64,000 nt of DNA, from the NCBI GenBank assembly GCA_030837345.1, contig JAUPKQ010000146.1, positions 1 through 64,000 on the forward strand. The letters are read 5' to 3'. This document shows, in pieces, positions 1-64,000 of this stretch. Position 1 is the first letter of the stretch. Every line of letters starts with the position of its first letter. A program made the translations under genes and the position numbers. The stretch is from Actinomycetota bacterium (GTDB lineage Bacteria; Actinomycetota; Actinomycetes; Actinomycetales; Kineosporiaceae). The notes beneath the pieces are model-generated. The model saw nothing but the letters and a program-made list of their open reading frames with translations. It was not told where the DNA came from and ran no database searches.

Positions 1-32
1 AGATCACGTGAAAAGTGGGGGTAAAGTGGGGT

Positions 33-51
33 CCCGAGCTGTTCGCTCGGG
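33..51 (-). terminator. Hairpin downstream of tRNA-Asn
   Basis: A perfect 7-bp stem (CCCGAGC/GCTCGGG) with a 5-nt loop lies 17 nt beyond the 3' end of the tRNA. On the minus strand it is followed by a short T-containing stretch. It probably ends or processes the tRNA transcript. Confidence 0.6.
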
Positions 52-68
52 CAAACCCACAGGTCAAG

Positions 69-141
69 CTCCCGCGACTGGACTCGAACCAGTAACCTGC
101 CGGTTAACAGCCGGACGCTCTGCCGATTGAGCTACGCGGGA
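69..141 (-). tRNA. tRNA-Asn (GTT anticodon)
   Basis: A 73-nt cloverleaf is readable on the minus strand. The acceptor stem TCCCGCG/CGCGGGA is a perfect 7 bp with G as discriminator base. The D-arm starts GCTCAATCGGCAGAGC, the anticodon loop reads CTGTTAA with anticodon GTT, and the T-arm contains GGTTCGAGTCC. CCA is not encoded, as is common in actinobacteria. I saw no integrase or att-like repeat beside it. Confidence 0.95.
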
Positions 142-214
142 TCGGCGAACTGCACTCTATCAAAACCTTCGGGCTCTGCTCGCCAGGGTTGCCGGACACC
201 GGCGTGGCACGCCG

Positions 215-751
215 TCAGACTCCCGGGGGCAGGCCCGCGTCGTCCCGGAGCCGGGCGCGGGCACGCTCGACGGCGGCGGCCACGTCGGGGTCGGTCATCC
301 GGACGCCGGGGGTGGGCGCGGCCTGGGTGAGGAGTGTCCCGTCGGCGGCCTTGCGCAGCGCCACCCTGACGGAGCGACCGCCCGGCACGGCGGCGTCCGC
401 GCTGGTCACGACCGAGGACCGGACCCGTTCGTGCACGACCTCGGGGAGGAAGGACTCCCCGGCGAGCTCCAGGGGGACCGGGTGGGGCCGGCCGATCCAC
501 CAGACGGCGAGCATTCCCGAGTCGCGGTCCCAGGCGACGTGGTCGACGTCCGTCCAGGAGCGGTCCAGACGGGTACCGGTCGGCAGCACGGCGCGAAGGC
601 CCGCGGGTGTCGCGACGGCCCACCCGGCCCCCACCAGGGACGACCAGGCGAGGACCCGGTCATCCACGGCCAGCCCGAGTAACTCGCGGGCCTCGTCGGG
701 CAGCGGCGGACGACGGCCCGTCCACACTCCGCCCCGCCGGAAGAGTCTCAT
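215..751 (-). CDS. Conserved actinobacterial hypothetical protein
   Basis: A 178-residue soluble protein with no signal peptide or membrane segment. It begins MRLFRRGGVWTGRRPPLP, and the middle holds a Trp-rich patch (DVDHVAWDRDSGMLAVWW, about residues 68-85) with alternating hydrophobic strands. The C-terminus is an Arg/Ala-rich helix. The layout resembles a short all-beta domain often annotated as hypothetical in actinomycetes. It lies between tRNA-Asn and the prepilin-like operon and reads on the same strand as both. I cannot assign a function. Confidence 0.7.
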   Translation of the reverse strand: MRLFRRGGVWTGRRPPLPDEARELLGLAVDDRVLAWSSLVGAGWAVATPAGLRAVLPTGTRLDRSWTDVDHVAWDRDSGMLAVWWIGRPHPVPLELAGESFLPEVVHERVRSSVVTSADAAVPGGRSVRVALRKAADGTLLTQAAPTPGVRMTDPDVAAAVERARARLRDDAGLPPGV

Positions 752-772
752 CCCGGAAGACTACGGCGAGCG

Positions 773-2983
773 TCACTCCCGGGTGGTCTCGCGCTGCTTG
801 AGAACCCCGCCCGACCCGTAGGCGGGCGGCGCGTTCCACTTCTGGCTGAAGGCGCCGCTGCACGAGTTCATGACGAGGCGTGACCAGTTGCCGGCCACCG
901 TGACCAGGTCGAGGCATCGGCCGTCGGAGCCGACGAGCGTGTACGAGGTCGTCCGGGAGCCGGTGTCATTGTTGGCGGTCCACCGTTGATCGGTCCGGTA
1001 CGAGCTGCACACCTCGGTGGTGACGTAGCCGCTCGGGGAGGACGGCAGGGTCAGGCAGTAGGTGGTGGCGGACGGGCTCGTCTGGAACTGGCGGCTGACC
1101 GTGTCCCAGATCCATCGCTGGTTCCAGGTGACGGGGTGGCTGGGGTCCTGCTTGCAGGGATAGGTGATGAGGTAGTCCCAGTTGACGTTCTGGTTCGTGA
1201 CGTCGAGACAGCGGCCGTACTCGTGGTAGTTGACGAACTGGAAGGTGCTCGCCCCCGCGGCCCCGGCGCCGACCGTCGGGTCGGGCGTCCAGGTGTGCGC
1301 GGACGAGCAGTTGACCAGGACGACGCGGGTCCCGGCCTGGCTGGGGTTCTGGCCTGCGAGGCAACGGCCCCACAGCCCGGTTCCGTCGGGCCGGAGGGCC
1401 TCGAACTGGCCGTTGTCGTTGTAGCTCCACTTCTGGCCGTTGCTGGCGTCGCACGCCTGGAAGGTCACCTCGGGGGTCGCGCTGCCGCCGAGCGGCCAGT
1501 AGGAGCGAGGTGCACGCGCGGTGACGGCGTTGCGGGCGCCGGCGTCGGTCGTCACCCCGGAGGTGAGGGAGGTGACCTCGCCGTCGGTCAGCTGACGGCT
1601 CCAGACGGCGGCGTGCGCCAGGGATCCGTTCCAGTAGTCGCTGGAGGGCGTGTTGGGCCAGGTTCCCCGTTTGCCCCATCCGAGGTGCCAGTACCCGGCG
1701 TACGCCTGCGCGGTCGTCTCCGGCCCGGAGGCGACGAGGGCGCCGTCGACGTAGAGCCGTTGCCCGGCCGCCCCCAGCGACGCGGTGACGGTGTGCCAGG
1801 CCCCGTTGTCGTAGCCGAGCGGCGAGCGCACCGTCTTCCGGCCGCCGTGGCTCACCCCGAAGGTGATGCGGCCGCTTGAGTCCATGTAGAGATGGCGGTC
1901 GTAGGTGTTCCCCGTAGTGTCGATCTTGTTGTTGTAGGAGAGGATCATGCCTTCGGCGGTCGTCTTGAACCGTGTGGTGACGGTGAACGGCGCCGGCCCG
2001 GGGTCCGGCTCGTTGAGGGTCGCGTTCATCCGGGCGTTCGATCCGTTGAGGCTGACGGCGGTGGAGCCGGAGAAGGGACCGGACGCCCCCGTGGTGACGT
2101 TGACGAGGTTCAGGTCGTTGTTCCGCGCCGTGACGACGTCGTCGCCCGGTTGCCCTCCGGTCGAGGCGTCGACGCACATGCCCCCCGACCCGGGAGCGGA
2201 CGAGCTCTGGGTGATGGCGAGGACCAGGCCGTAGTCGGCCCGGTAGGCGAACTGCTGCTCGACAGACTCGTCGTCGCAGGGCTGGAGCCTCAGCTGGTCA
2301 CCCGGGGAGGGGGTGACGGACGGCGCCGCCCAACAGAGGCCGGAGTTGCCGGCGATCGGCCCGCCGAGGGTCCCGGAGTCGGTCGCCTGGAACCCGTAGA
2401 CGACCTCGACCGCGCGGTTCCCCAAGGAGGAGGACATTCCGGCGCCGCCGGACCCCGTCGCCCTCGACTCGATGAGGGCGTACAACGGGGGCTCGGACGG
2501 ACCGGTGCCCGGGATGCATCCGAGGGCGTTGGACGCGCGCCACGCCTTGGTCTGACGGGCGGGGTCGATCGTGAAGTACCTGACGGTCACCGTGTAGCTG
2601 ACATCCGCGCCCGGGCCGCTGCCGCCGCTCATCGTCCCGGTGAGGGGGGACGCCGTGGTGTAGCACGGCAGCATCGTCAGGTCACCGATCAGGCCGAGCC
2701 CTGGTTGCGCGGACTTCGCCGAACGCAGTGCGCTCATCCCCGCCTGCAGGCCCGACTCGGCGGCGTGCAAGGTGCGGGCGGCCTTGGCCTCGTAGGCGGT
2801 GGGCACGGTGTCGCTCAGCACGACCCCGAGCAGGGCGGTCGACAGCATCATCGCGATGAGCATGCACATGACGACGAAGAGCATCGCCGCGCCGCTCTCG
2901 CCGTCCCGCCGGGCGAGCGCGCGGACGGCGACCCGGCGGCGGAGGGCCGGTCGCCACGCCGTCGGCGGAACCTGACGACTCAT
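773..2983 (-). CDS. PilX-like pilin-assembly protein with LamG and ricin-type lectin domains
   Basis: A 736-residue predicted surface protein. Residues about 30-57 form one hydrophobic helix preceded by Arg-rich sequence and followed by an Ala-rich amphipathic segment (YEAKAARTLHAAESGLQAG), as in PilX/minor pilin N-termini. Residues about 300-465 look like a LamG/concanavalin-like beta-sandwich (YVDGALVASG, GSLAHAAVWSRQLTDGEV). Residues about 500-720 carry several ricin-B-type repeats with GRCLD and paired Cys/QKW motifs; an earlier Cys-rich segment at about 210-290 may be another. The ATG overlaps the upstream gene's TGA (ATGA), so translation is coupled. By context it is a tip adhesin or secreted glycan-binding pilin. 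The binding target is unknown. Confidence 0.75.
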   Translation of the reverse strand: MSRQVPPTAWRPALRRRVAVRALARRDGESGAAMLFVVMCMLIAMMLSTALLGVVLSDTVPTAYEAKAARTLHAAESGLQAGMSALRSAKSAQPGLGLIGDLTMLPCYTTASPLTGTMSGGSGPGADVSYTVTVRYFTIDPARQTKAWRASNALGCIPGTGPSEPPLYALIESRATGSGGAGMSSSLGNRAVEVVYGFQATDSGTLGGPIAGNSGLCWAAPSVTPSPGDQLRLQPCDDESVEQQFAYRADYGLVLAITQSSSAPGSGGMCVDASTGGQPGDDVVTARNNDLNLVNVTTGASGPFSGSTAVSLNGSNARMNATLNEPDPGPAPFTVTTRFKTTAEGMILSYNNKIDTTGNTYDRHLYMDSSGRITFGVSHGGRKTVRSPLGYDNGAWHTVTASLGAAGQRLYVDGALVASGPETTAQAYAGYWHLGWGKRGTWPNTPSSDYWNGSLAHAAVWSRQLTDGEVTSLTSGVTTDAGARNAVTARAPRSYWPLGGSATPEVTFQACDASNGQKWSYNDNGQFEALRPDGTGLWGRCLAGQNPSQAGTRVVLVNCSSAHTWTPDPTVGAGAAGASTFQFVNYHEYGRCLDVTNQNVNWDYLITYPCKQDPSHPVTWNQRWIWDTVSRQFQTSPSATTYCLTLPSSPSGYVTTEVCSSYRTDQRWTANNDTGSRTTSYTLVGSDGRCLDLVTVAGNWSRLVMNSCSGAFSQKWNAPPAYGSGGVLKQRETTRE

Positions 2984-3621
2984 GCTCGTGCCACCTCCGT
3001 GCAGACACTGCTCCCGGACGCCCCGGTGAAGTTGCGGACCGTGAAGGCGCTGCTGCTGGACACCGAGGGCTGGCCGAGCTGCCTGACGAGCAGGTCGATC
3101 GTCACCACCGGCTTGGCATGGACGGAGTTGGCCTGGAGGACCACGAACGGAGGCCGGGTCGCCAGGTCGTTACGGACGTTGGACGCCACCGTCGTCCAGG
3201 TGCTCGGCGAGATCGTCAACGTGTCCCAGGACCTGCGCTGCAACTCACCGGAGGTCGACCGGTAGCGCCACTGGACGCAGGTCGAGGACTCCCCGGCTGC
3301 GACGGAGTCAGTGCGCATCTCCAGGTAGAGATCCGTCCCGACCTGGGTCGGCGTGTTGACGGACGACGCGAAGGCCGCCTGGCGGCCGAGGGAGTCCACC
3401 ACGGTGCGCAGTTCGCCGGTCGCCTTGCTCACCGAACCGGCCGTCGCGGTCGACTTCGTCATCATCATCACCACGGTCATGAACCCGGCGAGCAGCACCG
3501 CCATGATCGACATGGCGACGACGAGCTCGATCACGCTGGTCCCGCGGTCCGCTTCGCCCGCCCGCGGGGACGCGCCCCCGCGACCGCGCCCGGCCCGGAG
3601 GACCCCCCGCGCGGTCAGCAC
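2980..3621 (-). CDS. PilW-like prepilin-type protein
   Basis: A 213-residue protein. The start is the GTG overlapping the upstream stop (GTGCTGA); a much longer in-frame reading upstream is only the shadow of the preceding gene. A basic leader ends at Gly27, followed by T-S-V-I-E and a roughly 20-residue hydrophobic helix, which is the type IV prepilin cleavage pattern (G^xxxxE). The rest is a beta-rich globular part with two Cys (near STCVQW and SSVCTE) that could form a disulfide. It is the middle gene of a coupled three-gene set with PilV- and PilX-like proteins. Its role as a minor pilin is inferred. Confidence 0.8.
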   Translation of the reverse strand: MLTARGVLRAGRGRGGASPRAGEADRGTSVIELVVAMSIMAVLLAGFMTVVMMMTKSTATAGSVSKATGELRTVVDSLGRQAAFASSVNTPTQVGTDLYLEMRTDSVAAGESSTCVQWRYRSTSGELQRRSWDTLTISPSTWTTVASNVRNDLATRPPFVVLQANSVHAKPVVTIDLLVRQLGQPSVSSSSAFTVRNFTGASGSSVCTEVARA

Positions 3622-4547
3622 GTCCCCACCCTGACGGTGACGGTCGCCACGGCGGACTGCACGCCGCTGCTGCTCGTCAGCCGGTAGGAGAAGGCGTCGA
3701 CTCCGACGAACCCGCCGGTCGGGGTCAGTTTGCCGGTGCCGGAGGAAATGTCGTCCGTCAGGGTGCCGTGGGCCGGTGGAGAGACGATCGTCACCGGGTA
3801 CGCGCCCAGCGGGCCGGAGTCGTTGCCGAGGAGCGAGACGAGGACGGGCGACCCCGGCGCGGTACAGACCGTGTCGGGCGCCGCGACCGGGACCGTCGTG
3901 GACCGCAGGTTGAACAGCGGGTCGATGCTGGGGTCGACAAGGGCGGTCACCGTGTACAGACAGCTCCCTCCGGGGCAGCCGGACCGTTTCCAGGAGACCG
4001 CGACGACGACCCGGTACATCGTCGTCGCCGTCCCCGACACCTGGGTGGCCCGGTCGCAGATCCCGCCGGACGCCGGGAGGCGGCAGCTGCCGATGTAGGT
4101 CCGCACGACGTACCCCGTGCCGCCGTGGACGACGGCGGGGGTCGTCCCGTCGTCCGCCACCGGGGTCGTCAGCCCCGCGAGGGGGACGGCGAGCGTCGCC
4201 GAGCACCCGGACGCCGCCCACGCCTTGTCGGTCATGGAGAGATCCACACCCGCCGGGCGGTTGGCCCACTGTGTGTCGACCGCGGCCTGGGTGCGGCCGG
4301 AGAGGAGCGGAGTGCACCCGCTGGCCTCCGGCTGGGGCGACACCCCCCGGACCATCTCCATCGCCTGTGCCGCCACGGACGTCGCGAGCTGGCGGCGTTG
4401 CAGGTCGGACGAGCTGCGCATGCCTCCGACGAAGAACAGTCCCGTCGAGGTGGCGAGCACTCCGAGCACGGCCGTCGCGACGATCACCTCGACGAGGCTG
4501 AATCCGCCGTCGGGCCAGCGTCGTTCGGCACAGGCGGGAATGGACAC
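3615..4547 (-). CDS. PilV-like prepilin with C-terminal Ig-like domain
   Basis: A 310-residue protein with a GTG start. Cleavage is expected after Gly15 (DGG^FSLVE), giving mature Phe1 and Glu5, followed by a 22-residue hydrophobic helix; this is the class III signal peptide of type IV pilins. The C-terminal 90 residues (NDSGPLGAYPVTIVSPPAHG, then DAFSYRLTSSSGVQSAVATV) resemble tandem Ig/cadherin-like repeats found in adhesins. It is first in the operon, and its start lies 7 nt after a sigma-28-like -10 box, so the mRNA may be leaderless. No pilus assembly ATPase or major pilin gene is in the window. Confidence 0.8.
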   Translation of the reverse strand: MSIPACAERRWPDGGFSLVEVIVATAVLGVLATSTGLFFVGGMRSSSDLQRRQLATSVAAQAMEMVRGVSPQPEASGCTPLLSGRTQAAVDTQWANRPAGVDLSMTDKAWAASGCSATLAVPLAGLTTPVADDGTTPAVVHGGTGYVVRTYIGSCRLPASGGICDRATQVSGTATTMYRVVVAVSWKRSGCPGGSCLYTVTALVDPSIDPLFNLRSTTVPVAAPDTVCTAPGSPVLVSLLGNDSGPLGAYPVTIVSPPAHGTLTDDISSGTGKLTPTGGFVGVDAFSYRLTSSSGVQSAVATVTVRVGTC

Positions 4548-4554
4548 CCTCAGG

Positions 4555-4583
4555 CCGTCGCCCCCGCGCGGCGGGAACTTGAG
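4555..4583 (-). promoter_or_regulatory. Candidate sigma-28 (FliA/WhiG)-type promoter for prepilin operon
   Basis: Reading the minus strand, CTCAAGTTC at 4583-4575 is followed after 12 nt by GGCGACGG at 4562-4555. This fits a CTCA-N17-GxCGA layout, similar to flagellar sigma-factor promoters of motile actinomycetes. The same layout occurs before the chemoreceptor at 12116. The -10 match is only partial. Confidence 0.4.
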
Positions 4584-4699
4584 AGCCCGGGCGGGTGAAG
4601 CACCGGGTACGGGACGAACCCCACCCGTCCGGGCGACAGCCGTCCGGGCGGCACCCGTCCGGCCCCGTCGGCACGAAGCGGTGACGGCGGGTCAGGCGG

Positions 4700-6610
4700 T
4701 CAGCCGCCGGTGATGCGGTCGCGCAGGGCCCGGCGGTAGGACTCGGCGGCCATCAGATCGGCGAAGGCCTCCTCCGCCTCCGGTCCGGCCTGGTCGAGCC
4801 TCTGCACGCGGCTGTGGAGGTTGCCGATCACCCGGGTGACCTCGACCTCGGCGACCCGCAGGACCACCGACCACGCGTACCGGGCGAGCGCCTCGTCGGT
4901 GTCGGCGGGCAACGGCAGGACGGTGAGCTCGCTGACGATCTGGCGCACGGCGTCCGGGGCCGCCTCGGCGACGGCCTCCGCCCAGGCCGACGGCGTCAGG
5001 GACCGGGCGACGGCCATGCCGCCCGCTGCCCGGATGGCGTGGTGGACCGTGCGGTAGGCGGGGACCTCGAAAGCGTCCTCCCCGAGCGCGTCCGCGTCCT
5101 CGGCGGGCACGAGGTCCGGGACCTGGAGGAGACACTCCAGGGCCTCACGCTCGATCCTCGCCACGGGGTCCCTCGGGTCCGGACGACGCAGGCCGGCCGG
5201 GAGGGCCCCTTCCGGGTGATCTTCGTGGCCGGTCGCCCGGCCGCCGGAGGGGCCGGCGCCGGAGGAACGGACCGCGCGGGACGCCTGGGCCACGGCACGG
5301 CGGACCGGTTCTGCCTCCATCCCGAGCCACCCGGCGAGCATGCGGGTGTACTCCGGGCGGAGCGAGACGTCACGGATGCGGGCGACCCACGGAGCCGCGG
5401 CCCGAAGACCCGCGACCCGGCCCTCGGCGGTGTCGAGATCCAAGGTGGCGAGCGTCGACCTGATCGCGAACTCGACGAGGGGCTGCCGGGACTCCACGAG
5501 TTCGCGGACCGCCTCGTCGCCACGGGCCTGGCGCAGCTCGCACGGGTCCATGTTGTCCCGGGCGACGGCGATCGACGTCTGGGCGACGAACCGCTGGTCC
5601 TCCTCGAAGGCCCGCAGGGCCGCCTTCTGCCCGGCGGCGTCCCCGTCGAACGTGAAGACGACCTCGGCCCGGGCGTTGGAGCCGTCGTCCCCGATCAGGC
5701 GCCGCACGATGCGAATGTGATCGGCGCCGAAGGCGGTGCCGCAGGTGGCGACGGCGGTCTCGACCCCGGAGAGGTGACAGGCCATGACGTCCGTGTACCC
5801 CTCGACGACCACGACCTTGCGCAGACGGGCGACCTCTCTCTTCGCCAGATCCAGCCCGTAGAGGACCTGCGACTTCTTGTACAGGACGGTATCGGGCGTG
5901 TTGAGGTATTTCGCCTCGATCCGGTCGTCCTCGAACAGGCGTCGGGCACCGAAACCGACGACGTCGCCGGCGAGATCCCGGATCGGCCACACCAGCCGCC
6001 CCCGGAAACGGTCGTACAGTCCTCGCTGGCCGCGCCCGGCCAGTCCCGACGTCACCAGCTCGTCCTCCGTGAAGGCCCGGCCGCGCAGGTGACGCAGCAG
6101 AGCCTCCCCCGACCGGGGGGCGAACCCGACCCCGAAGCGCACCGCGGCGTCCCGGTCGAAACCGCGCTCGGCGAGGAACCGCCGGCCCGCGAGGGCGTCG
6201 GGCGAGGTGGCCAGCTGGTCGGCGTAGTACTCCGCGGCCGTCCGGTGCGCCTCGACCAGGCGCTGACGCTGCCCGACCTGCTCGCGGCGCGCGGGCCCGC
6301 GCCCGTCGTCGTCCTCGTACCGCAGGGAGTACCCGAGGCCGGCGGCCAGCCGCTCGACGGCCTCCGCGAAGGTCAGGTGGTCGATCCGCTGCAGGAAGGC
6401 GATGACGTCGCCGCCCTCGTCACACCCGAAGCAGTGCCACCGCCCGAGCGGCGGCCTCACGTTGAAGGACGGGGTCTTCTCGTCGTGGAACGGGCAGAGG
6501 CCCTTCATCGACCCGATCCCGGCGGCCTTCAGGGTGACGTGTTCCCCGATCACCTCCTCGATGTGCGTGCGCTCGCGGACGTGATCGACATCCTCCCGGC
6601 GGATCCTCAT
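4700..6610 (-). CDS. dnaG: DNA primase DnaG
   Basis: A 636-residue primase that makes RNA primers at the replication fork. The N-terminal CHC2 zinc finger has Cys39, His42, Cys60 and Cys63. The central RNA-polymerase/TOPRIM domain shows VVVEGYTDVMA and later FDGDAAGQKA (metal-binding acidic residues). A C-terminal DnaB-interaction region follows (about residues 470-636). Length is usual for the family. The gene starts back-to-back with the HAD-like gene on the plus strand and is separated by 152 nt from the prepilin operon. Confidence 0.97.
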   Translation of the reverse strand: MRIRREDVDHVRERTHIEEVIGEHVTLKAAGIGSMKGLCPFHDEKTPSFNVRPPLGRWHCFGCDEGGDVIAFLQRIDHLTFAEAVERLAAGLGYSLRYEDDDGRGPARREQVGQRQRLVEAHRTAAEYYADQLATSPDALAGRRFLAERGFDRDAAVRFGVGFAPRSGEALLRHLRGRAFTEDELVTSGLAGRGQRGLYDRFRGRLVWPIRDLAGDVVGFGARRLFEDDRIEAKYLNTPDTVLYKKSQVLYGLDLAKREVARLRKVVVVEGYTDVMACHLSGVETAVATCGTAFGADHIRIVRRLIGDDGSNARAEVVFTFDGDAAGQKAALRAFEEDQRFVAQTSIAVARDNMDPCELRQARGDEAVRELVESRQPLVEFAIRSTLATLDLDTAEGRVAGLRAAAPWVARIRDVSLRPEYTRMLAGWLGMEAEPVRRAVAQASRAVRSSGAGPSGGRATGHEDHPEGALPAGLRRPDPRDPVARIEREALECLLQVPDLVPAEDADALGEDAFEVPAYRTVHHAIRAAGGMAVARSLTPSAWAEAVAEAAPDAVRQIVSELTVLPLPADTDEALARYAWSVVLRVAEVEVTRVIGNLHSRVQRLDQAGPEAEEAFADLMAAESYRRALRDRITGG

Positions 6611-6784
6611 CGGCCGGTCCCCCGCGCACGGCGTGCCGGACCACGGGCACTTCGACGGCAGGGGGTCACGCCCGCGAGTCTAGGCCGTGGTCCGGACACG
6701 TCCCGTGGGCCCGGAACCCCTCCCCCGGCAGGTGACCGCCCAGAGCCCGGCGTGTACACGGGCGATAGCACGGCGTAGCGATAC

Positions 6785-7396
6785 GTGACCATTTTCCGTG
6801 TCTTCGTGAAACCCGGGCGGAGGTCGGACAGACTTCACGACGTGACACCCTTCGCCCCCACCGAGATCCCGGCCAACCGCCCGGTGTGGCTGCTCGATGT
6901 GGACGGTGTCGTCAACGCCAGGCACCCGGCCTGGGACCAGCCCTACGCCCAGGGCCACGCCTTCGTGGACGGTGTCACCTACCGGTTGCAGTGGGCACCC
7001 GCCCTCACCCGGTTCATCAAGTCGGTGCACAAACGACGCGCCGCGGAGGTGCGCTGGGCGACGACCTGGGTCGACCACGTCCACCAGGTCGAGAGACTGC
7101 TGCGGTTGCCGGCGTTCCACACCGCCTTCCGGGGCCTCGGGACCTCCCCCGCCGTCGGGGCGCCGGAGCGCAAACTGGAGGCGGCCCTCCATGTGGTCGA
7201 GGTCGAGCGGCGACCGCTGATCTGGACCGACGACGACGCGATCCCGATGGCCGGCGAGGACCGTCGCCGCCTGGAGGACGCCGGTGTCCCCATGCTGCTG
7301 CTCGCCCCCGATCCCTTCGAAGGCCTGACTCCCGCCCATCTGGAGGCGATCGAGGCCTTCCTCGCGACCGCGAGGGACCAGGCCGCCGCCCGCTGA
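6785..7396 (+). CDS. HAD-like domain protein
   Basis: A 203-residue protein with a HAD motif I-like segment (VWLLDVDGVVNA, nucleophile Asp in DVDGV) and a later acidic motif (IWTDDDAI). This matches the HAD-like domain found in Swiss-army-knife RNA-repair-type proteins, where it occurs as a stand-alone actinobacterial protein. Substrate is unknown. The start is uncertain: GTG at 6785 gives a 19-residue basic extension, while an in-frame GTG at 6842 begins just before the conserved part. It converges on dgt with a 4-nt gap. Confidence 0.75.
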   Translation: MTIFRVFVKPGRRSDRLHDVTPFAPTEIPANRPVWLLDVDGVVNARHPAWDQPYAQGHAFVDGVTYRLQWAPALTRFIKSVHKRRAAEVRWATTWVDHVHQVERLLRLPAFHTAFRGLGTSPAVGAPERKLEAALHVVEVERRPLIWTDDDAIPMAGEDRRRLEDAGVPMLLLAPDPFEGLTPAHLEAIEAFLATARDQAAAR

Positions 7397-7400
7397 GGGG

Positions 7401-8693
7401 TCAGGCTCCGCCGCCGGGCCAGCCGCTGGGCCGGCCGTCGGGATGCAGGTGCCGGTGCCACGCCCGGGCCCGCGCGTCCGTCAGGGACGAGATCTGGTCC
7501 ACGACCACCCGAAGGCGCGCGCCGTCGTCCGGGGCCTCGCGCCAGGAGGCGGCGAACACCGGGTCGAGGACGTCGGGTGACCGGTCGCCCACGGCGGCGA
7601 CGAGATCGGTGAGGATCTCCCGCTGCCGGGCGTAGACGGGCTGACGGCTCTCGACGGTCATCACCCAGACCACGGCGATGCCCTTGAGCACCGTGATCTC
7701 GGCGAGCGTCGGGCGGGGGACGACGACATCCGCTCCGTACCGGGTGAGCCGCCCGCCCCCGTACCGGGCCCGGGTCGCGGCCTCCGCCGCCCCCGTGAAC
7801 CGCCCGATCAGCTGGCTGGTCATGTTCTTCAGCGAGGCGAGGGCCCGGTGGCCTCCGTCGAACCGGTCGGCCCACGCGGGCATCGCGCGCAGCCGCTCCA
7901 GGGCCTCCGCGATCTCACCGTCGGCTTGATCCGGCAGGTACCAGGACCGTACCTTCTCGACGATCCGCGCGACCTCGTCCGCGTCACCCAGCGCCCGCGG
8001 GTCGAGATGACCTCCGACGATCGCGTCCTCGACGTCGTGGACGCTGTAGGCGACGTCGTCCGCGAGATCCATCACCTGTGCCTCGACGCACCGGCGGCCC
8101 GGAGGCGCCGGAGCCCGCAGCCACGCGAAGACGCCGGCGTCGTCGCGGTAGACACCGAACTTGCCCGCCGACGTTCCCTCCGGCCCCCCTCCCTGGGCCC
8201 ACGGGTACTTCGTGCAGGCGTCGAGACTGGCCCGGGTGAGGTTGAGCCCCGCCGGGCGGCCCTCCGGATCGACGGTCTTCGGCTCAAGGCGGGTCAGCAG
8301 GCGCAGGGTCTGGGCGTTGCCCTCGAAGCCGCCGATCCCGGCCGCGATCGTGTCGAGGACGGTCTCGCCGTTGTGCCCGAAGGGCGGATGCCCGAGATCG
8401 TGGGCGAGACAAGCGGTGTCGACGACGTCGGGGTCGCACCCGAGCATCTGGCCGAGCTCACGCCCGACCTGGGCGGCCTCCAGGCTGTGGGTGAGGCGGT
8501 TGCGGACGAAGTCGTCCGTCCCCGGCCCCACGACCTGGGTCTTCGCCGCGAGCCGCCGGAGCGCCGAGCTGTGGACGACGCGGGCCCGGTCCCGGACGAA
8601 GGCACCCCGGCGCGGGTCCTTGGGCGGCTCGGGGACCCACCGCTCGACGTCCGCGCCGGTGTACCCGCTCGCGGCCCCTGCCTCCTCAGCCAC
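7401..8693 (-). CDS. dgt: dGTPase-like HD-domain triphosphohydrolase
   Basis: A 430-residue protein of the deoxyguanosinetriphosphate triphosphohydrolase-like family, which splits dNTPs into deoxynucleoside and triphosphate. The HD metal site is complete: His69, then His98-Asp99 in ACLAHDLGHPPFGHNGE. The N-terminal region RRGAFVRDRARVVHSSALRRLAAKTQV is typical of this family. The start overlaps the end of dusB by 8 nt, so the two are probably co-transcribed, as commonly seen next to dnaG in actinobacteria. Confidence 0.93.
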   Translation of the reverse strand: MAEEAGAASGYTGADVERWVPEPPKDPRRGAFVRDRARVVHSSALRRLAAKTQVVGPGTDDFVRNRLTHSLEAAQVGRELGQMLGCDPDVVDTACLAHDLGHPPFGHNGETVLDTIAAGIGGFEGNAQTLRLLTRLEPKTVDPEGRPAGLNLTRASLDACTKYPWAQGGGPEGTSAGKFGVYRDDAGVFAWLRAPAPPGRRCVEAQVMDLADDVAYSVHDVEDAIVGGHLDPRALGDADEVARIVEKVRSWYLPDQADGEIAEALERLRAMPAWADRFDGGHRALASLKNMTSQLIGRFTGAAEAATRARYGGGRLTRYGADVVVPRPTLAEITVLKGIAVVWVMTVESRQPVYARQREILTDLVAAVGDRSPDVLDPVFAASWREAPDDGARLRVVVDQISSLTDARARAWHRHLHPDGRPSGWPGGGA

Positions 8694-9870
8694 CGGACGC
8701 CGCCACCTCGGCGGAGCTGACCAGGGCCGCGGCGGTGGCGTCGAGGTCCCGGCTGGTCAGCCAGCCGTCGGGCAGGTGGACCGCGCGGGCCGCGCCGGTG
8801 CGCCCCCGCGGACCCTCGGCCGGCGCGCCCGGATACGGCTGGCCGGGATCGAGACCGGAGACGATCGCGTCGAACCCGGCCGCCGACTCGACCAGGCCCA
8901 GCCGGGCCCGGACCTCGTGCCCGACGACGTACCCCTTGAGGTACCAGGCGATGTGCTTTCGGATGTCCCGGCAGGCCCGCAGCTCGGCGTCCCCCGGATG
9001 CCCCGCCCGGTAGTGCTCGGTCAGCAGCCCGATGTGACGCCGCATCGTGGCGATCACCTCCCCCAGCGCCGGGCGGGCCCGGAACTCCGACCCCGAGAAC
9101 GCCGCCCCCAGATCGGCGAAGAGCCAGGGCCGTCCCAGGCAGCCGCGACCGACGACCACCCCGTCGCACCCCGTCGCCGCGACCATCCGGACCGCGTCGT
9201 CGGCCGACCAGACATCGCCGTTGCCCAGCACCGGCACCGAGGTCACCGCCTCCTTCAGACGAGCGATCGCGGACCAGTCGGCCGCGCCCGAGTAGTACCC
9301 GGCGGCCGTCCGGGCGTGCAGGGCGATCGCGGCGACCCCTTCGCCTTCGGCGATCCGCCCGGCGTCGAGGTAGGTCAGATGGTCGTCGTCCACTCCCAGG
9401 CGCATCTTGACCGTCACGGGAACGCCCGCCGGTTCCGCCGCCCGTACGGCCCGTGACACGATCGCGGTGAACAGTGAGGTCTTCCACGGGAGGGCGCTGC
9501 CGCCCCCGCGCCTCGTCACCTTGGGCACCGGGCAGCCGAAGTTGAGGTCGATGTGATCCGCGCGGTCCTCCTCCACGAGCAGGCGGACAGCGGCCGCCAC
9601 GGTGTCCGGGTCGACGCCGTAGAGCTGGACGCTGCGGGGGGACTCGTCGGCGTCGTGCGCGATCAGCCGCATCGACTCGTCATTGCGTTCGAGCAGGGCA
9701 CGGGACGTGACCATCTCACTGACGAACACCCCACGGCCACCGGTCGTCGCCAGGTGCTCGCGGCACAGCCGCCGGAAGGCCTGGTTGGTCACCCCGGCCA
9801 TGGGGGCCAGGACCACCGGCGTCGACAGCTCATGAGGTCCGATACGCAGCGTCACGTCGGCAGGGGTCAC
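8686..9870 (-). CDS. dusB: tRNA-dihydrouridine synthase
   Basis: A 394-residue FMN enzyme that reduces uridine to dihydrouridine in the tRNA D-loop. A TIM-barrel start (VVLAPMAGVTNQAFRRL) is followed by the catalytic-Cys motif LNFGCPVPKVTRRGGGSAL. FMN-phosphate-binding sequence lies near VLGNGDVWSADDA and VVGRGCLGRPWLF. The end overlaps dgt by 8 nt. The C-terminal 50 residues (PGAPAEGPRGRTGAARAV onward) are low-complexity and lineage-specific. Confidence 0.93.
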   Translation of the reverse strand: MTPADVTLRIGPHELSTPVVLAPMAGVTNQAFRRLCREHLATTGGRGVFVSEMVTSRALLERNDESMRLIAHDADESPRSVQLYGVDPDTVAAAVRLLVEEDRADHIDLNFGCPVPKVTRRGGGSALPWKTSLFTAIVSRAVRAAEPAGVPVTVKMRLGVDDDHLTYLDAGRIAEGEGVAAIALHARTAAGYYSGAADWSAIARLKEAVTSVPVLGNGDVWSADDAVRMVAATGCDGVVVGRGCLGRPWLFADLGAAFSGSEFRARPALGEVIATMRRHIGLLTEHYRAGHPGDAELRACRDIRKHIAWYLKGYVVGHEVRARLGLVESAAGFDAIVSGLDPGQPYPGAPAEGPRGRTGAARAVHLPDGWLTSRDLDATAAALVSSAEVAASGG

Positions 9871-9928
9871 CTCGGCATTGTGTCAACCAGCGCCGACGGC
9901 TACCCGCCGCGGCCGGCGGACGGGACGG

Positions 9929-10528
9929 TCAGAAGATGGCGTAGGCGTCACGCGAGAGGGTGAAACCGTGGCCGCTGTCGGTGTCCTTGCAGGTCACACC
10001 GAGTTTCAGGCTGACGCACTCATACGCGCCGCTCCGGACGCCGCTGCCGTAGGCGACGATGGTGGTGCCCTCCAGGACGCTGTCCCCGGCGCACACGAGG
10101 GTAGTCCCGGCCCTCGTGACGATCAGGCCCTGCCCGAAGTCGGTCGTGCATGTGGCAGGCGTGCTCGGCGGTTGCCAGCTGCGTTCGGCGATGTCGCACC
10201 GGACCGAGCCGGGCCCGATCTCACAGCCGATGTTCTTCGTCGGGGTGGAGAAGCGGTGAGAGCCGGCCGGGAGGGTCCGGATCGGTACCCCGGCGATCGG
10301 TGAGGTCCCCGCCGGGGAGGAGGTCGCACTCCTCGTGGGCGGGTTCGTGCCGACGATCTCGGCGAGCGCGTGCCCGACCGCGCCGATCCCTCCGGGACCG
10401 TCCGCGGTCCGTGTCGCCGTGTCATCGCCGTCGCCCGTCGAGCAGGCCGCGAGCGACAGAAGGAGGGCCACCGCCCCGGCGGCGCGTCGACGGACCACGC
10501 GTCTCCCGGATCCGCGGCGGCCCTCCAT
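9929..10528 (-). CDS. Putative lipoprotein with conserved C-terminal Cys-rich domain
   Basis: A 199-residue predicted lipoprotein: an Arg-rich n-region, hydrophobic AGAVALLLSL, then lipobox LAAC with the lipid-bearing Cys, and a Thr/Ser/Pro-rich linker. The C-terminal domain (about residues 95-199) has four paired Cys (IGCEIG, VRCDIAERSWQPP, ATCTTD, TLVCAGD and later YECVSL, VTCKD) and resembles short secreted DUF6636-type proteins of actinomycetes. I prefer the ATG 2 nt after the glyS stop; an in-frame start 33 nt upstream would overlap glyS. Function unknown. Confidence 0.75.
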   Translation of the reverse strand: MEGRRGSGRRVVRRRAAGAVALLLSLAACSTGDGDDTATRTADGPGGIGAVGHALAEIVGTNPPTRSATSSPAGTSPIAGVPIRTLPAGSHRFSTPTKNIGCEIGPGSVRCDIAERSWQPPSTPATCTTDFGQGLIVTRAGTTLVCAGDSVLEGTTIVAYGSGVRSGAYECVSLKLGVTCKDTDSGHGFTLSRDAYAIF

Positions 10529-10530
10529 CG

Positions 10531-11922
10531 TCAGCACCCGAGGAGGCGGCCAGCCAGCCATCCCGAGACCTTGCTGATCGACACACGTTCCTGAGCCATG
10601 GTGTCCCGCTCACGGATGGTGACAGCGTCATCGTCAAGCGTGTCGAAGTCGACGGTGATGCAGAACGGGGTGCCGATCTCGTCCTGACGGCGGTAGCGGC
10701 GTCCGATCGCCTGGGCGTCGTCGAAGTCGACGTTCCAGTGCTGGCGCAGTTCGGCGGCGAGGTCGCGTGCCTTCGGCGACAGCGCCTCGTTGCGGGACAA
10801 AGGCAGGACCGCCGCCTTGACGGGCGCGAGCCTGGGGTCGAGCCTCAGCACGATGCGTTTGTCCACCCCGCCCTTGGTGTTGGGGGCGACGTCCTCGTCG
10901 TAGGCCTCGACGAGGAACGCCATCATCGAGCGGGTGAGACCGGCCGCGGGCTCGATCACGTACGGCATCCAGCGCTCGCCCTTGGACTGGTCGAAGTACG
11001 AGAGGTCGACGCCGGAGTGCTTCGAGTGGGTGGTGAGGTCGAAGTCGGTACGGTTCGCGATGCCTTCGAGCTCACCCCATTCCGAACCGGTGAAACCGAA
11101 CCGGTACTCGATGTCGACGGTGCGCTTCGAGTAGTGGGACAGCTTCTCCTTCGCGTGCTCGTAGTGCCGCAGGTTGTCGCGGTCGATCCCGAGGTTCACG
11201 TACCAGTCGGTGCGGGTGTCGATCCAGTACTGGTGCCATTCCTCGTCGGTCCCGGGCTCGACGAAGAACTCCATCTCCATCTGTTCGAACTCACGGGTAC
11301 GGAAGATGAAGTTCCCCGGCGTGATCTCATTGCGGAACGACTTGCCGATCTGGCCGATGCCGAACGGTGGCTTCTTGCGGGCCGACTGCTCGACGTTCTT
11401 GTAGTTGACGAAGATTCCTTGGGCGGTCTCGGGCCGCAGGTAGTGCAGCCCCGACTCGTCCTCGACCGGGCCGAGGTAGGTCTTCAGGAGGCCGTTGAAC
11501 ATCTTCGGTTCCGTCCAGGAACCCCTCGTACCGCAGTTCGGGCAGGCGATCTCGGCCATCGACGCCGCGGGCCGGTTCTTGCGCTCGGCGAACTGCTCCT
11601 CGAGGTGATCGGCCCGGAAGCGCCGGTGGCACGAGGTGCACTCGACGAGAGGGTCGACGAACGCCTCAACATGACCGGAGGCCGCCCACACCTGGCGGGG
11701 CAGGATCACCGACGAGTCCAGTCCGACGATGTCGTCCCGGCCCGTCACGGTGGCACGCCACCACTGGCGCTTGACGTTGTCCTTGAGCTCGACCCCGAGC
11801 GGTCCGTAGTCCCACGCCGACCGTGTTCCGCCGTAGATCTCCCCGCAGGGGAAGACGAACCCCCTGCGCTTGCAGAGGTTGACGACGGCCTCGAGACGAG
11901 CCTCGGACGGCTTGGCAGCCAC
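10531..11922 (-). CDS. glyS: Glycyl-tRNA synthetase (alpha2 class II type)
   Basis: A 463-residue single-chain glycine-tRNA ligase with a GTG start. The N-terminus [20 protein letters not shown] and the zinc-like Cys pair (CTSCHRR, later CPNCGTRG) are characteristic. Class II motif 2 is seen as [25 protein letters not shown] split by normal spacing, and motif 3 near [13 protein letters not shown]. The anticodon-binding domain follows at about 350-440. This is the eukaryote-like dimer form used by actinobacteria rather than GlyQS. Confidence 0.96.
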
Positions 11923-12115
11923 AGGTACTCCAGCGTGAGGTCAAGGTAGACGACGGCAGGGCGCGGGGTCGGCGCGCGATGTTCCAGGCTACCCGGGTGC
12001 CCGGGCTATCCGGACGCCAGATCGTCGTGGATGCGTGCTGAGGGGGTCTCCCGGAGACCACCGGACGGCGTCCAGGACGCCAGGGGCCCCGCGGGATCGT
12101 CCGGGGTGACCAGAT

Positions 12116-12144
12116 CTCAAGTAGCTCCCAGGGACGGTCGATCA
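12116..12144 (+). promoter_or_regulatory. Candidate sigma-28-type promoter for chemoreceptor gene
   Basis: CTCAAGTAG (12116-12124) followed after 12 nt by GTCGATCA (12137-12144) gives CTCA-N17-GTCGAT. This is close to the sigma-28 form (TAAA/CTCA - N15-17 - GCCGATAA). It sits 35 nt before the chemoreceptor start. The same -35 and spacing precede the prepilin operon. Confidence 0.45.
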
Positions 12145-12178
12145 CCCCCAGGAGGATTCACCAGACGAAGGAGGCCCC

Positions 12179-13768
12179 ATGCGTGTCTTTCGGATCGGTT
12201 CGATCACGTCACGCCTGATGCTGATGGTGGCCGTGTCCGTCGTCGGGCTCTCGGTCCTCGCCACGCTGTCCTCGATCGAACTCCGCTCGGCGATGAAGAC
12301 CGAACGCCGGGCGACGATGCGTTCGGTGGTCCAGGAGGCCGTCACGATCGCCAAGGCCTTCCACGCGCAGGAGACTGCCGGGAAGCTCACGCGTGCCGAG
12401 GCGCAGGCCCGCACCCTGGAAGCCTTGAACCCCCAGCGTTTCGACCCGAACGGCTACCTGTTCGGGTATACGACCGAAGGCGTCTGCTTCCTCCTGCCGA
12501 CCAAACCCGAGCGGGTCGGGAAGAACTTCCTCGGGGACAAGGACAAGAAGGGCACGTTCTTCGTCAAGGACCTCATCACCGCCGGGAACGCGCCGAACGG
12601 CGGGTTCGTCGAGTGGTGGTTCCCGAAACCGAACGAGAAGGATGCGTCCCCCAAGGAGGGATACGCCCTGACGTTCCAGCCGTGGGGCTGGATGATCGGG
12701 ACCGGCCTCTACACCGACGACATCCAGGGCGCCTACTACGACCATCTCATCTCGATGCTGCTGAAGTTCGCCCTCCCGGCCGTGCTCATCATCCTCACGA
12801 TCGGCTTGTTGATCTCCCGTAGCATCACGCGACCGATCACCGCCGCCATCACCAAGATGCGCAGCGGAGACCTCCGGACCCGGCTCGACACCGGGCAGGG
12901 CCGCACCGAGATCGATGACCTGTCCATCGCCTTGAACCACACGCTCGACACCGTCGAGTCCGTCGTGAGGGACGTCGTCCGGGCGAGTACGGAGATCCAG
13001 AGCAGCGTCCACGATCTGGACGACGCCAGCCGCTCCATCTCGGCCGTCGCCGAAAGCTCCAGTCACCAGGCGGTGGAGGGCAGTACGGCGGCGGAGGCGC
13101 TCAGCCAGAACATGGCGGCCCTCGCCGCGGGCTCGGTGGAGATGGAGGCGTCGATCCAGGAGATCGCCAGCAACGCGAGCGAGGCCGCCCGGGTCGCGGC
13201 CGACGGCATGACGGCCGCGACATCCACCAATGAGTCGATCAGCCGGCTGGGGGCGTCGTCCGCGGAGATCGGCGACGTCGTCCGGGTCATCAACAACATC
13301 GCCGAGCAGACGAAGCTGCTCGCCCTGAACGCGACGATCGAATCCGCCCGGGCCGGGGAGGCGGGGAAGGGCTTCGCGGTCGTGGCCACCGAGGTGAAGG
13401 ACCTGGCTCAGGGCACGACGACGGCGTCGGAGGACATCGTGCACCGCGTCGACGCCCTGGTGTCGGACACCACTCACGCCGTGCAGGCGATCCAGTCGAT
13501 CGCGGAGATCATCTCCAACATCAACGACTTCCAGGTCACCATCGCCGGAGCGATCGAGGAGCAGACGAGCACGACCCGGGAGATGGCCCAGGTCGTCTCC
13601 GACACGGCGGACAGCGGACGCGCCGTGTCCGCCCTGATCCAGGATGTCTCCCAGGGCGCGTCCCGGACGGAGTCGGGACTGGAGCAGATCCGGCTGCAGA
13701 CGGAACGGCTCTCCAGCATGGCCGAGGCCCTCGAACGCACCGTCGGCGTCTTCCAGCTGTCGTCCTGA
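12179..13768 (+). CDS. Methyl-accepting chemotaxis protein with periplasmic-type Cache domain
   Basis: A 529-residue transmembrane chemoreceptor. TM1 spans about 9-30. An extracytoplasmic single-Cache domain (about 35-190) holds the family motif NGYLFGY and later KEGYALTFQPWGWMIGTGLY. TM2 is at 191-213, HAMP at about 214-265. The signalling helices contain the hairpin tip EQTKLLALNATIESARAGEAGKGF in near-consensus form, where CheA/CheW dock. The start has a strong SD (AAGGAGG, 6 nt spacing). No che genes lie nearby, so it is an orphan receptor; Cache domains of this type often bind small organic acids. The ligand is unknown. Confidence 0.93.
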   Translation: MRVFRIGSITSRLMLMVAVSVVGLSVLATLSSIELRSAMKTERRATMRSVVQEAVTIAKAFHAQETAGKLTRAEAQARTLEALNPQRFDPNGYLFGYTTEGVCFLLPTKPERVGKNFLGDKDKKGTFFVKDLITAGNAPNGGFVEWWFPKPNEKDASPKEGYALTFQPWGWMIGTGLYTDDIQGAYYDHLISMLLKFALPAVLIILTIGLLISRSITRPITAAITKMRSGDLRTRLDTGQGRTEIDDLSIALNHTLDTVESVVRDVVRASTEIQSSVHDLDDASRSISAVAESSSHQAVEGSTAAEALSQNMAALAAGSVEMEASIQEIASNASEAARVAADGMTAATSTNESISRLGASSAEIGDVVRVINNIAEQTKLLALNATIESARAGEAGKGFAVVATEVKDLAQGTTTASEDIVHRVDALVSDTTHAVQAIQSIAEIISNINDFQVTIAGAIEEQTSTTREMAQVVSDTADSGRAVSALIQDVSQGASRTESGLEQIRLQTERLSSMAEALERTVGVFQLSS

Positions 13769-13797
13769 CCGGCCTCCCAGAGCGGGCTATCCGGAGG

Positions 13798-14691
13798 TCA
13801 TCCCCGAGGCCACCCGAGCCCGGACCCGGCGGCGGCTCCGATCGGCGGCCCGGCGACCTCATCCTGCGACCCGGCGGCGGCCCGGTCGACGGCACCGCCG
13901 TAGCGACGGTCCCGGCTGGCGTACTCGTCGATCGCACGCCACAGCACGCGGCGGTCGACGTCGGGCCACAGGACGTCGAGGAAGACGAGTTCGGCGTAGG
14001 CCGACTGCCACATCAGGTAGTTCGACGTCCGCAGCTCGCCCGACGAGCGCAGGAACATGTCGACGTCCGGCATATCGGGTTCGTAGAGGTACCGGGCCAC
14101 CGTGCGCTCGTCGACCCGCCCCGGGTCGAGGCGCCCGGCGGCGGCCTCGGTCGCGATCGCCCGGACGGCGTCGGCGATCTCGGCACGGCCGCCGTAGTTG
14201 ATGCACAGGGTCAGGGTGAGGACGTCGTTGTCCTTGGTGAGTTCCTCGGCGGCCTCGAGCTCATTGATCACGCTGCGCCACAGCCTCGGCCTGCGACCCG
14301 CCCAGCGCACCCGGACGCCCCACTCGTTGAGCACCTCCTTGCGACGGCGGATCACATCGCGGTCGAAGGCCATGAGGAAACGGATCTCCTCGGGCGAACG
14401 ACGCCAGTTCTCGGTCGAGAACGCGTAGGCCGACAGATGCCGCACCCCGATGTCGATGGCCCCGGCGACGACGTCGAGGAGGGCGCCCTCCCCCATCTCG
14501 TGGCCCTTGGTCCGGGGAAGGCCACGCTGGTTCGCCCACCGCCCGTTCCCATCCATGATCACCGCCACGTGCCGGGGGATCAGCTCCGGGGGAAGGGCGG
14601 GAGGACGGGCGCCCGACGGGTGCGGCGGGGGCGGCACCGGAGCGTGCCGTTCCCGCTGAGCACGACGGACGGCGCGACGACGCACGACCAC
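13798..14691 (-). CDS. uppS: Isoprenyl transferase (undecaprenyl/decaprenyl diphosphate synthase type)
   Basis: A 297-residue cis-prenyltransferase that builds the polyprenyl carrier lipid for peptidoglycan. Signature sequences are [14 protein letters not shown] (catalytic Asp), [27 protein letters not shown], and near the end [20 protein letters not shown] with the pyrophosphate-binding Arg residues. The GTG start has SD AGGGAGGT. An N-terminal Arg/Pro-rich 38-residue extension precedes the conserved domain. It lies 36 nt after recO on the same strand, a common actinobacterial pairing. Confidence 0.96.
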
Positions 14692-14727
14692 GACGAAACC
14701 TCCCTAACCGTTCTCGATCGCTGAACT

Positions 14728-15519
14728 CTAGCCCGGGGTCGTTCCGTTCACCGCACAGGGACGACCCGCCGGACGAGGACCCTCGCCCCGGCCTCGCTCC
14801 ACCAGGCGCAAGGAACGCACCTGACGTTCGAGGTGCCACTGGACGTACGCGGCGATGATGCCGCTCGCCTCACGGCGTCGGCGCTCCTCGCTGCCGTCGG
14901 CGGCCGGCCAGTCCCCGGTGAGCAGGGCTGCCAGCAGGTCCAGCGTGTCACGGTGCGGCGCGACCGAACCGGCCGGGCGACACAGCGGGCACACGCTCCC
15001 TCCGGACGCGACAGAGAGGGCGAGGTGCGGACCGGCGGCACCGCACCGGGCACAGTCGGTGAAGGACGGCGCCCACCCGGACACGGCGAGAGCCCTCAGC
15101 AAGAAGGCGTCCAGGACCAGGCCCGGATCGTGGCTTCCCTCGGCGAGCACCCTCAATCCCCCGGCGAGCAGGAGGAACAGCTGCAAGGACGGATCACCCT
15201 CGGCGTTCGCGAGACGGTCGGCGGTCTCGAGCATCGCCGTCCCCGCCGTGTACCGGCCGTAGTCCCCCGCGATCTGGAGACCGAACGCGCCAATCGTCTC
15301 GACCTGTGTGACGACGTCGAGCGAGCGCCCTTCGTACAGCTGGATGTCGATGAGCATGAACGGCTCGACCCGTGATCCGAGCCGGGACCTGGTCTTGCGG
15401 ACCCCCTTCGCCACCGCCCGCACCTTGCCCCGCTCACGGGTGAGCAGCGTGACGATGCGGTCGGCCTCCCCGAGCTTCTGGGTGCGCAGGACGACGGCCT
15501 CGTCCCGGTAGAGACTCAC
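14728..15519 (-). CDS. recO: DNA repair protein RecO
   Basis: A 263-residue recombination mediator for RecFOR. It starts [23 protein letters not shown], the OB-fold N-terminus, followed by a helical domain and a C-terminal zinc-ribbon-like cysteine set (CARCGAAG and CPLCRPAG) at about residues 163-186. The ATG overlaps the ArsR-family stop by 4 nt (ATGA). Placement beside uppS is usual for actinobacteria. Confidence 0.95.
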
Positions 15520-15860
15520 CGTGATCCCGTCGGAGGCTCCGCCGGACCGATCGCGGCCAGGACGGCGTCCAGCAGCCCGGGGAAACGTTCCTGGAGGTCC
15601 TCGCGACGGAGGCGGACGAAGCGGTTGCGGCCTTCGAGGCGGGTCCGCGTCAGCCCCGCCGCCCGCAGGACCTTGAAGTGGTGGGAGAGCGTGGACTTGT
15701 GCAGTTCGACGGGGAATCCGGCCGGCGAGCAGCTTCGCTCGGTGTCGGTGACGGCGAGCAGCCCGACCATCCGGAGCCGCACGGGGTCCGCGAGGGCGGC
15801 GAGCACCTCCTCCAGCTTCAGCTCGACGACCGACGGACCGGGGAGAAACTCCACACCCAC
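15516..15860 (-). CDS. ArsR/SmtB-family transcriptional regulator
   Basis: A 114-residue winged-helix repressor. The core [18 protein letters not shown], recognition helix [16 protein letters not shown] and wing [11 protein letters not shown] are clear. A Cys (ERSCSPAG) is present, but no canonical metal-binding ELCVCDL box is seen, so the effector may not be a metal. It is divergent from the MFS gene across a 44-bp gap that holds a palindrome over the MFS -35 box, so autoregulation plus control of the exporter is likely. It is translationally coupled to recO. Confidence 0.88.
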
Positions 15861-15865
15861 CTCAC

Positions 15866-15897
15866 TGTTTGACGATCATCCAACAATTCCCTACGGT
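15866..15897 (+). promoter_or_regulatory. MFS promoter with overlapping ArsR-type operator
   Basis: TTGACG (15869-15874), a 17-nt spacer and TACGGT (15892-15897) form a near-consensus promoter. The GTG of the MFS gene begins 7 nt downstream, fitting a leaderless mRNA. An imperfect 20-bp dyad at 15866-15885 (TGTTTGACGA/TCATCCAACA; 16 of 20 positions symmetric) covers the -35 and is the likely repressor site. Confidence 0.65.
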
Positions 15898-15904
15898 TTG
15901 ATCC

Positions 15905-19022
<3,118 letters not shown>

Positions 19023-19073
19023 TTAGTGGGCCCCGCCGCGGCAACCAAGGAGGAGGACCCACCCATCGCGCAC
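19023..19073 (-). CDS. Candidate leucine leader peptide of leuA (16 aa)
   Basis: GTG CGC GAT GGG TGG GTC, then three adjacent leucine codons CTC CTC CTT, then seven codons and TAA: VRDGWVLLLGCRGGAH. A weak SD (GGTGA) lies 4 nt upstream. An in-frame GTG five codons earlier is possible. Three consecutive Leu codons in a mini-ORF directly before leuA fit ribosome-mediated attenuation, known for amino-acid genes and predicted for actinobacterial leuA. Confidence 0.6.
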   Translation of the reverse strand: MRDGWVLLLGCRGGAH

Positions 19074-19125
19074 GAGTTCACCGTACACGAGCAGTCCTCA
19101 CCGAAGGCAACGGGAATCGCCCGAA

Positions 19126-20082
19126 CTAGAACCCCAGCCGGTGCAGCTGTTTCGGATCACGCTGCCAGTCCTTGGCGACCTTGACGCGCAGGTCGAGGTG
19201 GACCTTCTGCCCGATCAGGGCCTGGATCTCCAGGCGCGCCTTGCTCCCGACCTCCCGCAGCCGCGAACCGCCCTTACCGATCACAATGGCCTTCTGGCTC
19301 TCACGCTCGACGTAGAGCAGCACCCGGACGTCGAGCAACGGGTTGTCCGCCGGTCGCCCCTCACGAGGCACGATCTCGTCGACGACGACGGCCAGGCTGT
19401 GCGGAAGCTCGTCCCGGACGCCTTCGAGCGCTGCCTCGCGCACCAGCTCCGCGATCATCACTTGTTCGGGTTCGTCGGTGAGCTCACCGGCGGGATAGAG
19501 CGGCGGCCCGGCCGGGAGGTGTCCCACGAGGACATCGGCGAGGACATCGACCTGGTACCGCTGAGTCGCCGAGGTCGGGACGATGTCGTCGGCCTCCAGC
19601 AGGTGCGACACCGCCATCAGGTGGTCGGCGAGGGCACCCTTCTCGACCGTGTCCGCCTTGGTGACGATCGCCACGACGGGCGTCCCCCGGCCGCCGCGCC
19701 GGATCTCGGCCAGCTCCGCGGCGATGAACCGGTCCCCCGGCCCGATGCGCTGGTCCGCGGGCAGGCAGAAACCGATGACGTCGACCTCCAGCAGCGTCGT
19801 GCGCACCAGGTCGTTCAGCCGCTCCCCGAGCAGGGTGCGCGGGCGGTGCAGCCCGGGCGTGTCGACGAGCACGAGTTGCGCGTCGTCCCGGTGGACGATC
19901 CCCCGGACCGTGTGCCGCGTCGTCTGCGGCCGGCTCGACGTGATCGCGACCTTCTCTCCCACCAGGGCGTTGGTCAGCGTGGACTTACCCGCGTTAGGGC
20001 GTCCCACGAAACACGCGAACCCCGACCGGAAGCCCGTTCCGGCGGCTGGGGTGTCGCCGGTGGCGTCGTCCGGTCGGTTCAC
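19126..20082 (-). CDS. era: GTPase Era
   Basis: A 318-residue GTPase needed for 16S rRNA maturation and 30S assembly. G1 is GRPNAGKST, G3 DTPG (VDTPGLHRPR), G4 VTKAD. The C-terminal KH domain shows VIGKGGSRLREVGSKARLEIQALIGQKVHLDLRVKV in family-typical form. Its start overlaps the CNNM stop by 4 nt, so it ends a ybeY-CNNM-era-type cluster, common in actinobacteria. Confidence 0.96.
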   Translation of the reverse strand: MNRPDDATGDTPAAGTGFRSGFACFVGRPNAGKSTLTNALVGEKVAITSSRPQTTRHTVRGIVHRDDAQLVLVDTPGLHRPRTLLGERLNDLVRTTLLEVDVIGFCLPADQRIGPGDRFIAAELAEIRRGGRGTPVVAIVTKADTVEKGALADHLMAVSHLLEADDIVPTSATQRYQVDVLADVLVGHLPAGPPLYPAGELTDEPEQVMIAELVREAALEGVRDELPHSLAVVVDEIVPREGRPADNPLLDVRVLLYVERESQKAIVIGKGGSRLREVGSKARLEIQALIGQKVHLDLRVKVAKDWQRDPKQLHRLGF

Positions 20083-21371
20083 TCGTGGTCCTCCTCGTCG
20101 TCCGCACCGGGAACCCGGTGCACGATCACCGTAGCGAGTTGCTTGCGGCGCCCTTCGAACCGGTCCGCGAGCAGCTCGAGCCCGCCGACCCGGGCCCTGG
20201 CCCCGGCGATCGGGACGCGGCCCAGGGCCTTGGCGAGCAGACCACCGACCGTGTCGACCTCCTCGTCCTCCAGCTCCAGCCCGAACAGGTCACCCATCTC
20301 GGCGATGTGCAGGCGAGAGCGGACCCGGTAGCTGTCCTCGCCGATCCGCTCACTGTCCGGTTCGTCGGTGTCGAACTCGTCGGAGATCTCCCCGACGACC
20401 TCCTCAAGGATGTCCTCGAGGGTGACCAGTCCGGCGGTTCCGCCGTACTCGTCGACCACGATCGCCACGTGCGCGGCCAGGCGCTGCATCTCGCGCAGGA
20501 GGTCGTCGGCCGGTTTGCTGTCCGGCACGAAGTGCGCCACCCGCATCACGTCGTCGACGACCTGGTGGGAGGCCGCGTCCGGTTGCTCATGCAGCCGGCG
20601 GGCGACGTCCTTGACGTAGACGATGCCGAGGACGTCGTCGAGTCCCCCGCCGATCACCGGTACCCGGGAGAACCCCGACCGCAGGAAGAGGGTCATCGCC
20701 CGGTGCAGGGCCGTTCCCGAGTCGACGGAGACGAGGGCGGTCCGGGGAACCATCACCTCGCGCGCGAGGGTGTCCCCCAGCTCGAACACCGAATGGATCA
20801 TCTCGCGTTCGTCGGCCTCGATCAGCTGGGACTCCTCGGCGATATCGACGAGTTCGCGCAGTTCGGCCTCCGACGCGAACGGGCCGTCGCGGTAGCCGGG
20901 CCCGGGGGTGAGCACGTTGCCCACCAGCACGAGCAGGCGGGTCAGGGGACCGAGGACCCGGGCGAGAGCGGAGATCACCGGGGCCGCGACGAGCCCGAGG
21001 GTGTCCGCGTGCTGCCGGCCGAGCGTCCGCGGGCCGACCCCGATGAGGACGAACGACAGAGCGGCCATCGTCCCGGCGGCGGCGAGGGCCGCGTACCACC
21101 AGACGGTGAGGACTCCCACGTAGGTGAGCGTGACCGCGACGACGGCTCCGGACTCGGCCAGGACCCGGAGGAAGGTCGAGACCGACAGGGCCGGGCCGGG
21201 TTCGGCGACCACCTGGGCCAAGGCGGTGGCGCCACGGCGCCCTTCCCCCACGAGTTCCCCGGCCCGGGAGCGCGAGACCCTCGCCAGCGCGGCTTCCGAC
21301 GCCGACAGGGCCCCTGCGATGAGGAGCAGCCCGAGAGCGACGACGACCAGGTGAGTCGTGGGGGCTGTCAC
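20079..21371 (-). CDS. CNNM/CorC-family membrane transporter (hemolysin-like)
   Basis: A 430-residue protein with an N-terminal CNNM/DUF21 membrane domain (about 1-170, four hydrophobic stretches), two CBS domains (about 190-320; [38 protein letters not shown] split normally) and a C-terminal CorC/HlyC domain (about 335-420). Family members affect Mg2+ or Co2+ transport. The gene overlaps ybeY and era by 4 nt each, so translation is coupled to RNA-maturation genes. Confidence 0.93.
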
Positions 21372-21829
21372 CGCCGTCCCCGCGTCGACAGGAAGGTGAG
21401 CAGGAGCTTGCGCTGAAGCTCGAACATCTCCTTCTCCTCGGCGGGCTCCGCGTGGTCGTACCCGAGCAGGTGGAGGATGCCGTGCGTCGTCAGCAGCAGC
21501 ATCTCCTCGCCGGTCGAGTGCCCCGCCGCCCGTGCCTGACGGACCGCGACCTGGGGGCAGACCACGACGTCACCGAGCAGTCCCGGTGGGCTGTCCTCGG
21601 TGTCGGAACCGGGACGCAGCTCGTCCATGGGGAAGGACAGGACGTCGGTCGGGCCGGGCTCGTCCATCCATTGGACGTGCAGCTGGGTCATCGCCGCCTC
21701 GTCGACGAGGACGACGGAGAGGTCCGCCTGGGGATGGACGTGCATCGCCGCCAGGACGTGACGGGCCAGGGCGACCACCTCCGCCTCGTCGGCGGCGACC
21801 CCGCTCTCGTTGTTGACCTCCACGCTCAT
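21368..21829 (-). CDS. ybeY: Endoribonuclease YbeY
   Basis: A 153-residue metal-dependent RNase for 16S rRNA 3'-end maturation and ribosome quality control. The catalytic zinc motif is [12 protein letters not shown] (H-x3-H-x5-H). The start is set at the ATG giving [10 protein letters not shown], 7 nt after phoH; a longer in-frame reading only copies the end of phoH. It is part of the phoH-ybeY-CNNM-era cluster. Confidence 0.95.
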
Positions 21830-21836
21830 CGAGGGC

Positions 21837-22955
21837 TCACCGGCGTCCGCGGCGGGAGCGGGAGGTCTCCGGGGAACGGCGCCCGGCGGACGGGACGGCG
21901 CCGGAGCCCCCCGCCGCCTGGACGGCGTCCCACCGGGCGTAGGCGTCCACGATGTCGCTGACGAGCCGGTGCCGGACGACGTCGCCGCTGGTGAGGATCG
22001 AGAAGTGGATGTCCTCGACACCGTCGAGGATGTCACGGACGACCCGTAGCCCGGACTGGGTGCCCGAGGGGAGGTCGACCTGGGTGACGTCCCCCGTCAC
22101 GACCATCGTCGAGTTGAACCCGAGCCTCGTCAGGAACATCTTCATCTGCTCGGCCGAGGTGTTCTGCGCCTCGTCGAGAATGATGAACGCGTCGTTGAGC
22201 GTGCGACCTCGCATGTACGCCAGGGGGGCGACCTCGATCGTCCCGGCGGCCATCAGCCGGGGGATCGACTCGGGGTCGATCATGTCGTGGAGGGCGTCGT
22301 ACAGGGGGCGCAGATACGGGTCGATCTTCTCGGTCAGCGTCCCGGGCAGGAACCCGAGCCGCTCCCCCGCCTCGACGGCGGGCCGGGTGAGAATGATCCG
22401 GTTGGCCCGCTTGGACTGGAGTGCCTGAACGGCCTTCGCCATCGCCAGGTACGTCTTGCCCGTGCCCGCCGGACCGATCCCGAAGACGACCGTGTGCTCG
22501 TCGATCGCATCGACGTAGCGTTTCTGGTTGAGGGTCTTGGGGCGGATCGTGCGCCCCCGGGTCGACAGGATGTTCAAGGTCAGGACGTCGGCGGGCCGTT
22601 CGGTGGTCTGTTGCCGGAGCATCCCGACCGACCGTTCGACGGCGTCCGCCGACAGGGACTGACCGGCCCCGACGACGGTCACCAGCTCGTCGACGAGCCG
22701 CTCGACGAGGGAGACCTCCCCATGGGGGCCGGAGACCGTGATCTCGTTCCCCCGGACGTGGACGTCGGCGGAGGGGAACGAGCGTTCGACCGCGCGCAGC
22801 ACCTCGTCCCGCGCGCCGAGAAGGGACACCATCGCCACCTCGGTGGGAACGACGATCTTGTGGATCGCGTCACGGGCGGCGGCGCTGCCCGCCGACCCCG
22901 TCGGACCGGTGCGGTGCCGGTCGCCGGCGTCTGCCTGATCTGTTGGCTCTGTCAT
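21837..22955 (-). CDS. phoH: PhoH-family ATPase
   Basis: A 372-residue protein: an N-terminal KH-like segment ([20 protein letters not shown], about 70-90), then the PhoH ATPase with Walker [17 protein letters not shown] and Walker [10 protein letters not shown]. PhoH-like proteins travel with YbeY and are linked to RNA metabolism. The ATG at [11 protein letters not shown] is preferred over an upstream in-frame start that adds 22 unconserved residues. The C-terminal 30 residues are Arg/Ser-rich. Confidence 0.94.
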
Positions 22956-23100
22956 GGGCGCGGGGAACGGACCACCCTCCGGTCTCGGACACCGTCCGGC
23001 CCCACCGGCCGGACCACGCACTCAAGGCCTCTCGCCCGGGGTGCGCCTTCCATCGTATCGACGGCTGGGAAAAGTGCTCCCGAATTGGATCCGCCGCAGG

Positions 23101-23493
23101 TCAGCCGGGCGGCCAGCCGAAGGGACGGCCCGCGAGGACATGGCCGTGGATGTGGAACACGCTCTGTCCCACGCTCGCCCCGGTGTTGAACACCAGCCGG
23201 AACTCCCCGGCGTCCGGCCCCGAGGCGGCCTCGGCGCCAGCGATCCGTCCCCCCACCGTCACGAGTTCGGCGAGAACGGCGGGTTCCGCCCCGGCCAGGG
23301 CGACAACATCGCGGTAGTGACGTTTCGGGATGACCAGGACATGGGTCGGCGCCTTGGGGTCGATGTCCCGGAAGGCGACGACATTCTCGCCGTCCACCAG
23401 CAGAGGGACGCCGGCCGCGCCGGAGGCGATCGAGCAGAAGAAGCAGCCGGAGGATCCGTCCGGGTCCCCCGTGCCGCTCACGGAATCAGTCAT
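23101..23493 (-). CDS. HIT-family nucleotide hydrolase
   Basis: A 130-residue histidine-triad protein. It has CFFCSIASG near the N-terminus and the active-site motif SVFHIHGHVLAGRPFG (HxHxH). HINT-type members hydrolyse AMP-linked nucleosides. The ATG at MTDSVSGTG is preferred; an in-frame start 18 codons upstream adds unconserved sequence. It lies upstream of phoH with a 145-nt gap. Confidence 0.93.
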   Translation of the reverse strand: MTDSVSGTGDPDGSSGCFFCSIASGAAGVPLLVDGENVVAFRDIDPKAPTHVLVIPKRHYRDVVALAGAEPAVLAELVTVGGRIAGAEAASGPDAGEFRLVFNTGASVGQSVFHIHGHVLAGRPFGWPPG

Positions 23494-23623
23494 GGAAGTG
23501 GCATAGAGCAGCGGACACCCCGCTGGCAAGCCGGGCGCGCACGGCACGCGCGGAACCTGCCCACCGTCGCCCGCGGCTTGCGGATACTGTCAACCGGGGC
23601 CGACTCCCGGACGTGTAGTCGGC

Positions 23624-24316
23624 ATGACGGCAACCGTGACCTGCAGGCCCGCCTACGGGGTGATCGGCCTGCGCGTCCGGAGTGGAAGGGGGACGGGTGA
23701 GGACGTGGTACGCCTCGAGCGGGGCGGCGGCTCCTTCGACACAGCGCCGGTGACCGGCCTCGGTGACGGGTTGGGTCGCGGTCCGGAGCTGACGGCCGAT
23801 CTGGACGCCGACGCCGCCGTCTCCCGGCTCTACGAGACCCACTGGACGCCCCTGGTCCGGCTCGCGGCACTGCTCACCCGTGACGCCTCGGTCGCGGAGG
23901 AGATCGTCCAGGACTCCTTCGTCTCGCTCCACCGCCGATGGTCCGCCCTGACCGACCGGTCCGCCGCCCACGCCTATCTGAGGACCAGTGTCGTCAACCG
24001 CGCCCGGTCGGCGATCCGTCACCGCGGCGTCGAGGAGCGCTACCGGCAGCCGGGCCCTCCCGAGCCGGCGGGCCCGGAGGAACGCGCCCTCCAGGCGGAC
24101 ACCGACGCCCACGTGATGGCCGCTTTGAGGACTCTCTCCCGCCGTCAGCAGGAGGTGCTGGTACTGCGCTACTTCGGCGACTACTCCGAGAAGGACATCG
24201 CGCTGACGCTCGGGCTCAGCAAAGGCGCGGTGAAGAGCCACTCGCATCGCGGTCTCGCCGCCCTGCGCTCCGCTCTCGAGGGCTCCACGATCCGTCCGGG
24301 AAGGATCTCCCGGTGA
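23624..24316 (+). CDS. ECF RNA polymerase sigma factor (SigE-like)
   Basis: A sigma-70 family protein of at most 230 residues. Region 2 is LYETHWTPLVRLAALLTRDASVAEEIVQDSFVSL in typical form; region 4 is LSRRQQEVLVLRYFGDYSEKDIALTLGLSKGAVKSHSHRGL. There is no region 3, so it is an ECF factor. The first 50 residues are not conserved; a start nearer residue 30-60 is possible. The GTGA overlap with the next gene couples it to a membrane protein that could be its regulator. Confidence 0.88.
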   Translation: MTATVTCRPAYGVIGLRVRSGRGTGEDVVRLERGGGSFDTAPVTGLGDGLGRGPELTADLDADAAVSRLYETHWTPLVRLAALLTRDASVAEEIVQDSFVSLHRRWSALTDRSAAHAYLRTSVVNRARSAIRHRGVEERYRQPGPPEPAGPEERALQADTDAHVMAALRTLSRRQQEVLVLRYFGDYSEKDIALTLGLSKGAVKSHSHRGLAALRSALEGSTIRPGRISR

Positions 24317-25542
24317 CCGGTCCCGGACGTCTCCCCGACGAGAGACCCGATCTCCCCGACAGCGAACAGACCGTCGAATACCCCCGGCGCCCGCCGGACG
24401 AGCGGACGGTCCCCTTCCCCGTGCGACCCCGCGACGACGAGGCGGACAAGGCCACGGCCGATCTCCTCCGGGGCGTTCTCTCCCGCCGGGCCGAGGCGGT
24501 ACGACCGTCCGCCGACGGGCTCGCCCGGATTCTCGCCGCGGCCCGGGAGGCCGAGGGCCCTGGTGCCGGACCGGCCCCCGTCGAGACCAGGACCTCCCCA
24601 CGAGCGACCAGGTGGTCCGTGAGCCGGATCCCGTCGCTGCTCGCCGCGGCCGCCGCCGTCCTCCTGGTCGGCGGTCTCGGCCTGGCCCGCTTCGGGGTGA
24701 TCCACTCCCCGGGGCTCGCCAACGTCGTCGGGGACCCGGCGTCCTCGGTCCCGTCTCCCCGGCCCAGTGCCGTCGAACCGCTGCCCGTCTACCTGGTCCA
24801 GCGGCAGAACGACCGTTGGGCGGTGGTGCGGGAGTTCGTACCGACGACCCTCGCGGCACCGGCGGAACGCCTGGCCGAGGCTCTCCGGCTCTCGATCACC
24901 GGCGAGGGGACCGACCCCGACCACTCCAGCGCCTGGGTCGAGGCGGGCTTCCAGGTGGACACCAGTGACCTCACCGTCACCAGCGCCGAGAACGGCGTCG
25001 CCGTCACCCTCTCCCCTGAACTGATCGCCGCCGGGTCCTCCGCGACATCGACCCGCGCCCTGGCGGACCTGGCGATCGCCCAACTCGTCTGGACGGCGAC
25101 CGCGACCGTGCACCGGAACGAGCCTGTCCGCGTCGACGGCCCGCCCGGCACACGTCTCTTCGGTGTGACGCCGCTGAACCGGACCTTCCAACGCGACACT
25201 CGCCCGGCGACCGACCTCAGGGCACCGGTCTGGGTGTCGTCCCTGGTGGACGGCCAGAAGATCGCGCCAGGCCGCGCGGTGGTCCAGGGCGACGCCGTCC
25301 GGGCGGACGGCGACACGGTCACCTGGCGTCTGCTGCGCGAGGGCAGCGGAACCCCGCTGGCCGACGGCACCGTCCCGCTGCGGACGAAAGCGGGGGCGGT
25401 TCCCCGGATCGGCGAGCGAGGGGTGTGGCAGGTGACGCTCCAGCTGCCCGACGAGGGCCAGTACGAGTTCCAGGTCAGCCAGCCCTGGCCGGGGTCCTCG
25501 GGCACCCTCTGGACGGACACGAAGACCCTCCTGGTCGACTGA
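24313..25542 (+). CDS. Membrane-anchored GerMN/Gmad2-domain protein (possible anti-sigma partner)
   Basis: A 409-residue protein with GTG start overlapping the sigma-factor stop. Residues 1-105 are cytoplasmic and charged, with a helix LLRGVLSRRAEAVRPSADGLARILAAA as in actinobacterial anti-sigma-like N-termini. A single TM (about 107-129) follows. The extracytoplasmic part has a GerMN-like domain (about 155-280) and a C-terminal Gmad2-type Ig-like domain (VWVSSLVDGQKIAPGRAVVQG; GVWQVTLQLPDEGQYEFQVS). GerMN and Gmad2 occur in sporulation and envelope proteins. The anti-sigma role is inferred from coupling; no ZAS zinc motif is seen. Confidence 0.75.
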   Translation: MTGPGRLPDERPDLPDSEQTVEYPRRPPDERTVPFPVRPRDDEADKATADLLRGVLSRRAEAVRPSADGLARILAAAREAEGPGAGPAPVETRTSPRATRWSVSRIPSLLAAAAAVLLVGGLGLARFGVIHSPGLANVVGDPASSVPSPRPSAVEPLPVYLVQRQNDRWAVVREFVPTTLAAPAERLAEALRLSITGEGTDPDHSSAWVEAGFQVDTSDLTVTSAENGVAVTLSPELIAAGSSATSTRALADLAIAQLVWTATATVHRNEPVRVDGPPGTRLFGVTPLNRTFQRDTRPATDLRAPVWVSSLVDGQKIAPGRAVVQGDAVRADGDTVTWRLLREGSGTPLADGTVPLRTKAGAVPRIGERGVWQVTLQLPDEGQYEFQVSQPWPGSSGTLWTDTKTLLVD

Positions 25543-25589
25543 CCCTCCCTAGGAACGTCCGTCAGCGGCGAGAACCGGGAGGCGTCAGA

Positions 25590-26342
25590 TCACCAACGGC
25601 CCAGCCGGGCGGAGAGAACGGCCAGGGCGGCGGGACCGGCGGAGGACGCCCGCAGCACCTCGGGTCCGAGCCGGACGGCGCGGGCCCCGGCGGCGGTGAG
25701 CCGGTCGATCTCGCCGGGCGTGATCCCGCCCTCCGGACCGACGACGACGAGGACCGCCGCGGCGTCCGGGATCGTGACCCGCGTCAACGGCTCGGCTGCC
25801 TCCTCGTGGAGCACGAGCACGACCTCGTCCCCCGGACCGTGCGGCCCCGCACGGGCGACCAGCTCGGCCGTCCCGGTGCAGGGTTCGATCAGCGGCACCG
25901 TCGCCCGCCGGGACTGTTTCGCCGCCGCGAACGCCGTCGCCTCCCAGCGGTGACGCGACCGGTCGGCGCGGTCGCCGCTCCAGCGGACCACGCTCCGCTC
26001 GGCCTGCCAGGGGACGACCGCGTCGACGCCGAGCTCCGTCGCCGTCTCGACCGCCTGCTCGTCCCTGCCTCCCTTGGCGAGCGCCTGGACGAGCACCAGC
26101 CGAGGCAGGCGCGGCTCGACGTCCGTCACCCGCTCGACCGTCAGGCGCAGGTGGTCGCGTTCGGCGCGCCCGACGACGCACCGCGCCACCCGTCCGGCGC
26201 CGTCTGCGACGTCGATCCGTTCCCCGGCGCGGATCCGGCGGACGGCTGCGTGACGGCCCTCGTCCCCGTCGAGGACGAAGGCCGAACCCGGAGCCACTCC
26301 GTCGAGCGACCCTCGCCCGGCGACGAACAGGGGAAGGCTCAC
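25590..26342 (-). CDS. rsmE: 16S rRNA (uracil1498-N3)-methyltransferase
   Basis: A 250-residue SPOUT methyltransferase. A PUA-like N-terminus ([22 protein letters not shown]) is followed by the knot region [17 protein letters not shown] and [16 protein letters not shown], where SAM binds. It sits downstream of dnaJ with a 4-nt overlap, the normal hrcA-dnaJ-rsmE order of actinobacteria, so it belongs to the heat-shock-type operon. Confidence 0.95.
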
Positions 26343-27472
26343 CGGCCCGAGAACCGGTCCCGGAGCTTGGAGAAGACACCCTGGTGCGCGGGCGTCATGC
26401 GTCCGGAGGGACGTTCTTCTCCCCGGAGCTGCGCGAGCTCGCGCAGCAGGCGTTCCTGCTCGTCGTCGAGCTTGGTCGGTGTCTGGACCGCCAGATGGAC
26501 GACGAGGTCGCCCCGCCCGTTGCCGTGCAGGTGGGTCACCCCACGTCCCCGCAGGGTGTGCGCCTCTCCCGCCTGGGTACCCGGAATGATGTCGATCGTC
26601 TCCGGCCCGTCGAGCGTCTCCAGTTCGATCGACGTCCCCAAGGCGGCGGCCGTCATCGGCAGCTCCAGCGTGCAGTGGACGTCGTCACCGCGGCGGGTGA
26701 ACACCGGGTGCGGCCGGAGCACGATCTCGACGTAGAGGTCACCGGGAGGACCGCCCGCGGGGCCGACCTCGCCGTGCCCCTCGAGCCGGATGCGGTTGCC
26801 CGTGTCGATACCGGGGAGGATCCGGACGCTGAGCGTCCGGCGTGTCGCGACCCGGCCGTCGCCGGAGCACTCGAGGCACGGCTCGGGGATCACGGTGCCG
26901 AAACCACGGCAGACCGCGCACGGCTGGGACGTCATCACCTGGCCGAGGAACGACCGCGCCACGCGCTGGATCTGGCCCCGCCCCTTGCAGACCTCGCAGA
27001 CGCGCGGCTGCGTGCCCGGGCGGCAGCAGCTGCCCTCACAGGTCGGGCAGACGACCGCCGTGTCGACCGGCAGGTCACGGACCGTCCCGAAGGCGGCCTC
27101 CTCCAGGTCTATCTCGACGCGGACGGCACTGTCCTGGCCACGGCGGCGCCGGGACGCCGGGCCGCGCGTGGTCGCCGCACCACCGAAGAAGGTCTCGAAG
27201 ATGTCGCTGAAGCCGAAGCCCGGCCCTGCCCCGCCACCGCTGCCGGAGGGATCACCGCCGATGTCGTACAGCTGACGCTTCTCGGGGTTGGACAACACCT
27301 CGTAGGCGCGCCCGACCTCCTTGAAGCGGTCCTCGGCGCCCGGCCCCGGGTTGACGTCCGGGTGCAGCTGGCGAGCCAGCTTGCGATAGGCCTTCTTGAT
27401 CTCGTCGGCCGACGCTTCGCGCGAAACCCCGAGGACCTCGTAATAGTCGCTCACCGTTTGTTCGCTCACCAT
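26339..27472 (-). CDS. dnaJ: Chaperone DnaJ
   Basis: A 377-residue type I J-protein, co-chaperone of DnaK. The J-domain has HPD ([10 protein letters not shown]), followed by a G/F-rich stretch (about 75-95). The zinc domain has four repeats: [24 protein letters not shown] and CLECSGDG; in the first the final Gly is replaced by Cys. C-terminal substrate-binding domains follow. It is the second J-protein type that actinobacteria place next to hrcA. Confidence 0.96.
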
Positions 27473-27617
27473 GCTCCATCAGGGAAGCGGCCCGGTCGGG
27501 CCGGTCGTTTCCTGTCTGTGCCGCCGGTCCTCGGACCGGTCGCCGAACCGCCTGCAGGCCCGTCACCGGGCCACTCACCTATGGTGCGCCACCTGCGCTC
27601 ACCCATGCTGCGTCATT

Positions 27618-27649
27618 CCGGTCTCACATACTCCCGGTCTCACATACTC
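27618..27649. repeat. 16-bp tandem duplication across the hrcA stop
   Basis: CCGGTCTCACATACTC occurs twice head-to-tail (27618-27633 and 27634-27649). The second copy contains the hrcA stop codon (TCA on the plus strand at 27640-27642). It looks like a recent slippage duplication. Confidence 0.85.
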
Positions 27650-28665
27650 AGGATCCGCGAGACGTACCTCGCCACGGCGCGGACGGCGGCCATCGTCATC
27701 GGATAGTCCATCCGGGTGGGGCCGAGGACGCCGAGGCGCGCCACGACCTCCCCCTGGCTGCCGTACCCACTGGCGATCACCGCCGTTTCGGAAAGGTTGT
27801 CGTTCGCGGTCTCGTGCCCGATCCGGACGCCGACCTCCGACAGGTCGCCGGCCATCTCCGAGAGGAGCTTCAACAGGATGACCTGTTCCTCCAGGGCCTC
27901 GAGCACCGGGCCGATCGACCGGGCGAAGTCCGGGCCCGACCGCGCGAGGTTGGCGGTGCCCGCGAGCACGATGCGTTCCTCCCGCTCCACGGCCAGGGAG
28001 TCCTCCAGGGCGTCGAGGACGGACCGGACGAGCGGGCGGTCCTCGGGGGCGAACGCCGTCGGGAGGAAGGACACCGACCGCACGACATCGGTGAGGCGGC
28101 GCCCGGTGGTCACGGCGTTGAGCCGCGCCCGCAGCTCGCCCAGGACCGCCTCGCCGGGATCCGCCCCGACCTCGACGACCCGCTGCTCCACCCGGCCGGT
28201 GTTGGTGATCAGCACCAGGAGCATCCGTGAACCGCCCAGCGGGACCAGCTCGATGTGACGCACGGTCGACCGGGTGAGCGACGGGTACTGCACCACCGCG
28301 ACCTGGCGGGTGAGCTGGGCGAGCAGGCGGACCGTGCGGTCGATCACGTCGTCCAGGTCGACCGCGCCGTCGAGGAGGGCCTCGATCGCCCGCCTCTCGG
28401 CCGAGGACATCGGCTTGACCGTCGACAGCCGGTCGACGAAGAGGCGGTAGCCCTTGTCCGTCGGGACCCGTCCCGCGCTCGTGTGAGGCTGGGTGATGAA
28501 CCCCTCCTCCTCGAGGGCGGCCATGTCGTTGCGGATCGTCGCCGGCGAGACACCGAGCGAGTGCCGTTCGACCAGGGCCTTGGAGCCGACGGGCTCGCGG
28601 GTCTGGACGTAGTCCTCGACGATCGCGCGCAGGACGGCGAGCCTGCGATCCTCGCTGACGGCCAT
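27640..28665 (-). CDS. hrcA: Heat-inducible transcription repressor HrcA
   Basis: A 341-residue repressor of CIRCE-controlled chaperone genes. The N-terminal winged helix ([23 protein letters not shown], then [19 protein letters not shown]) is followed by the GAF-like and dimerisation domains. The start ATG (MAVSEDRR) has a strong SD (GGAGGTGGGG) and matches family length; an in-frame reading 70 codons longer would run through the operator. A perfect CIRCE element lies 49 nt upstream, so it is autoregulated. Confidence 0.96.
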
Positions 28666-28714
28666 CCCCACCTCCACGCCGGTCGGAGCGGCCTGCCGGC
28701 CGCCGCTCGAGCGC

Positions 28715-28741
28715 CTGGCACTCCAGGACTTTGAGTGCCAG
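28715..28741. promoter_or_regulatory. CIRCE operator (HrcA binding site)
   Basis: CTGGCACTC - 9 nt - GAGTGCCAG is a perfect inverted repeat with the exact CIRCE spacing. It lies upstream of hrcA-dnaJ-rsmE, so heat-shock control by HrcA of this operon is expected. Confidence 0.95.
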
Positions 28742-28862
28742 TCTACGTCCAGGAGCGGGGAGCGGCGTTCCGCCGGGTCCCAACTCACCCCTCCCGCCCG
28801 CTCATCCGCTCCGTCGGCGTGCCGGGTCCTCCCCCGCGCGGGAGACCGGCTACCGTCTCGGT

Positions 28863-29771
28863 GTGACTGCCCCATATGACCGGTCCGGGCGAAGCCTCAC
28901 CGGTTCCGGGCGGGCCTCAAGCGTTGACCGGTACACCGGCGACGTGCTCGCCCCTGTCCCCCGGCGCACGCTTCCTGAGGTCTCCGCCGATCCAGGTCTC
29001 GTGGTGGAGGACGTGGAGACGGGCTGGGTCGGCGCCGTCGTCAGGACCGAGAAGAGCGGCGGGATCCACGTCGTCGTCCTTGAGGACCGCCGGGGCAAGC
29101 AGCGGACCTTCCCCCTCGGACCGGGTTTCTGGATCGACGGCTCCCCCGTCGATCTCGTCGCCCCCCGTCGCCCCGCGCCCGCACGCCCCACACGGACGGC
29201 GAGCGGGTCCGTCGCGGTCCACGGAGTGCGGGCCCGGACCGCCCGGGAGTCCCGCATCCTGGTCGAGGGACGCCACGACGCGGAGCTCGTCGAGAAGGTG
29301 TGGGGTGACGACCTGCGGATCGAGGGTGTCGTCGTCGAGATGCTCGACGGCGTCGACGACCTCGCGCACGCGGTCCGTGATCTCGCCCCGGGCCCCGGCC
29401 GGCGCCTCGGCGTCCTCGTCGACCACCTCGTGTCGGGTACCAAGGAGTGGCACGAGGCCGCCGCGGTCACCCGGCTCCCCGACGTCCGTGACCACGTGCT
29501 CGTCGTCGGGCACCCCTACATCGACATCTGGCAGGCGGTCCGGCCGTCGACGATCGGAGCCTGCGCCTGGCCGGTGATCCCCCGAGATACCGAATGGAAG
29601 AAGGGCGTGCTGACCTCCTTCGGATGGCCCGCCGCCACCCAGGCCGACGTCGCCGCCGGGTGGCGGCGGATACTCGGGTCGGTGACGAGCTGGACGGACC
29701 TCGAACCGGATCTCCTCGGGCGGGTCGAAGAGCTGATCGACTTCGTCACCGGAGACCACGAGGACGGTTGA
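28863..29771 (+). CDS. DUF3097 family protein
   Basis: A 302-residue actinobacterial conserved protein with GTG start ([12 protein letters not shown]). The middle has a TOPRIM-like sequence [20 protein letters not shown] (about 140-160) with an acidic strand [12 protein letters not shown] following, and the C-terminal half is conserved ([22 protein letters not shown]). The family is consistently found divergent from hrcA or near hemW in actinobacteria. Molecular function is not known; a TOPRIM-like nuclease or primase-type fold is my inference. Confidence 0.85.
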
Positions 29772-29861
29772 ACCGGTGGGGCTATCCCCCCGACGGGAGT
29801 GGCGGGCCGCAGGATCGCGGGCCCGCTGAACGCTGCCTAGCGTGTGGCTATGGAGGTCACC

Positions 29862-30434
29862 ATGTCCGATGCGAACCATGTTCCCGAGCCCGAGGCCAGA
29901 CCCGCACCGTCGGCGTCCGCACCCCTCGGGCCCACCGACCCGGGGCTCGCCTACGAGCCACCCGCACCCCCCGCTCCCTACCCCACCCCCAGCCCCAGCC
30001 CCGCGAGTTCCCTCGATCTCGGCTACCCAGCCACCAGCGCCTGGGGTACCCCGCCCTCACCGCCCCTGCAGCCGCTCGGGAGCCCTTCGACCGGTCTGGT
30101 GTCCCAGACCGAACGCAACTGGGCTGTCGGTGCCCACCTGTCCGGTTTCCTCGCGGCCTACCTGGCCCTCGGCTTCCTCGGCCCGCTGGTGGTCCTGCTG
30201 ACCGGGGGCACCAAGTCGCAGTTCGTCCGGCGGCACGCGGTCGAGGCGCTGAACTTCAACCTCACCGTCCTGATCGCAGCGGTCGTGAGCTTTGTCCTGG
30301 TGTTCGTGCTCATCGGCATCCCCATGTTGATCGTTATCGGGATCCTGTACCTGGTGGCGGTCATCGCCGGATCGGTCGCGGCCAGCCGGGGCGAGGACTA
30401 CCACTACCCGCTGAGCATCCGCTTCATCAGCTGA
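29862..30434 (+). CDS. DUF4870 domain membrane protein
   Basis: A 190-residue protein. A Pro/Ala-rich N-terminal half (about 1-80) precedes a DUF4870 domain with three membrane helices (HLSGFLAAYLALGFLGPLVVLL; LTVLIAAVVSFVLVFVLIG; MLIVIGILYLVAVIAGSVAA, the last two nearly joined). The motif FVRRHAVEALNFN between TM1 and TM2 is diagnostic for the family. The start is the ATG with GGAGG 5 nt upstream. Function unknown; it sits between DUF3097 and hemW in many actinobacteria. Confidence 0.85.
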   Translation: MSDANHVPEPEARPAPSASAPLGPTDPGLAYEPPAPPAPYPTPSPSPASSLDLGYPATSAWGTPPSPPLQPLGSPSTGLVSQTERNWAVGAHLSGFLAAYLALGFLGPLVVLLTGGTKSQFVRRHAVEALNFNLTVLIAAVVSFVLVFVLIGIPMLIVIGILYLVAVIAGSVAASRGEDYHYPLSIRFIS

Positions 30435-30491
30435 CCGCTGAACCCGAAGACCAGGACGTTCTCGAACGTTCCGGCCACATCACCCGAGGGA

Positions 30492-31721
30492 TCACCCGAG
30501 CAGGGCACGCACCACGGCGTCCGCGAGGAGCCGTCCCCGCCGGGTGAGCGCGACCCTGCGTGGCAGGGCCGAGGCGTCGACCAGCCCGTCCTCGACGAGG
30601 GACGGGACGGCGGCCCGCCCGACGTCGTCCAGTTCGTCGACCAGCAGCCCGTCAGACAGCCGGACGGCGAGCAGGACCTGTTCGGCGCGCCGTTCGGCGT
30701 CGCCGAGCACCTCGCGTCCGGCGGCCGGGCTGGCCCCGGCGGCGAGCCGCTCCGCGTACGACCGGGGGTGGCGGACGTTCCACCACCGCACGCCCCCCAC
30801 ATGGGAGTGCGCTCCCGGACCGATCCCCCACCAGTCGTCGCCCCTCCAGTACCCGAGGTTGTGACGGCAGGCGTGCCCTCCGGGGACGGCCCAGTTACTC
30901 ACCTCGTACCACTCGAATCCGGCGTCGGCGAGCAGGGCGTCGGCGAGCTCGTACTTGTCTGCGAGATCGTCGTCGTCCGGGGCCGGTAGCTCGCCCCGGC
31001 GGACCCTGGCCGCGAGCCGCGTGCCGTCCTCGACGACCAGGGCGTACGCGGAGACATGATCGGGCTCACAGGCGAGCGCCGCGGTGACCGAGGTCCGCCA
31101 GTCGGCGAGCGACTCACCCGGGGTCCCGTAGATCAGGTCGAGGCTGACCTCCAGCCCGGCGTCCCGGGCCCAGGCGACGGCGGTGGGTACGCGCGCGGGG
31201 TCATGGGTGCGGTCGAGCGAGGCCAGGACGTGGGGAACCGCGGACTGCATGCCGAACGACACCCTCGTGATCCCTCCCTCGGCGAGCGCGGCGAGGCTCG
31301 CCGACGTCACCGAGTCGGGGTTGGCCTCGGTGGTGACCTCAGCCTCGGGATCCATCCCGAACATCGAGCGGACAGTGCGAAGCAGACGGGTGAGATCGGT
31401 CACCGGGAGCAGGGTGGGGGTGCCGCCGCCGAAGAAGACGGTGGACACCGCCCGGCTGGGCAGACCGGCACGGGCGAGGACCGTGGCGGCGAGGTCGAGT
31501 TCCCGGGTGGCGGTGTCGGCGTACCGGTCCTGGTCCGCGAGACCGCCCAGGTCGGCGGCGGTATAGGTGGTGAAGTCGCAGTACCCGCACCGGACCCGGC
31601 AGAACGGCACGTGAACGTAGACGCCGAACCGCCGGTCCGCCGCGCCGCCGACGGCGGACGGCGGGAGGGCGCCGTCCGGGGGCGCGGGGTCGCCGTCAGG
31701 CAGGGCGCTGGCCACGTCCAC
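30492..31721 (-). CDS. hemW: Radical SAM protein HemW (coproporphyrinogen III oxidase-like)
   Basis: A 409-residue radical SAM protein. The FeS motif CRVRCGYC (CxxxCxxC) lies in VYVHVPFCRVRCGYCDF, followed by FFGGGTPTLL. HemW-type members act in heme trafficking or insertion rather than as true oxygen-independent CPO. The C-terminal HemN domain is present (RRNLGYWRGDDWWGIGPGAHSH in partial form). It lies 36 nt after lepA, the common lepA-hemW pair. Confidence 0.94.
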   Translation of the reverse strand: MDVASALPDGDPAPPDGALPPSAVGGAADRRFGVYVHVPFCRVRCGYCDFTTYTAADLGGLADQDRYADTATRELDLAATVLARAGLPSRAVSTVFFGGGTPTLLPVTDLTRLLRTVRSMFGMDPEAEVTTEANPDSVTSASLAALAEGGITRVSFGMQSAVPHVLASLDRTHDPARVPTAVAWARDAGLEVSLDLIYGTPGESLADWRTSVTAALACEPDHVSAYALVVEDGTRLAARVRRGELPAPDDDDLADKYELADALLADAGFEWYEVSNWAVPGGHACRHNLGYWRGDDWWGIGPGAHSHVGGVRWWNVRHPRSYAERLAAGASPAAGREVLGDAERRAEQVLLAVRLSDGLLVDELDDVGRAAVPSLVEDGLVDASALPRRVALTRRGRLLADAVVRALLG

Positions 31722-31757
31722 CTCCGGGAGACCTCACGAGCGGACGTCACCCATCGA

Positions 31758-33614
31758 TCACTTCTTCCCCTTGTCGGTGCTCCCCGCGTCGGAGGACAAG
31801 GCCGCGATGAACGCCTCCTGGGGGACCTCGACCCGGCCGACCATCTTCATCCGCTTCTTCCCCTCCTTCTGCTTCTCCAAGAGCTTGCGCTTGCGGGTGA
31901 TGTCCCCGCCGTAGCACTTGGCGAGGACGTCCTTCCGCATCGCCCGGACGTTCTCACGGGCGATCACCCGTGCGCCGACCGCGGCCTGGATCGGCACCTC
32001 GAACTGCTGCCGGGGGATGAGCTTCCGGAGCTTCCCGGCCATCATGACGCCGTAGCCGTAGGCCTTGTCCTTGTGGACGATCGCGCTGAAGGCGTCGACC
32101 GTCTCGCCCTGGAGCAGGATGTCGACCTTGACCAGGTCGGCGACCTGGTCGCCGTCCGCCTCGTAGTCGAGGCTGGCGTACCCGCGCGTACGGGATTTCA
32201 ACTGGTCGAAGAAGTCGAAGACGATCTCCGCGAGCGGCAAGGTGTACCGCATCTCGACGCGGTCCTCGGACAGGTAGTCCATGCCCCGGAGCGACCCGCG
32301 ACGCTGCTGGCACAACTCCATGATCGTCCCGATGAACTCACTCGGGGCGAGAACCGTCGCCCGGACGACCGGCTCCCTCACCTCGGCGACCTTGCCCCCT
32401 GGGTACTCGGAGGGGTTCGTGACGGTCAACTTCTTGCCGTCCTCCATCGCGACCTCATAGACGACGTTCGGCGCCGTCGAGATCAGGTCGAGCCCGGCCT
32501 CCCGCTCCAGCCGTTCCCGGACGATCTCCAGGTGGAGGAGGCCGAGGAACCCGCACCGGAATCCGAATCCGAGCGCGGCCGAGGTCTCCGGCTCGTAGAC
32601 GAGAGCGGCGTCGTTGAGCTTGAGCTTGTCGAGCGCCTCACGCAGAGCCGGGTAGTCGGATCCGTCGATCGGGTAGAGGCCCGAGAAGACCATCGGCTTG
32701 GGGTCACGGTACCCGCCGAGCGCGTCGGTAGCGGGTTTGGACGCGTTGGTGACGGTATCGCCGACCTTGGACTGGCGGACGTCCTTCACCCCGGTGATCA
32801 GGTAGCCGACCTCGCCGACGCCGAGACCGCTACCGGCGACCGGTTCGGGTGAGATCACCCCGATCTCCAGCAGGTCGTGGGTCGCGCGGGTCGACATCAT
32901 GACGATCCGCTCACGCGGGCTCAGATGCCCGTCGATCACCCGGACATAGGTGACGACACCTCGGTAGGTGTCGTACACCGAGTCGAAGATCATGGCCCGG
33001 GCGGGTGCGTCCGGGTCACCGACGGGGTGCGGGACCTGCCGGACGATCTCGTCCAGCAGCGGCTCGACCCCCTCTCCCGTCTTTCCGGACACCTTGAGAC
33101 AGTCCCGCGGGTCGCAACCGATCAGGCCGGCGAGTTCCTCGGCGTACTTCTCCGGCTGGGCCGCGGGAAGGTCGATCTTGTTGAGCACGGGGATGATCGT
33201 GAGATCGTTCTCCATCGCCAGGTACAGGTTGGCGAGCGTCTGCGCCTCGATGCCCTGGGCCGCGTCCACGAGCAGGACCGCGCCCTCGCACGCGGCCAGG
33301 GAACGCGAGACCTCGTAGGTGAAGTCGACGTGCCCCGGCGTGTCGATCATGTTGAGGGTGAACGTCCCCTCGGCCGTCTCCCAGGGCATGCGTACCGCCT
33401 GGGACTTGATCGTGATACCGCGCTCGCGTTCGATGTCCATGCGATCGAGGTACTGGTCACGCATCTGCCGCGGGTCCACCACACCGGTGATCTGCAGCAT
33501 CCTGTCGGCCAGCGTCGATTTGCCGTGGTCGATATGGGCGATGATGGAAAAATTGCGGATCGCCTCGGGAGGGGTGGCGGACGGCGTGTGCGCCGTGCTG
33601 GCCATCGGGGACAC
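31758..33614 (-). CDS. lepA: Elongation factor 4 (LepA)
   Basis: A 618-residue ribosomal GTPase. G1 [11 protein letters not shown]3 DTPGHVDF, G4 NKIDLP. The C-terminal domain conserved in LepA ([23 protein letters not shown], near 575-600) distinguishes it from EF-G. Length is normal. It is divergent from rpsT across a 314-nt region with a long dyad. Confidence 0.97.
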
Positions 33615-33720
33615 GCGGGGCTACCTCGGACTCTTCGTTCCGGACTCTTCGTACCGGGCTCACGGGCAGGACATCGAACAGGATCACGGACGCCCGTTCC
33701 GGCCGCGCCGGACGGACGGC

Positions 33721-33751
33721 CCGAGCATGAGACGTATCGTCCCATGCTCGG
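33721..33751. promoter_or_regulatory. 31-bp dyad between lepA and rpsT
   Basis: Arms of 14 nt (CCGAGCATGAGACG against CGTCCCATGCTCGG) around TAT, with one mismatch. It lies about 110 nt from lepA and 180 nt from rpsT. It could be an operator or a terminator-like hairpin. The rest of the 33615-33928 gap holds a direct repeat of CGGACTCTTCGT (near 33633-33651) and no gene I can support. Confidence 0.5.
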
Positions 33752-33928
33752 CCGCCTCCCTCGCACCCGCAACGATCCTTCGCCCTGCCTGATAGGCTCT
33801 CTTTTCGGTGCGCGCCCAGGTCGTGCGGGCACCAGGCTCCTCCGCCACCCGGCGCCCCCACCGCCGGCGGTCCCGGAGCAGCCGACGCCCTCACCGACCT
33901 GTCCCAGCATCAGGAAGAGACATCACGC

Positions 33929-34189
33929 GTGGCGAACATCAAGTCCCAGATCAAGCGGAACGCGCAGAACGAGAAGCGCCGCCTGCGCAACAAGGCCGTC
34001 AAGTCGGAGCTGAAGACCCACGTCCGCACGTTCCGCACGGCGGCGGCCGCGGGTGACGCGGACGCCGCGGCGAACGCCCTGCGGGTCGCGTCACGCAAGC
34101 TCGACAAGGCCGTGAGCAAGGGCATCATCCACAAGAACCAGGCCGCCAACCGCAAGTCGGCGATGGCTCTTCAGGTGAAGTCGCTCTGA
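33929..34189 (+). CDS. rpsT: 30S ribosomal protein S20
   Basis: An 86-residue basic ribosomal protein with GTG start. The sequence ([20 protein letters not shown] at the start, [19 protein letters not shown] at the end) is typical S20. A strong hairpin follows about 105 nt downstream. Placement divergent from holA/lepA is normal for actinobacteria. Confidence 0.97.
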
Positions 34190-34293
34190 CCTCATGTTTC
34201 ACCCGGGCGCGGGGTTGATCTCCGCGTCCCCCGCCGGCATCCACCGCCTGTAGCGGTGGCTCGGGCCGGTCGGCACCGACAGTCCGCACGAAC

Positions 34294-34337
34294 AACGGCG
34301 CCGGACCTCCCCGCTTCCGGGGGGTTCCGGCGCCGTT
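34294..34337 (+). terminator. Terminator hairpin after rpsT
   Basis: AACGGCGCCGGA (34294-34305) pairs with TCCGGCGCCGTT, and the inner CCTCCCC pairs with GGGGGG (one G-T pair), giving about 20 bp with a short loop. The trailing sequence is GTTATC rather than a T-run. It sits in the 296-nt gap between rpsT and the CAP-domain gene. Confidence 0.75.
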
Positions 34338-34485
34338 ATCGCGCCTGGGGCGGTACCGTCTCAGCGGCGAAGGGCGGCGGAGGGCCCACGCGATCAGCCC
34401 GGCGGGACCTGGGCGGCGACACGACACAGCGGGTCGGCAGGAGACCGTCACGGGACGGCCGGACCAGACAGGGGGACGGACGAGG

Positions 34486-35451
34486 ATGGGCGAGCATCAC
34501 ACCGCGCCGGGCCCGGCAGTGAACCCGACGACACTTCGCGCACCACGGCGGTTGACAGCACCGGTCGCAGGAATCCTCAGCATGTGCACGCTCCTCGCTC
34601 TGACCGCCTGCGGGAGCCCGACCTCCTCGGTGGTGGCGGTCCCCGGCCAGGCGGACCTCAACGTCGCAGGCCCCCAGCACACGGGAGCTCCCGCGGAGGA
34701 AGGCACTGGGAACCTGGTCGCCGGGGTGGAGGACGAGCTCCGCAATGAGCCGTCGGCCGCGACGGCACTCTCCAGCGAGCCCAGCAGCAGCCGGACCAGC
34801 GCGGCCGGTGCCGACGCCGACGCGAACCGCCCGAGCCAGACGCCGGCCAGCCGCACGACGCGCCTGTCCGCTCCGCTCCCCCAACGGACCGGGCTGCGCC
34901 GCGCCAGCCGCGTCTCGCCCCCCGGTGCACGGGTCACCACCGGCCCGGCCCGGCAGAAGCCGCCGCGCCCGGCCGCCACGGCGGGACTGGACGCCTCCCC
35001 CACCAAGGTCACCGGGTCCCCGGGTTCGCTGAGTCTGGTTCTCGGAACGGGCTCGCCGACAGCCGACGAGGCCGACGTGATCAGGCTCGTCAACATCGAG
35101 CGCGTCGCCGCCGGCTGTCCGGCCCTGACACCTCAACCCCTCCTGATGCAGGTGGCGCGAGGCCACAGCCAGGCGATGAGCGGTCCTGCGGCGTTCAAGC
35201 ACAACAGTCCGGACGGACGCACCCCGTTCCAGCGGCTGACCGCCGTCGGCTACCGGTATCTCGTCGCCGGCGAGATCATCGCCGCCGGCCAGCCGACGCC
35301 CGCCGCCGTCTTGGAGGCCTGGATGAACAGCCCCGATCACCGGCAGAACATCCTCGACTGCCGGTTCACGCAGATCGGGGTCGGTAAGGCCTTCGTGGCG
35401 GGGAGCCAGTACGGCACCTACTGGACGCAGGAACTCGCCGTCCCGATGTGA
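34486..35451 (+). CDS. CAP/SCP-domain secreted lipoprotein
   Basis: A 321-residue predicted lipoprotein: hydrophobic APVAGILSMCTLLAL followed by lipobox LTAC (lipid Cys about 43). A low-complexity Ser/Thr/Arg/Pro linker covers about 60-190. The C-terminal CAP domain (about 195-321) has the motifs GHSQAMSG, FKHNSPDGRTPFQRL, ENI-equivalent GEIIAAGQ and WMNSPDHRQNILD. CAP proteins have diverse extracellular roles, so function is not assigned. The ATG at 34486 has SD GACGAGG. Confidence 0.88.
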   Translation: MGEHHTAPGPAVNPTTLRAPRRLTAPVAGILSMCTLLALTACGSPTSSVVAVPGQADLNVAGPQHTGAPAEEGTGNLVAGVEDELRNEPSAATALSSEPSSSRTSAAGADADANRPSQTPASRTTRLSAPLPQRTGLRRASRVSPPGARVTTGPARQKPPRPAATAGLDASPTKVTGSPGSLSLVLGTGSPTADEADVIRLVNIERVAAGCPALTPQPLLMQVARGHSQAMSGPAAFKHNSPDGRTPFQRLTAVGYRYLVAGEIIAAGQPTPAAVLEAWMNSPDHRQNILDCRFTQIGVGKAFVAGSQYGTYWTQELAVPM

Positions 35452-35473
35452 TCCGCCCGGAGGCGGGACCGCC

Positions 35474-36550
35474 TCAGGTCGCCCTGGCGTGGGCAATGGT
35501 CAGGACCGCGCGTTCGACCGCGTAGACGGGGTCACGGCCACCGCCTTTGACGGCGGCGTCCGCCTGGGCGACCGCGCGGATCGCGTCCGCGAGGCCGGGG
35601 TCGGACCAGCCGGCGAGTTCCCGGCGGGCCCGGTCGACCTGCCAGGGAGCCATACCGAGGTCCGCCGCGACGTCCGCCCCACGGGCCCGGCCCACGGTCG
35701 ACACCTTGGCCAGAGCCCGGACCTTGGCCGCCAGCGCCGCGACGAGGGGCACCGGGTCAGCGCCGGTGGCGAGCGCGTGACGCAACAGGGAGAGGGCCTG
35801 GTCTGCTCTGCCCGCCACGGCTGCGTCCGCGACCCGGAACCCGGTCACCTCGACCCGTCCGCCGAACCGCTGCTCGACGACGTCCGCCTCGATCCGCCCG
35901 TCACCGTCCGCCGACGTGTCCTGGGCGAGTTGCCCGCAGGCAGCGGCCAGTTCACGAAGGTCGCTTCCGACGGCGTCGACGAGGGCGCGCACGGCCTGCG
36001 GCGAGGCTTTGCGACCCAGCAGGCGGAACTCGTTCGCCGCGAAGTCGACCTTCTCGTCGTCCTTGGTGATCGGCTGGCAGGAGACCTCCGGAGCGCCCGT
36101 CTTGCGGGCTGCTTCCAGAAGACCACGGGCCCGTTGGCCGCCGGAGTGACGCAGGACGACGCACGCGCCGGCGGTGGGCGCGGACAGGTACCGGGTGGCT
36201 GCCGTGGCGAAGGCGTCGTTCGCAGCCTCGACCCCGTTGACCAGGACGACCGTTCCGCCACCGAACAGCGACGGGCTGGTGAGGAGCTCCAGTTGGCCCG
36301 ACTCGTACCCGGCGGCCTCGAGGTGCTCGATCGACACCTCCGGATCGGCCTCCCGGGCGCGGCGGACAAGGGCGGCGGTCGCCCGTTCGGCGAACAGTGA
36401 CTCACCGCCGACGACGAGGACGACGGGGGCGGGTGACAGATCCTCGGGGAGGACCGTCGTGGCCCGTTTCACCGTGCTCCCCCTGGCGGAGGACGTGCTC
36501 CCCCGGGTTCCCCCGGTCCGCCCGGCGCTCCGGCCCGTTGTCGCTGCCAT
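35474..36550 (-). CDS. holA: DNA polymerase III subunit delta
   Basis: A 358-residue clamp-loader subunit. Residues PVVLVVGGESLFAERATAALV begin the family fold; GVEAANDAF and ACVVLRHSGGQRARGLL follow, with the helical C-terminal domain (ALSLLRHALATGADPVPLVAALAAKVRAL). The start is the ATG 13 nt after comEC (MAATTGRSAGR); a longer in-frame reading would copy comEC. The comEA-comEC-holA order is standard. Confidence 0.93.
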   Translation of the reverse strand: MAATTGRSAGRTGGTRGSTSSARGSTVKRATTVLPEDLSPAPVVLVVGGESLFAERATAALVRRAREADPEVSIEHLEAAGYESGQLELLTSPSLFGGGTVVLVNGVEAANDAFATAATRYLSAPTAGACVVLRHSGGQRARGLLEAARKTGAPEVSCQPITKDDEKVDFAANEFRLLGRKASPQAVRALVDAVGSDLRELAAACGQLAQDTSADGDGRIEADVVEQRFGGRVEVTGFRVADAAVAGRADQALSLLRHALATGADPVPLVAALAAKVRALAKVSTVGRARGADVAADLGMAPWQVDRARRELAGWSDPGLADAIRAVAQADAAVKGGGRDPVYAVERAVLTIAHARAT

Positions 36551-36563
36551 GGGCCCCAGCCTG

Positions 36564-39128
36564 TCACGCCCGGCGAACGGCGACCGCCAGACCGCCGTCT
36601 CCGGTGGGCAGGAGCGCGACCGAACCCGATCGGTCCGTCCGGTGCACGACAGGCCCGCAGTCCCGCAGCATCGCCAGGGTCCGATCCGACGGATGACCGT
36701 AGTCGTTGTCCTTGCCGACACCGATCACGGCGATCCTCGGAGCGAGGACCTGACAGAGCCGTGGGTCCTGGCTCGCGGATCCGTGGTGGGCGACGACGAG
36801 GACATCGGACGGCGTGCGCCCCTGATCGGGTCCGCCGTGCAGCAGACGGACGAGTCTCTCCTGCCCGGTGGCCCCGACGTCGCCGAGCCCGGTCACCTTG
36901 AGGGTGCCGGCCGGTCCGGTGACCTGCGCCGTCCAGGCGAGGCTCGCCTCGTTGACCGCCTCATCGCCCTGCGGGAGCGACGTACCGGAGGCTCCCAGAA
37001 GGTGGACCTGCCAGCGGAGGGTCCATCCGGAGCTCCCCACGACCTCCTCCGTTCCCGGCCTTCCCCTCTCCACCGCGATCCCGGCGTCCGAGGCCACCCG
37101 GCGGACGGTCGCCGCCTCCGACGCCGGTTCCGTCGAGGGACCCACCACGAGCCGACCGGCTCCCCGCCCGTTGAGGGCTCCCGACAGCCCACCCACATGA
37201 TCGGCGTGGAAGTGCGTGAGGAGGAGCACGTCGAGACGGCGGACGTCGAGGCGGCGAAGGCAGTCGTCCACGGCGGGCGGACCGGGCCCGGCATCGACGA
37301 GAACGGCCTGGTGGGGACCGCTGCGCAGAACGGTCGCGGCCCCCTGCCCGACGTCGCACTGGGCCACGGCCCACCCGGTGGGCGGCCAGGCCCGGGGAGC
37401 CCGGGGGAACGGCAGCCGAAGGGCGAGCAGCCAGCCCGCCCCGGCGACCAGGAGCATCGCCGTGGCCGTTCGCAGGACCAGCCCCGGAGGGGGCCGTCGC
37501 ACCCCCCGAGGGTGTCCCGTCGCCACCCCGCCCGAGGAGAACGGACACGCGGAGCCCGGCTCGGCGGAGCCCGGTGGGAGGGACCGAGGGGACGGAAGCA
37601 GCGTGACGGTGACCAGACCCGTGGTGAGGATCGTGAGCAGTACCGCGCCGCCCGGCCCCTGGAACCACGGGACCGCGTTGCCCGGCAGTGAGGCACCCAC
37701 CCGGGCGACCGTGGCGATCCAGCCCGTCGCGAGCGATCCGGCCCAGGCGCAGACGTGGGCCAGCGGGAGGGAGACCGGAGCCAGCAGAGCGGCCAGGGCT
37801 CCCGCGACCGTCGCCGGCGCGACCACCGGTTCGGTCAGCAGGTTCGCGGGCACGGCGCTCAGGCTCAGAGCGGGGTCGAGCAGGACGAGTACGGGGCCGC
37901 AGGCGGCCTGCGCGGCCGCGGGTACGGCTATGGCGGCGGCGAGCGGCACCGGGAGCCACCGGCTCAGGCGGCGCGTCCACGGAGGTGCGAGCAGCAACAG
38001 CGCGCCCGTCGCCACGCAGGAGAGCGCGAAACCCGGGCTGCGGGACAGCCACGGATCGACCGTGAGCAGGCCCAGGACCGTCGCGCACAGAACGGGAGCC
38101 CCCCGGGAACGCCGGAAGGTCGCCAGCCCGAGCAGGGCCGCACCCCCCATGACGGCCGCCCGCAGCACGCTGGGTTCCGGCCTGGCCACGACAACGAAGG
38201 CCGCGACGGCGAGCCCGGCGACGACTGCTCTCAGGGGCCGGGCGACGCCGAGCGACGACACCGCCCACAGCACGGCGCCGACGACGATGGTCACGTTGGT
38301 GCCGCTCACCGCGGTCAGGTGGGTGAGACCGGCGCTGCGTAGATCGTCCCGCAGGGTGTCCGGCAGGCGGCCGGTGTCACCGACGACGAGGGAAGGCAGC
38401 AACCCGCCCGAGTCTGCCGGCAGGCCGCGGCAGGCCTCTCGCAACCCCTCCCTCAACCGGTCCGCGACACGCCAGATCAACCCTCCGGGACTCACCGCAC
38501 GGGGCGGTGAGGCGGACCACACCACGGCCGCGACATTGTCACCCGGTTCGGCGGGCGTGAGCCGTGCGACAAGGACGAGACGCAGCCCCGCGGTGAGGGT
38601 GGCCCACCCTGGTCCGCCGAGCACCAGAACCGGGGTGTCGGTGTCCACGGTGCGACCGCGAGCGGTGATCCTCCGAAGGCGCACCCGGACCACGAACCGA
38701 CCGGGGCCAGGACTCCGCAGACGACTCGCGTCGGCGACGACTTCCCCGTCGCCCCGGACGACGGCCCGATCGTTGATCCATTCCCGCACCGGAGCCGGCG
38801 CCCGGGCCGCGGACTGCGTCGCCGTACTCGCCAGCACTGTCACCGTGGCCGCGACGGCGAGCGTCACGAGAGTCGCCGCCTGACGAACCATCACGCGACG
38901 GACCGGGGCACGACGATCCACCGCACGGTGGGCCGGGGCACGACGGAACCGGGCACGACGGAACCGGGGAACCAGGGCGATCAGCGTCGTGACGAGCAGA
39001 GCCCCAGCCACCGACCCGAGGAGAACGGCCCGGAGCGGCCCGGCGGGAGCGGCGACCGCCCACCAGGCGGATGGCCAGACGACCGCGACGACGGGGAGCA
39101 GCCGAAGATCGGCCCGGCTACGGGTCAC
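36564..39128 (-). CDS. comEC: ComEC/Rec2 DNA uptake channel
   Basis: An 854-residue membrane protein. The N-terminal DUF4131 region is followed by the competence domain with many TM helices (about 230-560; HLTAVSGTNVTIVVGAVLW is a hallmark). The C-terminal metallo-beta-lactamase-like nuclease domain (about 590-854) has LLTHFHADHVGGL and VVAHHGSASQD. It forms the inner-membrane channel for transforming DNA in competent bacteria; in many actinobacteria competence is unproven. The ATG overlaps the comEA stop by 4 nt. Confidence 0.94.
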   Translation of the reverse strand: MTRSRADLRLLPVVAVVWPSAWWAVAAPAGPLRAVLLGSVAGALLVTTLIALVPRFRRARFRRAPAHRAVDRRAPVRRVMVRQAATLVTLAVAATVTVLASTATQSAARAPAPVREWINDRAVVRGDGEVVADASRLRSPGPGRFVVRVRLRRITARGRTVDTDTPVLVLGGPGWATLTAGLRLVLVARLTPAEPGDNVAAVVWSASPPRAVSPGGLIWRVADRLREGLREACRGLPADSGGLLPSLVVGDTGRLPDTLRDDLRSAGLTHLTAVSGTNVTIVVGAVLWAVSSLGVARPLRAVVAGLAVAAFVVVARPEPSVLRAAVMGGAALLGLATFRRSRGAPVLCATVLGLLTVDPWLSRSPGFALSCVATGALLLLAPPWTRRLSRWLPVPLAAAIAVPAAAQAACGPVLVLLDPALSLSAVPANLLTEPVVAPATVAGALAALLAPVSLPLAHVCAWAGSLATGWIATVARVGASLPGNAVPWFQGPGGAVLLTILTTGLVTVTLLPSPRSLPPGSAEPGSACPFSSGGVATGHPRGVRRPPPGLVLRTATAMLLVAGAGWLLALRLPFPRAPRAWPPTGWAVAQCDVGQGAATVLRSGPHQAVLVDAGPGPPAVDDCLRRLDVRRLDVLLLTHFHADHVGGLSGALNGRGAGRLVVGPSTEPASEAATVRRVASDAGIAVERGRPGTEEVVGSSGWTLRWQVHLLGASGTSLPQGDEAVNEASLAWTAQVTGPAGTLKVTGLGDVGATGQERLVRLLHGGPDQGRTPSDVLVVAHHGSASQDPRLCQVLAPRIAVIGVGKDNDYGHPSDRTLAMLRDCGPVVHRTDRSGSVALLPTGDGGLAVAVRRA

Positions 39129-39907
39129 ACCAGCACCAGGGGGATCAGCCGCGCGAGAAGCTTGTCCCCGATGCCGGTGACCTCGCCGAGCTCCTCGACG
39201 CGGGAGAAGCGCCCGTGGGCATCACGCCAGGCGAGGATTCGCCCGGCCAGGACGGGCCCGACGCCCGGCAAGGCGTCGAGGTCCACCTGCGTGGCACGGT
39301 TGAGATCGACCCGGCCGCCGCCCGGGGAGGCCACACCGGAGCCCACGGAGACACCGGGGACCGGAACGCCGGGAACCGCGGAGGGCGGCTGCTGGACGGG
39401 CAAGGGATCTCCAGGACCGGGGACCCGCACCTGTTCACCGTCCGTGAGAGGCCGGGCGAGGTTCAGCTGATCGAGCCGTGCCCCGGAGCCCACACCGCCC
39501 GCCGCCGTCACGGCGTCCCACACCCGGCTCCCGGAGGGCAGACGGACGAGGCCGGGACGACGGACCCGCCCCGCGACGTCGACGACGACCGTGCCGGGCG
39601 GACCACTCGGGGGAGCACCGGACGGGACGGCCGCGGCGACGCCCGGCGGGCCGGTCGCGGAGGAAGCGACGGCGGACGGCACGAGAGCGGCCGGCGGCGA
39701 GAGCGGTCCGGACCCGGCGCCACGACCGGTGGTGGCCCTACGCGCCGGGACCGTCGACGAGACCCCGCCCTCGCTGCGGGACCGGGCGAGCACCGTCACC
39801 CCGAAGGTCACGGTCAGCAGGAGCGCGACAGCGACTGCGCGCCACGAAACCGCCGTGGCGCGCAGGGGGATCCGCCCGGCGGAGACATCCTCGGATTTCT
39901 CGATCAC
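39125..39907 (-). CDS. comEA: ComEA-family DNA-binding protein
   Basis: A 260-residue protein with one N-terminal TM (about 18-40), a Ser/Ala/Pro linker, a SLBB domain (VVVDVAGRVRRPGLVRLPSG, about 108-165) and a C-terminal double HhH (RVDLNRATQVDLDALPGVGPVLAGRIL). It binds dsDNA outside the membrane and hands it to ComEC. The ComEC gene overlaps by 4 nt. Confidence 0.94.
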   Translation of the reverse strand: MIEKSEDVSAGRIPLRATAVSWRAVAVALLLTVTFGVTVLARSRSEGGVSSTVPARRATTGRGAGSGPLSPPAALVPSAVASSATGPPGVAAAVPSGAPPSGPPGTVVVDVAGRVRRPGLVRLPSGSRVWDAVTAAGGVGSGARLDQLNLARPLTDGEQVRVPGPGDPLPVQQPPSAVPGVPVPGVSVGSGVASPGGGRVDLNRATQVDLDALPGVGPVLAGRILAWRDAHGRFSRVEELGEVTGIGDKLLARLIPLVLV

Positions 39908-40019
39908 ACGGACGACGTTAGGCGGCGTCGGAGGACACGTCCCGCACGCCGTCCGAGGGTGTGGACGACGGGCCGGAAGGAGCCGCTGTGGACGAGTCGA
40001 CGGACCAGGAGGCGACCCG

Positions 40020-40892
40020 TCAGGAGGCGACCGGCGCGATCACGATCCCGAGCATGCCGGGACCGACATGCGCGCTGACCACGGCGCCGACCTCCTCGAC
40101 GACGAGGGTGCGGATCCCCGGCAACCTGGCGGACAGCCGTGAGGCAAGGTCCGCGGCCCGGTCGGCGGCGGCGACGTGCTGAACGGCGACGTCGACGACG
40201 GACGGCCCCGCCTCGGCGACCGCGATCTCCTCCAGGTGGGCCAGGGCGCGGGAGGCGGTCCGGACCCGTTCCAGGGGTTCGATCCGGCCGTCCACCAGGG
40301 TGAGCAGCGGTTTCACCGCGAGCGCGGAGCCGAGCCATGACGAGGCCTGCCCGATGCGACCGCCCCGGCGCAGGTACTCCAGAGTGTCGACGTACAACCA
40401 GATGCCGGTGGAGGCGGCACGGCGGACGGTCGCCTCGACGACCGTCGCCGGGCCCGCGCCCGCCGCCGCGGTCTCGGCGGCGGTGAGAGTGGCGAACCCG
40501 AGCCCCATCGCGAGCAGACGGGAGTCGACGACCTCGACGTGGACCCCGTCGTCCGCGATCTGACGGGCCGCGAGACGGGCCGCGTCAACGGTGCCGGACA
40601 GGTCCGCCGAGAGGTGCACGGACACGATCCCGGTCGCCCCGGCGTCGGCCAGCCGCCGGTAGGTGTCCAGGAACTCCTGGGGAGAGGGCCGCGAGGTCGT
40701 CACCTGGTGCCGGGCCCGCAGCGCGTCGGCGACCTCGGCGGTGGTGACCTCGACCCCCTCGGCCAGCGAGCGTCCGGCGACGACGACCTGGAGCGGGACG
40801 ACGGTGACGTCCGTGGGTCCGACGAGTCCCGGAGGCAGGTAGGCCGTCGAATCGGTGACGATCGCGACACGCTGGTCCGAGGAGGGGGACAC
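40020..40892 (-). CDS. DegV family fatty-acid-binding protein
   Basis: A 290-residue protein. VAIVTDSTAYLPPG starts the family, followed by TSRPSPQEFLDTYRRL, SVHLSADLSGTVDAARLA and VVDSRLLAMGLGF. DegV/FakB proteins bind a fatty acid and present it to a FakA kinase; whether this one does is not shown. The GTG start (VSPSSDQR) falls 4 nt after the GNAT stop; an in-frame ATG 40 codons upstream lies in the GNAT gene. It is often next to comEA in actinobacteria. Confidence 0.9.
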   Translation of the reverse strand: MSPSSDQRVAIVTDSTAYLPPGLVGPTDVTVVPLQVVVAGRSLAEGVEVTTAEVADALRARHQVTTSRPSPQEFLDTYRRLADAGATGIVSVHLSADLSGTVDAARLAARQIADDGVHVEVVDSRLLAMGLGFATLTAAETAAAGAGPATVVEATVRRAASTGIWLYVDTLEYLRRGGRIGQASSWLGSALAVKPLLTLVDGRIEPLERVRTASRALAHLEEIAVAEAGPSVVDVAVQHVAAADRAADLASRLSARLPGIRTLVVEEVGAVVSAHVGPGMLGIVIAPVAS

Positions 40893-40896
40893 GGGG

Positions 40897-41487
40897 CTAC
40901 CGGATCCGGCCGGACACGTCCGTGGCCCTCGCCGCCCAGGTGGCGGCGGTGAGCTCGAAGACGACGATCGGTTCGTCGTGTCCGTCGGGTCCCGTCCGAC
41001 GGGTCTCCTCACGCTGGGTCATCCCGAGCCGGGTGGCGACCGCCCGGCTCCGGAGGTTGGCGCCGTGGATGATCGAGATGACATGGCTGAGGCCCGAAGC
41101 GCCGAAGGCCTCGGCGAGCCAACCCTCCGCGGCCTCGCTCGCGTAACCGTGTCCCCAGGCGTTCCGGGCGAAACGCCAGCCGATCTCCACCTCAGCCGGG
41201 TACCAGCGGTGCCGATGGAGCCCGCACATACCGAGCACCTCACCGTCCGCCGCACGGACGGCGGGCAGGAGTCCCAGGCCCGCCTGCACGACCCAGGACT
41301 CGCCGTACCGCGCCAGCGCGTCCGACTGCTGACGTGTCATCGGCGGTCCGAGGAACGCCATCACCTCCGGGTCGGCGTTGATCCGCGCGTAGGCGTCACG
41401 ATCCTCGGGGCGCCACCGGCGGACGACGACGAGCCGCTCCGTGCGGAAGCGGACGTCTGCGTCGTCCACGCGGTGGCCACCCGTCAC
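40897..41487 (-). CDS. GNAT family N-acetyltransferase (RimJ/RimL-like)
   Basis: A 196-residue acetyltransferase. RTERLVVVRRWRPEDRDAY is the family N-terminus; VEIGWRFARNAWGHGYASEA contains the acetyl-CoA pyrophosphate loop; RSRAVATRLGM is motif B. The acceptor (protein N-terminus or small molecule) is unknown. It lies between leuS and degV with a 62-nt gap from leuS. Confidence 0.9.
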   Translation of the reverse strand: MTGGHRVDDADVRFRTERLVVVRRWRPEDRDAYARINADPEVMAFLGPPMTRQQSDALARYGESWVVQAGLGLLPAVRAADGEVLGMCGLHRHRWYPAEVEIGWRFARNAWGHGYASEAAEGWLAEAFGASGLSHVISIIHGANLRSRAVATRLGMTQREETRRTGPDGHDEPIVVFELTAATWAARATDVSGRIR

Positions 41488-41549
41488 CGTGTCACCGTCA
41501 CCGTGTGGTCACCTGGCCGTCGTCACCGGGCTGCCGGTCGTCGCCGGGA

Positions 41550-44126
41550 TCAGGCGGGGACGACGTTGACGAGCCTGGGCGCCCGCACGACGACGGTCCG
41601 CACACCCGCACCGGCGAGGGCCTTCCGCACCGCCGGACTCGCCAGGGCGAGATCCCTCAGGTCGCCCTCGCCGATACCGGGCGGCACCTGGAGACGGTCC
41701 CGCACCTTGCCGGCGACCTGGACGACGCACGTCACCGTCTCCTCGACGAGGAGCTCCTCGTCGACCGTGGGCCAGCCCGCCATCGCGACGGACGGCTGGT
41801 GCCCCAGCCTGGCCCACATGTCCTCGGCCGTGTACGGGGAGAACAGCGACAGGATGATCGCCACCGCTTCGGCAGCCTCACGGACGGCGGGGTCGGCCCC
41901 ACCGTCCGGGCCGCGGTCGATCGCCTTACGCGTGACGTTGACGAGCTCCATCACCCGGGCGACGACGACGTTGAACCGGAAGGCCTCCATCAGACCGGTG
42001 CACTCGTGCACGGCACGGTGCGTCGCGGCGCGCAGCGCGGCGTCCCCCGTGGTGGGGTCGGTCCCGGCCGGGGAGGTGACGTCACCGCTGAGCCGCCACG
42101 CGCGGGCGAGGAACCGGGCGGCCCCGGCCGGGGAGACGTCGGCCCAGTCGATGTCGTCCTCCGGCGGCCCGGCGAAGGACATCGTCAGGCGGACGGCGTC
42201 GACGCCGTGCTCCTCCAGCTGGTCGGACAGCCGCACGAGGTTTCCCCGGGACTTGCTCATCGCCGAGCCGTCCATCTGGACCATGCCCTGGTTCAGCAGC
42301 GCCGAGAAGGGCTCGACGAAGTCGACCATCCCCAGGTCGTGCAGGACCTTGGTGAAGAACCGGGCGTACAGCAGATGGAGGATCGCGTGGGTGACACCCC
42401 CGACGTACTGGTCGACGGGCATCCACCGGCGGGCGTCCTCGACGTCGAACGGGACGTCGTCACGCCCGGGCGACAGGTACCGCAGGTAGTACCAGCTCGA
42501 GTCCACGAAGGTGTCCATCGTGTCGGTGTCCCGCAGGGCGGGCCCGGAGCACCGGGGGCATGTGGTGTTCACCCACTCGGTGGCGCCACCGAGCGGAGAG
42601 GTGCCCTTCGGCTTGAGGTCCAGCCCGGCGGCCGGGGGCAGCTCGACCGGGAGCTGGTCGTCCGGGACCGAGACCTCGCCGCACGTCTCGCAGTGGACGA
42701 TGGGGATCGGTGTGCCCCAGTACCGTTGACGGGAGATCAGCCAGTCCCGCAGCCGGTAGTTCTTCGCGGCGCGGCCCAGGCCCTTCGCGGCCAGCTCACC
42801 GACGATCTTCTCGATCGCCTCGGACTTACGCAGGCCGTTCAGGGAGCCGGAGTTGACGAGTGCGCCGTCCCCGGCCGTCGCCTCCCAGGACGTCGCGGGG
42901 TCGGGCAGCGGCTCGCCGTCATCGCCGCGGACGTCGACGACGACCCGGACCGGCAGGCCGAACGCCCGCGCGAAGTCGAGGTCACGCTGGTCGTGCGCGG
43001 GGACGGCCATGATGGCGCCGTGCCCGTAGTCGGCGAGGACGTAGTCGGACACGTAGATCGGCAGACGCTCCCCGTTGACCGGGTTGACGGCATAGCGCTC
43101 CAGGAAGACACCGGTCTTGGGCCGCTCCGTGCTCAGCCGGTCGATCTCGCTGACGCCCTTGACCTTCTCCAGGTAGGTCGCGAACTCGGCGCGCACGGAC
43201 GCCGGTGAGCCCTCGGCGAGCCCGGCCGCCAGCTCGCTGTCGGCGGCGACGACGAAGAACGTGGCGCCGTACAGCGTGTCGGGGCGGGTCGTGTACACGG
43301 TGACGGGCTCGTCACGGCCCTCGATCTCGAAGACGACGTCAGCGCCGGAGGACCTGCCGATCCAGTTGCGCTGCATGCTCAGCACCTTGTCGGGCCAGCG
43401 GCCCTCCAGCTGCGACATGTCGTCCAGCAGACGGTCGGCGTACTCGGTGATGCGGAAGTACCACTGGGTCAGTTTCTTCTTCGTGACCGGGGTGTCGCAC
43501 CGCTCGCACAGCCCGCCGACGACCTGCTCGTTCGCGAGAACCGTCTGGTCCTTCGGGCACCAGTTGACCAGGCTCGGCTTGCGGTAGGCGAGGCCACGCT
43601 CGAAGAAGCGCAGGAACAGCCACTGGTTCCACCGGTAGTAGTCCGGGTCGCAGGTCCGCAGCACCCGGTCCCAGTCGAACGAGCACGCGTACCGGCGCAT
43701 CGACGCCCGCTGCTGCGCGATGTTGTCGTAGGTCCAGTCACGAGGGTCGAGACCTCGCTTGATGGCTGCGTTCTCGGCCGGCAGCCCGAAAGCGTCCCAT
43801 CCGATCGGATGCATGACGTTGAAGCCGCGCTGCGCCCAGTACCGCGCGACGACGTCACCGAGCGCGTAGGCCTCGGCGTGACCCATGTGCAGGTCGCCGG
43901 AGGGGTAGGGGAACATGTCGAGCACGTACTTGCGGGGGCGGGCGTCCTCGGCACGCCCGCTGGAGAAGGGCTGCAGTTCGTCCCACACCGGCAGCCACCG
44001 ATCCTGGATGGCCCGGGCGTCATAGCGGTCGGCCCGCTCGCCAGTGCCGGCACGCTCCCCGGCGAGGGCCGTACCCGTCCCGCCCAGCTCGTCACCGGCG
44101 GTCGTCGGGTTCGTGATCTGCGTCAT
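41550..44126 (-). CDS. leuS: Leucyl-tRNA synthetase
   Basis: An 858-residue class I synthetase. HIGH is HMGH ([15 protein letters not shown]), KMSKS is MSKSRGN. The CP1 editing domain (about 235-430) and anticodon-binding and C-terminal domains are present. A zinc-type Cys set is seen in LCERCDTP and TTCPRCSG. A Leu-codon leader peptide and terminator-like hairpin lie in the 5' region, so transcription is probably attenuated by charged tRNA-Leu. Confidence 0.97.
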
Positions 44127-44194
44127 CGTCGTCCCTGTTCTATGCGCTGCTCACCGAACGGACCGGGCCGGGGATCGAGACCACGCCCGGCCAC

Positions 44195-44271
44195 AAACGA
44201 AAAGGTCCCCGCGCACGAGGACCGGCCGCGCCGACTCGCCGAGAAACGGCGTCCTGGTCAGCGCGGCCCGG
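44195..44271 (-). promoter_or_regulatory. Candidate leuS transcription attenuator
   Basis: Reading the minus strand after the leader stop: CCGGGCCGCGC (44271-44261) can pair with GCGCGGCCGG (44231-44222) around a small hairpin at 44251-44237. This competes with a terminator GGTCCTC-loop-GGGGACC (44223-44204) followed by TTTTCGTTT. AGGAC next to the leader stop can also pair with GTCCT of the terminator arm. The alternative folds plus Leu codons fit ribosome-mediated attenuation. Confidence 0.6.
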
Positions 44272-44287
44272 TAAGCAGCAGGCTCAT
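44258..44287 (-). CDS. Leucine leader peptide of leuS (9 aa)
   Basis: ATG AGC CTG CTG CTT ACC GGG CCG CGC TGA encodes MSLLLTGPR, with three adjacent leucine codons. An AGGG SD lies 5 nt upstream; an in-frame GTG two codons earlier is possible. It directly precedes the competing hairpins, 132 nt before leuS. Confidence 0.65.
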   Translation of the reverse strand: MSLLLTGPR

Positions 44288-44400
44288 CCGCACCCTGAAA
44301 GGGTATCGGACACCGGGAGCGCCCTCGACGTGCTCCGCACAGCCGCGGGGCAACGCGATCGGGAGCGAACCGGCCAGGCGGGATGAGGGGACGTCCCGGA

Positions 44401-45555
44401 TCAGGCGCGTGGATTGCCGTCCCGCTGGGTCGGCGAACTGGACGGACCCGTCGGCTTCGCCGGTGGCCCCGCCGGTCCGGAACGGGAACGGCTGCGCCCC
44501 TGGCGGCGCAGCGACCGGCGCAGCTGCATGTCCTCCTCGGCGCGGAGCAGCAACGAGTCGAGATCGCCCTCGTCCCAGGGAACGAGAGTGGCGGAGCCGA
44601 TGCTCACCGCCCCGGACCACACCTCGGCAGGAGCGGGCGGGTCCGCGGTGAGATGGGCCCGGACCCTGCGCTCCATCTCCAACGGCGATGTCCCGGTTCC
44701 CGGCCCGAGGACGACGAACTGGTCCCCCGCCCAGCGCGCGACGACGTCCGTCGCCCGGATCGAGGCGAGAAGGGCCTCGTGGACGGCGCCCAGCACCTCG
44801 TCCCCTCGCTCGCGCCCGAGTTTCTCGTTGACGAAACGGAAGGAATCCACGTCGATGAAGAGACAGTGCACGGCCTCACCCTGACGCCGGGCGTGCTCGA
44901 TCATCGGCAGGGCGAGCCGCTCCAGACCGCGCCGGTTGTTCGCCCCTGTCAGCGGGTCGGTGACGGCCTGGAGCCCCGCGACCCGGACGGCGCTGTCCAG
45001 TTCGTCGCGCAACCAGCCCGAACTCCACCGCAGGCCGACCGCCGATCCGGCCGCGAACAGCCCCAGCGTCGCGAGGACGACCCAGCCCGCGGCGGACGGC
45101 CGCGCCTGGGGGTCACCCGCCAGCCCGACGAGCAAGGCCGCCCCCCAGGCGACCTCGGCACTCGCCGCCGCCACGGCGAACGACGCCGTCGACGGCAGGG
45201 CGACCGCCGCGAGGACGGCGAGCACGACGTCCACCCCGAACCACGGTTCGCCCGCCACGGCGGCCCGCACGCCGGAGGCCAACCCGGCCAGTCCCACCCC
45301 GGTGACGAGAACGGGAACGGCGAAATAGGCGATCGCCGCCGGCGAGGCCCATCGACGCACGGCGAGCCCGGCCAGGACCGCGATCACCGCACTGATGTCG
45401 ATCAGGGCCGCGAGGGGACCGGGACCACCGGCCAACAGATCTGCGGCCGCCGCACAGGTATGGGCGGCTGCGAGGGTGAGGAACAGCCACGCCAACAGGG
45501 GAAAGTCGGCCGTGCGCCGGTTCAGGTCGGGGATCGGGTCGCTCACCCTCTTCAT
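44401..45555 (-). CDS. Membrane GGDEF-family protein with degenerate signature
   Basis: A 384-residue protein. About six TM helices (residues 15-170) form a MASE-like sensor, followed by a GGDEF fold (about 195-340) with DPLTGANNRRGLERL and FIDVDSFRFVNEKLGRERGD. The GG[DE]EF position reads AGDQF (RWAGDQFVVL): the first Gly and the catalytic Glu are changed, so diguanylate cyclase activity is doubtful and a c-di-GMP- or GTP-sensing role is possible. The ATG (MKRVSDPIP) is preferred; an in-frame reading 133 codons longer is Arg-rich noise. Confidence 0.85.
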   Translation of the reverse strand: MKRVSDPIPDLNRRTADFPLLAWLFLTLAAAHTCAAAADLLAGGPGPLAALIDISAVIAVLAGLAVRRWASPAAIAYFAVPVLVTGVGLAGLASGVRAAVAGEPWFGVDVVLAVLAAVALPSTASFAVAAASAEVAWGAALLVGLAGDPQARPSAAGWVVLATLGLFAAGSAVGLRWSSGWLRDELDSAVRVAGLQAVTDPLTGANNRRGLERLALPMIEHARRQGEAVHCLFIDVDSFRFVNEKLGRERGDEVLGAVHEALLASIRATDVVARWAGDQFVVLGPGTGTSPLEMERRVRAHLTADPPAPAEVWSGAVSIGSATLVPWDEGDLDSLLLRAEEDMQLRRSLRRQGRSRSRSGPAGPPAKPTGPSSSPTQRDGNPRA

Positions 45556-45626
45556 CTCGGACGGCCCGGCGAGGAAGTGAAGTCCACTCAGGTGTCGCGG
45601 CAGGTGCCGGGCCGGCCGAGCCGGCC

Positions 45627-45920
45627 TCAGAGCCGCAGATCGATCCGGCGTCCCGTCGCGCGATCGCCGTCGGCGCGATCTCGCCCTTCGCCCGGCTCGG
45701 CACCTGTCCGGGGAGTCTCGGAGTCGAAACCCCGCAGTGCCTGGATCCCCCGCGCGCTCCTGAGGCCGGAGTTCCTGATGTCGGTGTTCCTCGGCTCCTT
45801 GGTCTCCTTGGTTTCCTTGGTCTGCGAGGACCTCCGCATGTCCCCGGAACCGGCGACGTACGCCTGGAGCGAGGCAGGCGGCTGGCCCCTGCTCCCGAAA
45901 CCCGTCGGATGGACGCTCAT
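45627..45920 (-). CDS. Small unknown protein with consensus ribosome-binding site
   Basis: A 97-residue ORF (MSVHPTGFGSRGQPPASLQA). Its ATG is preceded by AAAGGAGGTGA, a full match to the anti-SD, 8 nt upstream. The middle has a charged repeat TKETKETKE (encoded by a short direct repeat), and the C-terminus is Arg/Asp-rich. No membrane segment, no known domain. It lies 71 nt upstream of the GGDEF gene on the same strand and could be co-transcribed. I do not recognise it; without homologues it could also be a chance ORF. Confidence 0.45.
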   Translation of the reverse strand: MSVHPTGFGSRGQPPASLQAYVAGSGDMRRSSQTKETKETKEPRNTDIRNSGLRSARGIQALRGFDSETPRTGAEPGEGRDRADGDRATGRRIDLRL

Positions 45921-46437
45921 CCGGACACTCACCTCCTTTCTGATCATGGTTCACGTTCCGTAACGGTGCCCGTCACGGTGAGGTACCACCGGTGAGGTGC
46001 CGGTGACGCGGCGACCGGTCCGTCCGGCCCAGCGGCGCCCGCCCATTCCCGCACGGGCCCGGGGGCAGCGAAAGAGCCGCCCGAGGCGCCGCCCGGCGAC
46101 CGGCCGGCCGTCGCAGCCGTCCCCCGGTCGGCCGATCCCCTCACTCCCGGTGACGAGTCCCGGCGCACCGGGCCGGGTGGAGGCGGGACCGGGAACGAGA
46201 GGTACTCCCCCGCCCCCCTCCGACCGACCGAGCGCGGCCACGCCACGCACCCGTCGGAGATCATGAGAATTCGCGCGCGATTCCACCCGTCCGGCCCACC
46301 CGGGAGCCGGTCCCCGTGTACTGACAGCAGCGGCCTGGCCCCCCGCGCCGGCCTCACCGGCGGCCGATGGCGTCCCCACCCGACGACAAGTAGTACGCTG
46401 CTGGCCGACTTGTCCGGCTTGCGGCAGAGGACTACAT
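45921..46437. other. Intergenic region before methyltransferase gene
   Basis: A 517-nt gap between divergent genes. Antisense ORFs here look like chance. It holds a direct repeat GGTGAGGT (near 45977-46000) and, close to the methyltransferase, a 7-bp dyad GACAAGT/ACTTGTC (46385-46391, 46408-46414) around a possible -10 (TAGTAC). I see no RNA gene. Confidence 0.4.
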
Positions 46438-47307
46438 ATGACTTCCCCCTTGGAGGAGGAGCCGAAGGCGTCCTCCTGGAGTTTTGACCGGACCTGGGCA
46501 GAGGACGCCGGGGACTGGGTTCCGCCCCAGACCGACCCGACGAAGGTGAGCCCGGCCCGCATCTACGACTTCCTACTGGGGGGCAAGGACAACTTCGAGG
46601 TCGATCGCGAAGCGGCATCGCACCTCCTGACGGCTTCCCCTCACGCCCGCCAGGTGGCGCAGGCCAACCGCCGCTTCCTCCACTACGCCGTGGAACGGAT
46701 GGTCCGGGACCTCGGCATCCGGCAGATCATCGATCTCGGTACCGGGATCCCGACCTCCCCGAGCGTCCACGAGAACGCCCGCCGGTTCGCGCCGTCCGTC
46801 CGCGTCCTCTACGTCGATCACGATCCGGTCGTCCTGGCTCACGGCCGGGCGATCCTCGCGACCGATCCTGGAACGGGAGCGCTCCTGCGCGACCTGCGGG
46901 ACCCCGCCTCGATCCTCGACGACCCGGCCGCACGACAGGTGATTGATCTCACACAGCCCGTGGGGCTGTTGTTCGTGGCGGTCATGCACTTCGTGCCCTT
47001 CATCCAGGCACCGATGCTGATGGAGACCTACCGGAACGCCGTCCCGGCCGGGAGCTGCCTCGCCATCTCCGCCGTCTGCCGCGACGACAGCGACACCGAG
47101 GCTCTCGAGACGGCCCAGCAGATGTACGAGAAGTCCTCCGCCCGCCTCTTCGCCCGGACCAAAGCCCAGTTCGAAGAGCTCTTCGAAGGGTTCGAGTTCG
47201 TCGAGCCGATGTCACCCATCACACGGTGGCTCTCCGAGGACCATGACCCGGCGGACGCGGCCGCGCTCGCCGGGGGCGGACGGGCCGGGATCGGTATCAA
47301 GGTCTGA
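46438..47307 (+). CDS. SAM-dependent methyltransferase (PF04672 family)
   Basis: A 289-residue protein of the actinobacterial S-adenosyl methyltransferase family. The signature PARIYDFLLGGKDNFEVDREAA split by normal spacing and ANRRFLHYAVERM are typical; motif I is IIDLGTGIPTSPSVHE; the SAM-binding acidic end of strand 2 is LYVDHDPVVL. These proteins are abundant paralogues in actinomycetes with undefined substrates. It starts at ATG after SD AGAGGA. It lies in the accessory regulatory region. Confidence 0.92.
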   Translation: MTSPLEEEPKASSWSFDRTWAEDAGDWVPPQTDPTKVSPARIYDFLLGGKDNFEVDREAASHLLTASPHARQVAQANRRFLHYAVERMVRDLGIRQIIDLGTGIPTSPSVHENARRFAPSVRVLYVDHDPVVLAHGRAILATDPGTGALLRDLRDPASILDDPAARQVIDLTQPVGLLFVAVMHFVPFIQAPMLMETYRNAVPAGSCLAISAVCRDDSDTEALETAQQMYEKSSARLFARTKAQFEELFEGFEFVEPMSPITRWLSEDHDPADAAALAGGGRAGIGIKV

Positions 47308-47321
47308 TCCCGAAGAGGAAG

Positions 47322-47378
47322 GCACCGGAACATTCCGGTGCGTGTGCGTCCGGGGCCTCCGCCGGACGCACACGCACC
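47322..47378 (+). terminator. Two overlapping hairpins after methyltransferase gene
   Basis: Hairpin 1 is GCACCGGAA/TTCCGGTGC (47322-47341). Hairpin 2 has perfect 17-bp arms (47337-47353 and 47362-47378, GGTGCGTGTGCGTCCGG) with an 8-nt loop. They share GGTGC (47337-47341), so full pairing of both is mutually exclusive. No T-run follows. Confidence 0.7.
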
Positions 47379-47560
47379 GATCGACACCGCCGCTCCCCAC
47401 GTGGTGCCGGTTCTCGAAAAAGTATCGGGGAGCCGTGCAGAGGCTGTCACGCGGCGGCGCCACCCGGGCCGCGACACTCTGGTCGTGGTCCCGGACGTCG
47501 GCCACCCGCGGAGGACAAGCCCGAACACGGGACGTTCTGTACAGCGAGCCATGCTTGGAA

Positions 47561-47601
47561 ATCCCGCCGGGGGCAGGAGGATGCGCTACCCCCGGCGGGA
47601 T
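47561..47601. terminator. Hairpin between converging genes
   Basis: Perfect 13-bp arms ATCCCGCCGGGGG and CCCCCGGCGGGAT with a 15-nt loop. It is 65 nt downstream of the small winged-helix gene on the minus strand, which it may terminate. The rest of the 47379-47666 gap holds nothing I can support. Confidence 0.6.
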
Positions 47602-47666
47602 GTTGATCACCGCGACGGTCCGCCGGACGGCCGCGGTGGCTCGGTGGTGGTCGCTGGGCGACCGGG

Positions 47667-47930
47667 TCAGACAGCTCGGCGCTGGGCCGGGACGTAGTAC
47701 ATGGCCGGACGACGGGCGAGCCGGTACCGGGCACGACCGGACGGTCCGGTCGCTTCCCCCGTGCACCTGACGTGCCCGCTGAGCATGAGACGGTTGAGGA
47801 CCGCCTGGAGGTCCGGCTCGGGAAGGTCCACGGCAACGCCCAGGGCGAACAGCGTCATGCCCTGCTCCCCGACCGCCGCCAGGGCGGACAAGATCGCCTT
47901 ACGTCCTCGTCCGTTCCCGCACACCCGCAT
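47667..47930 (-). CDS. Small winged-helix DNA-binding protein
   Basis: An 87-residue protein (MRVCGNGRGRKAILSALAAV). Helix-turn-helix LFALGVAVDLPEPDLQAVLNRLMLSGHV is followed by a basic wing (GRARYRLARR). The ATG has a strong SD (AGGAGG, 7 nt). Its upstream gap carries copies of the palindrome TGCACGTGCA shared with the neighbouring regulator genes. Targets unknown; autoregulation is possible. Confidence 0.65.
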   Translation of the reverse strand: MRVCGNGRGRKAILSALAAVGEQGMTLFALGVAVDLPEPDLQAVLNRLMLSGHVRCTGEATGPSGRARYRLARRPAMYYVPAQRRAV

Positions 47931-48118
47931 CGCTGCGCCTCCTGTTGTGTGACGGTCGCCGGGCCGAGGGGGGCGCGGCCCGGCGACCGCCGGCCTTGAG
48001 ATGGCCCCCGGCACCGTCGCGGCTTCCCACCTGCGGTGGGAGCGCGGCCCAGCACCGCCGGCCCGTGCTTCGAGTTCTCCCGTCTGCTGCTGCGTGCTGT
48101 GCGAATGCTTCTCGCATC

Positions 48119-48182
48119 TGCACGTGCAATGGACAATAACACCCTTGCACGGGCAGATGCACGTGCATCTGCCCCCTTGCAT
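48119..48182. promoter_or_regulatory. Palindromic operator cluster between divergent regulator genes
   Basis: TGCACGTGCA occurs at 48119-48128 and again inside a perfect 24-bp palindrome at 48151-48174 (half-site GGGCAGATGCAC). Flanking direct repeats CCCTTGCAC (48142-48150) and CCCTTGCAT (48174-48182) are 32 bp apart. It lies in the 397-nt gap between the winged-helix gene and the Scr1-type regulator. It is probably a dimeric regulator's binding site. Confidence 0.6.
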
Positions 48183-48327
48183 GGAGGAGTTTTGGTCGCT
48201 TCCGGGCCGGTTCATCAGGAAGACGGGTAGTTACGGCACCTACAGTGGTAATCGGGCTACAACCCGTGCAGCATCCCAACCCATTCCCATGGCAGACTCT
48301 GGGGACCATGTCTGACCCGGAGGATCC

Positions 48328-49194
48328 GTGACGACGCCAAACCTGGGCGGCCCCACCGTCCGTCGCATCCTGGTCGGCGCCCAGCTGCGCCGGCTCAGGG
48401 AAGCCGCGAACATCACTCGCGACGACGCCGGATACGTGATCAGGTCGTCGGGATCGAAGATCAGCCGACTCGAACTGGGAAAGGTGGGCTTCAAGGAACG
48501 CGACATCGAAGACCTCCTCACCCACTACGGCGTGACCGACCCTCACCAGCGCGAACCCCTTCTCGCCCTGGCCCGGGACGCCAACGCCCCAGGCTGGTGG
48601 CACAACTACGACGACGTCCTCGCACCGTGGTTCGAGACGTACGTCGGTCTGGAAGAGGCCGCCTCCCTGATCAGGACCTACGAGGTCCAGTTCATCCCCG
48701 GTCTGTTGCAGACGGAGGACTACGCCAGAGCGGTCACCCTCGCCGGCCGGCCCGACCTGCCCAACGAGGAGGTCGAGCGCAAGGTCAAGCTGAGGATGCA
48801 CCGCCAGCGCATCCTCACCCGCTCGACCGACGCGCCCCGTCTGTGGGCCGTGATCGATGAGGGCGCCCTGCGCCGTCCGATCGGTGGCAGCCGCGTGATG
48901 AAGGCCCAGCTCGAGCATCTGCTGCAGATGCGCGAGCTCAAGAACGTGACGATCCAGATCATGCCGTTCCGGTTCGGCGGCCACGCCGCCGAAGGCGGCG
49001 CGTTCAGCATCCTGCGCTTCCCGGAGCCGGAGCTGCCGGACATCGTCTACGTCGAGCAGCTGGTCAGCGCTCTCTATCTCGACAAGCGCGAGCAGATCGA
49101 GCGGTATGTCCAGATTTTCGAGCGGCTGACAGTCGACTGTCAGCCGCCCGACCTCAGCGCGGAGATGCTGAACAAGATCATTTCACGCGCCTGA
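48328..49194 (+). CDS. Scr1-family HTH regulator (XRE HTH + DUF5753)
   Basis: A 288-residue regulator with GTG start and SD GGAGG. The XRE helix-turn-helix (LRRLREAANITRDDAGYVIRSSGSKISRLELG in family form) is at about 17-65. The DUF5753 domain (about 95-280) has the conserved LIRTYEVQFIPGLLQTEDYARAV and later GVFEIL-like FSILRFPEPELPDIVYVE. Such proteins pair with DUF397 proteins and include WhiJ-like developmental regulators of streptomycetes. A DUF397 gene follows. Confidence 0.92.
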   Translation: MTTPNLGGPTVRRILVGAQLRRLREAANITRDDAGYVIRSSGSKISRLELGKVGFKERDIEDLLTHYGVTDPHQREPLLALARDANAPGWWHNYDDVLAPWFETYVGLEEAASLIRTYEVQFIPGLLQTEDYARAVTLAGRPDLPNEEVERKVKLRMHRQRILTRSTDAPRLWAVIDEGALRRPIGGSRVMKAQLEHLLQMRELKNVTIQIMPFRFGGHAAEGGAFSILRFPEPELPDIVYVEQLVSALYLDKREQIERYVQIFERLTVDCQPPDLSAEMLNKIISRA

Positions 49195-49343
49195 GAGTTC
49201 CTTCCCCTCCCCGAGCCTCTCGGGCCCGGCTCCCCGGCCGTGTCTCTCACCCGGTGCGGCGGTGGCACGTGATCATCCACGGCCCCGTCCGCACGGGCCC
49301 GGGGATTCACTTGTCCTGAGCACCCTTCACCGTGCCGACGGTG

Positions 49344-49353
49344 ATGCACGTGC
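49344..49353. promoter_or_regulatory. TGCACGTGC half-palindrome
   Basis: ATGCACGTGC with flank GAT/GATC, a near-match to the palindrome cluster at 48119-48174. It lies in the 404-nt gap 49195-49598, which is less GC-rich than its surroundings and contains no gene I can support. Confidence 0.4.
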
Positions 49354-49516
49354 GATCCGGGGTTAACCGCTCGCCTCCAGCAACGGTGACAGAGGGCAGC
49401 CAAGATCGGCCATATGGCGCCATAGCGGTACTCACCGTGACATCCATCGCCATGACATTCCTAAGAGTAATCAAAGCACTGGCCTTTCGGCCTGGTTCAT
49501 GCATATGCTCGCGCTA

Positions 49517-49528
49517 ATGCACGTGCAT
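49517..49528. promoter_or_regulatory. Palindrome ATGCACGTGCAT upstream of DUF397 gene
   Basis: A perfect 12-bp palindrome 71 nt before the DUF397 start, flanked by outer inverted bases TGCTC/GAGCA. It is the same core as the palindromes before the Scr1-type regulator. Confidence 0.55.
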
Positions 49529-49598
49529 CCGCATGAGCAGGCGCCACAGGACCGACACGGCGGTCCCAGGGCGCGACCACGGAACACAGGAGGCAGAG

Positions 49599-49835
49599 AT
49601 GGCCCACGCCTACAACGGCATGCCGGCGGAAGACCTGGTTGACGTGACCTGGCGCAAGAGCCGCCGCAGCAACTCGTCCGGGAACTGCGTGGAGATGGCG
49701 AAGCTCGCTGACGGCCAGGTGGCCGTCCGCAACTCCCGCTTCCCCCACGGCCCGGCCCTGGTGTACACGCACGCTGAGATCGAGGCACTCGTGCTCGGAG
49801 CCAAGGACGGCGACTTCGATCACCTCCTGGGCTGA
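49599..49835 (+). CDS. DUF397 family small protein
   Basis: A 78-residue protein. The family core VTWRKSRRSNSSGNCVEMA followed by VAVRNSRFPHGPALVYT is clear. DUF397 proteins are usually encoded next to Scr1/DUF5753 regulators and act with them, possibly as toxin-like or co-regulatory partners; this pairing fits. The ATG has SD AGGAGG. A longer in-frame start 22 codons upstream is less likely. Confidence 0.92.
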   Translation: MAHAYNGMPAEDLVDVTWRKSRRSNSSGNCVEMAKLADGQVAVRNSRFPHGPALVYTHAEIEALVLGAKDGDFDHLLG

Positions 49836-50011
49836 CGACGGTCAGCCTCGCTCGGTGAACGCCGCGCGTCGTCATGGCCTGGACGACGGACGGCGTCACC
49901 GTGCGGCAGCAATTTCGGCATCCGACGCCGATTGCCTGCCCCATAGTGACAACCCGTAGTCGACATCTATCAACCAGTGCTACCTCACGCGCCATGGCAC
50001 AAGAGACGCAA

Positions 50012-50035
50012 GCCGCCTCCCCCTCCGGAGGCGGC
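50012..50035 (+). terminator. Hairpin after DUF397 gene
   Basis: GCCGCCTCC/GGAGGCGGC perfect 9-bp stem with a 6-nt loop, within the 292-nt gap between the DUF397 and winged-helix genes. No T-run. Probable terminator. Confidence 0.55.
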
Positions 50036-50062
50036 CTGCGGCAGGGGAGCCCTCCCCACAAA

Positions 50063-50121
50063 TCCCGATACGTACGCATGATCGGGAAAGCAGGTGATCC
50101 GTTCCCCCGGCGGACTACTCT
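50063..50121 (+). promoter_or_regulatory. Dyad and -10 box of leaderless winged-helix gene
   Basis: TCCCGAT (50063-50069) and ATCGGGA (50081-50087) form a perfect 7-bp dyad spaced 11 nt. TACTCT at 50116-50121 is a -10 box with the GTG start 6 nt further, fitting a leaderless transcript. No clear -35. Confidence 0.4.
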
Positions 50122-50127
50122 GAACGA

Positions 50128-50547
50128 GTGCCTCATCAGGCGGATCACCAGGCTGCGGACCAGTCGGAACCCGACGTGGACACCACCCACCGGACACCCC
50201 CTGGACGTGCGGCCGAAGCACCTACGTCCCGCCCCCGGTCCGGCCGCGAGTGGACCTTCCTCACCAACCACGCACACGTGCTGCTGTGCGTCACGGCTGA
50301 TCCCGACGTCCTTCTGCGGGACATCGCCCTGAAGGTGGGAATCACCGAGAGAGCAGCCCAGCTGATCGTCACCGATCTGGAAGCGGCGGGTTACCTCACC
50401 CGGACGAGGGTCGGCCGGCGGAACCACTACTCGGTGAATTCACGGCTCCCCCTGCGTCACGCCCTGGAGTCACACCGGACGATCCAGGTCATCCTCGACA
50501 TCGTGGCGCCGACCTCCTCTCCGGCGAGCCGGTCCCCCCAGCCCTGA
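50128..50547 (+). CDS. Winged-helix transcriptional regulator (MarR-like)
   Basis: A 139-residue protein with GTG start. Residues 42-105 form a winged helix: EWTFLTNHAHVLLCVTADPD, IALKVGITERAAQLIVTDLEAAGYLTRTRVGRRNHYSV in family form. The N-terminal 40 residues are polar. Similar short regulators with the TNHAHVLL motif are common in actinomycetes. Target unknown. Confidence 0.85.
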   Translation: MPHQADHQAADQSEPDVDTTHRTPPGRAAEAPTSRPRSGREWTFLTNHAHVLLCVTADPDVLLRDIALKVGITERAAQLIVTDLEAAGYLTRTRVGRRNHYSVNSRLPLRHALESHRTIQVILDIVAPTSSPASRSPQP

Positions 50548-50627
50548 ACCTCCCGCACCGCCCGCGAACCTCCCCCACCGACGGTGTGCGAGCGCTCCGT
50601 CGGTGCCCCCTCCGGAACGAGACATCG

Positions 50628-50686
50628 TTGTCCACACGCTCAGGCGTCCCTAACCTACGTTGCCGTAAGCTTCGGTAACGTAGGTT
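50628..50686 (+). promoter_or_regulatory. Promoter and inverted-repeat operator of NMO-like gene
   Basis: TTGTCC (50628-50633), 17-nt spacer, TAACCT (50651-50656). An inverted repeat AACCTACGTTGCCG / CGGTAACGTAGGTT (50652-50665, 50673-50686; one mismatch, 7-nt centre) starts within the -10 box. This is the size and placement of a TetR-type operator. No tetR gene is adjacent. Confidence 0.6.
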
Positions 50687-50762
50687 GCCGCGTGGCGTCC
50701 CTCGTGGACGATCAGAGGTGGCCCGCCCCCGGACGACGGACATTCCGAAAGGCGACCGCAAC

Positions 50763-52217
50763 ATGGCGACTGGCTTCCCCTCAGCCCCACCCGTGATCAT
50801 CCAAGGCGGGATGGGCGTAGGCGTCTCCTCCTGGCAACTGGCCAGGACCGTCTCCGCGACGGGACAGATGGGCGTCGTCTCGGGCACGGCGCTCGACATC
50901 GTTCTCGCCCGGCGGCTCCAGGACGGCGACCCCGGTGGTCATGCCCGTCTCGCTCTCAAGCACTGTCCGTTGCCCGAGCTCGCGGCGCGGGTTCTGGAAC
51001 GATGGTTCCGCCCGGAGGGACGTGGAGGACGCCCGTACTCACCGGGCCCGAGACTGGGGCTGCGCGGCAACACCGTCGGCGACGATCTCGCCGTCGCCGG
51101 CAACTTCGTGGAGGTCTGGCTGGCCAAACAGGGCCATGACGGCCCGGTCGGGATCAACTTCCTGGAGAAAATCCAGCTCGCCACGCCCGCCGCCGCCTAC
51201 GGGGCGATCCTCGCGGGCGTGGACTACGTGCTGATGGGGGCGGGCATCCCCCGGGACATCCCGTCGCTGCTCACCGCGCTCTCCCGGAACACCCCCGGTG
51301 GGGTGTGGGTGGACGTCGCAGGCGGCGACCGCCAGTGGCACGAACTCGATCCTCGGACGGTGACCAGGGGATCCGACCCGGAGCTTCGCCGTCCGCGTTT
51401 CCTCGCGATCGTCTCGGGTCAGGCTCTCGCCGTGTACCTGAACAGGGACGAGGCGACCCGTCCCGACGGCTTCGTCGTCGAGGGCCCGACGGCGGGCGGC
51501 CACAACACCCCGCCTCGCGGACGTCTCCAGCTCGACGGGACCGGCCAGCCTGTCTACGGCCCGAGGGACAGCGCCGATCTCCGTCAGGTGGCCGCCGTCG
51601 GCCTTCCGTTCTGGGTGGCCGGAGGGTACGGCGAACCGGAGCGCGTCCAGGCGGCCCTGGACGCGGGGGCCACAGGCGTCCAGGTGGGAACCCTCTTCGC
51701 CCTGTGCCGGGAATCCGGTCTGCTCAACGACCTGCGGCATCAGCTTCTCAGCCGTCTCCGGGACGGAACCCTCGACGTCCGCACGGACCCGGCGGCCTCC
51801 CCCACCGGGTTCCCCTTCAAGGTCGCGCGCCTTCCCGGAACACTCACCGACCCCGAGGTCTACGCCGCCCGGCCCCGGTTGTGCGACCTGGGGTACCTCC
51901 GGACGCCGTATGCCCGGGAGGGCGGGGCCATCGGCTACCGCTGCCCGGCGGAGCCGATCGACGTCTTCATCCGCAAGGGCGGCGACGCGAGCAACACGGC
52001 CGGTTCCGTCTGCCTGTGCAACGCGCTCACCGGGGACGTCGGACTCTCCCAGCAGCGCAAGGACGGCTACGTCGAGCTGCCCTTGGTCACTCTCGGATCC
52101 GATCTTGGAGGAGCCCTCGCCCTGGACCGCCTCACCGGGGCCGACGACGAGGGATGGACGGCGCGGCAGGCCATCGAGTGGCTGCTCGGCGACCGGAGCG
52201 AGCCCGGGTCCGCGTGA
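50763..52217 (+). CDS. Nitronate monooxygenase/PfaD-like flavoprotein
   Basis: A 484-residue FMN enzyme of the 2-nitropropane dioxygenase/enoyl-reductase fold: VIIQGGMGVGVSSWQLARTV at the start, AILAGVDYVLMGAGIPRD, GPTAGGHNTPPRG and WVAGGYGEPERVQAALDAGATGVQVGT in family-type spacing. The C-terminal KGGDASNTAGSVCLCNAL is typical of longer actinobacterial NMO-like proteins. Substrate unknown. The ATG (MATGFPS) follows a weak SD; an operator-like repeat covers its promoter. Confidence 0.85.
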   Translation: MATGFPSAPPVIIQGGMGVGVSSWQLARTVSATGQMGVVSGTALDIVLARRLQDGDPGGHARLALKHCPLPELAARVLERWFRPEGRGGRPYSPGPRLGLRGNTVGDDLAVAGNFVEVWLAKQGHDGPVGINFLEKIQLATPAAAYGAILAGVDYVLMGAGIPRDIPSLLTALSRNTPGGVWVDVAGGDRQWHELDPRTVTRGSDPELRRPRFLAIVSGQALAVYLNRDEATRPDGFVVEGPTAGGHNTPPRGRLQLDGTGQPVYGPRDSADLRQVAAVGLPFWVAGGYGEPERVQAALDAGATGVQVGTLFALCRESGLLNDLRHQLLSRLRDGTLDVRTDPAASPTGFPFKVARLPGTLTDPEVYAARPRLCDLGYLRTPYAREGGAIGYRCPAEPIDVFIRKGGDASNTAGSVCLCNALTGDVGLSQQRKDGYVELPLVTLGSDLGGALALDRLTGADDEGWTARQAIEWLLGDRSEPGSA

Positions 52218-52236
52218 GCCCCGGGGCTATGGCGGG

Positions 52237-53856
52237 TCAACGACCGGAGCGGACCTGCTTGACGAGCCACGCCGTCCAGGCCTTCTCGAACTCCTGCGAG
52301 CTGATCCCCAAGACGGCCTGGGCCGGTCCGCTCCGGCCGGAGGCGATCCAGGTGTAGTAGGCGATGGCCTGGGCGGAACCCCACCGTTCCGCGATGTAGC
52401 GGAACACCATGGCCGACATGGCGTAGTTGAGGCCGATGGTCTCCTCCCGGGAGGAGTAGAAGTCCCGAGGGCGCCCCGGGGGCAGTCCGGTGCGGAACTG
52501 TCCCCGCTGGGCGAGGTACCGCAGGTCGAGCAGACGCTGGTTCCTCGCGAGAGGAACCTCTCGCTCCTCGCTCCAGGCGGCGAACCCCTCTTCCGCCCAC
52601 ACGGGATACGCCTGGTCGGCCGAGGTGCGCACCGCTTGGACGGCGATGGTCTGGGCGTGCGTGAACTCGTGCCGCAACGTCAACGCCAGATCGGCGTTCC
52701 CCCGTGTCTTCGCCATGTCGATCACGATCCGGGCTCCCCCGAGCCTCAGCGGGACCTCCCTGGTGGCTGCGGTCTCGGCCGCGTAGAGCGAGGCGCAGAA
52801 CCCGCTGCTCGCAGCGACGGTGGTACCGCCGTACCAGGACTGTTTCGCCGTCTTGCTGCGGGTGAGGAAGACGACGAAACCCTGTGGTCCCGGTCGCGCG
52901 CCCCACAGACGCCGCACGGTGACAGCGGCCTTCTCCGCGATCTTGTCGACCTTCGTCACCGTCGGCATCGGGACGTCCGGACCCGCGGCGACGGTGACGA
53001 GGCCGCCTCCTGCCACCTTCAGCGCGATGCCGTCGATCGGGCCGGGCGACCGTGACCGCGCCAGTCCCCGTCCGGGAACGGACTTCGCGAGCATCACCGC
53101 GCCGCCGCGACGCACCCACGTCTCCTCGTACCCGAGGGCCACGGGTTCGACGTCCGCCTTCCCCAGCCGGTGCACCAGGGCGACGCCGAACTCCCTGCCG
53201 CCCGCGACGGCGGAACTCGCCGTCCCGCCGTCCTCGACGTCCCGGTACACGGGCTCGGCGAGGGAGAACTGGACGAGGTTGCGGAAGGTCTGCCGCTGCC
53301 GGGCGACCAGGGCGGGGTCCGCGGAGTCCACCGAGGCCAGAAACGCCTTCTCGTTCCTGCCCCTCAGCGCCGATGTCCGGGCCTCCAGCGCGATCCGGAC
53401 GTCCTGGTCGAACCGTCGCTCGGGGGTGAGGTCCTCCTCGTCCTCCCCGCCGGTCCCTCCCTTCCCACCAGGGACTTCCCGGACGGTCCCGGGGTGTCCC
53501 GTGCCCGTGAGTGCCCTCCCCGGACCGCTGAACGAGATGAGGAACACCATCCCGGCCGTCCCCATCGCGGCGATCAGCACGAGGCACAGGACGACGGCGG
53601 CGGCGACTCCCGCACCTGGCCGGCGGGGCGGAACGCGGTACGGGAGGACTCCGTGGCCCGCGGTCCCGTACCCGAACGGCGGGTACTGCCCGGGTGGGTA
53701 TTGTCCGGTCGGGTACTGCCCGGGTGGGTACTGCCCAGACAGGTACGGCGCAGATGGATACGAACCGGGCGGGGGCGGAGGGTGAACGCCCTGCGGGAAC
53801 GGTCCGGGCGGTGGGGTTCCGAGGGCTTCCGGCGTGGAGCGACAGCCCTCGGTCAT
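52237..53856 (-). CDS. Membrane-anchored peptidase-MA-like metalloprotease (paralogue 1)
   Basis: A 539-residue protein. A Pro/Gly/Tyr-rich cytoplasmic N-terminus (about 1-75) with YPPGQ repeats is followed by one TM (about 83-108). The outer region resembles a long stalk domain, and the peptidase MA-like gluzincin domain has HEFTH at 396-400 and a third ligand Glu in WAEEGFAAW (422/423). It ends AWLVKQVRSGR, identical in the last nine residues to the next gene's product. Substrate unknown. It is a tandem paralogue of the next gene. Confidence 0.82.
   Translation of the reverse strand: MTEGCRSTPEALGTPPPGPFPQGVHPPPPPGSYPSAPYLSGQYPPGQYPTGQYPPGQYPPFGYGTAGHGVLPYRVPPRRPGAGVAAAVVLCLVLIAAMGTAGMVFLISFSGPGRALTGTGHPGTVREVPGGKGGTGGEDEEDLTPERRFDQDVRIALEARTSALRGRNEKAFLASVDSADPALVARQRQTFRNLVQFSLAEPVYRDVEDGGTASSAVAGGREFGVALVHRLGKADVEPVALGYEETWVRRGGAVMLAKSVPGRGLARSRSPGPIDGIALKVAGGGLVTVAAGPDVPMPTVTKVDKIAEKAAVTVRRLWGARPGPQGFVVFLTRSKTAKQSWYGGTTVAASSGFCASLYAAETAATREVPLRLGGARIVIDMAKTRGNADLALTLRHEFTHAQTIAVQAVRTSADQAYPVWAEEGFAAWSEEREVPLARNQRLLDLRYLAQRGQFRTGLPPGRPRDFYSSREETIGLNYAMSAMVFRYIAERWGSAQAIAYYTWIASGRSGPAQAVLGISSQEFEKAWTAWLVKQVRSGR
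53681..53755. repeat. 15-bp tandem repeat encoding YPPGQ-type repeats
   Basis: Five imperfect 15-bp units (consensus GGGTACTGCCCGGGT on the plus strand) in the N-terminal coding part of the first peptidase-MA-like gene. They encode a Pro/Gly/Tyr cytoplasmic tail. Confidence 0.8.
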
Positions 53857-54026
53857 CGCGCCCTCCCCTCACCGAGGCGATGTCCCAGCCCCCCGGGAAC
53901 CCCTCGAATGCTAACCGACAACTGTCGGCTTCCGACGTGGACCAGCGGAGTGACGCGGGACGTCCGCACGAACTGGGCGAGAACGGCACCGTCCGGGAAC
54001 GGCACCGAGCGCGTCCGGCGGGCACC

Positions 54027-55625
54027 TCACCGCCCAGACCGGACCTGTTTGACGAGCCAGGTGGTCCATGCGGACTCGAAGCTGGCCGAGCTCACCCCGA
54101 GCACAGCCTGGGCCGAGTTCTTCTGCCCGGAGGCGATGCGAACGTAGAGATCGACCGCCTTCTCGGCGCCCCAGCGGTCCGCCACATACCGGAAGACCAT
54201 CGCCGACTTGGCGTAGTGGAGGCCGATGAATTCCTTGTTCGAGGAGTAGAACGCGATACGGCTGGAGGGGGGCATACCCGTCGTGAAGTACCCCTTGCGT
54301 TGCAGGTACCGCAGCGTGTTCAGACGAGGACTCCGCGACAGGGGGACGTCCTTCTCCTCGCTCCAGGAGGCGAAACCCTCCTCTGCCCAGGTGGGGTAGG
54401 GCTCGTCCAGCGAGAGCGACTGGGAGACGGCCCGGATCCGCACCGACAGGGCGTGGGTGAACTCGTGACGCAGGGTCGCCGACAGATCCTTGTCGTCCCT
54501 CACCTGGCTCAGGTCGATCACGACCCTGGAACCACCCAGACGGAGGCTCTCGTCCTTCAGGGTGCCGTCGTCGGCCACGGCGGCGGGGGGTGTGGCGCCG
54601 GGGTCACGACCGGCGGCGACCAGGCGTTTGTCCACGGCGTACTGGGAGACGCAGAACCCGGAGCTCCCGATGATTTCGCTCCCGCCGAACCATGCCGTTT
54701 TCACCGCCGTTCTCCTGGAGAGGAAGACGGCGAAGCCCTTCGGCCCGGGACGGGATCCCCACAGCTTGAGGACCGGTAGGGCCGCCTTCTCGGCGAGCCG
54801 GTCCACCTTGGCCACCGTCGCGGCAGTGACGTCAGGGCCTGCCGCGACGGTCACACGACCACCGCCGACGACCTTCAAAGCCGTCACATTGAGGGGATTG
54901 TCCCCCTTGCTGGAATGCCCGACGTTCTCCTTCACCACGGAGTCGACCATGGTGATGCCCGTCCCCCGGCGGACCCAGGTCTCCTCGTACCCGAGGGCGA
55001 CCGGCTCGACGTCGGCCTCACCCAGGCGGTGAACCAGGGCGACACGGTACGACCTGGCTCCCGTGACGGTCCGGCTGGCGATCCCGAAGCCGAGATCGAG
55101 CCGGTAGGCGGGATCGGTCACGGGGTACTGGACGAGGTTGCGGAAGATCAGCCGCTGCCGGGCGAGCACGGTGCGGGCGGTGGGGTCGACGGCGGAGAGG
55201 AAAGCCTTCTCGTTCTTGGTCCGCAGGGCCGTCGTCCGGGCCCCGAGAGCGGTGAGGACATCCTTGTCGAGCTGTTCCTCCGGGGTGATCTCGTCGGCCT
55301 GGTTGTTGAGTTTCCTCAGGTACAGCAGGCCGCCCGCGCCCGCTCCCGCGGCGAGGACCAGCAGCCCGACGACACCGATCACCAGCGCGATCGCGAGACC
55401 CCGGTGCCGGGACGGCGGGCGGGGGTACCCCGGCGCACCGTTCGGCAGGGGTGGGTACGGGTACTGCCCGCCTTGCGGGGGCGGGTACGGGTACTGCCCG
55501 CCCTGCGGGGGCGGGTACGGGTACTGCCCACCCTGCGGCGGTGCGTACGGATACTGCCCGTTCGGCGGGGGGACGGGGTGAGCGTCGAAGACCCCGGGGC
55601 GAGGACCAGGCCCACCCTCACTCAT
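54027..55625 (-). CDS. Membrane-anchored peptidase-MA-like metalloprotease (paralogue 2)
   Basis: A 532-residue paralogue of the preceding gene with the same architecture: a GGQYPYPPPQ-repeat tail (about 20-65), one TM (about 77-103), a stalk with LDKDVLTALGARTTALRTKNEKAFL, and HEFTH at 387-391 with WAEEGFASW. The tail repeats differ from those of paralogue 1 although the catalytic parts are close. ATG with SD GAGAGGAG. An in-frame extension upstream is noise. Both genes read on the same strand with a 170-nt gap. Confidence 0.82.
   Translation of the reverse strand: MSEGGPGPRPGVFDAHPVPPPNGQYPYAPPQGGQYPYPPPQGGQYPYPPPQGGQYPYPPLPNGAPGYPRPPSRHRGLAIALVIGVVGLLVLAAGAGAGGLLYLRKLNNQADEITPEEQLDKDVLTALGARTTALRTKNEKAFLSAVDPTARTVLARQRLIFRNLVQYPVTDPAYRLDLGFGIASRTVTGARSYRVALVHRLGEADVEPVALGYEETWVRRGTGITMVDSVVKENVGHSSKGDNPLNVTALKVVGGGRVTVAAGPDVTAATVAKVDRLAEKAALPVLKLWGSRPGPKGFAVFLSRRTAVKTAWFGGSEIIGSSGFCVSQYAVDKRLVAAGRDPGATPPAAVADDGTLKDESLRLGGSRVVIDLSQVRDDKDLSATLRHEFTHALSVRIRAVSQSLSLDEPYPTWAEEGFASWSEEKDVPLSRSPRLNTLRYLQRKGYFTTGMPPSSRIAFYSSNKEFIGLHYAKSAMVFRYVADRWGAEKAVDLYVRIASGQKNSAQAVLGVSSASFESAWTTWLVKQVRSGR
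55451..55570. repeat. 30-bp tandem repeat encoding GGQYPYPPPQ
   Basis: Four units of 30 bp (55451-55480, 55481-55510, 55511-55540, 55541-55570), the last more diverged. They are in frame and encode a Pro/Tyr/Gly-rich tail. Not a CRISPR: no spacers. Confidence 0.9.
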
Positions 55626-55891
55626 GACGCTCCTCTCGCGGAGATCACCGAAGGACCCCCGAACGAACGACGAATGTAGTCGACACCCAGGGGTGCCACT
55701 CCTCCCTTCGCACGACGGCGGGATCACCCACCTGGACGAGGCTGCGCAGTCCAGCCACCCTCGACGCACCGCCGGGGCCGGAGGTTCCCGGGCGTCCCCG
55801 AGGGTTGAAAGATGCGTGTTCACGTGCGGTGATAGCGTCAAGAACCCCGCTCCGGAACAGACCCGGACGATTCGACCCCGAAGGAGGGCCC

Positions 55892-56788
55892 GTGCTGACG
55901 TCGTCGGCCACAGCACCTCACCGACCGCGCCGTTCGGTCCTCTACATGCCCGCGGCGAACGACCGGGCCCTCGCGAAGGCCAAGACCCTTCCCGCGGACG
56001 CCGTCATCTTCGATCTTGAGGACGCCGTCGCCCCGGACGCGAAGGAACTCGCCCGGGCGAAGGCCTGCGCCGCCGTCAAGGACCCGGGCTACGGCCGCCG
56101 GGAGCTGACCATCCGGATCAACGGGACGGGAACCCGCTGGCACGACGACGATCTCCTGGCCGCCGCCGCCGCGGGACCTGACGCGATCGTCGTCCCGAAG
56201 GTCTCCTCGGCCGCCGAGGTCCACCGTCTGGAGGCCGCACTGGAGGCCGCGGGCGCCCCCGGGCACACCTCGCTCTGGGGGATGCTCGAAACCCCCGCCG
56301 CGATGCTGCACGCCGAGGAGATCGCCGGGGCGTCCGAACGCCTCACCGTGCTGGTGATGGGCACGAACGACCTGGCCAAGGAGCTCCAGGCGGAGCACGT
56401 CCCGGGGCGTGCGCCTCTGCTCACCGGCCTGCGGCTCTGTCTGCTCGCCGCGCGGGCGACGGGGACGGTCATCCTCGACGGCGTCTACAACGACGTGTCG
56501 GACGCCGAGGGGTTCGAGGCCGAGTGCCGTCAGGGACGCCAGCTCGGGTTCGACGGTAAGACCCTGATCCACCCCCGTCAGATCGAACCCTGCAACCGGA
56601 TCTTCGCCCCGGACGAGGCCGAGGTCGAGGAGGCACGGACCGTGCTCCGGGTCTGGGAGGAGGCCTTGGCCGCCGGACGCGGGGTCGCCACCGTCGGCGG
56701 ACGGATGATCGAGAACCTGCACGTCGAGAACGCGCACCGGATCCTGGCCACCGACGCGGCGATCCGGGCGATGGCCGAAGCCGGGTAG
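55892..56788 (+). CDS. CitE-type HpcH/HpaI aldolase/lyase
   Basis: A 298-residue TIM-barrel lyase. RSVLYMPAANDRALAKA, VIFDLEDAVAPDAKELA, MLETPAAMLHAEEIA and KTLIHPRQIEPCN are the family signatures, with the Mg-binding Glu and Asp in those motifs. Members cleave CoA thioesters such as malyl- or citramalyl-CoA; no citrate lyase subunits are nearby, so it is a stand-alone lyase. GTG start with SD AAGGAGG. Confidence 0.93.
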   Translation: MLTSSATAPHRPRRSVLYMPAANDRALAKAKTLPADAVIFDLEDAVAPDAKELARAKACAAVKDPGYGRRELTIRINGTGTRWHDDDLLAAAAAGPDAIVVPKVSSAAEVHRLEAALEAAGAPGHTSLWGMLETPAAMLHAEEIAGASERLTVLVMGTNDLAKELQAEHVPGRAPLLTGLRLCLLAARATGTVILDGVYNDVSDAEGFEAECRQGRQLGFDGKTLIHPRQIEPCNRIFAPDEAEVEEARTVLRVWEEALAAGRGVATVGGRMIENLHVENAHRILATDAAIRAMAEAG

Positions 56789-56890
56789 GACGTCCCTCCG
56801 GGCCCGGATCCGGGCCCTTTCCACACCGTCGAGGAGTCCCCGGAAGGACCAATGTCCGGGCCTTCACGGTAGAAGATCACGCATGGTGTC

Positions 56891-57346
56891 GTGATGCTGA
56901 CCGCTGCGAGCGACGCCGTCGGCGGGGCACCCGTCATCCGTCGTCCGCGCCTGCCCTGGACCCTCACGGCGCACGCGGGCATCGAGCTGTCGCCGCTGGG
57001 GTGGGCCGCCCAGGTGATCCCGCTGCTGCTGATCGGCGTCCTGCTCGGCGAGGTGGTCGACAGGTTCCGGCAGGCGGAGGCCGAGAGGCGCCGTCTCGAA
57101 GCGGCGGCGAGAAGCCACCGCGAGGCCGTCGAGATCAACGACACGATCGTCCAGGGCCTCACCGCGGCGAAGTGGTCTCTCGAGGCGGGGGACGCCGGCA
57201 GGGCGCTCGACCTGATGACCGAGACGCTGGACCTCGGCCATCGGCTCGTCTCCGACCTGATCCGGCAGGCGCAGATTTCGGAGTCGTGGACCGGCGACCA
57301 GCGGGACGGCCGAGGATCAGGAAACTCCTCGACCCAATCGATGTGA
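56891..57346 (+). CDS. Orphan histidine-kinase-like DHp protein lacking phosphoacceptor His
   Basis: A 151-residue protein. A TM (about 38-55, GWAAQVIPLLLIGVLLG) is followed by a coiled coil (about 57-80) and a DHp-like helix EINDTIVQGLTAAKWSLEAG. In NarL-type kinases this reads E-L-H-D; here the His is Asn. No ATPase domain follows. It may be a signalling adaptor or degenerate kinase. GTG (56891) or ATG (56894) start. It lies just before the Crp-type site of the exosortase operon. Confidence 0.7.
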   Translation: MMLTAASDAVGGAPVIRRPRLPWTLTAHAGIELSPLGWAAQVIPLLLIGVLLGEVVDRFRQAEAERRRLEAAARSHREAVEINDTIVQGLTAAKWSLEAGDAGRALDLMTETLDLGHRLVSDLIRQAQISESWTGDQRDGRGSGNSSTQSM

Positions 57347-57357
57347 CTACGGTCACA
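57342..57357 (+). promoter_or_regulatory. Crp/Fnr-type binding site
   Basis: TGTGACTACGGTCACA matches the TGTGA-N6-TCACA consensus of actinobacterial Crp/GlxR perfectly. It overlaps the last codons of the DHp gene and is 144 nt before the first gene of the exosortase operon. The following leader (57358-57500) holds no riboswitch I recognise. Confidence 0.7.
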
Positions 57358-57500
57358 ACAGATCCGATGGTGGCGGCCCTCAGGTGCGGGCCTGGGGCGC
57401 CGATGCAACCAGCGACAGTCGTCGCCAGCGGTCGGAGAGCACGTTCCGATCGGCCGGAGGCGCACAACCTGAGATCGATCCGGTTGCTCTGGAGGAGCCC

Positions 57501-58040
57501 GTGCGCCCAGATCAGCCCGCCGTACCGGCCCGGCCCGCCCGCACCTCCCGGCGGAGGAGCGCCGCGACGGCGGTCGGTGCGGTCGCGTTCGTCGCGGCGA
57601 TGACGGTCGGCGCCGCACCGCCCGCCGCGGCGGCGCCGCCTCCGATCCCGATCGTGGACTGTGTCCTGGTGCAGCCCAACGGCTCCTTCCGCGCGGTGTT
57701 CGGGTACTACTACGGCGGGCCCTCGTCCGTGACGATCCCGCACGGTCCGTACAACTACGCCTGGCCGTCGGACCTGACCGGTTCGCTGCCGACGACCTTC
57801 GAACCCGGCCCCCACCAAGGGGCGTTCGCGACCCCGCTCCAGCCGAAGAACGCCAAGGTCACCTGGGTGATCGCCGGATGGGGATCCACGGCGAGCTGGA
57901 GGACGACCCGGTGTGGCCCGGACGTCGTCCTCCCCACCGAGGGCAACGGGATGGGCCCGATCCTCGTCCTGGGACTCAGCATGATCCTGTCGTTCCTACC
58001 CGTCGCCCTGCGCAACCGGTGGCGCAAGCGGAGGGCATGA
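57501..58040 (+). CDS. Secreted protein with sorting-signal-like C-terminus
   Basis: A 179-residue protein, GTG start with SD GGAGG. Signal peptide at about 16-45 (RRR, hydrophobic AVGAVAFVAAM, Ala-rich end). A small extracellular domain (about 50-140) contains two Cys (54, 138) and Tyr/Pro-rich stretches. The C-terminus has LPTEG (144-148), a hydrophobic helix (153-170) and a basic tail RNRWRKRR (171-178), the layout of sortase or exosortase substrates. It is first in an operon with an exosortase-like gene, making it the candidate substrate. No known domain. Confidence 0.8.
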   Translation: MRPDQPAVPARPARTSRRRSAATAVGAVAFVAAMTVGAAPPAAAAPPPIPIVDCVLVQPNGSFRAVFGYYYGGPSSVTIPHGPYNYAWPSDLTGSLPTTFEPGPHQGAFATPLQPKNAKVTWVIAGWGSTASWRTTRCGPDVVLPTEGNGMGPILVLGLSMILSFLPVALRNRWRKRRA

Positions 58041-58813
58041 TGCGACGCGTACTCGCCGTCGGGGCCCACCCCGACGACATCGAACTCGGCTGCGCCGGGA
58101 CGATCGCCGCCCACCGGGCGGCCGGTGACCTCGTCACCATGCTGGTGCTCACCGGCGGCCAGAACGGCCCCGGCCCCACCTCCGAACGCTGGGCGGAGGC
58201 CCAGCGTGCCGCCCTGCTCCTCGACGTGGAACTGATCTGGAGCGGACTGATCGACTGCACCCTCGTTCCCGACTCAGGCCTGATCGCCACGATCGAGCAC
58301 GCGATCACCGCCTGCGCGGCCGATGTCATCTACGTCCACGCCCCGGACGACTCGCACCAGGACCACCGGGCCGCGGCCGCGGCCACCTTGTCCGCGGGCC
58401 GGCTCGGGAGCCGCATCCTGCACTACCGCAGTCCGTCCACCGTCCAGTTCAACCCCTCGGTGTTCGTCGACGTCTCCGAGCACCTCGGCACCAAGCTCGC
58501 CGCGCTCGACTGCCACCGGACCCAGGTCGATGGGTCGTCGATGGTCGACTCCGAGGTGGTCGTCGTCTCGGCGAGGTACTTCGGTGCCCTCGCCCGGATC
58601 CAGTACGCCGAGGCCTTCGCCCCGGCCCGCTTCGTCTGGGACCTCTCCCCGCAGGCACGGGAGACTGAGCGGTCCCGCTCGGAGCCCTCCCGCGCCGGCC
58701 AGCCCCGTGCCGACCAGACCCGTAGCGACCAGACCCGTGACGACCAGGCCCGTCGGGAGCGCGATCTGCCCCAGCAACGTCACCAGCCGCCGAACGAGGT
58801 GCGGACGTGGTGA
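58037..58813 (+). CDS. PIG-L family (LmbE-like) deacetylase
   Basis: A 258-residue zinc deacetylase. VGAHPDDIELGCAGT holds the AHPDD metal motif, and APDDSHQDHRAAA the HxxH. Members deacetylate GlcNAc-containing substrates. The C-terminal 45 residues are polar repeats (PRADQTRSDQTRDDQARR). ATG overlaps the upstream stop. Next to a GT2 and an exosortase-like gene it probably acts on a GlcNAc-containing glycan or precursor. Confidence 0.9.
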   Translation: MMRRVLAVGAHPDDIELGCAGTIAAHRAAGDLVTMLVLTGGQNGPGPTSERWAEAQRAALLLDVELIWSGLIDCTLVPDSGLIATIEHAITACAADVIYVHAPDDSHQDHRAAAAATLSAGRLGSRILHYRSPSTVQFNPSVFVDVSEHLGTKLAALDCHRTQVDGSSMVDSEVVVVSARYFGALARIQYAEAFAPARFVWDLSPQARETERSRSEPSRAGQPRADQTRSDQTRDDQARRERDLPQQRHQPPNEVRTW

Positions 58814-60306
58814 CAGACCCACCGGGGCATCCCGCACCGGCGTCGGACCGTCCCGAGCACCACCGGTGGGCCCTGCTGACGTACGCGGTGGTCCTCGGCC
58901 TCGGGTTCGCCTTCGCCGGCGTCGACCGGACCCTCTGGATGATCTCCGTCATCCTGACTCTGGTCTTCTTCGCCTACTTCATCCGGCATCTCTCCTTCGC
59001 CATCTCCGCCGCCCGGTGGGCCGAAGGCGATCTTGAGGCCCCCTGCGTCGGCATCGAGTCGTACACGCCCCAGCTCACCGTCCTCGTCGCGTGCAAGAAC
59101 GAGGAACTCGTCGTCGACGGGATGGTCACCGCCCTCCTCGGCCTCGACTACCCGGACGACGCGATGACCCTCCTCGTCGTCGACGACGGGTCGGACGACG
59201 GCACGGGGGCCCGGCTCGACGCCTGGGCGGCGGCAGACCGGCGGCTCCGCGTGCTCCACCGGCTCCCGGGCGCCGGTGGGGGCAAGTCGGGTGCCCTCAA
59301 CGACGCCCTCGAATTCGCCCTGGCCGACATCGACGCCGAGATCGCCGTGATCTTCGACGCCGACCACGAACCCGATCGGGGAGCCCTGCGCAGACTCGTC
59401 CGGCACTTCCGGGATCCGAGTGTCGGAGCGGTGATGGGCCGGTGCGTGATCCGCAACGGCATCGAGTCGTCGCTCGCCTCCACGATCTTCATCGACTACC
59501 TCTCGGGATACCTCGTCAACGAGTACGGACGCCAGGCCCTGTTCGAGCTGCCGGCCTACGGCGGGGCGAACTGCGCGGTGAGCATCGAGGTCCTGCGCGC
59601 CCTCGGCGGGTGGAACCCGCACACGGTGACCGAGGACACCGACCTGACGCTGCGGGTGCTCCTGATGGGTAAACGGGTGCGGTTCGACCCGACCGCCGTC
59701 GACTTCGAGGAGGCGGTGAGCTCGACGAAGCGGTTCTGGAAGCAGCGTCACCGCTGGGCCCGAGGACATCAGAAGTGCCTGCGCGACTACTGGCGGCCCG
59801 CCATGCGCAGCCCGTACCTCACGGTCGCGGACAAGATCGAAACGATGATGTTCCTCTGGATCTACCACATCCCGGTGATGTGCGGGATCGGTCTGACCAT
59901 CACCGTCCTGCGCGTGTTCGGCGTCGGCGGCGAGGGAGCGTCCGCCCCCATCTCGATGGCGGCGCTGATGTTCGCCGGGCCGTTCGCCGAACTGACCGTC
60001 GGGTTGCTCCTCGGTCGTGTCGAGCGAAGGGCCGCGTGGATGCTCGCCGCGTTCGTCCCCTCGTTCGGCCTGTCGATCCTCACCATCACCGTCGCCTATC
60101 TCGACGGGATGTGGGGCCGGGAGTACTCGTGGGTGAAGACCGCCCGCACCGGCACGCCGGGCGTCGGCCCGGCATCGGACGACGGTCAGCAGGCTCTCGG
60201 TGTCCTCCCCGGCACCGGCCCCGGGCCGGCGTCGGCGGCTGCGTCGGGGACAGGTCCGGGGACGGGGACGGCATCGTTCGCCCGCCGGGACAGCAGCCTG
60301 AGATGA
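58807..60306 (+). CDS. BcsA/HAS-like family 2 glycosyltransferase
   Basis: A 499-residue processive GT2. Two N-terminal TM helices are followed by the catalytic domain: VVDDGSDDG, IFDADHEPD, EDTDLTLR and QRHRWARG (the D, DxD, TED and QxxRW positions), then C-terminal TM helices (about 355-430). Such enzymes polymerise and export beta-linked glycans such as cellulose, hyaluronan or poly-GlcNAc. The product is not known. It overlaps the deacetylase and the next gene. Confidence 0.93.
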   Translation: MVTDPPGHPAPASDRPEHHRWALLTYAVVLGLGFAFAGVDRTLWMISVILTLVFFAYFIRHLSFAISAARWAEGDLEAPCVGIESYTPQLTVLVACKNEELVVDGMVTALLGLDYPDDAMTLLVVDDGSDDGTGARLDAWAAADRRLRVLHRLPGAGGGKSGALNDALEFALADIDAEIAVIFDADHEPDRGALRRLVRHFRDPSVGAVMGRCVIRNGIESSLASTIFIDYLSGYLVNEYGRQALFELPAYGGANCAVSIEVLRALGGWNPHTVTEDTDLTLRVLLMGKRVRFDPTAVDFEEAVSSTKRFWKQRHRWARGHQKCLRDYWRPAMRSPYLTVADKIETMMFLWIYHIPVMCGIGLTITVLRVFGVGGEGASAPISMAALMFAGPFAELTVGLLLGRVERRAAWMLAAFVPSFGLSILTITVAYLDGMWGREYSWVKTARTGTPGVGPASDDGQQALGVLPGTGPGPASAAASGTGPGTGTASFARRDSSLR

Positions 60307-62381
60307 CCGCGACCCTCGTCTCCGGCGCGGCCGGCCCCCACGGCCCCCAGACCACCGGGGTAGCCCTCATCCGGAAACCCGGCGCCACACGCGCCGTCAC
60401 GATCCGGCGACGCTGGGTGATGCTGGAGATCCTCGGGGTGGCCGTCTGGTGCGTCGCCGGGTTCAACCTGTTGATCGATCCTGCCCGGCGGGTGGAGATC
60501 TCGATCTCGTCGGCCATCCTCCAGGCGCTCGGTCAGGGCCACGTCTCCACCGTCCTCGGCGACGCCTTCCTCATCTTCGGCCCCGACGGCCCGCCGATCG
60601 TCGCCAACCTGACCGCGTCGTGCTCCGCTCTCGGCAACATGCTCGCCCTCTCCTCCCTCGCCTTCGCCTGCATGCGCCAGCAACCGCAGGCCTCCGTCGG
60701 ACTGCTGCTCGCCGCGGGGTGGGCAGTGATCGCCAATCAGATCCGCCTGGTCCTCTCCTTGCTCGCCGGGGTCCGCTTCGGGGTGCACTCACTCGTGCTG
60801 TTCCACGACTGGGTCGGGGCCGTCATCAACTTCTGCTTCGTACTGATCGGACTCCTCGTCATGGTCGCCTTCACCATGCAACAACCGGAACGGGCCGAGC
60901 AGGACCGTTCCGGTCGGCACACCGCCGGGCGTCCCTACGCCTGGGCACGGCCCGGCCTCGGGTACCGGGTCGAGCTGGCGGATCTCCCTCCCACCCCCAA
61001 GATCCGCGTCGCCGCTCTGATCCACCGCTGGCTGCTGCCCCGGCAGGTCTCACGCTGGCTGGGGGCACGGCGTGAACGCCGCCGGATCGACTACCGTCTC
61101 GGCCACCTCGACCCGGCCGACCGGGCGGCCGCCGTCGTCGAACTGACCGGCCACGGACTCGGCGCGCACACGGCGACCCTCGTCGCCGTCGCGTCGTTCG
61201 AGAACGACGGACGCGTGCTCAACGCCCTCGCCGACGCCGTCGCGGCCCGCCAGTGGGAACCGATCTCCGATCCCCGCATCGGAGCCCTGCGGCTGTGGGC
61301 CCGTGCCTGGCTCATGCGCCGTCCGGTCAACCACGAGTGCCACCACAGTACGGCCCGGGGGGAGGACCGGCTGATCGCGGTGACGGGAGCGGGAGGCCCG
61401 GCCGGGGTCGCCGTGATCCGCGCCCTTCTCGCCACGGGACGCCGGGTCCTCGCCGTCGACGCCGACCCCGAGGCCGTGGGACTGCGGCTCGCCTGCGAGG
61501 CGGGGATCCTTCCCCGGGCGGACGCCGACACCTTCGGGACCGCCTTGCTGGAACTCGTCGCGGAACGCAAGCCGTCCGCCCTGATCTGCACCGTCGCCGA
61601 GGAGTACCAAGCGATGGCGGAACAGGTCGACGCCCTGGCCGACCTCGGCTGCCGGACCTGGTTGCCGCCCCTGGAGGCCGCGGAGACCTGCCTGGACAAG
61701 AAGGCGTTCGCGCAGGCGCTGAAGAAGGCAGGGGTCCCGCACCCGGCGACGGTGACGACACGCGCCGCCGCCGGCCGGATCCCCGGTCCCTGGATCGTCA
61801 AGCCCCTCCGGGGCCGCGGCAGCCGAGACGTGATGACCGCCGACACCCCGAAGGAGCTGACCCAGGCGTTCGCCGCCGTCCCCGACCCCGTCGCGCAGAC
61901 GCGGGTGGCCGGGCGCGAGTTCACGGCCGACGTCCTGGTCGACCGATCGGGCAGCGTGCTGACGTGCGTACCCCGCTGGCGTGACGACACCCGTGGCGGG
62001 ATCTCCGTCCGGGGCACCACGTTCGACTCGCACGCCGTGACCAAGGTCGTCATGGACGCCGTCGCCGCGGTCGGGCTCACCGGGCCGGCGAACGTCCAGG
62101 GATTCGTCGAGAACCCCGAACCCCTCGACGACGACCCCGAGGCCGAGGTACCCGTCACGATCATCGAGATCAACCCCCGTTTCTCCGGTGGGCTGCCGCT
62201 CACCCTCGCCGCCGGTGCCGACGTGGTGAACACCTACCTGGCCGGCATCCTCGACCCGACGGCCGCCCTCCCCCGGCTGACCTTCGCCCCGGACGTCAAG
62301 ATGGCCCGTCATTTCGCCGAGGTGTATTACGGCCCCGACGGAACGGCGGTCATCGACCCGTTGGGGGTGAGATGCGGTTGA
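60303..62381 (+). CDS. Exosortase-like/ATP-grasp fusion protein
   Basis: A 692-residue fusion. Residues 40-192 form about five TM helices with a putative catalytic Cys107 (TASCSAL), Arg148 (ANQIR) and His168 (FHDWVG), the exosortase/archaeosortase triad. A 200-348 helical linker follows. Residues 356-680 are a CarB/PylC-like unit: pre-ATP-grasp (AVTGAGGPAGVAVIRAL) and ATP-grasp with VKPLRGRGSRDV (Lys500) and EINPRFSGG (Glu622, Asn624). ATP-grasp enzymes ligate carboxylates to amines. ATG overlaps the GT2 stop (ATGA). The pairing of functions is unusual. Confidence 0.85.
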   Translation: MTATLVSGAAGPHGPQTTGVALIRKPGATRAVTIRRRWVMLEILGVAVWCVAGFNLLIDPARRVEISISSAILQALGQGHVSTVLGDAFLIFGPDGPPIVANLTASCSALGNMLALSSLAFACMRQQPQASVGLLLAAGWAVIANQIRLVLSLLAGVRFGVHSLVLFHDWVGAVINFCFVLIGLLVMVAFTMQQPERAEQDRSGRHTAGRPYAWARPGLGYRVELADLPPTPKIRVAALIHRWLLPRQVSRWLGARRERRRIDYRLGHLDPADRAAAVVELTGHGLGAHTATLVAVASFENDGRVLNALADAVAARQWEPISDPRIGALRLWARAWLMRRPVNHECHHSTARGEDRLIAVTGAGGPAGVAVIRALLATGRRVLAVDADPEAVGLRLACEAGILPRADADTFGTALLELVAERKPSALICTVAEEYQAMAEQVDALADLGCRTWLPPLEAAETCLDKKAFAQALKKAGVPHPATVTTRAAAGRIPGPWIVKPLRGRGSRDVMTADTPKELTQAFAAVPDPVAQTRVAGREFTADVLVDRSGSVLTCVPRWRDDTRGGISVRGTTFDSHAVTKVVMDAVAAVGLTGPANVQGFVENPEPLDDDPEAEVPVTIIEINPRFSGGLPLTLAAGADVVNTYLAGILDPTAALPRLTFAPDVKMARHFAEVYYGPDGTAVIDPLGVRCG

Positions 62382-63589
62382 GGTCCCCGGATCAGCTGGC
62401 TCCACGACAGACCCGACCGGAGGGGACGGACGCCGTCCGCCGCCGGATTCTCGTACCGTTCGGCACCCGGCCGGAGGTCATCAAGCTCGCTCCCGTCGTG
62501 CGGGCCCTGCGTTCGGCGGGCCACGACGTCACGACCGTCGACACGGGTCAGCACACGTCGGCGGTCATGGCAGCCGACGTGCAACGTGACCTCGGACTGC
62601 GGCCCGACGTGCGGCTCCGGCTCCCGGACGGCCCCGGCCGCACCGGGCGACTGCTGTCGGGAGCCGTCCGGACCCTCGCCGAGCACCCCGTCGACGTCGT
62701 CCTCACCCTGGGAGACACCCATACGGTCCCCGCCTACGCTCTCGCGTCGCGGACGGCGGGGATCCCCTTCGCCCATCTGGAGGCAGGCCTGCGCAGTTTC
62801 AACCTGCGCAGCGTCGAGGAGGTCAACCGGCGGGTGGCCGGTGCCGCCGCCCAGCTGCACTTCGCGCCGACGGAGCGCGCGGCCTCCTTCCTCGCCCACG
62901 AGGGCATCCCTCCCGAGCGGGTGTTCGTGGTCGGGAACCCGGTCATCGACGCCTTGTGCGAACGCGGCGTGGCCCGCGTGGCCCCGTCGGAGCGGGTCGG
63001 CGTCCTCATCACCGCGCACCGGGCGAGCAACGTCGACGACCCGGCACGCCTGGCCCGGCTGATCGGTCTCGTCGCCGCGCTCGCCCGCGAGGTCGGGCCC
63101 GTCCTCTTCCCCGTGCATCCGCGCACCGCGAAGCGGCTCCGGGAGCACGGTCTCTCGGACCGGCTGGCGGACCTGCCGGGGGTGACTCTCCGCGACCCGC
63201 TGCCCTACCCGGACCTCCTCACGGCCCTGGCGTCGGCACGAGTCGTCGTCACCGACTCCGGCGGGCTGCAGGAGGAAGCCGCCTACTTCGGCGTCCCCGT
63301 CGTCGTGCTGCGGCGTTCGACACCTCGCTGGGAGGGCGTGGAACAGAACGCGGCGGTCCTGACCGGCATCACGAGCGACGACGAGGCGAGCACGGCGGCG
63401 GAGGCCGCACGACGTCTGGCCGAGCCCGTCGAGCTGGAGCGGATCGCCGGGCTCCCCTGCCCGTACGGAGACGGGACGACGGGACCCCAGGTCGCCGCGA
63501 TCCTCGCGGACCCGGCCACGACCCCGCTGCTCGAACTGACGGAGCCGGACTTCACCGACGGCACCCGGCCCTGGGAGGTCGTCCGTTGA
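62372..63589 (+). CDS. wecB: UDP-GlcNAc 2-epimerase (WecB-type)
   Basis: A 405-residue non-hydrolysing epimerase giving UDP-ManNAc. FGTRPEVIKLAPVVRAL, AHLEAGLRS, SVEEVNRRV, ITAHRASN and VTDSGGLQEEAAYFGVP are all present. ATG overlaps the upstream stop by 10 nt. UDP-ManNAc can feed a ManNAc-containing polymer, consistent with the operon's GT2 and deacetylase. Confidence 0.93.
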   Translation: MRLRSPDQLAPRQTRPEGTDAVRRRILVPFGTRPEVIKLAPVVRALRSAGHDVTTVDTGQHTSAVMAADVQRDLGLRPDVRLRLPDGPGRTGRLLSGAVRTLAEHPVDVVLTLGDTHTVPAYALASRTAGIPFAHLEAGLRSFNLRSVEEVNRRVAGAAAQLHFAPTERAASFLAHEGIPPERVFVVGNPVIDALCERGVARVAPSERVGVLITAHRASNVDDPARLARLIGLVAALAREVGPVLFPVHPRTAKRLREHGLSDRLADLPGVTLRDPLPYPDLLTALASARVVVTDSGGLQEEAAYFGVPVVVLRRSTPRWEGVEQNAAVLTGITSDDEASTAAEAARRLAEPVELERIAGLPCPYGDGTTGPQVAAILADPATTPLLELTEPDFTDGTRPWEVVR

Positions 63590-64000
63590 GCGGGCGATCA
63601 TTCCCGGGGTGGACGGGACCGCCACCGGCAGGAGTCGTCGTCGACCTCGACGACACGATCTATCCGCAGGCCACGTATCTGAGAGGAGCGGTGTCCGAGG
63701 TCGGCCGGGCCGCTCAGGCCGCGGGGCTGGACGGCGAGGCCGTCTGCCGCGCCCTCCGGTCTGAGATCCACGCAGGCTCCGACCGGAACGGCACGATCGA
63801 CCGGGCTCTGGCCCGCTGCGCCGTGCCGCCCGACCAGGCGGCGAAGATCACTCCCGTGCTGGTCAGAGCGTTTGTCGGGTACCGGCCCGAACGGCTGCCT
63901 CTCTACGAGGACGCCGGGGCAGCCCTCGCCGCCCTGCGGACCCGGTACCCGCTGGCCTGCCTGACCGACGGCAACCCGGTGATCCAACGGGCGAAACTCG
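63586..64000 (+). CDS. HAD-superfamily hydrolase (partial, runs off the window)
   Basis: At least 138 residues. A TTG start overlaps the epimerase stop, with SD GGGAGGT. GVVVDLDDTIYPQATYL is HAD motif I (DLDDT) and LTDGNPVIQRAKL covers motif II. The helical cap has LYEDAGAALAALR before it. Possibly a sugar-phosphate phosphatase for the glycan pathway. The remainder is beyond 64000. Confidence 0.85.
   Translation, partial: MSGRSFPGWTGPPPAGVVVDLDDTIYPQATYLRGAVSEVGRAAQAAGLDGEAVCRALRSEIHAGSDRNGTIDRALARCAVPPDQAAKITPVLVRAFVGYRPERLPLYEDAGAALAALRTRYPLACLTDGNPVIQRAKL

Follow-up and report, generated by a model that had tools for sequence, protein, structure and literature searches.

Gene content and layout of the operon

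The window (the whole 64,000-nucleotide stretch of DNA analysed here) ends in a run of six plus-strand genes, which encode, in order, a candidate sorted substrate, a PIG-L de-N-acetylase, a GT2 glycosyltransferase, an exosortase–helical–ATP-grasp fusion, a WecB-type epimerase and a HAD-family hydrolase. With gene starts computed by a simple purpose-made caller, neighbouring genes overlap at every one of the five junctions, by 4, 7, 4, 10 and 4 nt in gene order. Six co-directional, overlapping genes had been claimed in the original prediction, and both the families and the five overlaps hold, but the sixth gene runs on beyond the window edge: it begins at a TTG overlapping the WecB stop codon, and its 3' part lies further along the contig, which ends at 65781. 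The features are:

57501..58040, + strand: candidate sorted substrate (GTG start preceded by GGAGGAG; member of a 29-member family)
57906..58037, + strand: C-terminal sorting-type tail of the GNG type (tail profile search of its own genome)
58037..58813, + strand: PIG-L (CE14-type) de-N-acetylase, cytoplasmic (PF02585, 77 bits)
58807..60306, + strand: membrane GT2 of the PgaC / hyaluronan-synthase type (PF13641, 73 bits; DxD, TEDTD and QxxRW motifs)
60303..62381, + strand: exosortase–HEAT-like–ATP-grasp fusion, whole gene (single reading frame)
60303..60935, + strand: exosortase-superfamily domain with four predicted membrane helices and a Cys-Asn-Arg-His core (TIGR04178 above cut-off; model)
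61008..61320, + strand: helical HEAT-like linker domain (model helices 236-339; sub-threshold HEAT_2 matches in homologues)
61338..62381, + strand: ATP-grasp ligase domain, PRK12767 / PylC / L-amino-acid-ligase-like (ATP-grasp_3 PF02655, 50 bits; Foldseek)
62372..63589, + strand: WecB-type non-hydrolysing UDP-GlcNAc 2-epimerase (TIGR00236, 254.6 bits, cut-off 210.2; Epimerase_2 PF02350, 276 bits)
63586..64350 (window ends at 64000), + strand: HAD-family hydrolase, probable phosphatase (PF00702, ~74 bits [73.7])

Judged by their conserved motifs, all operon enzymes look active. The metal motifs of PIG-L, AHPDD and HQDH, are intact, and across 42 homologues their conservation is 95% or more; GT2 homologues retain DADH, TEDTD and QxxRW, and ATP-grasp homologues retain the lysine and the glycine-rich loop. 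A Foldseek search with the ATP-grasp model matched 2pn1, PylC (4ffl) and an L-amino acid ligase (3vot), and the modelled domain resembles carboxylate-amine ligases. Trimming of a secreted polymer by PIG-L was considered and set aside, because this protein has no signal peptide. A second ATP-grasp, 39% identical, is also present in the window's genome (L043:2-2846), where a DegT aminotransferase and a GDP-mannose-dehydratase-like gene flank it in an amino-sugar-type cluster.

The fusion protein and the tailed candidate substrate

The fusion is a genuine single frame, in which an exosortase-type membrane domain is followed by a HEAT-like helical domain and an ATP-grasp domain. The model of its 692 residues (mean pLDDT 86.5) has four membrane helices between residues 28 and 191, further helices at 236-339 and the ATP-grasp fold from 357. 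Because the number of membrane helices is even and RKPGATRAVTIRRR stands ahead of the first one, the ATP-grasp domain would face the cytoplasm. The membrane domain matches, as had been proposed, the exosortase superfamily, scoring 28.5-30.4 bits on the curated exosortase/archaeosortase signature TIGR04178 (cut-off 23), on which its homologues score 47 and 34 bits. Its Cys, Asn, Arg and His, together with one Glu, are invariant in all 48 copies from homologous loci. Pfam EpsH (PF09721) has no match anywhere in the window's genome, and the exosortase profile found no match among solved structures. Other genomes of the window's family possess an EpsH-type exosortase of ~524 aa (PF09721, 75 bits) with different neighbours (L050-L052).

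The cut-off of no lettered NCBIfam exosortase family is reached by the window domain: the window exosortase scores 28.7 of 145 for XrtS and 14.8 of 150 for XrtR and is unlisted for XrtP, on which a homologue scores 23.8 of 200, while the window GT2 scores 102.7 of 520. Assignment of the domain to XrtP, XrtR or XrtS was rejected on these cut-offs.

The substrate carries a signal peptide, a small disulphide-type beta ectodomain with two invariant cysteines, and a C-terminal tail; in its model the ectodomain has a pLDDT of ~97 and the transmembrane helix spans residues 151-178. As the original prediction had it for a secreted protein, the tail is tripartite, running from LPTEGNGMGP through a hydrophobic helix to RNRWRKRR, and the profile search found this GNG tail to be unique in the window's genome (E 7.8e-18, against 0.17 for the runner-up). 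Since none of the matches in a fold search was reliable (best E 0.015), neither a known fold nor a lectin function is claimed for the substrate.

Nearly all homologous loci keep a tail-bearing secreted protein, which lies in or beside ~44 of the 50 (38 by an automatic rule and six by eye, namely L106, L119, L122, L139, L141 and L142). The GNG type, [LM]-P-x-[EDGA]-G-N-G-x-G-P followed by a transmembrane helix and RR, occurs in 24 loci (in L106 only in raw open reading frames), and most others have a PVG type, P-x-G-x-x-G-G with the same continuation. Applied to the other genes of the operon loci, the automatic rule picked 5 of 362 (~1%), two of which are further PVG tails near the operon. The ectodomains differ between clades: the GNG clade has the small two-cysteine beta domain, and those elsewhere include choice-of-anchor P or fibronectin III (fn3) domains, with the tail retained. 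Tailed proteins may also be dispersed, as in Aciditerrimonas, with up to eight PVG tail matches, and in genome G334, with two tailed substrate homologues unlinked to the operon on other contigs. Genome G310 (78% complete), without an exosortase, has a substrate-family homologue with collagen-like repeats and no tail. Sorting is well supported, and the data support recognition of the substrate tail by its co-encoded exosortase. Neither of the outcomes named in the original prediction as refuting it was seen: the Cys/Arg/His residues persist in homologous loci, nearly all of which retain a tailed protein, and the match of the membrane domain is to the exosortase superfamily.

Distribution, divergence and sister operons

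The gene set is common to ~50 actinobacterial loci, which span Micromonosporaceae, Geodermatophilaceae, Catenulispora, Pseudonocardia, Acidimicrobiia and metagenome-assembled genomes (MAGs), so the expected co-occurrence of the six families across actinobacteria holds. The search ran an alignment of three GT2 proteins against 84,980 species genomes and gave 48 actinobacterial loci at 48-77% identity, with nearly all others at 28% or below. Since GT2 was the bait, the counts of the other genes among the 50 distinct loci are conditional on it (GT2 50, exosortase 48, ATP-grasp 47, PIG-L 46, WecB 43, HAD 41), and several absences are contig ends (for instance L133 for the exosortase), some MAG contigs being short or broken. 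WecB and HAD are absent from L128, L129 and L135, and PIG-L is absent nearby in L121, L134, L137 and L142.

An exosortase profile, run without the GT2 bait in 395 genomes of the class, gave three strong matches (>180 bits), each in a genome that has the full operon and a tail-bearing substrate, and four weak ones, of which both inspected (G352 and G436) lie in XrtP/R-type operons. A class-level search added two further genomes with the whole operon, placed between rho and rpmE-prfA. A scan of genome contigs with the whole fusion protein found no match, and the fusion query over 148 same-order genomes did not find the exosortase domain in relatives, matches outside the window's own copy being ATP-grasp regions only. 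Because ~50 independent loci repeat the set and the tail rule picks so few other genes (5/362), the gene set is not a chance assembly.

The exosortase tree, which pools its 24 non-GNG rows, five of them with no identified tail, under a single label, shows one switch of tail type, with GNG forming one branch (support 99/98). The triple fusion is restricted to the GNG clade; in most Geodermatophilaceae it is re-split into exosortase-HEAT and ATP-grasp, and in other clades the three parts are two or three adjacent genes. Since many relatives encode its domains separately, the fusion is derived, a Rosetta-stone link. The predicted fusion is real in the window but not general, and treating it as universal or as the hallmark of the system was rejected, given that it is lineage-specific, derived and re-split. 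GT2 and PIG-L are naturally fused as well, in a 710-aa protein of Aciditerrimonas ferrireducens (L124:9022-11154) adjoining split exosortase genes. Such fusions of operon parts suggest joint action of their products.

Operons of the XrtP, XrtR and XrtS types (NF012139, NF012138, NF033767, NF053846) resemble that of the window in combining, in actinobacteria, a small single-module exosortase with a GT2 and a WecB-type epimerase, whereas those inspected (L060-L068, L220 and L221) are without PIG-L, ATP-grasp, HAD and the GNG/PVG-tailed substrate. As these sister operons exist and NCBIfam has an entry for an XrtP-associated glycosyltransferase, exosortase with GT2, with or without WecB, is a known theme; what is new here is PIG-L, HEAT-ATP-grasp, HAD and a GNG/PVG-tailed substrate together with the exosortase. 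The original prediction had not recognised this exact combination, and we found no description of it in NCBIfam, Pfam or the open literature searched. A conserved secreted protein of ~270 aa, a possible substrate or partner, lies between GT2 and WecB in L060-L068, and the one copy scanned had no NCBIfam match.

Compared with PEP-CTERM/EpsH (XrtA), the signal peptide, the C-terminal motif-helix-basic tail, the Cys/Arg/His membrane protease and the polysaccharide genes are shared. The window system differs in its Gram-positive host, its usually single dedicated substrate, the ATP-grasp and PIG-L in the operon, the unmatched PF09721, and the absence of the PEP motif from the substrate tails, which carry [LM]P-x-[EDGA]-G-N-G-x-G-P or P-x-G-x-x-G-G instead. 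Homologous PIG-L and ATP-grasp genes (the latter 50% identical to that of the window in G016) also stand beside a membrane GT2 in actinobacterial PIG-L / ATP-grasp / PHP / GT2 operons (L042, L044-L049), which, unlike the window operon, lack an exosortase or tailed substrate and whose PIG-L often has a response-regulator receiver domain. Such operons are widespread in the order and form a separate, apparently unnamed glycan module.

Proposed linking-sugar anchoring and its alternatives

As far as we know and found, no acceptor of bacterial exosortase substrates has been identified. In Porphyromonas and Tannerella, an amide bond joins the C-terminus of type IX secretion (T9SS) cargo to a linking sugar that bears an N-seryl or N-glycyl group; Wbp enzymes, a deacetylase and an amino-acid transferase produce this sugar (PMC7468200). 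The authors of that work also speculated that amino-acid-modified sugars are employed by exosortase loci (PMC7468200). According to other studies, archaeosortase was proposed to move C-termini onto the amine of an ethanolamine lipid (PMC7157517), and exosortases generally co-occur with exopolysaccharide genes (PMC1569441).

The best model for the operon is linking-sugar anchoring, convergent with the Bacteroidetes Wbp/Vim–PorU system and loosely GPI-like. We give an even chance to the operon being a self-contained protein-sorting and surface-attachment cassette of this kind, with an operon-made acceptor. The proposed logic of epimerase, N-deacetylase, amino-acid addition and transpeptidase is shared with Wbp/Vim–PorU, and the same activity set would be reached through other families, namely a WecB epimerase, a PIG-L deacetylase, an ATP-grasp ligase, a glycosyltransferase and a transpeptidase. 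The sortase is unrelated, PIG-L (CE14) stands in place of CE4 and ATP-grasp in place of an N-acyltransferase, and T9SS and an outer membrane are features of the Bacteroidetes case only; as profile scans of the operon proteins named PIG-L and ATP-grasp and no CE4 or VimA-type acyltransferase, the likeness is functional only. Eukaryotic GPI anchoring shares a C-terminal hydrophobic signal, a Cys transamidase and PIG-L-type deacetylation of a GlcNAc lipid, again by analogy only, since its transamidase is non-homologous to exosortase and its acceptor is ethanolamine.

In the proposed mechanism, P-x-x-G-N-G-x-G-P, the transmembrane helix and the basic tail form the signal recognised by the co-encoded exosortase, whose Cys, from what is known of the family, would attack near the GNG motif at the outer face, releasing the tail and forming a thioester. 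Cytoplasmic enzymes would meanwhile build the acceptor: WecB might supply a UDP-ManNAc-type sugar, PIG-L would take off the N-acetyl group, and the ATP-grasp domain may couple the amine thus exposed to a carboxylate, in the simplest case that of an amino acid. The membrane GT2 could load the sugar onto a lipid or polymer and carry it across the membrane, the HAD protein could trim phosphate, and the exosortase would then move the new C-terminus of the substrate onto the free amine of the linking sugar, so that the exosortase-ATP-grasp fusion would link the making of the acceptor within the cell to transpeptidation at its outer face. We infer conjugation of the substrate to the operon's own aminoacyl-sugar. 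A hitherto undescribed bacterial counterpart of GPI or linking-sugar anchoring, in which the exosortase joins secreted proteins to an aminoacylated amino-sugar from PIG-L and the fused ATP-grasp, and the operon encodes enzyme, acceptor pathway and substrate together, is put forward more tentatively, at slightly under an even chance.

Several observations count against linking-sugar anchoring. The PIG-L/ATP-grasp/GT2 operons without exosortase imply an independent role for these genes, some loci lack WecB and HAD or a nearby PIG-L, the ATP-grasp could instead amidate or carboxylate something else, and the processive-synthase motifs of GT2 are more in keeping with a polymer than with a lone linking sugar. 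The foremost alternative, unlikely in our view and yet the likeliest of the rivals, is that the substrate is sorted and conjugated to a pre-existing acceptor, such as a phosphatidylethanolamine-like lipid or a lipid II-like amine, and that the protein later associates with a co-regulated exopolysaccharide produced by the glycan genes, as proposed for PEP-CTERM/EpsH. The general co-occurrence of exosortases with exopolysaccharide genes (PMC1569441), the ethanolamine lipid proposed for archaeosortase (PMC7157517), the PgaC/hyaluronan-synthase likeness of GT2 and the PIG-L/ATP-grasp/GT2 module standing alone are consistent with it, whereas PIG-L and ATP-grasp, both enzymes of cytoplasmic type, fit precursor modification rather than extracellular polymer trimming, and the fusion partner of the ATP-grasp is the exosortase, not GT2.

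It is improbable that the exosortase-like domain only cleaves the tail, with the protein released by hydrolysis and the glycan genes separate: no biochemistry of small actinobacterial exosortases was found in the open literature, but the invariant Cys/Arg/His core matches the transpeptidase mechanism proposed for the superfamily, and the fusion and co-conservation with a ligase and a deacetylase would require another reason. Slightly less probable still is that no sorting occurs, the membrane domain serving instead in the export or assembly of a glycan and the tailed protein being no more than a lectin or synthase-complex scaffold that crosses the membrane once, for although the small ectodomain, the one transmembrane helix, the co-encoded synthase and the one dedicated substrate in the window's genome would suit this, tail motif and position persist between clades with unrelated ectodomains, the tail matches of Aciditerrimonas are dispersed and the exosortase catalytic residues are invariant.

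The operon brings together the exosortase, candidate enzymes for making the acceptor, one of which is its fusion partner, and a small dedicated substrate of ~18 kDa. The operon occurs in the cultured genera Actinoplanes, Micromonospora and Geodermatophilus, which makes the acceptor question accessible to mass spectrometry. If linking-sugar anchoring is true, covalent C-terminal anchoring of this kind reaches from Bacteroidetes to Gram-positive bacteria.

Finally, we also identified on the minus strand of the window (52237-53856 and 54027-55916) two tandem paralogous membrane-anchored proteins, whose N-termini are rich in proline and which have a metallopeptidase-like motif of the HExxH type (HEFTHA).
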